Part shown: piece by piece, positions 1 through 34,535 of the stretch
Layout: every line of letters begins with the position of its first letter
Numbering within the stretch: position 1 is the first letter of the stretch
NCBI GenBank assembly: GCA_030651035.1
Contig: JAUSCK010000129.1
Coordinates: forward strand, 1-34,535
DNA length: 34,535 nucleotides
Direction of reading: 5' to 3'
Source of the DNA: Elusimicrobiota bacterium
GTDB taxonomy: Bacteria > Elusimicrobiota > Elusimicrobia > Elusimicrobiales > UBA9959
Made by a program: the position numbers and the translations under genes
The notes under the pieces: generated by a model
What the model saw: the letters and a program-made list of their open reading frames with translations, nothing else
The model's database searches: none
What the model was told of the DNA's origin: nothing

Positions 1-644
1 AGTTCCTCGATAAGGACGAGGAGGCCGGCGCCCAGCGGGGCGAGCAGGTAGCGTATTTTTACCCCCGCGGCAAAACAGATGAACAGCGCCACCGCGAAAA
101 GCAGTGCAGGCGTGCCGAGGTCCGGCTCGGCGGCTATCAGCCCAAGTATTATTATTGTCACGCCCAGGGGTTTCAGCAGCTCCCGCCAGTTCGCCTGTAT
201 GCGGCTGATGTTGCGGTCAAAAAAATCCGCCAGGTAAAGCACAAGGACCACTTTGGCGAATTCGCTGATCTGCAGTTTCATGAATCCCAGCGGTATCCAG
301 CGGCGCACGTTGCCCACCGGCCGCATGAACAGCGTTATCACCAGCAGGACGACCGTCGCTATAACTACGGGCTTTATGTAAGAGCGAACTTTCTCCAGGT
401 CTATTTTTGCCGCCGCGGCCATGAGGCCCAGGCCGAGCAGCATGTACAGCGCCTGCTTTTTGGTGTAGAAAAGCGAGTCCAGCCCGTTGTTAACTGCGAA
501 AAGCGCGCTGGCCGAAAAAAGGGATACCAGCCCCAGCATCAGCAGTATGGTGACGATAAAGAAAACCGGGTAGTCGATGTATTTGAGGCTGCGGTTGTGT
601 ATTACGTTGTATAAGGGCTTCTGGCGTTTTGAGGCGAAATCCAT
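1..644 (-). CDS. ftsW: FtsW, SEDS peptidoglycan glycosyltransferase (partial, C-terminus beyond window)
   Basis: FtsW polymerises lipid II into glycan strands at the division septum, working with the class B PBP FtsI. About 214 N-terminal residues are visible. They start MDFASKRQKPLYNVIHNRSL and contain several hydrophobic spans, the SEDS-typical stretch FMRPVGNVRRWIPLGFMKLQ, then ISEFAKVVLVLYLADF and AAEPDLGTPALLF. The ATG at 644 lies two bases after the murD stop, so the two genes are translationally coupled. The order murD-ftsW fits the dcw cluster. RodA is the main alternative, but position next to murD favours FtsW. The gene continues past base 1 of the window. Confidence 0.93.
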   Translation of the reverse strand, partial: MDFASKRQKPLYNVIHNRSLKYIDYPVFFIVTILLMLGLVSLFSASALFAVNNGLDSLFYTKKQALYMLLGLGLMAAAAKIDLEKVRSYIKPVVIATVVLLVITLFMRPVGNVRRWIPLGFMKLQISEFAKVVLVLYLADFFDRNISRIQANWRELLKPLGVTIIILGLIAAEPDLGTPALLFAVALFICFAAGVKIRYLLAPLGAGLLVLIEE

Positions 645-646
645 AG

Positions 647-2011
647 TTATAACTTTTTCACGAAAGCTTTGAATTTGCGGCCGCGGTCTTCGAAGTCCCT
701 GAACTGGTCGAAGGAGGCGCAGGCCGGCGAGAACAGCGCTATGTCGCCCGGCGCCGCCGTTTCGAGTATGGCGCGGCAGGCGCGCTCCATGGTGACGGAG
801 GTTATTATGGGGCAGCTGCCGGCCAGCTCCTTCTCTATCTTCGGCGCGGCGGCGCCTATGGTCAGGACGGCCTTTACGCTTTTGCGGACCAGCGGCAGCA
901 GCGGGGCGTAAGGGCTGCCCTTGTCCAGGCCGCCCAGTATAAGCCAGATGTTCTTTTTCCGGCCCAGCGCTTTCAGCGCCACCAGGGTAGAATCCACGTT
1001 GGTCGCCTTCGAGTCGTTTATGAAGAGTGTCCCGCGGGCTTTGCCGGCGGGCTCGAGGCGGTGCTCCACTCCCCGGAAAGAGGCGAAAACTTTTTTAATA
1101 ACGGCGGGCTTTACGCCGCAGTGGAGGGCCATCAGCCCGGCGCACATGGCGTTCTCAAGATTATGGGCTCCGGGCAGGCCGGGCGGCTTCACGGTGAACG
1201 TTTCTTTCCCGGTTTTGAAGAGCAGCTTCCTCCCGGCGGCCCAGGCGGAGAGCTTCCCCCCCGCGCGCCTGGAGGAAAAGAATAGAACCTTCGACGGGCA
1301 GCCCTTGGCCAGGCGGCGGCAATAGTCGTCCTCGTAGTTAAAAACGCAGCAGGCTGACGGGCCCTGGAACTTAAAAACCTTTTCCTTGGCTTTCACGTAG
1401 GCCGCCATGCTGCCGTGGTGGTCCAGGTGGTCCGGCGTGATATTGAGCACGCAGGCCGCGTCCGGCTTGATATGCAGGCTGTCCTCCAGCTGGTAGCTGG
1501 AAACCTCCATGACCACGGCGTCGCGCGGGCGGGCTTTGGGGGCCGCTTCCGCCGCGGGGATGCCGACATTGCCGCAGACCAGTGCGCGAGCGCCGGGGCG
1601 CAGTGCCGCGTTCATGATCTCGCCCAGCAGCACCGTAGTGGTGGTCTTGCCGTTGGTGCCGGTCACGGCCAGCAGTTTCCCGGCGGCTGAGAAAGACAGC
1701 GCGATCTCGATCTCGCTGAAAAGCGGTATGTTCTTTTTTTTGAGGGCGGCTATGAGCGGGTGGGAGCCGGGCATGCCCGGGCTTTTTACCGCGAAGCCGC
1801 AGCTGAAAGCTTTTTTGCCGTGGCCGCCTGTTTCAACCTCGACGGAACGGGCAAGGCCTTTAAGCTTTTCCTTGATGTCGTAGGCCTTCTTTTCGTCGGT
1901 GAGCAGGACTTTGAAACCTTTGGCGGCCAGCAGGTTGGCGCAGGCGACGCCTGATTTCCCGGCCCCTATCACCAGCGCTTTTCTGCCTTTGAAATTTTCA
2001 GGAATGAACAT
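647..2011 (-). CDS. murD: UDP-N-acetylmuramoylalanine--D-glutamate ligase
   Basis: Cytoplasmic Mur ligase that adds D-glutamate to UDP-MurNAc-L-Ala using ATP. The 454-residue protein has a Rossmann-like N-terminus (KALVIGAGKSGVACANLLAA), the SPG motif near residue 77, the P-loop VTGTNGKTTTTVLLGE around residues 116-131, NITPDHLDHHGS, the HRLE motif and FINDSKATNVDST, all typical of MurD. The end FSPACASFDQFRDFEDRG is the MurD C-terminal signature. Length is normal. It begins 14 bases after the mraY stop and is followed within two bases by ftsW, in one minus-strand operon. Confidence 0.97.
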   Translation of the reverse strand: MFIPENFKGRKALVIGAGKSGVACANLLAAKGFKVLLTDEKKAYDIKEKLKGLARSVEVETGGHGKKAFSCGFAVKSPGMPGSHPLIAALKKKNIPLFSEIEIALSFSAAGKLLAVTGTNGKTTTTVLLGEIMNAALRPGARALVCGNVGIPAAEAAPKARPRDAVVMEVSSYQLEDSLHIKPDAACVLNITPDHLDHHGSMAAYVKAKEKVFKFQGPSACCVFNYEDDYCRRLAKGCPSKVLFFSSRRAGGKLSAWAAGRKLLFKTGKETFTVKPPGLPGAHNLENAMCAGLMALHCGVKPAVIKKVFASFRGVEHRLEPAGKARGTLFINDSKATNVDSTLVALKALGRKKNIWLILGGLDKGSPYAPLLPLVRKSVKAVLTIGAAAPKIEKELAGSCPIITSVTMERACRAILETAAPGDIALFSPACASFDQFRDFEDRGRKFKAFVKKL

Positions 2012-2025
2012 AAATTCGGCATTCT

Positions 2026-3111
2026 TCAGCGGATCTTCAGCGACGACAGCGCTATCAGCGCCAGCATGATGCCGGCTATCCAGAACCGGACCGTGACCTT
2101 TGATTCCGCGATGCCTTTAAGTTCGAAGTGGTGGTGTATGGGCGCCATAAGGAAAAGCCGCCGCTTATTGCGCAGCTTGTAGGAGCCCATCTGCAGTATC
2201 ACCGAAAGGGTTTCAAGCAGGAAGATACCGCCGGCCACCGGCAGCAGCAGCTCCTGTTTTACGGCTATGGCCGCGACGCCGATGGTTCCGCCCAGGAACA
2301 GGGAGCTGGTGTCGCCCATGAAGACCTCCGCCGGGTAGGCGTTGTACCAGAGGAAGCCCAGGCAGGACCCTATCATGGCGGACAGGAAAACCGCTATCTC
2401 GCCGGCGCCCTCGACGTAGATTATCTTGAGGTACGAGGCTATCTTCACGTTGCCGGCCGAGTAGGCCAGTATGGCGAAGGTGAGCGCGGTTATGACTATC
2501 GAGCCGGCCGCCAGCCCGTCCAGGCCGTCGGTGAGGTTGACGGCGTTGGAGGAGCCGATTATTACCAGCATCGCGAGGGCCGCGTAAAGGAAACCCAGGT
2601 TAATATAAAGCTCCTTGGTGTAAGGGATGGAAAGCGAGTTGGCGTACTGCGCGTTGGACGGGTTGGCGGCCAGGTAGCCCACCACGCACACGGCGGCGAA
2701 GATCTGAAGCGAGAACTTGAAGGCGGAAGAGGCCCCCTTCGGGTTTTTCTTGACCAGCTTGGTGTAGTCGTCCAGCCAGCCGGCGAAGGCCAGGACCGCG
2801 GTCGTGAACAGGAGCAGCAGTATAAAGCGGTTATCCATGCGGGCCCAGAGGCAGGTGGTGATCACCAGCGTCAGGAAGATCAGCAGCCCGCCCATCGTGG
2901 TGGTGCCCTGCTTGGCCAGGTGGGTCTGGGGGCCGTCGGTGCGCTGCACCTGGCCTATTTTATAGGAGCGCAGCTTGGCTATGAGCCACGGGCCGAACAG
3001 CAGGCTTAAAAGGAACGAGGTTATCACGGCCCCGCCGGCCCTGAAAGTGATGTACTGGAAAACATTGAGCGGGCTGAAGAAATCCCTGAAGTAATGCGCG
3101 TAGTAAAGCAT
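2026..3111 (-). CDS. mraY: Phospho-N-acetylmuramoyl-pentapeptide transferase (lipid I synthase)
   Basis: Inner-membrane enzyme that transfers phospho-MurNAc-pentapeptide to undecaprenyl phosphate. The 361-residue polytopic protein carries the family hallmarks in order: GTTTMGG (about 69-75), WLDDYTKLVKKNPKG with the catalytic DD at about 114-115, NAVNLTDGLDGLAAG, FMGDTSSLFLGG and APIHHHFELKG with the HHH cluster. Length matches MraY. It normally follows murF directly, but here it is separated from murF by about 8 kb of unrelated genes, so it probably needs its own promoter in 3112-3230. That stretch is AT-rich, but I see no convincing consensus promoter. Confidence 0.97.
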   Translation of the reverse strand: MLYYAHYFRDFFSPLNVFQYITFRAGGAVITSFLLSLLFGPWLIAKLRSYKIGQVQRTDGPQTHLAKQGTTTMGGLLIFLTLVITTCLWARMDNRFILLLLFTTAVLAFAGWLDDYTKLVKKNPKGASSAFKFSLQIFAAVCVVGYLAANPSNAQYANSLSIPYTKELYINLGFLYAALAMLVIIGSSNAVNLTDGLDGLAAGSIVITALTFAILAYSAGNVKIASYLKIIYVEGAGEIAVFLSAMIGSCLGFLWYNAYPAEVFMGDTSSLFLGGTIGVAAIAVKQELLLPVAGGIFLLETLSVILQMGSYKLRNKRRLFLMAPIHHHFELKGIAESKVTVRFWIAGIMLALIALSSLKIR

Positions 3112-3231
3112 CGTGTCCTTGTCTAAAAACTAAAAATCGGTTCGCCTGGTCCGGCTTTTCTTTATAGCCATATTTTATTACTTTTTAAGCGCCTTGTCCG
3201 TTTTCCCCATGCTCCTGATGAATAATAGTTC

Positions 3232-3267
3232 TTAACCTGAAAGTTGCAACGGCGGCTTTCAGGTTAA
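3232..3267 (-). terminator. 12-bp perfect inverted repeat after ferredoxin gene
   Basis: TTAACCTGAAAG at 3232-3243 pairs exactly with CTTTCAGGTTAA at 3256-3267 around a 12-base loop. It lies 9 bases beyond the ferredoxin stop and before mraY, where a transcription end is expected. There is no clear run of U after the stem, so it may be a factor-dependent or mRNA-stabilising end, or an operator. The pairing is seen directly; the terminator role is inferred. Confidence 0.55.
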
Positions 3268-3276
3268 TGGAACACC

Positions 3277-3465
3277 TTACCTGATCTGCATCGCGTCCAT
3301 CGGACAGGTCCAGACGCACCCTCCCAGACGGTCACATTGCGTCTCATCCGTTACTTTGCACTTCTTTGTTTCCGGGTCCAGATACAATATCCTCTTCGGA
3401 CACATAGTCACGCACTTGCCGCACCCGGTGCACAAGTTCTCATCAATAAGGACTGTGTTGTTCAT
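3277..3465 (-). CDS. Small ferredoxin, two iron-sulfur cluster motifs (second atypical)
   Basis: A 62-residue ferredoxin-like electron carrier. The first cluster motif is canonical, CTGCGKCVTMCPK (CX2CX2CX3CP). The second half has four cysteines with unusual spacing: C near KKC, then QCDRLGGCVWTCPMDA, that is C-X7-C-X5-C-X3-CP rather than CX2CX2CX3C. The start ATG at 3465 has a strong ribosome site (GGGAGG, 5 bases upstream). It lies 51 bases downstream of the thioredoxin gene on the same strand, suggesting a small redox operon. The redox partner is not identifiable from the sequence. Confidence 0.88.
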   Translation of the reverse strand: MNNTVLIDENLCTGCGKCVTMCPKRILYLDPETKKCKVTDETQCDRLGGCVWTCPMDAMQIR

Positions 3466-3481
3466 TTTATCCTCCCTGCGC

Positions 3482-3514
3482 GGCGATCTGGAAATGCAGC
3501 TTTTCCGGATCGCC
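3482..3514 (-). repeat. Strong hairpin between thioredoxin and ferredoxin genes
   Basis: GGCGATC (3482-3488) pairs with GATCGCC (3508-3514). After one mismatch, GGAAA (3490-3494) pairs with TTTCC (3502-3506), leaving a 7-base loop. It fills most of the 51-base intercistronic gap, ending just before the ferredoxin ribosome site. A role in differential expression, RNA processing or attenuation is possible. It has no U-tract, so a simple intrinsic terminator is unlikely. Confidence 0.55.
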
Positions 3515-3516
3515 CT

Positions 3517-3873
3517 TTACTGTTTTACTCCCAGCACTTCCGCGATGGCTTTTTCCAGGCTTTCCTTCGGCACGACGCCCCGCACGAGCTGCGGCTGGCC
3601 TGACGCAGGAATTAAAAGCAGGGTCGGAATGCTTTGTATGCCGAACGCGGAGGAAAGCTGCTGCTCCTCCTCGGTGTTCACTTTGTATATGTCAAGCTTC
3701 CCGGCGTATTTCTCCGCCAGCTCGGCCAGCACGGGAGAGAGCATTTTGCACGGGCCGCACCAGTCGGCGTAAAAGTCCACTATGCAGGGCTTTGTTCCGG
3801 CGAATTTCCAGTCTTTGTTCTGCTCGAAGTCAAAAACCTTCGCTTTGAACGATGTCAGTGTAAGATTTTCCAT
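3517..3873 (-). CDS. trxA: Thioredoxin
   Basis: Cytoplasmic thiol-disulfide oxidoreductase of 118 residues with the active site YADWCGPCKMLSPVL, the cis-proline region SIPTLLL and the normal thioredoxin fold length after a short N-terminal extension (MENLTLTSFKAKVFDFEQNK). The ATG at 3873 is preceded by a GGAGGAG ribosome site. It is the first gene of an apparent trx-ferredoxin pair. No thioredoxin reductase gene is in the window. It could serve any redox function; the ferredoxin neighbour is the only context. Confidence 0.93.
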   Translation of the reverse strand: MENLTLTSFKAKVFDFEQNKDWKFAGTKPCIVDFYADWCGPCKMLSPVLAELAEKYAGKLDIYKVNTEEEQQLSSAFGIQSIPTLLLIPASGQPQLVRGVVPKESLEKAIAEVLGVKQ

Positions 3874-3928
3874 AACTCCTCCTTAATGATCCCGTCTTAG
3901 CGCACTTGGCCGTTTCCCGCTCTACTAT

Positions 3929-4034
3929 TTAGATGCGCCCGGAGGCTGAAAGGATTCACCTGGTCCTGGCAGGGCTCCGAAAAGCATCCGCGTTCTCACC
4001 TCAAATGAATCCTTTATCCGGTCCGCGCATCTAA
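3929..4034. repeat. 10-bp inverted repeat flanking the leader of the efflux operon
   Basis: TTAGATGCGC (3929-3938) and its exact complement GCGCATCTAA (4025-4034) enclose 86 bases between trxA and the tolC-like gene, in the region where the divergent promoters should lie. It could be a small inserted element with terminal inverted repeats or a split operator. No ORF or consensus promoter was recognised inside. Confidence 0.4.
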
Positions 4035-4063
4035 TTGGAAAGAAGCCAGGGAGGAAGTTAACT

Positions 4064-5422
4064 ATGAACGGCAAAATAATTATTTTCAGTATCTTCTCTT
4101 TAATCCCTTTAACAGCCCGGGCCGCCCAGGTCACCCTTGAAGCGGCCGTGGAGAAAGGCCTTAAAGCCGACAATATATTAAAGGAAGAGGCGGCCCGCGT
4201 CAGCGGCGCGAAAGCGGGGTTAAGCCAGGCCCGGCTGGCCAGGCTGGGCGGTTTTAAATTGAAAGGGATGTACACCGACGGTACCGACCCGGTCTACGCA
4301 TTCGCCGCGGCCATGAAGCAGGGTACTTTCAGCATGGCCTCCATGGCCGCGATAAACGATCCGGCCCCCGCGCGCAACTTCACGGCCGGCATAGAGGCCG
4401 GTGTGCCGCTCTTCACCGGATTCGCCGTCACGAACGCGGTTAAAATGGGCGAGCTGGGCACAGAAGCCGCGCAGAGCGGCTATGAGCGGGCCCGCGCCGG
4501 GATAACCTTCAAAATCACCTATCAGTGGCTCACCGTGCTGCTGCGCCGCCGTCTGGCTGAGCTGGCCTCCGACAGCGTAAAGGCCGCCGAAACCGAGCTG
4601 AAGACCGCCCGGATGCTTAAGGATAAGGGCATGGTGCCGGGCTCCGACTATTACGGCGCCGAAGCCATACTTTCCACGCTGCGCGGCTACAGCCTGAGCT
4701 GGGATAAAGCGCTGGAGCTTGAAAAAGAAAAGCTGGCCATAACGCTGGGCATGGACGCGGCCTCCGGCGTTGACGCGGCGGGCGGATTGAATGAAGCGGT
4801 CTACGCTGAAAAGACCAGGAGCGAGCTGGCCGCCGCGCCCCCGGGTGGAAGGCGCGACATAAAAGCGCTGGAGAAAATGGCCGCTGTCTCCAGGATCTCC
4901 GAAGCCATGCAGGAAAATTCCGTGCTGCCGGTCGTCGAGGCTTTCGGCTCCTGGGAAACAAATTCTGAAAGTCTTTCGAATTTTAGATCCAGCCGGCTGC
5001 TCGGCCTGCGCCTTACGGTGCCGCTGGGCGACCCCGCTTATTTCGCGAAAAGAGACGCGGCCAGGGCCGAAGCCTCAATGGCCTCCAGCCGCCTGGACGA
5101 AGCTCGCAAACAGGCTTCGATCGAAGTAGCCGAGGCGCTGAACAACTATAGCGCCGCCAAAGAAAGCCTGCCCGTGGCGAGGGAAACCCTGGAGAAAGCC
5201 AGGCAGTCGCTTGAGCTCTTCCGCCCCCTCTACCGCCAGGGCCGCCAGAGCGTGCTGGAAGTCCTCCGCGCACAGGCCTCCGTATTGCAGGCTGAAGCCG
5301 CCTATTACGAAACCCTGTACAAACTGAATCTCTACCACGCCCGGACCCTGCTGGCATCGGAAACGCTGGATGGCGCGGCGATAAAAGAAATGTCGGAGAA
5401 GCTGGTGAAGACAGCGAATTGA
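4064..5422 (+). CDS. TolC-family outer-membrane efflux protein
   Basis: A 452-residue outer-membrane factor of a tripartite efflux system. A signal peptide (MNGKIIIFSIFSLIPLTARA) is followed by VTLEAAVEKGLKADN, the usual N-terminal start of the mature TolC fold, and by long Ala/Leu/Glu-rich helices in two similar halves. The second half contains RLDEARKQASIEVAEALNNY and LYRQGRQSVLEVLRAQASVLQAEAAYYE. The start ATG has a GGGAGGAAG ribosome site. The RND permease gene begins 16 bases downstream, so the pair is an operon. The periplasmic adaptor gene that normally accompanies such pairs is missing here. Confidence 0.9.
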   Translation: MNGKIIIFSIFSLIPLTARAAQVTLEAAVEKGLKADNILKEEAARVSGAKAGLSQARLARLGGFKLKGMYTDGTDPVYAFAAAMKQGTFSMASMAAINDPAPARNFTAGIEAGVPLFTGFAVTNAVKMGELGTEAAQSGYERARAGITFKITYQWLTVLLRRRLAELASDSVKAAETELKTARMLKDKGMVPGSDYYGAEAILSTLRGYSLSWDKALELEKEKLAITLGMDAASGVDAAGGLNEAVYAEKTRSELAAAPPGGRRDIKALEKMAAVSRISEAMQENSVLPVVEAFGSWETNSESLSNFRSSRLLGLRLTVPLGDPAYFAKRDAARAEASMASSRLDEARKQASIEVAEALNNYSAAKESLPVARETLEKARQSLELFRPLYRQGRQSVLEVLRAQASVLQAEAAYYETLYKLNLYHARTLLASETLDGAAIKEMSEKLVKTAN

Positions 5423-5438
5423 TCAGCCGGAGGATACT

Positions 5439-8400
5439 ATGAACAACGATATAGAACAAAAATACGGAATGGCCGGGCGCATGGCAGGGGCTTTTATAAG
5501 TTCCCGCCTTACGCCCATACTCATCATCACCTTCATCCTGCTGGGAGTCTTCTCCACCTTCAAACTCCCGCGCGAAGAAGAGCCCCAGATAAACGTTCCC
5601 ATGTTCGACATCATGGTCCCGTTCTACGGCGCCGCCCCCGGAGAAATAGAAAAGCACCTGGTGGAAGTCGGCGAGCGCAAACTCTGGGAGATCCCCGGCG
5701 TAGAATACATCTACTCCATAGCCCGGCCCAACTTCGCGATGTTCACCGTCCGCTTCAAGGTCGGCACCTCCCCTGAAACCGCCGCCAGCCTTGTCTACAC
5801 CAAGACGATGGACAACAGCGACCTGATGCCCCGGGGAGCAGGGGCGCCGATAATAAAGTTCCGCGCCATAGACGACGTCCCCGTCCTCGCCCTCACGCTC
5901 TGGGGCGAGGGCCGGAACGATTACGAACTGCGCCGCGCCGCCGCCCGCATACAGACCGAGATCAACGCGGTCTCTAATGTCTCCGAAACCCGCATCATAG
6001 GCGGCCACAAGCGCCAGTTTATCGTGCACTTCGACCCGCCGGCCCTCGCCCGCCACCGCCTCACCCCGCCCATGCTCGCCGGCATAATAAAGATGTCCAA
6101 CGCCAGCCTGCCTTCCGGCCATTACAACCAGGGCGACACCAGGCTGCTGGCCGAAACCGACGCCTTCATACGCAGCGCCGAAGACCTGAAGAACATAATA
6201 GTCGGCGTCTTCGACGGCCATCCTGTCAAACTCTCCGAAGTAGCCGACATAAAGGACGGACCCGACGAAGAAGAGCGCTCCGTGACCATGCTGCAGGGCC
6301 CCTCCTCGGCCGTAAGTTCAGCAGCCGCCGCGCCCGCCGTAACCCTCTCGGTCGCCAAGCGCCGCGGAGCTAACGCCACCGAAGTCTCGCGGGCGGTGCT
6401 GGCCAAGGTGGAGGGCATGAAAGGCCGCGATATCCCGGATGGCATAAACATAACCGTCACCCGCAATTACGGCGAAACCGCCAAGGCCAAATCCGACGAG
6501 CTTATCTACCACATGCTGCTGGCCACTTTATCGGTGACCCTGCTCATCGCCCTTACCCTCGGCCTGCGCGAAGCAGCGGTGGTACTGGTTGCCATACCGG
6601 TCACGCTCGCCCTCACCATGCTGGTGTATTACCTCTATGGCTACACCCTTAACCGCATCACCCTGTTCGCGCTTATCTTCTCTATCGGCATTTTGGTCGA
6701 CGACGCTATCGTAGTGGTGGAGAACATAAACCGCCATTGTATGCTGAACCGGAAGAATTCCCTGTTCAAAAATATACTCAACGCCGTGGACGAAGTAGGC
6801 AACCCGACCATCCTCGCCACCTGGACGGTCATCGCCTCCATACTGCCGATGGCTTTTGTCAGCGGCATGATGGGCCCCTACATGCGCCCGATACCGATAG
6901 GCGCTTCCGTCGCCATGCTGTTCTCCCTGGGAGTGGCCTTTGCCTTCACGCCCTGGCTTTACGCCAGGGTGGTGCAGCGCTGGCCGGTGAAGCATTGCGA
7001 GAATAATAAAGAGGGGATCCTGGACCGCCTGTACCGCGGCCTGATGAAAAAGCTCATATACCAGCCGGCCAACGGCAAGAAGTTCCTGCTTTTCACGGCG
7101 GGACTGCTGGCGGCCGTGCTGGCCATGGTCGGCTTCAGGCTGGTGATCTTCAAGACACTGCCCTTCGACAATAAGAACGAGTTCCAGGTCGTTATCAACA
7201 TGCCTGAGAGTTCCTCGCTTGAGCGCACGCAGCGTGCCGCCGGCGAGATGGCGAAATACCTGGCCGCCGTTCCGGAGGTGCGCGACCTGCAGGTATACGC
7301 CGGGGCCTCCGCGCCGTATAACTTCAACGGGCTGGTGCGCCACTACTTCCTGCGGCAGGAGCCTTACCAGGCCGACATACAGGTGAACCTGTCGGACAAG
7401 GGCGCCCGGAAGCGGCAGAGCCACGAGATCGCCGTCGCAGTGCGCTCCCCCCTCAAGAAAATCGCCGACAGCTACGGCGCGAGGGTGCAGGTGGCGGAAG
7501 TCCCCCCCGGGCCGCCGGTGATGTCCACCATGCTGGTGGAGGTCTTCGACCCCAACCCGAAGAACCAGAAGGCGCTGGCGGAAGAAATAAAGAACATACT
7601 CAGGAACACCGAAGGGATAGTGGACGTGGATTCATATATCCCGGAAGACCAGCCCATAACCCGGCTGGTGGTAGACCGCCAAAAAGCGACGCTAAACGGC
7701 GTGGCGGCTTCCGATATAGTGCAGACGGCCGCTTTGTCGCTGTCCGGCTCGGACATAGACTCCGCGCACGTCGAGGACGAGAACGAGGCGGTGGACATAC
7801 GCCTGCGGCTTTCTCCGGAAAAGCGCCGCCGGCTGGAGACGCTTAAAGAGATAAAGTTCTTCTCGCCCAACGGCACGGCCATACCGATGGCCAGCTTCGT
7901 GAAGGCGGAGAATGGCCTGGAGAGCCAGCCCGTTTACCATAAGAACCTGCAGCGCGTGATGTACGTGACGGCTGACATTGCCGGCGGATCAGAAAGCCCC
8001 GTCTACGCGGTGCTGGACCTGAAGGCGAAGATAGACGCGCTCTCCAGAGCGCGCGGAGCGAAGATAAACCAGTACTTCACGCGCCAGCCGGTCAGTTCCT
8101 CCGAGACGGCTATAAAATGGGACGGGGAATGGCATATCACCTATGAGGTGTTCCGGGACCTGGGCCTCGCTTTCGCGATGGTGCTGGTGCTTATCTATAT
8201 CCTTGTGGTGGCCTGGTTCGAGGACTTCCTGACGCCGCTGATAATAATGGCGGCCATCCCGATGGCGCTGATAGGCATTATCCCGGCGCACTGGGGCATG
8301 AACGCCTTCTTCACAGCCACGTCGATGATAGGCTTCATAGCGTCGGCGGGGATAGTTGTGCGCAACTCCATCATACTGGTGGACTTCATAAACCTGAAGG

Positions 8401-8699
8401 TGCGCGAGGGAATGCCGCTTGCGGAGGCTGTTATAGAGGCGGGCGTGGTCCGGTTCCGGCCGATGCTGCTGACCGCGCTGGCGGTCATAGCGGGCGCGGG
8501 CGTGATCTTGTTCGACCCGATCTTCCAGGGGCTGGCGATCTCGCTGATAGCGGGGCAGATAGCGGCGACGCTGCTGTCGCGGGTGGCGGTGCCGGTGCTG
8601 TACTTCCTTACGTTCAGGGACAAGGAATACAAACTTAAGCGGGCGCGGCCGGAGCCGTCGGATGATACCGACGAGGCGCCGGGCGCGACCGGGGAGTAG
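5439..8699 (+). CDS. RND-family efflux permease (AcrB/MdtB-like)
   Basis: A 1086-residue inner-membrane proton-driven exporter, the normal length of the HAE1/AcrB class. The first transmembrane helix follows a short N-terminus (RLTPILIITFILLGVFSTFKLPREEEPQI). Periplasmic porter domains alternate with two membrane blocks. The proton-relay helix reads IFSIGILVDDAIVVVENINRH, with the paired aspartates of the family, and the later block has GFIASAGIVVRNSIILVDFI. Its ribosome site GGAGG lies 7 bases before the ATG. Codon choice is GC-rich like the dcw genes. The substrate cannot be told from the sequence. A heavy-metal (CusA-type) transporter is less likely because I do not see the methionine-rich features of that class. 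Confidence 0.92.
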   Translation: MNNDIEQKYGMAGRMAGAFISSRLTPILIITFILLGVFSTFKLPREEEPQINVPMFDIMVPFYGAAPGEIEKHLVEVGERKLWEIPGVEYIYSIARPNFAMFTVRFKVGTSPETAASLVYTKTMDNSDLMPRGAGAPIIKFRAIDDVPVLALTLWGEGRNDYELRRAAARIQTEINAVSNVSETRIIGGHKRQFIVHFDPPALARHRLTPPMLAGIIKMSNASLPSGHYNQGDTRLLAETDAFIRSAEDLKNIIVGVFDGHPVKLSEVADIKDGPDEEERSVTMLQGPSSAVSSAAAAPAVTLSVAKRRGANATEVSRAVLAKVEGMKGRDIPDGINITVTRNYGETAKAKSDELIYHMLLATLSVTLLIALTLGLREAAVVLVAIPVTLALTMLVYYLYGYTLNRITLFALIFSIGILVDDAIVVVENINRHCMLNRKNSLFKNILNAVDEVGNPTILATWTVIASILPMAFVSGMMGPYMRPIPIGASVAMLFSLGVAFAFTPWLYARVVQRWPVKHCENNKEGILDRLYRGLMKKLIYQPANGKKFLLFTAGLLAAVLAMVGFRLVIFKTLPFDNKNEFQVVINMPESSSLERTQRAAGEMAKYLAAVPEVRDLQVYAGASAPYNFNGLVRHYFLRQEPYQADIQVNLSDKGARKRQSHEIAVAVRSPLKKIADSYGARVQVAEVPPGPPVMSTMLVEVFDPNPKNQKALAEEIKNILRNTEGIVDVDSYIPEDQPITRLVVDRQKATLNGVAASDIVQTAALSLSGSDIDSAHVEDENEAVDIRLRLSPEKRRRLETLKEIKFFSPNGTAIPMASFVKAENGLESQPVYHKNLQRVMYVTADIAGGSESPVYAVLDLKAKIDALSRARGAKINQYFTRQPVSSSETAIKWDGEWHITYEVFRDLGLAFAMVLVLIYILVVAWFEDFLTPLIIMAAIPMALIGIIPAHWGMNAFFTATSMIGFIASAGIVVRNSIILVDFINLKVREGMPLAEAVIEAGVVRFRPMLLTALAVIAGAGVILFDPIFQGLAISLIAGQIAATLLSRVAVPVLYFLTFRDKEYKLKRARPEPSDDTDEAPGATGE

Positions 8700-8707
8700 G
8701 AGGAAAT

Positions 8708-8899
8708 ATGAAACTTAACGAAGCGTTGAGGCTGTTGGCGGGGGGTATGGTGCTGCTTAGCGTCGGGCTGGCGGTCTATTCCAACGATAATTTCCTGTGG
8801 CTCGCTATTTTTGTGGGCGCGAACCAGGTGCAGTCCGCTTTCACGAAGTGGTGCCCGGCCATCTGGTTCTTTAAAAAGCTCGGGATGAAGGAGTGCTGA
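8708..8899 (+). CDS. DUF2892 (YgaP-type) small membrane protein
   Basis: A 63-residue protein with two hydrophobic helices (LRLLAGGMVLLSVGLAVYS and WLAIFVGANQVQSAF), then KWCPAIWFFKKLGMKEC. The pattern GxNxxQSAFTxxCP with a closing LKKLG is characteristic of DUF2892 inner-membrane domains. The start has an AGGAGGAA ribosome site 8 bases after the RND gene stop, so it is the third gene of the efflux operon. DUF2892 domains often accompany rhodanese or redox and metal functions; the role here is unknown. Confidence 0.85.
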   Translation: MKLNEALRLLAGGMVLLSVGLAVYSNDNFLWLAIFVGANQVQSAFTKWCPAIWFFKKLGMKEC

Positions 8900-8931
8900 C
8901 GGGAAGTGGGAAATAAGCCGGCGCTCTGGTA

Positions 8932-9489
8932 TCAGCGGAAATCCGCGAGTTGTTTTTTCAGTTGTCCCCGGGCGCGGTGCAGCCGGGTTTTCAAAGCCGC
9001 GAGAGATATTTTAAGGCGTCCGGCCGCCTCGGCATTGGACAGGCCCTCTATGTCGCAGAGCGTGATGGCGATGCGGTAATCGGGCGACAGGGAAGCCAGG
9101 GCCTTGCTCACCGCGAGGGAAAGCTCGTTCTTGAGCGCGTTTTCATTTACGCAGGAGCGGGAAGGGTGGCCTTTTTTATTTTCGGCCGGCATCTCCGAGA
9201 GCCTCTCGGCTTTGACCTTGCGGAACCGCTGCCAGCAGTTATTTGCGGCGATGCGGTAAAGCCACGTGCTGAACGCGGCATTAGCTTTGAACGAACTAAT
9301 GTTCTTCAGCGCGGACAGGAAGGTTTCCTGCGCTACATCTTCGGCGGCTGAAGGCATTCTCGCGCATACGCTGGAAGCGATACTGTAAAGCCGGTCCTTA
9401 TATTTCAGGACCAGCTCCTCAAAAGCCTTGTCATCGCCGGCCTGGGCGCGCGCTACCAGGAGACTTTCGTTATCCGTCTTGGGGCTCAT
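8932..9489 (-). CDS. ECF-type RNA polymerase sigma factor
   Basis: A 185-residue sigma-70 family extracytoplasmic-function factor. Region 2 is AFEELVLKYKDRLYSIASSV then AEDVAQETFLSALKNI and FSTWLYRIAANNCWQRFRK. Region 4 is ALASLSPDYRIAITLCDIEGLSNAEAAGRL with LAALKTRLHRARGQLKKQL, both diagnostic. I prefer the ATG at 9489 (MSPKTDNES) over an upstream TTG at 9522. A perfect TATAAT lies only about 7-12 bases upstream of this ATG, so the transcript may be leaderless. No anti-sigma gene is adjacent. It runs convergently towards the efflux operon and divergently from glpK. Confidence 0.92.
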   Translation of the reverse strand: MSPKTDNESLLVARAQAGDDKAFEELVLKYKDRLYSIASSVCARMPSAAEDVAQETFLSALKNISSFKANAAFSTWLYRIAANNCWQRFRKVKAERLSEMPAENKKGHPSRSCVNENALKNELSLAVSKALASLSPDYRIAITLCDIEGLSNAEAAGRLKISLAALKTRLHRARGQLKKQLADFR

Positions 9490-9495
9490 TACGAT

Positions 9496-9501
9496 ATTAT
9501 A
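9496..9501 (-). promoter_or_regulatory. TATAAT -10 element for the sigma-factor gene
   Basis: On the minus strand a perfect TATAAT occupies 9501-9496, with a partial TTGTAT 15 bases upstream. The predicted +1 falls at or within a couple of bases of the ATG at 9489, implying a leaderless message if this is the promoter used. Confidence 0.4.
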
Positions 9502-9588
9502 CACCTTCCGCGAAAGATACAATTATCACCGGCGTGTCCGCCCGCCGGCGCGGTATATGTGCGGGCCGCCTGGGCCGGGGCGCGGATT

Positions 9589-9597
9589 TGTTACAAT
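9589..9597 (+). promoter_or_regulatory. Extended -10 candidate for glpK
   Basis: TGT-TACAAT at 9589-9597 has the extended -10 form (TGN before the hexamer) with no good -35. It would start RNA about 34 bases before the glpK ATG. It lies in the 148-base divergent region between the sigma gene and glpK. Confidence 0.35.
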
Positions 9598-9637
9598 ATT
9601 TTGAAGCGGAAATCCCGCACCCCGCGGCGTCTGAACT

Positions 9638-11119
9638 ATGAAATATATCCTCGCCATCGACCAGGGCACTACCGGGAGCAGGGCGGTAGTCTATGACCGG
9701 CGCGGCGAAAAAATAGCCTCCGCCTACGAGGAACTCCGCCAGTATTTCCCCCGCCCCGGCTGGGTGGAGCATGACCCGGAGGAGATCTGGGCAAGCGTTA
9801 ATAACTGCGTACAGAAAGTCCTCAGGACCGTGCCGCCCGGCCTGATCGCCGCCATCGGGATCACCAACCAGCGCGAGACCGCCGTAGTCTGGGACAGGAC
9901 TACCGGCAAGCCTATCCACAGGGCCATCGTCTGGCAGTGCAGGCGCACGGCCCGGCGCTGCGAAGAACTTGGCGCTGATAAACAAACAGCCGGTTATATC
10001 CGCCGCAAAACGGGCCTGCCGGTCGACGCTTATTTCTCCGCCACAAAAATAGAGTGGCTGCTTAAGCATGTCCCCGGCGCGGCGGTAAAAGCGGCAAGGG
10101 GCGAGCTCCTCTTCGGAACAACTGATACCTGGATCCTGTGGAAACTGACCGGCGGCAAAACGCACGCCACCGATTATACGAACGCTTCCCGCACCATGCT
10201 TTTCGACATTGGCGGGCTTAAGTGGGACGCGCGGCTCCTTGAAATATTCGGCGTGCCGCGCGCGATGCTTCCCGGGGTGCGGCGCTCCTCGGGCGAGTTC
10301 GGCAGGACGGCGGCCATAGGCCGGCTCGCGGCAGGGATCCCAATATGCGGGGTTGCCGGGGACCAGCAGGCGGCTTTATACGGGCAGGCCTGCTTTGAAC
10401 CGGGGACGGTCAAGAACACCTACGGGACCGGCTGCTTTCTGCTGATGAACACCGGGAAAAAGCGGATCAGCTCGGCCGGCGGGCTCATCACCACCCTGGC
10501 CTGCGACGCCGGAGGCGGCCCGGCTTACGCCCTGGAAGGCGCGGTTTTTATAGCGGGCGCGGCCGTACAGTGGCTCAGGGACGGGCTTAAAATATTGGAC
10601 CGGGCGCGGCAATCCCGGAAGATGGCGGCCAGTCTGAAGGATAATGAAGGTGTTTACCTTGTCCCGGCTTTCACGGGGCTTGGCGCCCCTTATTGGAAAC
10701 CCCATGTGCGGGGCGCTCTCTTCGGCATAACAAGGGGGACAACGCGCGCTCATCTCGCGCGGGCCGCCCTGGAAGCGATGTGCTACCAGACGGAAGATGT
10801 AATGGCCGTTATGGAGCGTGATTCCGGCCTGCGCATCAAAGCGCTTAAAATAGACGGCGGGGCCTCGGCCAACGACCTGCTTTGCGCTTTCCAGGCGGAT
10901 ATCTCGGGCGTTATGGTGATCCGGCCGCGCGTGACGGAAACAACTTCTTTGGGCGCTGCGTATCTGGCGGGATTGGCCGCGGGGTACTGGAGAGATCCGG
11001 GTGAGATAAGTTCCTGCTGGGCCCTGGATAAAAAGTTCGCGCCTGGCATGCCGCGAAAAGTGGCCGCGCGGCTCTACGGCGGCTGGAAAGAAGCGGTAGC
11101 CTGCCTGCTCAATAAATGA
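9638..11119 (+). CDS. glpK: Glycerol kinase
   Basis: Cytoplasmic FGGY kinase converting glycerol and ATP to sn-glycerol 3-phosphate. The 493-residue protein begins MKYILAIDQGTTGSRAVVYD and has PGWVEHDPEEIW, ITNQRETAVVWDRTTGKP, AIVWQCRRT, YFSATKIEWLL, GTTDTWILWKLTGG, GVAGDQQAALYGQ, NTYGTGCFLLMNTG and IDGGASANDLL. These follow GlpK order and give the usual length. No glpF or glpD is adjacent, so it appears as a single-gene insertion between murF and the rest. It ends 6 bases from the convergent murF stop. Ribosome site before the ATG is weak. Confidence 0.95.
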   Translation: MKYILAIDQGTTGSRAVVYDRRGEKIASAYEELRQYFPRPGWVEHDPEEIWASVNNCVQKVLRTVPPGLIAAIGITNQRETAVVWDRTTGKPIHRAIVWQCRRTARRCEELGADKQTAGYIRRKTGLPVDAYFSATKIEWLLKHVPGAAVKAARGELLFGTTDTWILWKLTGGKTHATDYTNASRTMLFDIGGLKWDARLLEIFGVPRAMLPGVRRSSGEFGRTAAIGRLAAGIPICGVAGDQQAALYGQACFEPGTVKNTYGTGCFLLMNTGKKRISSAGGLITTLACDAGGGPAYALEGAVFIAGAAVQWLRDGLKILDRARQSRKMAASLKDNEGVYLVPAFTGLGAPYWKPHVRGALFGITRGTTRAHLARAALEAMCYQTEDVMAVMERDSGLRIKALKIDGGASANDLLCAFQADISGVMVIRPRVTETTSLGAAYLAGLAAGYWRDPGEISSCWALDKKFAPGMPRKVAARLYGGWKEAVACLLNK

Positions 11120-11125
11120 CAGTTT

Positions 11126-12472
11126 TCACAGCCCTTCCACTATGCGCTCGAATTTCATGGAGCGGGAGGCTTTTATAAGGAAGGAGCCTTTGCCGGCGGA
11201 GATAAGCGAGCGCGCCTCCGGCAGCCAGTCTTCCAGGGTTTCACCGTATTCCATGCTGCAGCCCCCGGCCCTGCAATATGCGGCGGCCGCGGCCTTCATT
11301 TCAGGTCCGGCAAGAAAAACTTTCTCAGCGCCCATATGGGCCAGGGCCGCGCCCAGGTCCGTGTGGTAGTGCGCCGAGAACTTCCCCAGCTCCTTCATGT
11401 CGCCCAGCATCAGGTAAAGCGGCTTCGGCCTGCCGGTCATCTCTTTGAGCGCGGAGGCCATGCTCTGCGGGTTGGCGTTGTAGGCGTCCAGCACTACCAC
11501 CGCGCCCCCGAGCTTTATCTCCTGGAGGCGCATCGGCGGCGGCGTATAGTTTTCCAGGCCTTTGCGTATGCAGGCGAAGTCCAGCCCCGAAGCCAGCGCG
11601 GCCCCGGCCGCGGCCGCCGCGTTATAGTAGTTATGTCCCGCGGCGTGCGGCAGCTTCACTTCAAGGCGCCTGCCGTCGTAGTCTAGCTTCAGTTCCCCGC
11701 CTTCCAGGATGCGCAGGTCGGCTTCCGGGTTCCTGCCGAAGGTGAGCTTGGGGAATTTGCGGCCGTTCAGGCGGGAAAGGTACTGGTCGTCGTAATTGTA
11801 GACAAGGACCCCGCCGGGCGCCAGGCAGGCGGCCAGTTCCGTCTTGGTCTCGAAGATGGTTTCCATGTCGCCGAAATACTGCAGATGCGACGGGCCGATG
11901 TTGGTTATTATCCCGCAGGTGGGGCGGGCGACTTCGCCTATCTCCTTTATATCGCCGCGGCGCGCGGCGCCCAGCTCGAAAACCCCGAACCTGTGCGCCG
12001 GGGCCAGCTCCAGCAGCGAGAGCGGCAGGCCGAACTGGTTGTTGAGGTTGCCCTGGTTGGAGCAGGTTTCACCGGCGGCTGAATAAATACTCCTGAGCAT
12101 TTCTTTGACGGTGCTCTTGCCGTTGGACCCGGTTATCGCGGTGAGCGGTATCTGGAAGCGCTGCCTGTGCCAGGCGGCCAGGTCCTGCAGGGCCTTAAGA
12201 GTATCCCTTACCGCGATCACGGCCGGCGGCAGGTCCTTCAGGGACGCGAGGGCGTCCTCCCGCACAAGCCAGCCGCTGACCCCCAGGGACACCGTCTGCG
12301 GCAGGAAGTCGTGCGCGTCGTGGGAAGCGCCTTTGAGGGCCCAAAAAAAATCCCCGGCTTTCAGCTTGCGCGTGTCGGTGATAAAAGCGCTGAAAGGCGT
12401 TTCCGGCTTCCCTTTAACCAGTTTCCCCTTAACCGCCTTCGCCAGCGTGCCAAGGTCAATTTTTAAATCCAT
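11126..12472 (-). CDS. murF: UDP-N-acetylmuramoyl-tripeptide--D-alanyl-D-alanine ligase
   Basis: Mur ligase that adds D-Ala-D-Ala to complete the UDP-MurNAc pentapeptide. It shows ITDTRKLKAGDFFWALKG, the P-loop LTAITGSNGKSTVKEML (about residues 108-124), NLNNQFGLPLSLLEL, the GAARRGDIKEIGEVARPTCG region and VVLDAYNANPQSMASAL, all MurF hallmarks. About 448 residues from the ATG at 12472; a TTG 15 bases upstream is possible but less likely. Its usual upstream partner murE lies 12 kb away across the island, and repeat and KilA-N debris begins within 40 bases of its start. Its native promoter context has therefore been replaced. Confidence 0.96.
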   Translation of the reverse strand: MDLKIDLGTLAKAVKGKLVKGKPETPFSAFITDTRKLKAGDFFWALKGASHDAHDFLPQTVSLGVSGWLVREDALASLKDLPPAVIAVRDTLKALQDLAAWHRQRFQIPLTAITGSNGKSTVKEMLRSIYSAAGETCSNQGNLNNQFGLPLSLLELAPAHRFGVFELGAARRGDIKEIGEVARPTCGIITNIGPSHLQYFGDMETIFETKTELAACLAPGGVLVYNYDDQYLSRLNGRKFPKLTFGRNPEADLRILEGGELKLDYDGRRLEVKLPHAAGHNYYNAAAAAGAALASGLDFACIRKGLENYTPPPMRLQEIKLGGAVVVLDAYNANPQSMASALKEMTGRPKPLYLMLGDMKELGKFSAHYHTDLGAALAHMGAEKVFLAGPEMKAAAAAYCRAGGCSMEYGETLEDWLPEARSLISAGKGSFLIKASRSMKFERIVEGL

Positions 12473-12501
12473 AATATGGTTTCCCAACTTATCATCATGA
12501 T

Positions 12502-12530
12502 CTTACATTTAAGCGTTTAAGCAACGTCCC
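12502..12530 (-). repeat. GGGACG-type repeat, copy C
   Basis: On the minus strand this reads GGGACGTTGCTTAAACGC then TTAAATGTAAG. It is identical over 29 bases to the copy at 14410-14438 and over 27 bases to the copy at 15666-15692. Internally it holds two near-identical octamers (TTTAAGCG and TTTAAGCA on the plus strand). It joins the end of the KilA-N fragment to the murF upstream region. Confidence 0.85.
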
Positions 12531-12646
12531 GGTCTCATACAAACACTCTGGTTTTTAAAGTAACTGAATTCCGTTACTTTAAAATCTGGGTTATGCATTT
12601 GTTTCCATATTCCCATAAACTCCGCAAATGATTCAGGACAAGCTCT
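12509..12646 (-). pseudogene. KilA-N domain gene fragment
   Basis: The minus strand encodes PESFAEFMGIWKQMHNPDFK then VTEFSYFKNQS. This matches the opening of KilA-N domain proteins of phage and mobile-element origin (typically W..L.NPDF...EF..F). Coding similarity stops at the S, and the frame then runs into the GGGACG repeat and a stop at 12509. No intact start is present. It is a truncated scrap, roughly 30 recognisable residues long. Confidence 0.65.
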
Positions 12647-12648
12647 TT

Positions 12649-12689
12649 GGGCAAAAAGGCAGGGGCAAAAAGGCAGCATGAGCCTTTTT
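12649..12689. repeat. Tandem 14-mer and palindromic hairpin, copy C
   Basis: GGGCAAAAAGGCAG occurs twice in tandem (12649-12662 and 12663-12676). The second copy opens a perfect hairpin: AAAAAGGC (12667-12674), loop AGCATGA, GCCTTTTT (12682-12689). The same motif, in opposite orientation and slightly changed, lies at 14729-14752. The U-rich side could end transcription of the small gene starting at 12901, whose stop is at 12692, so it may act as its terminator. Confidence 0.7.
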
Positions 12690-12691
12690 CC

Positions 12692-12901
12692 TTAATCCAT
12701 ATCCGTTTTCTCGCGCGCGGTCATTATTTCCGGCGGCGTGGATTGCACACTACGCTCCCGCAGACGTTGCCACAGGGCATCCTTTTCCAGAGTCTGCCGT
12801 GCCCTCTCGCGCTTTTGCTTCCACGTCAATCCGGCGTCCTCCCGGTCGATTTCTTCGCGCCGCATCCGCATGAACGCCACAGCGTCAAATGTTTTTTTCA
12901 T
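12692..12901 (-). CDS. Small charged protein, antitoxin-like in size (unrecognised)
   Basis: A 69-residue protein starting MKKTFDAVAFMRMRREEIDR. The ATG at 12901 has an excellent ribosome site (AAGGAGGTG, 7 bases upstream), which is why I prefer it to the upstream start at 12934. It is rich in Arg, Lys and Glu and predicted helical (LTWKQKRERARQTLEKDALW). Size and composition resemble antitoxins of small toxin-antitoxin pairs, but I do not recognise the family. It lies 246 bases downstream of the nuclease-like gene on the same strand, beyond the structured element at 13.07-13.16 kb. A hairpin with a T-rich arm follows its stop. Confidence 0.72.
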   Translation of the reverse strand: MKKTFDAVAFMRMRREEIDREDAGLTWKQKRERARQTLEKDALWQRLRERSVQSTPPEIMTAREKTDMD

Positions 12902-12943
12902 TATCCAACACCTCCTTGGCGGTACGTATTTCAATGCAGGGGA

Positions 12944-12970
12944 GGGAAAAGTCTCCTGGCACCTTTTCCC
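12944..12970. repeat. Hairpin repeat, copy D
   Basis: GGGAAAAG (12944-12951) pairs with CTTTTCCC (12963-12970) over an 11-base loop. On the minus strand the core AAAAGGTGCCAGGAGACTTTT resembles the hairpins at 12667, 14729 and 15862 (AAAAAGG...CCTT). It lies just before the small gene starting at 12901. Confidence 0.6.
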
Positions 12971-12976
12971 CTATTC

Positions 12977-12996
12977 AAGCACTTAAACGACGTCCC
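12977..12996 (-). repeat. Diverged GGGACG-type repeat, copy D
   Basis: On the minus strand it reads GGGACGTCGTTTAAGTGCTT, matching 16 of 20 bases of the repeat at 12502, 14410 and 15666. It abuts the hairpin repeat at 12944-12970, so repeat and hairpin types recur together. Confidence 0.5.
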
Positions 12997-13035
12997 TCTC
13001 GGCCCTTACAATAAAAACTTCCACAAAAACTTCCA

Positions 13036-13064
13036 TTGCCGTTCCGGATTCTATCTGCTATACT
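13036..13064 (+). promoter_or_regulatory. Promoter for the structured element at 13.07 kb
   Basis: TTGCCG (13036-13041), a 17-base spacer and TATACT (13059-13064), with TG one base before the -10 (TCTGCTATACT). It closely parallels the promoter at 14754-14782. The predicted start is about 13071. Confidence 0.6.
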
Positions 13065-13070
13065 ATTGAT

Positions 13071-13160
13071 ATCAACTAAGGATTTGTTCATCTACCAATC
13101 GCGGTAGAAGGAGCTCAGGGACCGCTCGTAAGGGCGGTCGCTGCATATTAGGCCATCTTT
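13071..13160 (+). ncRNA. Candidate structured RNA, convergent to the nuclease-like gene
   Basis: Immediately after the promoter the plus strand folds into two stable hairpins inside a weak closing stem. TCTACC/GGTAGA (13091-13096 with 13103-13108) has a 6-base loop, GACCGC/GCGGTC (13120-13125 with 13134-13139) has an 8-base loop, and CTAA (13076-13079) can pair with TTAG (13148-13151). A short T run follows at 13157-13160. The 3' part overlaps the last codons of the minus-strand gene ending at 13148, so it would be antisense to that message. There is no sizeable ORF. Pairing and promoter are seen; the RNA gene is inferred. Confidence 0.5.
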
Positions 13161-13636
13161 TCGTATCTCCGTTGCAGATCGACCTTTTTCCAAGGCTGGA
13201 CATAAAACGCCGTAATCCATAAAAAAACATGCTTTCTTCTTTGCAGAATTAAAGCATAATCAAAATTTTCAAGCCAAACATAGGTCCGCATTCCCTTGTC
13301 GGCCGGCCCTTCCTGATATTGCCAAACCTTTATTTCAGGAACCGGGTAATTTCGCAACATCGGTTCCGCCCACGGCAGACGCCTGGCCCTGTCAAAATCA
13401 ATCAACCGGTCTCCGGTTTTTTTATCTTCCTTGGTTACGACATGCCAGAACCCTTCCTCTTTTCCCTGTCCATCCGGTTTAATAACGTTGTTGAAAATCA
13501 CCTTAATTCCTTGATGATACACTTGCGACTTTTTAAAGTCCTTCTCAAAAACATCGTATAGGCGTGTTAATATTTCGTCCCACGCGCCATTGAGAGCAAG
13601 AATAGGCGGTAAAAACGTGGGCAGATTTCCCGTCAT
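13148..13636 (-). CDS. Unrecognised protein, possible BECR/RelE-like nuclease toxin
   Basis: A 162-residue protein whose start ATG overlaps the stop of the DUF3800 gene by four bases (ATGA), so the two are translated together. The body has GFWHVVTKED, RLIDFDRARRLPWAEPML and a C-terminal stretch YVWLENFDYALILQRRKHVF then LWITAFYV and RRYEKMA. That last pattern (conserved aromatic, then LIL.RRK...L.TA......RRYE) recalls barnase/EndoU/RelE-like (BECR) nucleases found on phage and mobile elements, but I cannot prove the assignment. Base composition is AT-rich compared with the dcw genes. It could equally be a structural partner of DUF3800. Confidence 0.78.
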   Translation of the reverse strand: MTGNLPTFLPPILALNGAWDEILTRLYDVFEKDFKKSQVYHQGIKVIFNNVIKPDGQGKEEGFWHVVTKEDKKTGDRLIDFDRARRLPWAEPMLRNYPVPEIKVWQYQEGPADKGMRTYVWLENFDYALILQRRKHVFLWITAFYVQPWKKVDLQRRYEKMA

Positions 13637-14349
13637 TGTATCTCCGACGGGGTGAAAATAAAAATATTAAATCTTTCAGTCCAGGGAGGGCTGCTTTTCC
13701 CCAGATTTTGACCGGCTTTATTGGAAATCAAATCCACAATGGCGCATTTCACAGCATTAGATTTTAAGCTTCGGTTATAATAAGCTATTGCCCCAATGAA
13801 TAAATCAGACAGCTGAAGCAATTCCGATTCATGAGAATGAATATTCTGGATGTTTTTTATCATCTCATCAGAGGCATTCGCGACACTATTACACAGCACG
13901 GTTTTCAACTGAGTAAGCTTCTGGGCGCTTCTGGTGTCTTTTATATCCAAATAAATATTATACCGCCTTTCAGGTTTTATAATGTTCTTCAGCATGAAGT
14001 AATACATTTTGTAATAAAAGGAATCATGGCTCCCCTGATTAAAAAAATCATGATTTAATTTTGATTTATCATCAACCACAATACATCTGAAATTTAAAAA
14101 AGGCGTGGCAAAAAAATAGTTCACAAGTTCTATAAAATAATCTCGCCTTGAGTTGGAAACCCTAACCCATTTAAGTTCGCCATTGGCCTTGTTCCTGTTT
14201 TTTATATCCTTGATCTTCTCGGATACAGCGCTAACCTGGCTTTTAGGGCACCAAATACCCCCAATGACCATAACAGGCTGCTTGTCATGCTCAAGATGAC
14301 AGCTTTCATCGCAATAAACATTGAATTCTTCCGGATTAATTTCAGTCAT
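13633..14349 (-). CDS. DUF3800 domain protein (second copy)
   Basis: A 238-residue protein starting MTEINPEEFNVYCDESCHLE. The N-terminal VYCDESCHLEHD...MVIGGIW and the late SHESELLQLSDLFIGAIAYY are the two conserved acidic blocks of DUF3800, thought to form an RNase H-like fold. It is a distant relative of the other DUF3800 protein in the window rather than a recent duplicate. It overlaps the downstream nuclease-like gene by four bases. Codons are markedly AT-rich. DUF3800 genes are common in defence and mobile regions, with no settled biochemical role. Confidence 0.85.
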   Translation of the reverse strand: MTEINPEEFNVYCDESCHLEHDKQPVMVIGGIWCPKSQVSAVSEKIKDIKNRNKANGELKWVRVSNSRRDYFIELVNYFFATPFLNFRCIVVDDKSKLNHDFFNQGSHDSFYYKMYYFMLKNIIKPERRYNIYLDIKDTRSAQKLTQLKTVLCNSVANASDEMIKNIQNIHSHESELLQLSDLFIGAIAYYNRSLKSNAVKCAIVDLISNKAGQNLGKSSPPWTERFNIFIFTPSEIQ

Positions 14350-14378
14350 AATTTTATAGCTCTCCGAATAAAAACACC

Positions 14379-14531
14379 CTATTCCCTGACTTTAAACCGG
14401 TCGAACTCCCTTACATTTAAGCGTTTAAGCAACGTCCCGCCGCGGCATAGCGAAAACCTCCCTGTTTCCGTCTTCTCGTTATAATGGCGGCGTATCTTAC
14501 TCCCTTCAAAAACAGCCGGAGATTTGTCCAT
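14379..14531 (-). pseudogene. BRO-N/antirepressor-type gene fragment
   Basis: An ORF of 50 codons starts MDKSPAVFEGSKIRRHYNEK with a proper ribosome site (GGAGG, 5 bases from the ATG). The start matches the N-terminus of BRO-N-like prophage antirepressor proteins (V.FE...IRR..DE.TE.W.FS). Similarity stops after TETGRFS. The frame then reads through the GGGACG repeat, giving GGTLLKRLNV, and stops at 14379. It is a truncated remnant that may still be translated. Confidence 0.6.
14410..14438 (-). repeat. GGGACG-type repeat, copy A
   Basis: Identical over 29 bases to the copy at 12502-12530. In the frame of the BRO-N fragment it encodes GTLLKRLNV. It lies about 60 bases before the DUF3800 start at 14349. 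Confidence 0.85.
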
Positions 14532-14578
14532 ATTGCCTCCATTTACAACCATTTTGGTGAAATTAACAAAATAGTATT

Positions 14579-14698
14579 TTAAGCCGGTTTAATATCTTTC
14601 GTATTAAGCGGCAATTCGGATTTATACTCAATGGTTTTGCTTTCGGAAACGCCATTGACGATTAAATTTTGCAGATCTTCCGGTTTAATGTCTTCCAT
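14579..14698 (-). pseudogene. AlbA_2 (Schlafen-type) gene fragment, copy A
   Basis: Encodes MEDIKPEDLQNLIVNGVSES then KTIEYKSELPLN, the recognisable beginning of AlbA_2/Schlafen-type putative DNA-binding and ATP-binding proteins, which normally continue for several hundred residues. It stops at 14579. Relative to copy B there is one extra base in the T run after the original ATG (14714), so the first start is out of frame and only an internal ATG at 14698 reads on. Bases 14601-14695 match 15733-15827 at 94 of 95 positions. Confidence 0.75.
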
Positions 14699-14728
14699 TT
14701 TTTTTGTTAATCATATCTCAAAAGTGAT

Positions 14729-14752
14729 AAGGCTCCTGCTGCCTTTTTGCCC
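14729..14752. repeat. Hairpin repeat, copy A
   Basis: On the minus strand GGGCAAAAAGGCAGCAGGAG then CCTT; stem AAGGC/GCCTT (14729-14733 with 14741-14745). It differs from the hairpin at 12663-12689 by only a few bases, in the opposite orientation. It lies between the AlbA_2 scrap and the promoter at 14754. Confidence 0.65.
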
Positions 14753-14753
14753 A

Positions 14754-14782
14754 TTGCGGGCACCGGTTTTATCTGCTATAAT
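14754..14782 (+). promoter_or_regulatory. Promoter for the structured element at 14.79 kb
   Basis: TTGCGG (14754-14759), exactly 17 bases, TATAAT (14777-14782), with the extended -10 TGC before it. The predicted start is about 14789, the first base of the closing stem. Confidence 0.68.
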
Positions 14783-14788
14783 TAATAC

Positions 14789-14852
14789 GCGACCAAGACA
14801 GCCGCAAGTGTGCGACTGGCGGGGTGAAAACCTCCTTGGCCGCTTTTCTTTT
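14789..14852 (+). ncRNA. Candidate structured RNA with its own promoter and terminator, convergent to DUF3800
   Basis: The predicted transcript starts with GCGACCAAG (14789-14797), which pairs with CTTGGCCGC (14835-14843) apart from one A-C mismatch. Inside are a CGCA/TGCG hairpin (14803-14806 with 14811-14814, loop AGTG) and GGGG/CCTC (14821-14824 with 14831-14834, loop TGAAAA), giving a three-way junction. TTTTCTTTT follows directly (14844-14852), as at an intrinsic terminator. Promoter, fold and end together look like a complete RNA gene of about 60 bases. The U-tract reaches the stop codon of the convergent DUF3800 gene at 14851. RNA motifs associated with DUF3800 genes have been reported from comparative genomics; I cannot say whether this is one. 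Confidence 0.62.
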
Positions 14853-15582
14853 ACGGCCATTTCCGTATACCATTTCCACTCAAACGTCCGGCAAAACGCC
14901 AAAGCCTTTTCTTGATAATCTGGTACTCCGGCAGATTGCCCGGCCCGGTAATTTCACGGTAAAAAACATTGGCGCACACATCAGCCATTTGTATCAGATT
15001 AGATGTGTGTGATTTGGCGAAAAACGTTCCCTCAACAATATGGCAGGGGTATAAATTTTCCGATCTGGCCTGTAGGAATGACTGGAAATGACGGAGATTA
15101 TCATCACTGGTTTCCTTTACCGGATCCAAAACGACAATTCCAAACCTGTCTCTAGTCTGGTGTTGTAAAAAAGCGTTATAAGACTCAAGCAACAATTCAA
15201 GCGAGCGGACTTCCGGCTTCACAAGCCTTTCTTTTCGCGACGTGTCCACCTTCCCTTTGTTAATAGCTACGCCGATAAGCGTAATATCCGGATTTCCTCC
15301 GACAAGCTGAAGCAAATCCAGCAGGAATTGTTTTCTTCTGTTGCCGTCCCAGCCGGAAAACGCCCGTCTCCCGCGCCGGACATCGGAGGCTTTAATTTCC
15401 TGATCCCATAATAAGCCGCGTGTTCTTTTAAATTCCAGAAGTTTTTCATTCCAGGCGCGCCACTTCCAGCCGTGAATTATGAGCCCGACTCTGGCAAACG
15501 CTTTGCTTCCTCCCCATTTCCCCCAATTACCGTCTGGAGGATATCCCGGGTCTCCCGATTCATCAACAAACATCATGTGCAT
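14851..15582 (-). CDS. DUF3800 domain protein (first copy)
   Basis: A 243-residue protein beginning MHMMFVDESGDPGYPPDGNW, the archetypal DUF3800 start (FVDESGD). A middle FGIVVLDP strand and the C-terminal block SHTSNLIQMADVCANVFYRE complete the family pattern. The predicted fold is RNase H-like, with acidic residues in the first and last blocks. The ATG at 15582 has a GGAGGAAC ribosome site. It stands alone, downstream of AlbA_2 debris and repeats, and converges on the candidate RNA gene ending at 14852. No function is established; a nuclease role in defence or mobile-element maintenance is plausible. Confidence 0.9.
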   Translation of the reverse strand: MHMMFVDESGDPGYPPDGNWGKWGGSKAFARVGLIIHGWKWRAWNEKLLEFKRTRGLLWDQEIKASDVRRGRRAFSGWDGNRRKQFLLDLLQLVGGNPDITLIGVAINKGKVDTSRKERLVKPEVRSLELLLESYNAFLQHQTRDRFGIVVLDPVKETSDDNLRHFQSFLQARSENLYPCHIVEGTFFAKSHTSNLIQMADVCANVFYREITGPGNLPEYQIIKKRLWRFAGRLSGNGIRKWP

Positions 15583-15665
15583 AAGTTCCTCCGGCTCCTC
15601 AAGGGAACGCTGGGTTTGTCTATAGGCATAAGCTTTGCGGCATCTCGGATCTCTACGAATTATCC

Positions 15666-15692
15666 TACATTTAAGCGTTTAAGCAACGTCCC
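15666..15692 (-). repeat. GGGACG-type repeat, copy B
   Basis: 27 bases identical to the copies at 12502 and 14410. It forms the 3' end of the AlbA_2 fragment and encodes GTLLKRLNV in that frame. Confidence 0.85.
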
Positions 15693-15718
15693 GTATACCC
15701 CTCGTCCCGTATACCCCT
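15687..15718. repeat. Two tandem 16-mers ending in the GGGACG motif
   Basis: CGTCCCGTATACCCCT occurs twice without a gap (15687-15702, 15703-15718). The first overlaps the end of the GGGACG repeat. A related GCGTCCCGTATCCCG lies at 15909-15923. Confidence 0.75.
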
Positions 15719-15861
15719 TTTTTGCGTCCCCGGTATTAAGCGGCAATTCGGATTTATACTCAATGGTTTTGCTTTCGGAAACGCCATTGACGATTAAATT
15801 TTGCAGATCTTCCGGCTTAATGTCTTCAAGTTTTTTGTTAATCATAGCTCAAAATAGGGAT

Positions 15862-15882
15862 AAGGTGCCTGCTTACCTTTTT
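15862..15882. repeat. Hairpin repeat, copy B
   Basis: AAGGT (15862-15866) pairs with ACCTT (15875-15879). On the minus strand it reads AAAAAGGTAAGCAGGCACCTT, related to the hairpins at 12667, 12944 and 14729. As in copy A it lies just before the AlbA_2 fragment start. Confidence 0.6.
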
Positions 15883-15923
15883 GTCTAAAATTATTGAGTT
15901 ATCGTGTAGCGTCCCGTATCCCG

Positions 15924-18900
15924 TCATTTAAAAGCTCCGGGCCAGCCGCCGTGTTGGGTTATTACTTTGTCTATCTCGGCCATGATTCTAATTGTTTCGG
16001 ATATGGCTACAACTATTTTTTGATAGTGAGCGATGTCGTCTTTGGATAATTTTCGGCCTTTACGGTCTTTAAGCCACTTCTCGCAGACCTGGTATCCGCC
16101 TATGTGGAAGTTCCAGACGGGCTCCGGCACACCGCCGAAGCTTTCAGTCTGGGCCTTGTCAATCCAGACGGTTTCGTCGGAATATGTGACTTTCTCGACC
16201 TCGGGATTCTTGCCGCCGGTCCACTTGGTGATGTGCTTATCCAGCTTTGGCGATTCCATCAGGTGCAGGGCAACCAGTTCGCCGCCGAGTTTCGCCAGGG
16301 CACGGAACAAGTCTAGGCTAGAGGTCAACGGTATACGCGGAAAATCGGTTTTCAGAAAGATTGCGTAGCGGCTCCGGTAGAAGGGAGAATAAAGAATCGC
16401 GTAAACGAAGTTAAAGATGTCTAAGTCACTAATATTTTTGTTCTGCTCCCCTGGTTTCGAAGTGGGTGTTCCGAGCCCAAGGCGGTTTGCTATTTGAGCC
16501 ACACACTCGGTCCGGAGATTGGTTGTCCGTTCACCTTCCCTCCGAGCATAAAGCTGGAGTTGACCAGAGGAATCGGCAAGACGCAGAGGGAAAAGGTAAG
16601 AACCGCGGGTTCTATCTGCAATTTTGGATTCGACGATCCACTTCGTCACGAAGGCCGAGGTAAACTCATGTTCGTCGAAGACTTTCGAGACAAGAAGCCC
16701 AACATTCGGAGAAAACATGTGCGTCATTAGGTCCCGCCGATCACGGTCAATCAAGTAAGAAGCGTAGCAGATGTATCGAAGATCGAACGGCCGATATAGC
16801 GTTTCCTTGACCAATTCTTCCACACTTGACTCCTTGCGCAAGTGTACGTGTGCCGACACTATCGACCAGTCGCAATTGCCCTTCACTCCGAACTTCTGCG
16901 ATAGGTGGGCTTCATCGCCTCGATTGTTCCGGAAAGCCTCCATACGTGCGATGAGTTCATTTCGGTTAAGGTCGATCACAAACTCATCACGGTGGGTTTG
17001 ATAGCCAACATTGCTCGTTTCAAACAGATGATTCAAGGGTAGGAACGTTCTGTACTCCGTCTCAATATCTTCTGGGGCGGCGGTAAAACTGAATAGGCTC
17101 GGACGAGGCTGAGATTTCTTCCAAGGAGTGGTATAAGGAGTGTTCATGGTAAGCCACAAGTATTTTTCCTCGCGAGAGCCAATCAATTCGTGTCCATACA
17201 CCTCAACAACTGGAGACGCCGCATCAGATAGGCGGAGGAACAAGCTGATTCCAACGCCCTGCTGGATATCAAAGACATTCCGATCATCTTGCATGGCAGG
17301 GTCTCGATTCATGTCACCTCTGAGGTCAACAAAACGGACCCATTGGAAGTCATGGATGAGCGATCGACGCATCGCACGAAAAAGGCGAGCTGTTGCGTAG
17401 GAGTGGTTTGTGATCATCCCGATCTGCCCTACGCCTGCCCTACATAGCGTTAAATGTGCAAAGCAGAGAAACTTCACATAATCATCGTTCAGGGGTTTAA
17501 GATTCCGTTCATCTTCGAGATGCTCTTTGTAAATCCCGAGATGTGTATCCATGGGTGAATTCTTGTTGGCGGAGTTCACAGAGTAGGGTGGATTTCCAAT
17601 AACAACTGTAAACCGCTGGTCTCGTTTAATCTTATTTACAGCCTGCGCCTCATGGCCCAAAGCCTCAAAAAGGCCGGCTGCACTATCCGATTCTAAATCT
17701 AATGCGGGTTCTAAGGAATTTGTCAGATACACCCTGGCCCTTTCGTCACTGTTAAATTTATACCCAGTCTCAAAAAGTTTAAGGCCTATTTTAAGGTGTG
17801 CTATAGCGTAAGGGGCCATTAACAACTCATACCCATAAAGACGTGGTAAAAGATGTTTGGGAACATACTCATTCCAAAGGATTTCAATTTTCGGCTGTGA
17901 ATGGCCTTGGGCATCCCATTTCTCGATCATCGTTTTATAGATGAGATCAATCACTTCCACTAAAAATGTTCCGGTTCCGGTGGCCGGGTCCAAAATTTGG
18001 ACAAAAGCCTGTTCCGGATTTGTGCCTTCCGGAATTTTTAAATCCGGATTTCGCTTTGCCATTTCCCCCCAGGTTGTTATGTCCGCCAGTCCATCCGGGA
18101 GTTTAAATTCTGTGCGCAAGAGCTCATCTACCGAACGCACAATATAAGACACAACCGGGCGCGGTGTATAAAAAACCCCGCGCTGCATTCGTTTTTTTGC
18201 GTCGTACTCTTTTAGAAACAGCTCGTAAAAATGTATTACAGGATCTTCCTCTGGATTTTTATCTCCGAAATCCCTGAGTACATCATCCATCTTTGCGTCA
18301 TCCAACAATTCAACAACTTCACTTACCCCAAGTTCGTCAAAATCAATGTTCGGCCCGCCCTTCTTAGCGCGCCGGCCGCCGACCTGGAGAAAAGTCTCCA
18401 TCAGTTCTTTTAGGAATGGATTTGTGACCGGCATCTGGGTTGCCAATGCATCTGCGGTGGCACCGTCGGGATTTGAAATCCGCGCGGAAAGGAGCCCGTA
18501 AGCGATAGTCTGGGCGTACATGTCGGCAAAACCAGCCGCATCCAGGTCGTGAACAAGGGCTTCTTTAAAAGCTTTCATCAACTTGGTAAGCGGGCCGGAT
18601 TCGGTTTCAATTGCTAATGCGGATGTGATGCGGTCACGGATGGCGCGGGCCAAATGTGCGAGCTGTATGGAAAGATTTTCCGAGGTTTTAATTACCTCGC
18701 GGTGGCGCAGCACAAATGCGGAACGCCAGGTTTTACGCCATTCTTCGGCATTTGAGGAGTCCTTAGGCCAACCCAGGACATGCTTTAGTTGTTCTGAAAC
18801 ATGGTCCAAGTGCAGGGGAGTATCAAGGTTATCCCAGCCAAGGACTTTAAGCGTCGGCAGATCTTTTTTTACTGAATCCTGGGAGAAATGGGCAAAGGTT

Positions 18901-19292
18901 ATATGGCGTTCGCTTCCTTCGCCGTAATTGGAAATAAAAAGCAGATCGTCGGTTTTCCAGGCGGCCCGTTCCGCGCTATTTGCAGAAGCGCGGTTTTTTA
19001 ATGCGACCCGGCTTAATATACGCCTGAGCGCAACCACCGGAAGCCGCCCGGGAGCAAACTTGACAAAAAATATACCCCAGGGCTGATTTGTGGATAAAGG
19101 CCTTAAGCGTTTGATCTCTTCAATTTTAACCGCATTTTTAAAATCAATCCCAAGTTCCTCGGGAGTATAGTCAAAAGTGATTTCCTCGAAAGACTCGCCT
19201 TCAATCGGCCAACCCATTTCATCGCGAAGATATTTAACTAACGACGGGAATGTCCGGATTTCTTTAAGCTCTTCACGATGGTTTACAGGCAT
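15924..19292 (-). CDS. Type ISP-like DNA adenine methyltransferase with target-recognition C-terminus
   Basis: A protein of about 1122 residues (ATG at 19292; a GTG at 19322 would overlap the helicase gene). In order: a poorly recognised N-terminus; the gamma-class N6-adenine methylase core with RGVFYTPRPVVSYIVRSVDE, motif I ILDPATGTGTFLVEV (about 433-447) and motif IV VVIGNPPYS (about 563-571); then a long C-terminus. That C-terminus, with AILYSPFYRSRYAIFLKTDF and WNFHIGGYQVCEKWLKDRKG, is typical of type ISP restriction-modification specificity domains. Intact ISP enzymes also carry nuclease and helicase domains in one chain; here those functions sit in the upstream gene. It probably protects host DNA by methylation and specifies targets. 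Confidence 0.9.
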   Translation of the reverse strand: MPVNHREELKEIRTFPSLVKYLRDEMGWPIEGESFEEITFDYTPEELGIDFKNAVKIEEIKRLRPLSTNQPWGIFFVKFAPGRLPVVALRRILSRVALKNRASANSAERAAWKTDDLLFISNYGEGSERHITFAHFSQDSVKKDLPTLKVLGWDNLDTPLHLDHVSEQLKHVLGWPKDSSNAEEWRKTWRSAFVLRHREVIKTSENLSIQLAHLARAIRDRITSALAIETESGPLTKLMKAFKEALVHDLDAAGFADMYAQTIAYGLLSARISNPDGATADALATQMPVTNPFLKELMETFLQVGGRRAKKGGPNIDFDELGVSEVVELLDDAKMDDVLRDFGDKNPEEDPVIHFYELFLKEYDAKKRMQRGVFYTPRPVVSYIVRSVDELLRTEFKLPDGLADITTWGEMAKRNPDLKIPEGTNPEQAFVQILDPATGTGTFLVEVIDLIYKTMIEKWDAQGHSQPKIEILWNEYVPKHLLPRLYGYELLMAPYAIAHLKIGLKLFETGYKFNSDERARVYLTNSLEPALDLESDSAAGLFEALGHEAQAVNKIKRDQRFTVVIGNPPYSVNSANKNSPMDTHLGIYKEHLEDERNLKPLNDDYVKFLCFAHLTLCRAGVGQIGMITNHSYATARLFRAMRRSLIHDFQWVRFVDLRGDMNRDPAMQDDRNVFDIQQGVGISLFLRLSDAASPVVEVYGHELIGSREEKYLWLTMNTPYTTPWKKSQPRPSLFSFTAAPEDIETEYRTFLPLNHLFETSNVGYQTHRDEFVIDLNRNELIARMEAFRNNRGDEAHLSQKFGVKGNCDWSIVSAHVHLRKESSVEELVKETLYRPFDLRYICYASYLIDRDRRDLMTHMFSPNVGLLVSKVFDEHEFTSAFVTKWIVESKIADRTRGSYLFPLRLADSSGQLQLYARREGERTTNLRTECVAQIANRLGLGTPTSKPGEQNKNISDLDIFNFVYAILYSPFYRSRYAIFLKTDFPRIPLTSSLDLFRALAKLGGELVALHLMESPKLDKHITKWTGGKNPEVEKVTYSDETVWIDKAQTESFGGVPEPVWNFHIGGYQVCEKWLKDRKGRKLSKDDIAHYQKIVVAISETIRIMAEIDKVITQHGGWPGAFK

Positions 19293-19300
19293 AGTTGGTT

Positions 19301-22300
19301 TTAGTTTATTTCCATCCAGCACTTCAACACGGGCTTTACGCCCATAGGCGCGTCAACCCGTTTCAGGTATGTATTGGTGATATGCTTCAAAACCTTGGCT
19401 TTAATTTCTTTCAGGCTTTCATGTGCCATTTTACAGACTCTGGGGGTTTCGGGTTTGGATTTTATTACCTCAATTATTTCCCCGGGGTCTTCAAGTATGG
19501 CATTGCGGGCGGAGTCGTAGTAATACCAGCGGGCAATTCCGGCTTCTTCCGTAAATTCGGCAAGCTCCTTATCCAGGGCCGGCAAAGCGTAACAGAAAAA
19601 CACGCCTTTCCTCGCATGTTCCTTCCCGCTAAAAATCCCCCCAGGCAACCCTTTTGCCATTTTAGCGAGATCAGGGTTTTGGTGCGTCATCGCCTGATAT
19701 TCCAGGTGCATGTCTTCTAAAAGAGTTTTTGAGCCCTCATATGCCTGATTAAATTCCCGCAACGCTTCATAATCATCGTCAGGGGTCAGCAGCTTTTTGC
19801 CTTCTATCCCTAGTGTTTTTGAAATCAACAGGGTTTTTTGGGAAACTTTGGCATATAACGAAAGTATTTCATTTAATTCTGCCGGCGGCAGGAAATTCCA
19901 GAAACGTATTTTTCCCCTGGAACTTTTGAGTTCCGGGTGGTCGTTGAGAATTCTTTCTTCCGTCGCAAGATTCATCCTGCGGTCCACGCGGCCGATACGC
20001 TGCATAATCCTGACAGGGTTCCAGTGGATGTCATAGTTGATCATCCGCGTGGCATCCTGGAGGTTTATGCCTTCGGAAAGAACATCCGTTGAAATTAAAA
20101 CTTGAGTCTCTTTTAATCCTTTTTCTTTCAATTCACCGGACGATTTCCCGTTATAATACGGGGCGAAGCGCTCTAAAACCTCGGACCTCGCGTTTTTTGT
20201 AGAGCTGTCAACCTGGTTTACATCTTTAATTCCGGCGTCTTTTAATTCAGCCGCTACATAGCGGGCGGTGTCGGCAAATTCCGTAAAAATCAGCACTTTC
20301 TGATTTCCGCAATCCTTGGATTTTAATACTTGGACAAGTTTTTTTAGTTTATCGTCATGCTTGGGGTTGAACTTTTTCACCTCTTCAAGAAATTTAGCGA
20401 TCTGGTCCAGGTCAAGATATGTTTCGTCTATTATCTCGTCAACCTTGTATTCATCCCTGTTCAATTGTTCAATAGACTCCAAAAGTTCTTCTGAGACAAT
20501 ATCCTCATCCTCCTCCTCGGAATCCCCCCATAACTCACGCTGGCGTTCCATTGCGTAGCCAAGTATCTCCCTGTTTATCTCCTTCCACCGGGAGAGCCGC
20601 TTTTTATCCGCATCCGTTTCGCTGTGCTTCTCCAGGAAGGCAAGCAGCTTGCGCAGTAAACGGTCGCAGGAAAGCTCGAACGCCCGGATGGAACTCTCAA
20701 AACGCTTAAGGAATTGGATACGGATAAGGCCGACAACCTGTTTCTGGCGGCCTTCCTCAAGAGGGTCTATTGTCTTATCACCGCCTTTGTAATAAGCCAG
20801 GGGATAGTAAATGGGCAGACTGAATAATGGTTTATCTTTTGAAAAAGCCCGCTCAAACATTTCCAGCAGATGCCCGTAGGTTTTATGGATAGAATAGTCC
20901 GCAACCTGGGGAGCTTCCCTGACCGGAAACACAGAGGCCTTGCCGGATTCGCGTTTCTGGCTTTCACGGGCATAAGCGCGGCTGCGCTGAACAACCAAAT
21001 GCCGGAAGATGTCGTCCATTGAAAGCGTTTTCTGAGCTTCAATAATATTTTCGCTTAGAGCCGCGGTCTCGGACCCGAGGCGCTGGCGCAGTTGCCTTTC
21101 CATGTTGTTAAAATGGGCGGTAAGGTTATTTACTCCAAAAGTGCGCCCAAAGTAGGACTCATTGCGCCTGCTGAAAAGTTCGATCATATGCCTGACGTCG
21201 CTAAGGCGGTTGTTTAGCGGGGTGGCAGTCAACATGAAAAGGGTTTTAGGCTTTTTCGAGTTGTCCAACAAGTCGTACAGGCGGTAATAGCGGGACTTCT
21301 CCTCCCAATTAGCGGATTCGGTTTGAAGGCCCGTATTCCTGAAATGGTGGGCCTCGTCTATAATAACAACATCCGCCTGCTCGGCAATTCTTTTAAAACG
21401 TTCGGGGAATTCCCCCTCGCGGCCTAAATCAGTGTGGTTGAAAACGGCCAGGTTGCTGAAATCAGCGCTGCCGATGTGCGGCAGCCATTCGCGCAGATGC
21501 GGCTCCCAAACCGCCTCTCTTGCTGATTTCGGAGCAAAAAGCACCACCCGCTTGCCCTCTTGCAGGATCAAGCGCTCTATCAGCATCAGGCCGACAAAAG
21601 TCTTTCCGAGGCCGACACCGTCGCAGAGGAACGCCCCGCCATGCTGGCGGGCTATTTTCATTAATGCCCAATAGCCTTCTTTTTGGTAGCGGTCAAGCTT
21701 CGGGAACATTCTGGATTTTGATTCTTCCCATTCCGCCGCGGTCATCTCATGGCTGCGGAAAAATTCCTGAAGGGCTTTTACGTAAATTTCAAAAGGCGTA
21801 TAGTCGCGGACATGGCGCTCAATGATTTTGATTATGTCCTCGTTGACGGGTATGGCGTCTTTCCAATGATATTCAAACCATTCCTGGAGCTGTGCCACTT
21901 CTCTGGAGCTCTGGACCTGGATGTTTAGTTCTATATTTTCAGTAAGGCCGGGGTAGGTAAAATTGCTGGAGCCGACAAGGGCCTGGGAGCCGATTACATC
22001 AAGTTTGGCATGTGTGATATAGGCTTTTGCGTGAAATTTGTCTTTGTTATAAATCCTGCATTCAATTTTCCCGCTTTTCAGCGCGTCAACTATTGCGGGG
22101 ACGCCGGTGAGAAAAGGATTTCCTTCTTTGTCGTTCTCAATGCTTTTATCGAGCTTTTCCGCCGCCCTGGCGCGCAGCGCGTCAAGAATCGCCTGTTTTG
22201 TTCTCTGGGTGGTTTCATCGCCCATTAAAAGGCGTATTTTACCCAGTTGCTGCCATTTACCATCAAGGGCTAAAAGGGCGCCTATTTCAAAATAGCCGGT

Positions 22301-22417
22301 GGCTATGTCAAAACTTTTGGCGATTCCGGTCCACTCCTGAAGATACCGGAGGCAGCTCCAGCCGGATACGCTGTTGTCTACGATAAAAAGTTCGTGGCCT
22401 GATTTTTCCTGGGGCAT
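19301..22417 (-). CDS. PLD-nuclease/SNF2-type helicase
   Basis: A protein of about 1038 residues (ATG at 22417 preferred; a TTG at 22447 is possible). The N-terminus is a phospholipase D-like domain with FHAKAYITHAKLDVIGSQAL then VGSSNFTYPGLTEN (about 128-160), a single HxK...GSSNF half-site that could act as a dimeric nuclease. The SF2/SNF2 helicase follows: DGVGLGKTFVGLM (about 266), VVIIDEAHHFRN, MLTATPLNNRLSD, and in the second lobe STDVLSEGINLQDATRMINY then IMQRIGRVDRR. It is the first gene of an operon with the methylase and probably translocates on DNA and cuts it. DISARM-type helicases are a looser alternative. Confidence 0.9.
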   Translation of the reverse strand: MPQEKSGHELFIVDNSVSGWSCLRYLQEWTGIAKSFDIATGYFEIGALLALDGKWQQLGKIRLLMGDETTQRTKQAILDALRARAAEKLDKSIENDKEGNPFLTGVPAIVDALKSGKIECRIYNKDKFHAKAYITHAKLDVIGSQALVGSSNFTYPGLTENIELNIQVQSSREVAQLQEWFEYHWKDAIPVNEDIIKIIERHVRDYTPFEIYVKALQEFFRSHEMTAAEWEESKSRMFPKLDRYQKEGYWALMKIARQHGGAFLCDGVGLGKTFVGLMLIERLILQEGKRVVLFAPKSAREAVWEPHLREWLPHIGSADFSNLAVFNHTDLGREGEFPERFKRIAEQADVVIIDEAHHFRNTGLQTESANWEEKSRYYRLYDLLDNSKKPKTLFMLTATPLNNRLSDVRHMIELFSRRNESYFGRTFGVNNLTAHFNNMERQLRQRLGSETAALSENIIEAQKTLSMDDIFRHLVVQRSRAYARESQKRESGKASVFPVREAPQVADYSIHKTYGHLLEMFERAFSKDKPLFSLPIYYPLAYYKGGDKTIDPLEEGRQKQVVGLIRIQFLKRFESSIRAFELSCDRLLRKLLAFLEKHSETDADKKRLSRWKEINREILGYAMERQRELWGDSEEEDEDIVSEELLESIEQLNRDEYKVDEIIDETYLDLDQIAKFLEEVKKFNPKHDDKLKKLVQVLKSKDCGNQKVLIFTEFADTARYVAAELKDAGIKDVNQVDSSTKNARSEVLERFAPYYNGKSSGELKEKGLKETQVLISTDVLSEGINLQDATRMINYDIHWNPVRIMQRIGRVDRRMNLATEERILNDHPELKSSRGKIRFWNFLPPAELNEILSLYAKVSQKTLLISKTLGIEGKKLLTPDDDYEALREFNQAYEGSKTLLEDMHLEYQAMTHQNPDLAKMAKGLPGGIFSGKEHARKGVFFCYALPALDKELAEFTEEAGIARWYYYDSARNAILEDPGEIIEVIKSKPETPRVCKMAHESLKEIKAKVLKHITNTYLKRVDAPMGVKPVLKCWMEIN

Positions 22418-22533
22418 AAAATGATTCCGCACAATCTCTAAACCCAATCATTATTCTATATCTTAACCAGTGTACTATCAATGTGAAAATACGACGCTGA
22501 TGGTTCACAAATTGGCTTTTACCCAAATAGTTA

Positions 22534-22594
22534 TACAGCCGCATTTTACCAATGACCGGCTTGCTTATATTTTACAAGCGAAAGTGCGGCTGTA
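22534..22594 (-). ncRNA. Candidate structured leader RNA before the helicase gene
   Basis: On the minus strand TACAGCCGCA (22594-22585) pairs perfectly over 10 bases with TGCGGCTGTA (22543-22534). Inside are a GCTTG/CAAGC hairpin and a possible short CC/GG hairpin, again a junction-like fold. The extended -10 TCTGCTATACT lies directly upstream, placing +1 at about 22593, the base of the closing stem. No T run follows, so RNA may continue into the helicase gene starting at 22417. It shares the 9-mer ACAGCCGCA with the element at 14.79 kb. Confidence 0.42.
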
Positions 22595-22599
22595 GAAAT

Positions 22600-22605
22600 A
22601 GTATA
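22600..22605 (-). promoter_or_regulatory. Extended -10 for the helicase-methylase operon
   Basis: TATACT on the minus strand with TG one base upstream and the same TCTGC prefix as the promoters at 13059 and 14777. The -35 region is poor, as extended -10 promoters can be. It lies in the 274-base gap between the DUF4276 stop and the helicase start. Confidence 0.45.
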
Positions 22606-22691
22606 GCAGACCAGCGCGACAGCGTGGTGTCGCGTTGGAAAAGCAGATTTTCATCAAAATATGACTTTAAAGGGCGGTAAATCCCTGTATA

Positions 22692-23303
22692 TCAAGAAAC
22701 CCGCAGTCCCCTGAGCATTGTCTCTATGTCTCTGTAGCATTTATTAAATGATTCGGAATTTGTTCGTGCGGCAGTCATATTAAACAATCCCGTGAATGCA
22801 GGTTGATCTGTTGTTTCGGAATATCTTTGACCTTTCGGCATTCGGGCGCTAAGCCATTCTTTTGCGCCGCGGATATTCTCCGGATTTAAAGGTTGCTCCA
22901 ATGTTGTCGGGAGTCCGCGTTGTCCGCGAAGCGACTCGGCAGCGGCCAAAAACCATGCTTCATATTCCATCTTTGCCAATACAACAAATATAGGGATGTC
23001 CCTGCGGGTTGCCTGGGCGCGCGTCCGCAGCTCAGGCCCGTTTCTTGCAGGACAACAATCTTTGAAATCACCATCAAGAAGTATAAAAATGCCGCCTTTT
23101 CCATTAAGCTTATAGGATGCCAGGGCCACTGCGCGTTCAATCTCGCCGGCCTTTAACAGGCGCGAAGCCGGGATACGTATAGGATAAAGTATTCGGGGGA
23201 CAAAATCAGGAAAGATATCCAACGCAATCCTGCGGATTAAAATGGGTGTTGCGCTACATTCCCCATACCCTTCAACTATCGGGATAATTTTTGCTTCGCT
23301 CAT
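22692..23303 (-). CDS. DUF4276 (TOPRIM-like) protein
   Basis: A 203-residue protein starting MSEAKIIPIVEGYGECSATP. DUF4276 features are clear: the glutamate block VEGYGE, the DxD strand IFILLDGDFKDC (about residues 72-83), LAKMEYEAWFLAAAESLRG and GAKEWLSARMPKGQRYSETT then DQPAF. The VEG and DxD layout is that of a TOPRIM-like nuclease. The ATG at 23303 lies inside the end of the ATPase gene (overlap 32 bases), so the pair is coupled. A TTG 15 bases upstream is possible. By analogy with ATPase/TOPRIM immune pairs such as PARIS, this would be the effector. Confidence 0.9.
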   Translation of the reverse strand: MSEAKIIPIVEGYGECSATPILIRRIALDIFPDFVPRILYPIRIPASRLLKAGEIERAVALASYKLNGKGGIFILLDGDFKDCCPARNGPELRTRAQATRRDIPIFVVLAKMEYEAWFLAAAESLRGQRGLPTTLEQPLNPENIRGAKEWLSARMPKGQRYSETTDQPAFTGLFNMTAARTNSESFNKCYRDIETMLRGLRVS

Positions 23304-24510
23304 ATGTGTAATTTGCAAAAAGTTCCGGTTGAGTTGAAGCCGCGTATTCCGCGCAATCAGGTTCTAGCTGACTCATCCTAAGAAGTTCGCCCGGCGTGTA
23401 TAGGCGTTCTTTTATCGCTTTTTTTCCGGCAAAATCCAAAGGACCTATTTTTGTCTCTCCATTTTCACTAATAACCGGCCAAATACATGATTCGGAAATA
23501 TCCTTATCATCCAGCAAATCAGGGCTATGACTGGTAACTATAATTTGGGTTTTCTGGGAAGCAGACAGAAGCGCGTCCCGTAAAATTCCGGCTGCGCCCG
23601 GATGCAATGCCACCTCCGGTTCTTCAATGCCGACAAATGGAACTTTTTTTTGGCTGTTATTGGATGATTGGAATAAAGCTGTCAATACGCCAAGGGCTCT
23701 AAGCGTGCCGTCGGACATGTTTTCAGCCATAAACCGCCATGGGTCATTACTATTCCCGACATTTTGGCGAAACTCCAACGTCTCCTTTTTTCCGATATGT
23801 TTCACATCTACACTTTGAATACCAGGCACCACACATGAAAGGAAATTAATTACCCTGTCATGCGTTTCTTTGTCTTCCCGCTTCATCAGCTCCAGGACAC
23901 TGGCAAGATTGCCGCCATCCCGCCGCAGGACTTCCCCTGCATCCGATGGTTGTAATTCCCTGATTTCATCAGGGTTGAGGCTGTAAAATCCCATATGTGA
24001 TAACGCATTATACAAAGGTTTAAATTTAGGGACACCGGCAGCCACAACTAAAAGAAGCCGGTCGGTGTTTACCGGCAGATCAGTGCCAAGGTTATGCTCT
24101 TTAAGTGCCCCATCTTCAACTTTATAAAAACTGTCCGTGTCTAAGTTCTTACCGAAAATTCTGCATTCCTCGCGCTGCACCGCAAACCCTCCCTTCTCCA
24201 TGGACTTTACGCGAAACGCGTACATCCCCTCAGTCCCATCCGCCAGTTGCCAATCCAATCTGATTCCAAAATGAGTCGGATGCCCGGCGGACCTTCGCCT
24301 TACTTCATTTATCCCGCCGCGGTCCCGTAAAGCATGCTCCAGTGAAGTGTTTAATGACTCCGTTACAAGGCGCAGGGCATCAAGAAAGTTGCTTTTTCCC
24401 GCACCATTTTGACCGACAAGAAACGTTAATGGCCCGGGTTTAACATTGCATTCCTTTATGCTTTTGTAATTATTGAGGGCTATTCGTTTTAGAAAGACTG
24501 GGGAAGCCAT
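23272..24510 (-). CDS. AAA15/AAA_21-family ATPase (SMC/ABC-like)
   Basis: A 412-residue ABC-type ATPase: Walker A FLVGQNGAGKSNFLDALRL (about 31-49), signature MSDGTLRALGVLTALF, Walker B FVGIEEPEVALHPGAAG and the H-loop IIVTSHSPDLLDD. This arrangement is the stand-alone AAA_21 class used in OLD-like and PARIS-type defence systems. The ATG at 24510 has GGAG 8 bases upstream and is preferred over a GTG at 24522. The downstream DUF4276 gene overlaps its 3' end. It is predicted to sense a phage trigger and hold or release the partner. Codons are AT-rich compared with murE next door. Confidence 0.92.
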   Translation of the reverse strand: MASPVFLKRIALNNYKSIKECNVKPGPLTFLVGQNGAGKSNFLDALRLVTESLNTSLEHALRDRGGINEVRRRSAGHPTHFGIRLDWQLADGTEGMYAFRVKSMEKGGFAVQREECRIFGKNLDTDSFYKVEDGALKEHNLGTDLPVNTDRLLLVVAAGVPKFKPLYNALSHMGFYSLNPDEIRELQPSDAGEVLRRDGGNLASVLELMKREDKETHDRVINFLSCVVPGIQSVDVKHIGKKETLEFRQNVGNSNDPWRFMAENMSDGTLRALGVLTALFQSSNNSQKKVPFVGIEEPEVALHPGAAGILRDALLSASQKTQIIVTSHSPDLLDDKDISESCIWPVISENGETKIGPLDFAGKKAIKERLYTPGELLRMSQLEPDCAEYAASTQPELFANYTYERSKNYPDS

Positions 24511-24562
24511 AATTATCTCCACATGGACAATGGGAACAGGGATAGTTTACTATTTTTAAGGA

Positions 24563-24605
24563 GCCTGATAAGTTCTAGCAGCCCTCATGTTATTCTTTAT
24601 CAGGC
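24563..24605 (-). terminator. Inverted repeat right after murE
   Basis: GCCTGATAA (24563-24571) pairs exactly with TTATCAGGC (24597-24605) around 25 bases, beginning 3 bases past the murE stop. It marks the junction between the dcw gene and the island and may end or slow dcw transcription here. There is no strong U-tract. Confidence 0.45.
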
Positions 24606-24607
24606 GG

Positions 24608-26098
24608 CTACCAGCCCTTCCGCTTTATCGCCGCCGCGGCGGTCTCCGTATCGCTGAAGTGTATAGTGCGGCGCTTAAGTATCTGGTAGTTTTCGTGGCC
24701 CTTGCCGGCGATCAATACTATGTCGCCTTTCCCGGCCTGGGTTATAGCTTTCACTATGGCGGCCCTGCGGTTCGGGATAACCTCGTAATTAGTGAATTTC
24801 CCGGCTATGCCCTTTTCTATATCGGAGAAGATCTGCGCCGGGTCCTCGGAGCGGGGATTGTCGCTAGTGACTATGGCCAGGTCGCTCAGGCCGCAGGAGA
24901 CAGCCCCCATGGGCGCGCGCTTGGTGCGGTCCCTGTCGCCGCCGCAGCCGAACACCGTTATTATGCGGCTGTGCGGCATCAGCTTGAGGTTTGAAAGCAC
25001 GTTCTCGAGCGCGGCGTCGGTGTGGGCGTAATCGACGAACACGGTGAAATCCTGGCCAAGGTCCACGCGCTCCAGGCGGCCCGGAACATTGGCCAGGGCC
25101 TGTACCCCGTCCAGGGCGGCGCGCAGGCTTATCCCCCCCGCCACGGCGGCGGCGATGGCCGCCAGCGCGTTGTAGATGTTGTGCCTGCCCAGCAGGTTCA
25201 GCTTAACAGGAAAAGTTTCCCCGCCCGTCTTGAGCATGAACCGGGTCATGGTCCCGAGCACTTCCACGCCGCCGGCCCTGAAGTCCGCGGATTTATCTAT
25301 GCCGAAAGTCACAGTCTTTATCTTTCCCTTCAGGCGCTTGATCAGCCAGGGGGCGCGCTCGTCGTCGGCGTTTATCACGGCGCACTTGCCGCTTTTTTTC
25401 GAGCGCTCCAGCAGGTCGAAAAGGCGGGCCTTCGCCAGGAAATAGCTTTCGCGGTCCTTGTGGAAATCCAGGTGGTCGCGCTGCAGGTTGGTGAAGACCG
25501 CGCAGTCAAAATCCACGTCCTCCACGCGGCCCAGGGCCAGCGCGTGGGAGGAAACCTCCAGCACGACGGTAAGGGCGTCGGCCGAAACCATTGTGGAAAG
25601 CAGCCCCTGCAGCGTGTGGGCCAGCGGCGTGGTGTTGGAAGCCGGGGCCAGCACGCGGCCGTCCACCCGGTAATCTATGGTGCCTACGACCCCGGGCCTG
25701 GAGCCGGCCAGCCTCAGCACGCTCTCGAGGAGGTAGGCGGTGGTGGTCTTGCCCTTGGTGCCGGTTATCCCGTAAACCTTCAGCCTGGAAGAGGGATGGC
25801 CGGAAAAATTCGCGGCTGTTCTTGAAAGCGCCAGCTGCAGGCCGGCGGTGTTAAGGCAGACCGCGGCCGGGTAGGCGGCGCGCAGTTCCGCCGGCGCTTC
25901 CGCGCCGGCTATCACGGCGGAGGCTCCCTTTTCAAGCGCCTGGCGCATGAAATTCGCGCCGTCCGTCTTCTCCCCCGGCAGCGCGAAGAACAGCGCGCCC
26001 GGGCCGGCCTGGCGGGAGTCGTTGATGATGGCGGTGATGTCCGGGTCGGGCCCCGCGTGCTTTATCCCCGAATTCGCCAGTATGCGTGACAGTTTCAC
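24608..26098 (-). CDS. murE: UDP-MurNAc-tripeptide synthetase (meso-diaminopimelate adding)
   Basis: Mur ligase adding the third stem-peptide residue. The 496-residue protein has INDSRQAGPGALFFALPG, the P-loop YGITGTKGKTTTAYLL (about 109-124), SNTTPLAHTLQ, VLEVSSHALALGRV, FTNLQRDHLDFHKDRESYF, FVDYAHTDAALENVL and FGCGGDRDRTKRAPMG. SDNPRSEDP at about 412 carries the DNPR motif that selects meso-diaminopimelate rather than lysine. The start is a GTG, one base after the stop of the upstream DUF3857 gene. It would normally lead into murF, now 12 kb away. Confidence 0.97.
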   Translation of the reverse strand: MKLSRILANSGIKHAGPDPDITAIINDSRQAGPGALFFALPGEKTDGANFMRQALEKGASAVIAGAEAPAELRAAYPAAVCLNTAGLQLALSRTAANFSGHPSSRLKVYGITGTKGKTTTAYLLESVLRLAGSRPGVVGTIDYRVDGRVLAPASNTTPLAHTLQGLLSTMVSADALTVVLEVSSHALALGRVEDVDFDCAVFTNLQRDHLDFHKDRESYFLAKARLFDLLERSKKSGKCAVINADDERAPWLIKRLKGKIKTVTFGIDKSADFRAGGVEVLGTMTRFMLKTGGETFPVKLNLLGRHNIYNALAAIAAAVAGGISLRAALDGVQALANVPGRLERVDLGQDFTVFVDYAHTDAALENVLSNLKLMPHSRIITVFGCGGDRDRTKRAPMGAVSCGLSDLAIVTSDNPRSEDPAQIFSDIEKGIAGKFTNYEVIPNRRAAIVKAITQAGKGDIVLIAGKGHENYQILKRRTIHFSDTETAAAAIKRKGW

Positions 26099-26099
26099 G

Positions 26100-28154
26100 T
26101 CAGTTCTTCTCCAGTACTATCCAGTTTTCCGAGAATTGGGCCAGTGACTCCTTGAAGGCCTTGTATTTGGGATAGTCGGAAGGCTCCACCCAGGTTTTCT
26201 CCGTTTTGAGGTCCTCGGTGAAGGTCAGCAGTCCGGGCGAGGCTTTGAACCCGGCTTTATAGCTCTGCCCGGCCAGTTCCGTTTCCAGCTGCTTGGGAGC
26301 GTAGTAAAGCCGGTAGCCCTCCGGCAGTTTTATTTCCAGGGTCCGGGTATTGCGGCTGCGCGAATACCAGAAAAGCGGCAGTTCCCTTTCGGTCTGGGCC
26401 GCGCCGGCGGCGGAATACTCCAGGCCCGGCACTTTGAAGATCATGAAGCGGCCGGCTTTCATGGCGTAGCCGGGAGCCTCCATCGAGAGGGAGAATTCCA
26501 GGTCCTTTGACAGGTCGTCCAGGTTGTTCAGTATGTAGCCTTTCAGCCTGGCCAGCGGGTGTATGGAGTGGACGTATTTCTCCATGTCGCGGTCCAGGTC
26601 TTCTTTCTTGTAGGCCTTGTAGCCGCGCATGCCGGCCTGGACGCCGCCGGTCATGCGGCTGCTGTAGGAGCCGGTGAGGACGCCGTCCTTGTCCAGCGCG
26701 TACCGGGCGTCCGTGATATCCGCTTCCTGGTCGGCTGAATGGTCCGGGTTGTCGAAGAGCGGCTCGCCCTCGCCGAGGACCTTGAAGGCTTTCGCGCCCT
26801 GCAGCACCGCGTTCAGCTCGAAGTAGCGCCGGGTGTCGCCGTACGGGGCCAGGACAAGTTTTTCACCGCTGGCCTCAAGAAGGCATTCCGCGTAATCGAA
26901 CTGGCGTATATTGGGCAGGTTCCCGGCGAAAGGCGCGTATTTGCTGCGCGCGTAGGCGAATTCGGGTTTGAGGCCGGCCGACTCCAGCAGCGCGTAAAGC
27001 AGGAAAGGCTTATCGAGCGCGTTCCCGGCCTTGTTGTTGAAGGTCTCGTCGGCGGGCTTCGGCAGGTAGGAGTAGTCGTCCAGCGGTACCGGCTGGTACT
27101 TTATTTCTTTCGCGATCCAGTTGTAGAGGGCTTCGGCTTTTTCCAGGTCGGACTTCTTCCCGGCGGTCAGCTCTTCCGCCTTTGCGCTCATGGCCGGCGT
27201 TACGACAAGGCGCTCCTTGAGCAGCGGCGCCAGCGCCGCGCGCAGGTCGCCCCACGTCCCGTCGAGCGAAAGCATCACCTGGGGGGTATAGCGCAGGAAA
27301 GGAGGGCTTTCGGGCTCGCTCCGGTAGGAGGGCAGGTCCGAGGCTTCCCAGGCGTAGACCGTCCTGCCGTTTTTGACGGTTTTGGAGAACACCGTCCCTT
27401 TGGGCAGGTTGAATTCGAAGTAGGACAGCTTAAGGGAGTCCGGCAGGGTCACGATAAGGCGCGCGGTCTTCACCGGCTCGTAATAGCGGAAAGCTATGTC
27501 GGCGAAGAAGGGGTAGGTGGAGGTGTACACGGTGGCGTAATGAGACCGGTAGCCCAGCACCGAGGCCGTCTGCACGTTGGGGATGGCGTACTTGACCAGC
27601 TTGAGCCTGTCGTAGGAGGGATAGGACAGGTTCGGGGAGCCTTCCATCACCGAGACGTCGGTAAGGTAGCTCACCGTGGAGTCGGTAACGGAGTAGGCGT
27701 AATCTATTACCGCCGTCTGCAGCCCCGGCAGGAAATTATGCGACAGGTAGGCCGCCGGGCTTTTTCCCCTCTCGCGCAGTATGCAGCGTATCCCGCGCCG
27801 GGTCAGAGTCCAGCTCCTGTCGGCGTTTATCTCTATCGCCGTTTCGTTCAGCCAGGTGAGGTAGCCGTCGTTGGGATAATTTTTGGGGTCGGGCGGGACG
27901 GCCAGCAGGCGCGCTGTCTCGGCGTCTTGAAGCGGTTCCCCCGCTCCGGACCTGTATTCCTTCACGAACTGTATCTTCATCACTTCCTGCCGGGGAAAGG
28001 ACTGCTCCTTCCCGGCGGCCGTTATCCTGACGGCGGCGGCGTCCATGGCGGTCACGGCGCCGTTTATCTCGTCGCCCTTGTTCAGGTAAAGCAGGTCCGC
28101 CCTGGCGGGGGCGGCGGCAAGCAGCAGGGTCAGGCAGAGTGAAAGTCCGTTCAT
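26100..28154 (-). CDS. DUF3857 protein with degenerate transglutaminase domain
   Basis: An exported protein of about 684 residues. A signal peptide (MNGLSLCLTLLLAAAPARA) is followed by a small domain (LNKGDEINGAVTAMDAAAVR), DUF3857 and a transglutaminase-like region (ALYNWIAKEIKYQPV). Compared with its upstream paralogue, every catalytic position is lost. The Cys site GCCIDK is GNALDK, the His site FDHAI is FDYAE, and the Asp site HVFLDST is LVLAPYG. It is therefore probably a non-catalytic partner. It starts one base after the paralogue's stop and ends one base before murE. Its periplasmic role is unknown; ORF length and coupling argue against a pseudogene. Confidence 0.86.
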   Translation of the reverse strand: MNGLSLCLTLLLAAAPARADLLYLNKGDEINGAVTAMDAAAVRITAAGKEQSFPRQEVMKIQFVKEYRSGAGEPLQDAETARLLAVPPDPKNYPNDGYLTWLNETAIEINADRSWTLTRRGIRCILRERGKSPAAYLSHNFLPGLQTAVIDYAYSVTDSTVSYLTDVSVMEGSPNLSYPSYDRLKLVKYAIPNVQTASVLGYRSHYATVYTSTYPFFADIAFRYYEPVKTARLIVTLPDSLKLSYFEFNLPKGTVFSKTVKNGRTVYAWEASDLPSYRSEPESPPFLRYTPQVMLSLDGTWGDLRAALAPLLKERLVVTPAMSAKAEELTAGKKSDLEKAEALYNWIAKEIKYQPVPLDDYSYLPKPADETFNNKAGNALDKPFLLYALLESAGLKPEFAYARSKYAPFAGNLPNIRQFDYAECLLEASGEKLVLAPYGDTRRYFELNAVLQGAKAFKVLGEGEPLFDNPDHSADQEADITDARYALDKDGVLTGSYSSRMTGGVQAGMRGYKAYKKEDLDRDMEKYVHSIHPLARLKGYILNNLDDLSKDLEFSLSMEAPGYAMKAGRFMIFKVPGLEYSAAGAAQTERELPLFWYSRSRNTRTLEIKLPEGYRLYYAPKQLETELAGQSYKAGFKASPGLLTFTEDLKTEKTWVEPSDYPKYKAFKESLAQFSENWIVLEKN

Positions 28155-28155
28155 G

Positions 28156-30270
28156 TTAATTCTCCTTTGCCGACAGGTCACGCAGGAAGATCTGGTTCTT
28201 GGTGTAGCTGGCCGCTTTTTCTATGAAGTCCTTGTATTGCGCGTAATCCTGCGCCGGGATGACCCGCTCAGGCCTCTCCCAGGACACCGTGCAGGTTATG
28301 GCGGCCTTCCCGGTCTTGGCGCATTCGGACCTGAAGGAGGAGTATTTATTGGAGATGTCTATCTTCTCCGGCAGCGAGACCACTTCGTAGTTTTCCGGGA
28401 TGGCCAGTTCGTAGCGCTGGTACCTGCCCATGGAAGCGTCGTATTCTATGGGATAGCGCCGCTTGTCCAGAGAGATCTCGCTTATCCTGAACTGCTCTAT
28501 CTCGAAGTCGGGCAGCTTTATTATCAGGATATTTCCCGCCCGCTGCGGGTAGTCGGCCACCGAATATTTCAGCCCCAGCGAGAAAGGCTCCTCTATCTTT
28601 TCGGCGTTGTTCACCTCGTAGGAGATAAGCTCGGCCGAAGGCGCCGCGTTCTTGGCGAAGCCCTGGAAGTTCTGCTTCTGCTCTTCCTTCTTTATGGAGC
28701 GGTAGTAGTTGCGCAGGGCGCCCTCGCGCGAGCCGCTGTAGCGCATTGTCTCGGTCAGCTCGGCGGCGCCGGACGTGGAGAGCCGCATGGTATAGTCGTA
28801 GAAACTGCCGTTGTCCTTAGGCTCCGGCACCGGGACGTAGTCTATCTTCTTGGCGAAGATGTTCATCACGTACACCCCGTAGTCGAAGCTGGCTATTTCC
28901 GGGTAGCGGTAGTCGTAGTTGGTCGAGTCCAGGAAGACGTGCCTGCCGCCGATCTCCGCCGCGGTTATGGCGTGGTCGAAGTAGATCTGCGGGACGCTGT
29001 AATCTATCTCGTGCATGTTGTTCGTGTTGATCAGCACCGTCGAGGATTCTATGCCGGCGGCGCTCAGCATGGCGGTAAGCAGCAGCGCCTTGTCTATGCA
29101 ACAGCCGTAGCGGCGCTTCCAGGTAAGGTTCGCGTCGTAGCCGCCCCAGCCCGAGGCCATCCCCACCTTTACGGCGATATAGCGTATTTCCTTCTGCACG
29201 TAATGGTAGATCCTGGCGGCTTTTTCCTCTTCGGTCTTGCTGTCCTTTACCAGGTCGAGGGTGAATTTTGCGAGTTCCGGCGAGGCCTTGGAGCGCTCCT
29301 TATGCAGCTGCAGCAACCAGTCGAAGACCGGCTCCCAGTCCTGAAGGATAGAGCCGCGTACGAAAGGCGCGTAGTCCTCGTAGGAGGGCATGGAGGGCTC
29401 CCCTACTATAGGCGCCACGTCCTCCAGGGCCCACGCGTAGGTCTTCTTTCCGCCGGCCGTCGAAATTGCCGGCTTGCCGTCCCCCAGGCCGGCGAAGTTC
29501 TTCACGGAGTAATAGAACGGGATGTTTTCCGGCACGGTAACGGTGATCTCGGACCTGGCTACCGGACCCTCGCTGTCCTGGAAGCCCCAGCTCGGGAAGA
29601 AAAAATCCTTGCGGAAGGGGTTATAGGTCTCGGTCTCGGTCTCATAGTCCACTATGGAACCGACCTGCACGTTGGGCATGACATACTGCGTGCAGACGCT
29701 GCCGCTGACAAAAAAATCCCCCCCCTCCGATTGGGGCTTGGAGGTTTTAATCTTTGACGGATCCAGCGTGTAGATCTTCCCGTCCGGCCCGTAGACGCTG
29801 GCTTTCAGTATTTTTATGCGCTCCCGGCCTTCCTCGGCGCAGGCTATTACCTGCCCCCAGGACTGCTTGACGGATTCTTTGAGTATCTGCCTGACCTGGT
29901 GATTGCGGCTGACGGTCGTCCCGTCCGGGTTCAAGAGCTGGGTGCCGGAGTCCAGCAGGACCAGGCCGTTGACTCCCGGGTATTTGCGCGCCAGCTCCGC
30001 CGCCTTGGCGAAGGCCGCTTTGGCCGCGCTTATGTCCCCGGGCGAGGCCGTTGCCGCAGCTTGCTCTTTTGCGGAGGCGGCCGCCCTGGTGAATCGTATT
30101 TCGGAGATATCGCGGCGCTTCAGCGTTTTGCCGCCCTCGAGCGAGGCGGCTTCGCCGTCCAGGGAGAGGACTTTCCCCTCAAGCTCGCTTCCGGAGCGGA
30201 GCAGTACGGTTTCGCCGCGGCAGGGTCCGGCGAGGAACAGGGAAAGTGAGAGGAAAATAGCGGTTTTCAT
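28156..30270 (-). CDS. DUF3857/transglutaminase-like exported protein
   Basis: A periplasmic protein of about 704 residues with signal peptide MKTAIFLSLSLFLAGPCRG. It has a small N-terminal domain (LLRSGSELEGKVLSLDGEA), a region with DSGTQLLNPDGTTVSRNHQV that opens DUF3857, and a transglutaminase core. The catalytic triad is intact: YGCCIDKALLLTAML (Cys about 391), YFDHAITAAEI (His about 433) and VFLDSTN (Asp about 448). The ATG at 30270 has a GGAGG ribosome site. It could be a cysteine protease, a peptidoglycan-peptide hydrolase or a cross-linker. Location between ftsI and murE suggests an envelope role. Confidence 0.87.
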   Translation of the reverse strand: MKTAIFLSLSLFLAGPCRGETVLLRSGSELEGKVLSLDGEAASLEGGKTLKRRDISEIRFTRAAASAKEQAAATASPGDISAAKAAFAKAAELARKYPGVNGLVLLDSGTQLLNPDGTTVSRNHQVRQILKESVKQSWGQVIACAEEGRERIKILKASVYGPDGKIYTLDPSKIKTSKPQSEGGDFFVSGSVCTQYVMPNVQVGSIVDYETETETYNPFRKDFFFPSWGFQDSEGPVARSEITVTVPENIPFYYSVKNFAGLGDGKPAISTAGGKKTYAWALEDVAPIVGEPSMPSYEDYAPFVRGSILQDWEPVFDWLLQLHKERSKASPELAKFTLDLVKDSKTEEEKAARIYHYVQKEIRYIAVKVGMASGWGGYDANLTWKRRYGCCIDKALLLTAMLSAAGIESSTVLINTNNMHEIDYSVPQIYFDHAITAAEIGGRHVFLDSTNYDYRYPEIASFDYGVYVMNIFAKKIDYVPVPEPKDNGSFYDYTMRLSTSGAAELTETMRYSGSREGALRNYYRSIKKEEQKQNFQGFAKNAAPSAELISYEVNNAEKIEEPFSLGLKYSVADYPQRAGNILIIKLPDFEIEQFRISEISLDKRRYPIEYDASMGRYQRYELAIPENYEVVSLPEKIDISNKYSSFRSECAKTGKAAITCTVSWERPERVIPAQDYAQYKDFIEKAASYTKNQIFLRDLSAKEN

Positions 30271-30319
30271 TCGGCCTCCAGCCAATGCTCTGCGGCGGGC
30301 CTATGAAAACGGGCGCGCC

Positions 30320-30340
30320 CCGCCTTGCTTACTAAGGCGG
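30320..30340 (-). repeat. Hairpin in the ftsI-DUF3857 gap
   Basis: CCGCCTT (30320-30326) pairs with AAGGCGG (30334-30340), loop GCTTACT. It lies in the 158-base gap between ftsI and the DUF3857 gene. No T run follows on the minus strand, so a leader or processing structure is as likely as a terminator. The rest of the gap shows nothing recognisable. Confidence 0.4.
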
Positions 30341-30428
30341 TACAATGAAATGTTAGTAAATTTTGAGGCGGGTTTTTGCGCCGGGGGCTGAGGGTCGCCG
30401 GATCGTGTCGGTTATTTTGTAATGAGCT

Positions 30429-32120
30429 CTAATCGGAAACGGGGCGGCCGGGCTGCTGGTCTTTTATTTTACGCGGCAGCGGCGCGTCCGGCTTCAGGCC
30501 TTTAAGGTTGATTATCTTGCCGGCAATTTCCTTGAAGGCCGGGGCGGCCGTTTCTCCGCCGTAGGTCATGCCCTTCGGGTTGTCCAGGACCACCAGGATG
30601 GTGTACTGCGGCTCCGGCACCGGGAAGAAGCCGGCGAAGGAGGCCACGTTCCTGCCGGTCAGGTATTTGCCGGTGAGAGGATCTATCTTCTTCGAAGTGC
30701 CGGTCTTGCCAGCTACAGAATAGCCGGGGACGGCCGCGTTCTTGCCGGTGCCCTTTTCCACGACGGCCCGCAGTATGGCCTTGACGCGCGCGGAAATATC
30801 CGGGGCGACGACCTGCCTGATCACGGCGGGCTCGTTCCTGAAGACTTCCTCCCCCTCGAATTCCGTTATCTTTTCCACCAGCCGCGGCTCGTAGAGCCTG
30901 CCGCCGTTGGCCAGCGCGGAGTAGGCGTTTATCACCTGCAGCGGCGTGGCGGCAATGCCGTGGCCGTAGGAGCCCACGGCCAGGTCTATCTGCTTGAAGC
31001 GCTCCAGCGGCCGCAGGATGCCGGCCGACTCGCCGTGAAAGCCCAGGCCCGACTTGGCGCCGAAGCCGAAAGCCTTGGTATAGAGATAAAAGTCCTTCAC
31101 GCCGAGCTTGAGCCCGATCTTAGCCGTGCCTATGTTGGAGGAGCGCTCAATCACCCCGGAAAGCGTCAGGGTCTTTTCAGGCTCGTGGTCGTGAAGGGTG
31201 ACCTTGCTGTTGAAGGCCCAGGCGCCGTTCTCGCAGAAGAAGGTGTCGTGCTCGCTGACCGTGCCTTTTTCAAGCGCGGCCGCCAGCGTTACGGCTTTAA
31301 AGGTGGAGCCCGGCTCGTAGACCCATTCTACCGGCTCGATCCTTTCCACGTCCATCGGCCAGGCGGCCATGGCCAGTATGCGGCCGCTCCGCGGGTCCTG
31401 CACAAGCGCCATGCCCAGGTCCGCCCGGTTCTTTTCAACCGCCCTGCGCAAGGCCTCCTGCGTAAAATACTGTATGTTCTTGTCTATGGTAAGGTGCAGG
31501 TCCCTCGGGCGGCCCTCGTTCTCCCTGGCCTGGAAGATTATGCGGCCGGCGGCGTCGCGCACCACTTCGCGCCTGCTCACGCGGCCGCTGAGCACCTTGT
31601 CGTAAAGAAGCTCTATCCCGGTGAGGCCGCGCTCGGCGCGGGTCACTCCTATTATGCTGCGGGCCAGGTCGCCGGAAGGGTAATAGCGGCTCTGCACCGG
31701 TTCCAGGGTCACGCCCTTCAGCTTGAGGGCGCTGACGGCCTCGCAGGTCTGCCTGTCCAGGCCTCTTTTTAACGGGACAAAGTTCTTTGCCCTCCGGAAT
31801 TTCTCCCGGAACGAGGGCGGCAGCGAAAGTGTGCGGGTAAGGTCGGTGAGGGCCCGGGCGGGCTCGTCCAGGTCTTTCTTGAAAAGCCCCGCGTCCCAGG
31901 CCACTATCGATTCGGCCAGCAGCTCGCCGCCGGCGCCGAAGACGCGGCCGCGGGGCCCTATCTCGGAGACGGTCCGGCTGAATTCCTTAGAGGCGGTCGC
32001 GGAAAGATTTTCGTGCCGGAAAGTCTGCAGCCAGAACAGCCTGCCGGAGATCAGCAAGGCCGGAAGCACGGCTATACCGGCGCAGATCCGTATTCTTTTT
32101 TTTAAGGTTTGAGCTATCAT
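30429..32120 (-). CDS. ftsI: Peptidoglycan transpeptidase, division class B PBP
   Basis: Septal D,D-transpeptidase (PBP3-like), 563 residues: a single N-terminal membrane anchor (ICAGIAVLPALLISGRLFWL), PBP dimerisation domain, then the penicillin-binding domain. That domain has the active-site EPGSTFK (Ser272), the SSN triad (about 327-329) and AGKTGTSKK (about 470-478). No PASTA domains. The ATG at 32120 lacks a ribosome site. A good one (GGAAGGAG) lies 100 bases upstream before another ATG in a different frame, with a hairpin repeat in between. Start choice is therefore uncertain, though FtsI homology is fully covered. Confidence 0.95.
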   Translation of the reverse strand: MIAQTLKKRIRICAGIAVLPALLISGRLFWLQTFRHENLSATASKEFSRTVSEIGPRGRVFGAGGELLAESIVAWDAGLFKKDLDEPARALTDLTRTLSLPPSFREKFRRAKNFVPLKRGLDRQTCEAVSALKLKGVTLEPVQSRYYPSGDLARSIIGVTRAERGLTGIELLYDKVLSGRVSRREVVRDAAGRIIFQARENEGRPRDLHLTIDKNIQYFTQEALRRAVEKNRADLGMALVQDPRSGRILAMAAWPMDVERIEPVEWVYEPGSTFKAVTLAAALEKGTVSEHDTFFCENGAWAFNSKVTLHDHEPEKTLTLSGVIERSSNIGTAKIGLKLGVKDFYLYTKAFGFGAKSGLGFHGESAGILRPLERFKQIDLAVGSYGHGIAATPLQVINAYSALANGGRLYEPRLVEKITEFEGEEVFRNEPAVIRQVVAPDISARVKAILRAVVEKGTGKNAAVPGYSVAGKTGTSKKIDPLTGKYLTGRNVASFAGFFPVPEPQYTILVVLDNPKGMTYGGETAAPAFKEIAGKIINLKGLKPDAPLPRKIKDQQPGRPVSD

Positions 32121-32134
32121 GGGCCCGCGCGATG

Positions 32135-32179
32135 CCGGCGAAGCCGGATTCCCCGTAGACGGGGATCCTGTCGAACAGG
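32135..32179. repeat. Three tandem mini-hairpins before ftsI
   Basis: CCGGC-GAA-GCCGG (32135-32147), CCCCGT-AG-ACGGGG (32151-32164) and CCTGT-CGA-ACAGG (32167-32179) follow one another with 2-3 base gaps. Multi-hairpin units of this kind, with GGATTCCCC-type motifs, are familiar dispersed extragenic repeats in many bacteria. It separates the ribosome site near 32210 from the ftsI start. Confidence 0.65.
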
Positions 32180-32231
32180 ACTCTGAGATTTGCCGTTGCC
32201 GTCATTTGCGCTCCTTCCGGAGGCGGCAGCC

Positions 32232-32573
32232 CTAAGATGACTTATTGAAATTGAAAAGCCTGGCCAGCCAGCCCCGGCTCGCTTTGTCCCCGCCGTTGCC
32301 GGGGGGCCCGTCCAGTATCACTACTGCGCCGGGCTCAGGATAAACCATGCCGAGCTTCGCGGCTTCGGCCTCCAGCTTTTCCGGCGACAGGGAAGCCCGT
32401 ATCTCTTTGTTCAGGTAGGTGTTGGCGCTCTCCAGGTCTTTGATCTCCCGCCGCAGCTTTTCGATGGTGTAGCCCAGTTTAAGGGCCTGCACGTTCTGCC
32501 ACGCGAACAAAAAGCCCACCGCGCAGATCCCGCCGAGCGCCGCCAATCTCAGGTTCCTGGTCTTTTTAAGCAT
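32232..32573 (-). CDS. ftsL: FtsL-like septum protein
   Basis: A 113-residue bitopic protein: short basic N-terminus (MLKKTRNLR), one membrane helix (LAALGGICAVGFLFAWQNV), then a heptad-like coiled coil (LGYTIEKLRREIKDLESANT). FtsL proteins have this architecture and this place between rsmH and ftsI, although sequence conservation is low. The C-terminal tail PGAVVILDGPPGNGGDK is Gly/Pro-rich and lineage-specific. DivIC/FtsB-type proteins are the alternative. Confidence 0.82.
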   Translation of the reverse strand: MLKKTRNLRLAALGGICAVGFLFAWQNVQALKLGYTIEKLRREIKDLESANTYLNKEIRASLSPEKLEAEAAKLGMVYPEPGAVVILDGPPGNGGDKASRGWLARLFNFNKSS

Positions 32574-32611
32574 TTTAATTATCTTTCCCGGTCGAACGCC
32601 GACAAGCTGGT

Positions 32612-32632
32612 AAAGTAAAAGGCGGAGCCGCC
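32612..32632 (-). terminator. Weak GC stem with T-rich tail between the small gene and ftsL
   Basis: On the minus strand GGCGGCTCCGCC (32632-32621) is followed by TTTTACTTT (32620-32612). The stem is short (4 bp with a 4-base loop), so at most it attenuates transcription into ftsL. Confidence 0.3.
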
Positions 32633-32654
32633 GATCAACTTTATCAGCCGGCTG

Positions 32655-32825
32655 TTATTCCATGCTGAAAAGTTCTATCCGCTTTATGCCGTGCTTCTCC
32701 CATAGGTAGAAGATCTTGGTGGGACACAGGGAAGCTTTAATTCCGTTGATCTTGGCCCGGACAGCCCTGCCGTGTATCAGCTTATTGAACTTCGCTCCGA
32801 CTTTAAGAATGTTTTCAGGATACAT
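32655..32825 (-). CDS. Small 56-residue protein in the dcw cluster (unrecognised)
   Basis: The ATG at 32825 lies 5 bases after a strong ribosome site (GGAGGAGG on the minus strand, 32831 onwards). The frame runs 56 codons to TAA at 32655. The product starts MYPENILKVGAKFNKLIHGR and ends KRIELFSME. It is basic (many Lys/Arg), has no signal peptide or membrane segment, and contains a single cysteine (ASLCPTK). It fills most of the 309-base gap between rsmH and ftsL and has the spacing of a real operon member. I do not recognise a family. Confidence 0.72.
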   Translation of the reverse strand: MYPENILKVGAKFNKLIHGRAVRAKINGIKASLCPTKIFYLWEKHGIKRIELFSME

Positions 32826-32882
32826 TATGCCTCCTCCGTGTTTACCCCGCTACTTTGACCGGCTTCCGGGAAAAGTGCGGGG

Positions 32883-33767
32883 CTACAGTTTCTCTATCAC
32901 CCTAAGCTTCGCGCTGCGCGCCCTCTTGTTGGAGGCAACTTCCTCCTCCGAGGGCTTTACCGGCTTCCTTGTCACCAGCTCCCAGCCGCCCATGTTGGCC
33001 ATCATGCGGAACGTCTCTTTGACTATGCGGTCCTCCAGGGAGTGGAAGGTTATTATCCCCATCCGCGCCCCCGGCTTCAGCAGCGGCATCACTTTCTGTA
33101 TGCCGCGCGTAAGATTGTCAAATTCGTAGTTGACCGCTACCCGCAGCGCCAGGAAGGTCTTGGTGGCCGGGTGGATCTTCTCCCCCCGGGCAGGCGCCAC
33201 GCGCTCGATAAGGGCGCTGAGCTCGGCGGTTGTTTCCAGCGGCTTGGCGCGGCGGGAATCCAGCACCGCGCGGGTGATGCGGCGGGAATGCCGCTCGCCG
33301 CAGATGCGGATAAGGTGCTCTATCTGCTCGTACGGCCACTGGTTGATGATGGTGTAGGCCGTAAGCGGGTTGTCGGGGTTTATGCGCATGTCCAGCGGCC
33401 CGTCATGCTTCAGGCTGAAGCCGCGGGACGGCTTGTCCAGGTGCAGCGAGGAGATGCCGAGGTCGAACAGCACGCCCGAAAGCGAGCGGATGCCCTCGCG
33501 GGCCACTATCTCGTCGATATTCGCAAAATTGCCCTGGGCTACTTTAACCCTGGCCCCGAACGGCTCCAGGTTCCTGGCGGCCACGCCGGCCATTTCCGGG
33601 TCCCAGTCTATGCCCAGCACGCCGGCTTCGGGCGGCAGGGCGTTGAGCAGGCGCGCGGTATGCCCGCCCATTCCTAGCGTGGCGTCTACGTAAGTCCCCT
33701 TCTTCTCGGTTATCAGCAGATTCACGACCTCTTCGGCCAGCACCGCCACGTGCGTGTACTCGGTCAT
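32883..33767 (-). CDS. rsmH: 16S rRNA (cytosine1402-N4)-methyltransferase
   Basis: A SAM-dependent enzyme (MraW) that methylates N4 of C1402 in 16S rRNA. About 294 residues from MTEYTHVAVLAEEVVNLL. It has the SAM site GTYVDATLGMGGHTARLL, IDWDPEMAG, GVLFDLGISSLHLDKPSRGF and SLKHDGPLDMRIN, FLALRVAVNYE and GIITFHSLEDRIVK, all diagnostic. I place the start at 33767: its ATG overlaps the mraZ stop by four bases (ATGA), and the longer upstream frame has no homology. Confidence 0.96.
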   Translation of the reverse strand: MTEYTHVAVLAEEVVNLLITEKKGTYVDATLGMGGHTARLLNALPPEAGVLGIDWDPEMAGVAARNLEPFGARVKVAQGNFANIDEIVAREGIRSLSGVLFDLGISSLHLDKPSRGFSLKHDGPLDMRINPDNPLTAYTIINQWPYEQIEHLIRICGERHSRRITRAVLDSRRAKPLETTAELSALIERVAPARGEKIHPATKTFLALRVAVNYEFDNLTRGIQKVMPLLKPGARMGIITFHSLEDRIVKETFRMMANMGGWELVTRKPVKPSEEEVASNKRARSAKLRVIEKL

Positions 33768-34213
33768 AGGTCGACTATCTTGCTGAACTTTTCGAACGAG
33801 GGTTCCATTACGTCTTTTTTGTACTTTTTCCAAGCCTGCGCATCCCATATTTCAGCCTTATTCCCCACGCCGTTTATCAGGATGTCCTTCTTGAGAGAAG
33901 CATACACTTTCTGATTTTGCGGCACTAAGATCCTGCCCTGCTCGTCCACGCGGGCTTCCGACGCGTTGCTGAAGAAGAAGCGCTTGAAGGCCCGCTCCTC
34001 CTCCTTGTTCTCGGACTTGAAGATCGCCATGTTGTTGGCCAGGAGCTCTTCCCACTTCGACGGCAGAAAAATATAGAGGCAGCGGTCGAGGCCGATGCTC
34101 AGCATGAAATAGTTCTTGTCTTCCTTGCGGAGCTCGTCGCGGAAGCGGGACGGGACGAAGACGCGGCCTTTCGCGTCCATCACGTAAGAATATTCGCCGT
34201 AAAGTGAGCTCAT
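33764..34213 (-). CDS. mraZ: MraZ, transcriptional regulator of the dcw cluster
   Basis: A 149-residue protein with two SpoVT/AbrB-like MraZ domains: YSYVMDAKGRVFVPSRFRDE near the N-terminus and SEARVDEQGRILVPQNQKVY in the middle, each with the family DxxGR...P pattern. MraZ binds direct repeats upstream of its own gene and represses the dcw operon. Matching repeats and a strong promoter lie just upstream. The ATG at 34213 is preferred to a TTG at 34225. It overlaps rsmH by four bases. Confidence 0.96.
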   Translation of the reverse strand: MSSLYGEYSYVMDAKGRVFVPSRFRDELRKEDKNYFMLSIGLDRCLYIFLPSKWEELLANNMAIFKSENKEEERAFKRFFFSNASEARVDEQGRILVPQNQKVYASLKKDILINGVGNKAEIWDAQAWKKYKKDVMEPSFEKFSKIVDL

Positions 34214-34264
34214 GACTTTAATCAACCCTTCTCTTTGTGTGTCTACAGTTTACAACATTATTAA

Positions 34265-34298
34265 CCACAAAAAAACATTATTCACCACTTCTCCCCAC
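34265..34298 (-). promoter_or_regulatory. MraZ-box-like GTGG repeats
   Basis: On the minus strand GTGG occurs at 34298, 34288 and 34268 in the context AGTGGGGAGA, AGTGGTGAAT and TGTGGTTAAT, in 10- and 20-base register on one face of the helix. They lie just downstream of the -10, between promoter and mraZ. MraZ is known to bind short TGG-type direct repeats with 10-base periodicity upstream of mraZ. Confidence 0.7.
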
Positions 34299-34307
34299 TG
34301 GAATGAA

Positions 34308-34336
34308 AGTATACAGCATGCCCCCCGCCTTGTCAA
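34308..34336 (-). promoter_or_regulatory. Near-consensus sigma-70 promoter for the dcw cluster
   Basis: On the minus strand TTGACA (34336-34331), a 17-base spacer and TATACT (34313-34308). The predicted start near 34301 falls beside the first GTGG repeat. It is the best promoter in the window and suits a highly expressed, MraZ-repressed operon. Confidence 0.85.
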
Positions 34337-34455
34337 TACCCGGTGTAAAAAGCGCTTGTTATAGCGGTATATTTTGCCGTAAATGTGAGAGTGAACACGA
34401 AGGAAAAGCGGTTGATATCTGTCAAGCCCTATATATATGCTCAGGAATTTCAAAG

Positions 34456-34496
34456 CTCACCGCAGAGGCGCGGAGGTCGCAGAGAACAGAGTGAGA
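34456..34496 (+). repeat. GCAGAGG-type degenerate repeat upstream of the dcw promoter
   Basis: The run CACCGCAGAGGCGCGGAGG then TCGCAGAGAACAGAG has the look of the dispersed GCAGAGGCGCGGAG repeats found between genes in many genomes. The remainder of 34340-34535 holds no gene I can support. Confidence 0.35.
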
Positions 34497-34535
34497 AGAG
34501 GGTTGAAATACGAATTAATATTTTCTCTTCCGAAC

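Follow-up and report, generated by a model that had tools for sequence, protein, structure and literature searches.

RNAs associated with DUF3800 genes have been catalogued as motifs, and to our knowledge none of them has a shown function. In type III toxin–antitoxin systems, ToxI RNA keeps the nuclease ToxN inactive, and antitoxins of this type are usually tandem repeats that are cut out by the toxin. Cas12, IscB and TnpB provide precedents for a nuclease gene that adjoins its own RNA. In the AbiF system, RCd22 RNA binds AbiF directly and neutralises it both in cis and in trans (PMC12373285). The DUF3800 domain adopts an RNase H fold and also accompanies Cas12a2 and type VI-F CRISPR systems, where a role in RNA processing or interference has been suggested (PMC10910872; PMC12669027). 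One of the associated RNAs, DUF3800-VI, is filed by Rfam as cis-regulatory (RF02915).

The window, the whole stretch of 34,535 nucleotides that was analysed, contains an RNA gene on its plus strand at 14789-14852, which faces a DUF3800 gene. Its parts are listed in Table 1. The motif TGCTATAAT constitutes the extended -10, with 6 nt between its end and the RNA start. At the other end, the T-run shares 2 nt with the stop codon of the DUF3800 CDS, and the two genes converge. RNAfold returns the three-way junction for this sequence at a fold z of only -1.7 to -2.0, while the complementary strand of the element folds better (z -3.6). Furthermore, the promoter fails a strict sigma-70 consensus scan, its -35 hexamer agreeing at 3/6 positions. 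Taken alone, the window sequence is therefore weak evidence for an RNA gene. That such a gene exists is far beyond chance because the same element is found at five other DUF3800 genes, and we consider the gene and its plus-strand orientation confirmed.

Table 1. Features of the RNA gene and the adjoining DUF3800 gene in the window
Feature	Positions	Strand	Details
Promoter	14754-14782	+	TTGCGG 14754-14759, 17-nt spacer, TATAAT 14777-14782; read directly
TG of extended -10	14774-14775	+	1 nt 5' of the -10; read directly
Structured RNA, three-way junction, 55 nt	14789-14843	+	RNAfold, conservation, covariation
P1	14789-14797/14835-14843	+	GCGACCAAG pairs with CTTGGCCGC, one A.C mismatch
Joint A	14798	+	Single nucleotide between P1 and P2
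P2	14799-14806/14811-14818	+	
P2-P3 joint	14819-14820	+	GC in the window copy; GU in the other copies
P3	14821-14825/14830-14834	+	Loop GAAA
T-run TTTTCTTTT, presumed RNA end	14844-14852	+	Read directly
DUF3800 CDS, 243 aa	14851-15582	-	PF12686, E 1.7e-11; convergent with the RNA gene

A protein search yielded three close homologues of the window pair (L008, L009 and L010), from two MAGs titled as Verrucomicrobiota and one unclassified MAG, with 61-68% identity to the window DUF3800. In all three, the element lies directly 3' of the DUF3800 stop codon and converges with the gene, as in the window. Two further copies lie upstream of their DUF3800 genes in the sense orientation. One of them (L019) is located 21 nt from the ATG of a gene whose product is 32% identical to the window protein. 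The other (L055), on a phage contig, came from scanning viral contigs for a pattern; its DUF3800 and that of L019 share 82% identity. The sample of this RNA family thus comprises six copies in two distinct groups, with a gene of one DUF3800 subfamily strictly adjoining the RNA in 6/6: four convergent downstream (window, L008, L009, L010) and two sense upstream (L019, L055).

Among the four downstream copies, the RNA is 76-98% identical and the CDS 60-72%, while the flanking DNA is at about 40%, which equals chance, and cannot be aligned. The core sequence of the RNA is nearly fixed across phyla. Each locus holds a single RNA unit, each genome a single copy, and tandem repeats were not seen. 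The pair is rare, with very few further copies in the approximately 1,400 genomes searched and none in any other sampled genome of the window's phylum. This scattered occurrence, together with close relatives in other groups and a copy on a phage contig, fits horizontal transfer. On the phage contig (L055:8235-11602), the pair is placed between the gene for the major head protein and further phage genes, as would be the case for a cargo gene.

Not every DUF3800 gene is accompanied by such an RNA. No RNA of the window type was found at the DUF3800 genes of L020 and L022 (30-33% identical), and a search for known RNAs at the PDC-M04A-type DUF3800 genes (window 13633-14349; L036-L038) gave none. 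Several other matches were discarded. A match on a Haloarcula plasmid falls inside ORFs and is devoid of the P1 arm, and those of model R1 in L016 and at 4307-4350 of the window are weak and have no P2; we attribute all three to chance. The RNA is absent, as judged by the model, from viral contigs L023-L026, which had matched a loose pattern.

The signals for transcription lie on one strand. A -10-like hexamer is present 4-7 nt 5' of the RNA on the same strand in five of five copies measured, and TTGACA is found upstream of the RNA in L019 and L055. At the 3' side, at least 7 T occur within 8 nt in 4/5 copies measured, against a background of 0.8%; the fifth has a 10-bp terminator instead, and L055, the sixth copy, carries T8. 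In most copies 0-2 nt separate P1 from the T-run, and in L019 and L055 the T8 is followed by the ATG of the DUF3800 gene. In the copies surveyed, no T-runs or terminators were found on the opposite strand of the element. The P3 loop reads GAAA or UAAC in the four downstream copies on the plus strand only. At variable pairs, the four close copies remain intact in 24/24 cells on the plus strand versus 18/24 on the minus strand; over all six copies the counts are 56/66 and 54/66, which do not separate the strands. A minus-strand RNA forming part of the DUF3800 message had first been favoured by folding energy and by invariant G-U pairs. This reading was dropped on the basis of L019, the survey of T-runs and promoters, the GAAA loop and the register with DUF3800-VI described below.

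The fold of the family can be written as P1-A-P2-GU-P3-P1'. In the six-copy alignment 92% of the cells pair, a value biased in favour of the fold, to which the alignment had been fitted. Changes on both sides are present in five pairs, four of them in P3, and in this model-fitted alignment the signal is destroyed by sliding the partners. A MAFFT alignment was left out, as L019 is misaligned there. Throughout the downstream group, pairs 4-52 and 14-27 are A.C mismatches; in L019 and L055 they are A-U and U-A. P1 and P2 are backed by conservation and not by covariation, as both hardly vary. The preliminary description had proposed the promoter with its extended -10, the three-way junction with its closing stem, and a T-run straight after this stem at the stop of a convergent DUF3800 gene. 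All of these are upheld, the first by the -10-like hexamer in all copies and the fold by RNAfold and the six-copy pairing. The compensatory changes that it anticipated in an alignment of 3' flanks are found as well, chiefly in P3.

The same description had proposed a covariance-model search against known DUF3800-associated RNA families. No relative emerges from Rfam: the window element matches no family at the gathering threshold, and a search at E<=10 in 451 bases returned only unrelated chance matches, without DUF3800-VI. The architecture and register of the element, on the other hand, do match DUF3800-VI. Rfam places this RNA upstream of DUF3800 genes on proteobacterial plasmids, above the gathering score in L027-L029 and below it in L030 and L034. 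Its alignment consists of P1, a single A, P2, GU, and a 5-bp P3 with a 4-nt loop, followed by P1' without a gap. The new RNA is likewise a three-way junction (both are about 52-55 nt) with the joints A, GU and none, has a 5-bp P3 with a 4-nt loop that runs straight into P1', and is found with a -10-like element just upstream and a DUF3800 gene adjoining. In contrast, its P1 and P2 are longer, little helix sequence is shared, and the Rfam model does not recognise it. Whereas DUF3800-VI is upstream and sense, the new RNA is convergent and downstream in 4/6 copies, and its T-run usually stands directly 3' of P1' in place of a separate terminator hairpin.

When the DUF3800-VI layout was searched for independently, six of these plasmid genes proved to have it upstream, and two E. 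coli plasmids have a looser version. All eight plasmid loci of this type show the order -10-like element, RNA, intrinsic terminator, gene. Model R2, built on the new RNA, was applied to 42 kb surrounding plasmid DUF3800 genes; its best match (L033, E 0.06) and a further one (L034, E 4.4) keep the register and the expected strand. Their E-values are marginal, and we read these matches, with corresponding caution, as suggesting common descent with DUF3800-VI. The new RNA is probably a divergent, unlisted RNA of the DUF3800-VI type. Two small E. coli plasmids (L017:1303-1355, L032:1391-1443) carry a DUF3800-VI-like RNA missed by Rfam before a strong terminator and a DUF3800 gene, which occupies 1413-2105 in L017. 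On a Leptospira plasmid (L031:1270-1500), a hairpin-rich region upstream of a DUF3800 gene is matched by no model and perhaps represents another class of RNA.

The window DUF3800 scores 45.4 bits against PF12686, above the gathering cut-off of 21. The best PDB matches of its predicted structure, a weak model with a pLDDT of 59, are to RNase HII (E 0.07). Residues D7, E8, D153 and D201 are invariant across six diverse DUF3800 proteins. The protein is probably a defence nuclease. The gene of the window pair has no match among PADLOC systems.

The locus is situated within a defence island identified by PADLOC at 13148-14349 and 15924-24522, whose members include the PADLOC candidates PDC-M04AB and HEC-01AB, a type IIG restriction enzyme and a PLD-SNF2 helicase. 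ORF translations, read by eye, place the island in a division and cell wall cluster, with a murF-like gene on one side and a murE-like gene on the other. A shared gene order is observed in two unrelated genomes (L010:3001-4780 and window 13633-15582), in which a DUF3800 gene, the RNA on the opposite strand and a PDC-M04A-type DUF3800 gene follow one another in that order; this may reflect either chance clustering or a functional link. A 104-bp repeat (97% identical) flanks the DUF3800–RNA pair at 14601-14704 and 15733-15836, and by eye resembles truncated 5' gene ends. In addition, a 38-bp repeat has three copies, at 12494, 14402 and 15656. These two repeats may mark how the cassette moved.

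We propose that the gene at 14789-14852 is transcribed into an RNA of about 60 nt, which would fold into a compact three-way junction and be the cognate partner of the neighbouring gene's DUF3800 protein. The RNA would bind the RNase H-like protein in trans and restrain it until the cell is infected or the locus is lost; we infer both the binding and the toxicity. Where the RNA lies upstream, transcription that continues past its end would also meter DUF3800 expression. What the two arrangements share is the RNA and its proximity to the DUF3800 gene, which makes a trans-acting partner the simplest reading. A nuclease restrained by its RNA is favoured by the six copies, each at a DUF3800 gene of its own, by an RNA more conserved than the gene, by the compensatory changes in P3, by the layout of the plasmid loci and by the setting in a defence island and on a phage contig. 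The single RNA unit, the convergent loci without an attenuation layout, the rarity of the pair, a sample of only six copies in two groups and the lack of a PADLOC match for the window DUF3800 count against it. On balance, an RNA that binds and inhibits DUF3800 in trans would be the likeliest function, a proposal whose chances we judge to be about evenly balanced.

Ranked second, though unlikely, is that the RNA acts as an activating cofactor or fixed scaffold, DUF3800 being a ribonucleoprotein nuclease that needs it. Adjacency, free position and high RNA conservation would fit equally well, and the association of DUF3800 with Cas12a2 and type VI-F CRISPR, with its suggested role in RNA processing or interference, points the same way (PMC10910872; PMC12669027). 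However, the promoter–RNA–terminator–gene order of the plasmid loci should give much RNA and little message, an excess of RNA over protein as for an inhibitor. Moreover AbiF, the nearest studied analogue, is inhibited by its own RNA (PMC12373285).

A cis-acting leader or riboswitch for DUF3800 expression is impossible for four of the six copies, that of the window among them, as they follow the gene on the opposite strand. Such a role is therefore improbable for the family and refuted as the sole function of the convergent copies. It draws on L019, L055 and all plasmid DUF3800-VI-type loci, where the RNA is upstream with its end or a terminator before the ATG, and attenuation may be an added role of these upstream copies. 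Because the RNA has its own promoter and end whichever side of the gene it is on, both leader and antisense action are ruled out for the family. This supports the preliminary description's view of an independently transcribed RNA, as a -10-like element and an end accompany every copy in both positions.

There is very little prospect that the RNA is a guide, akin to OMEGA RNA or crRNA, directing DUF3800 through a variable segment. The RNase H fold of DUF3800 (PMC10910872, PMC12669027) and the Cas12, IscB and TnpB precedents would be in keeping with one. However, a promoter-like element 4-7 nt before P1 and, in most copies, a T-run 0-2 nt past it leave no variable stretch of guide length, and the internal sequence is nearly invariant between phyla.

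We give similarly little credence to a DNA element, an imperfect palindrome such as an attC site, a REP/IS200-like hairpin or a protein-binding site, able to work in either orientation. Most pairs are indeed possible on both strands (56/66 versus 54/66), and orientation relative to the gene flips between the groups. Against this, promoter-like and T-run signals mark one strand in every copy, the GAAA/UAAC loop is confined to that strand, the element is in register with the DUF3800-VI sense strand, and it is single-copy per genome; no attC core motif was seen in it by eye. Least probable is an antisense RNA to the 3' end of the DUF3800 message: the RNA is complementary to the 3' untranslated region in four copies but, being sense and upstream in L019 and L055, cannot act so there, and the structured RNA does not overlap the coding region and would need neither conserved loops nor compensatory changes for such a task.

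That the RNA lies behind the gene, on the other strand, at four loci and precedes it at two shows that the RNA itself is kept, and not its position in a message. More tentatively, DUF3800 proteins and three-way-junction RNAs could together constitute a widespread, unrecognised RNA-controlled toxin or defence system with the RNA as a freestanding trans-acting antitoxin, a broader claim that we place somewhat on the doubtful side. If true, it would explain the function of DUF3800-associated RNAs at once. The question becomes a simple test of whether RNA supplied from elsewhere binds and restrains the protein, for which the related RNA–protein pairs on small E. coli plasmids offer a ready laboratory system.

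An RNA-restrained DUF3800 can be compared with three known systems. The RNase H fold of DUF3800 differs from the fold of ToxN. The RNA–terminator–nuclease gene layout of ToxIN is matched by the upstream group (L019, L055) but not by the convergent window locus, and no tandem RNA repeats are seen at DUF3800 loci. The DUF3800 proteins of CRISPR V-A2 and VI-F loci belong to the same Pfam domain and have the RNase H fold, but are CRISPR-linked and partly fused to TPR (PMC10910872, PMC12669027); no CRISPR-linked neighbour was seen for the window DUF3800. Like the window pair, AbiF/RCd22 (abiF motif, RF03085; PMC12373285) combines a defence gene with an adjacent structured RNA that emerged from comparative genomics. 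RCd22 is a different RNA with two motif copies, and its binding and neutralisation are demonstrated, whereas for the window pair we infer them. It has its own promoter and terminator (PMC12373285), as the new RNA has a promoter-like element and an end. Finally, the promoter–RNA–terminator–gene order of the plasmid DUF3800-VI-type loci is the layout of both type III toxin–antitoxin systems and AbiF/RCd22 (PMC12373285).
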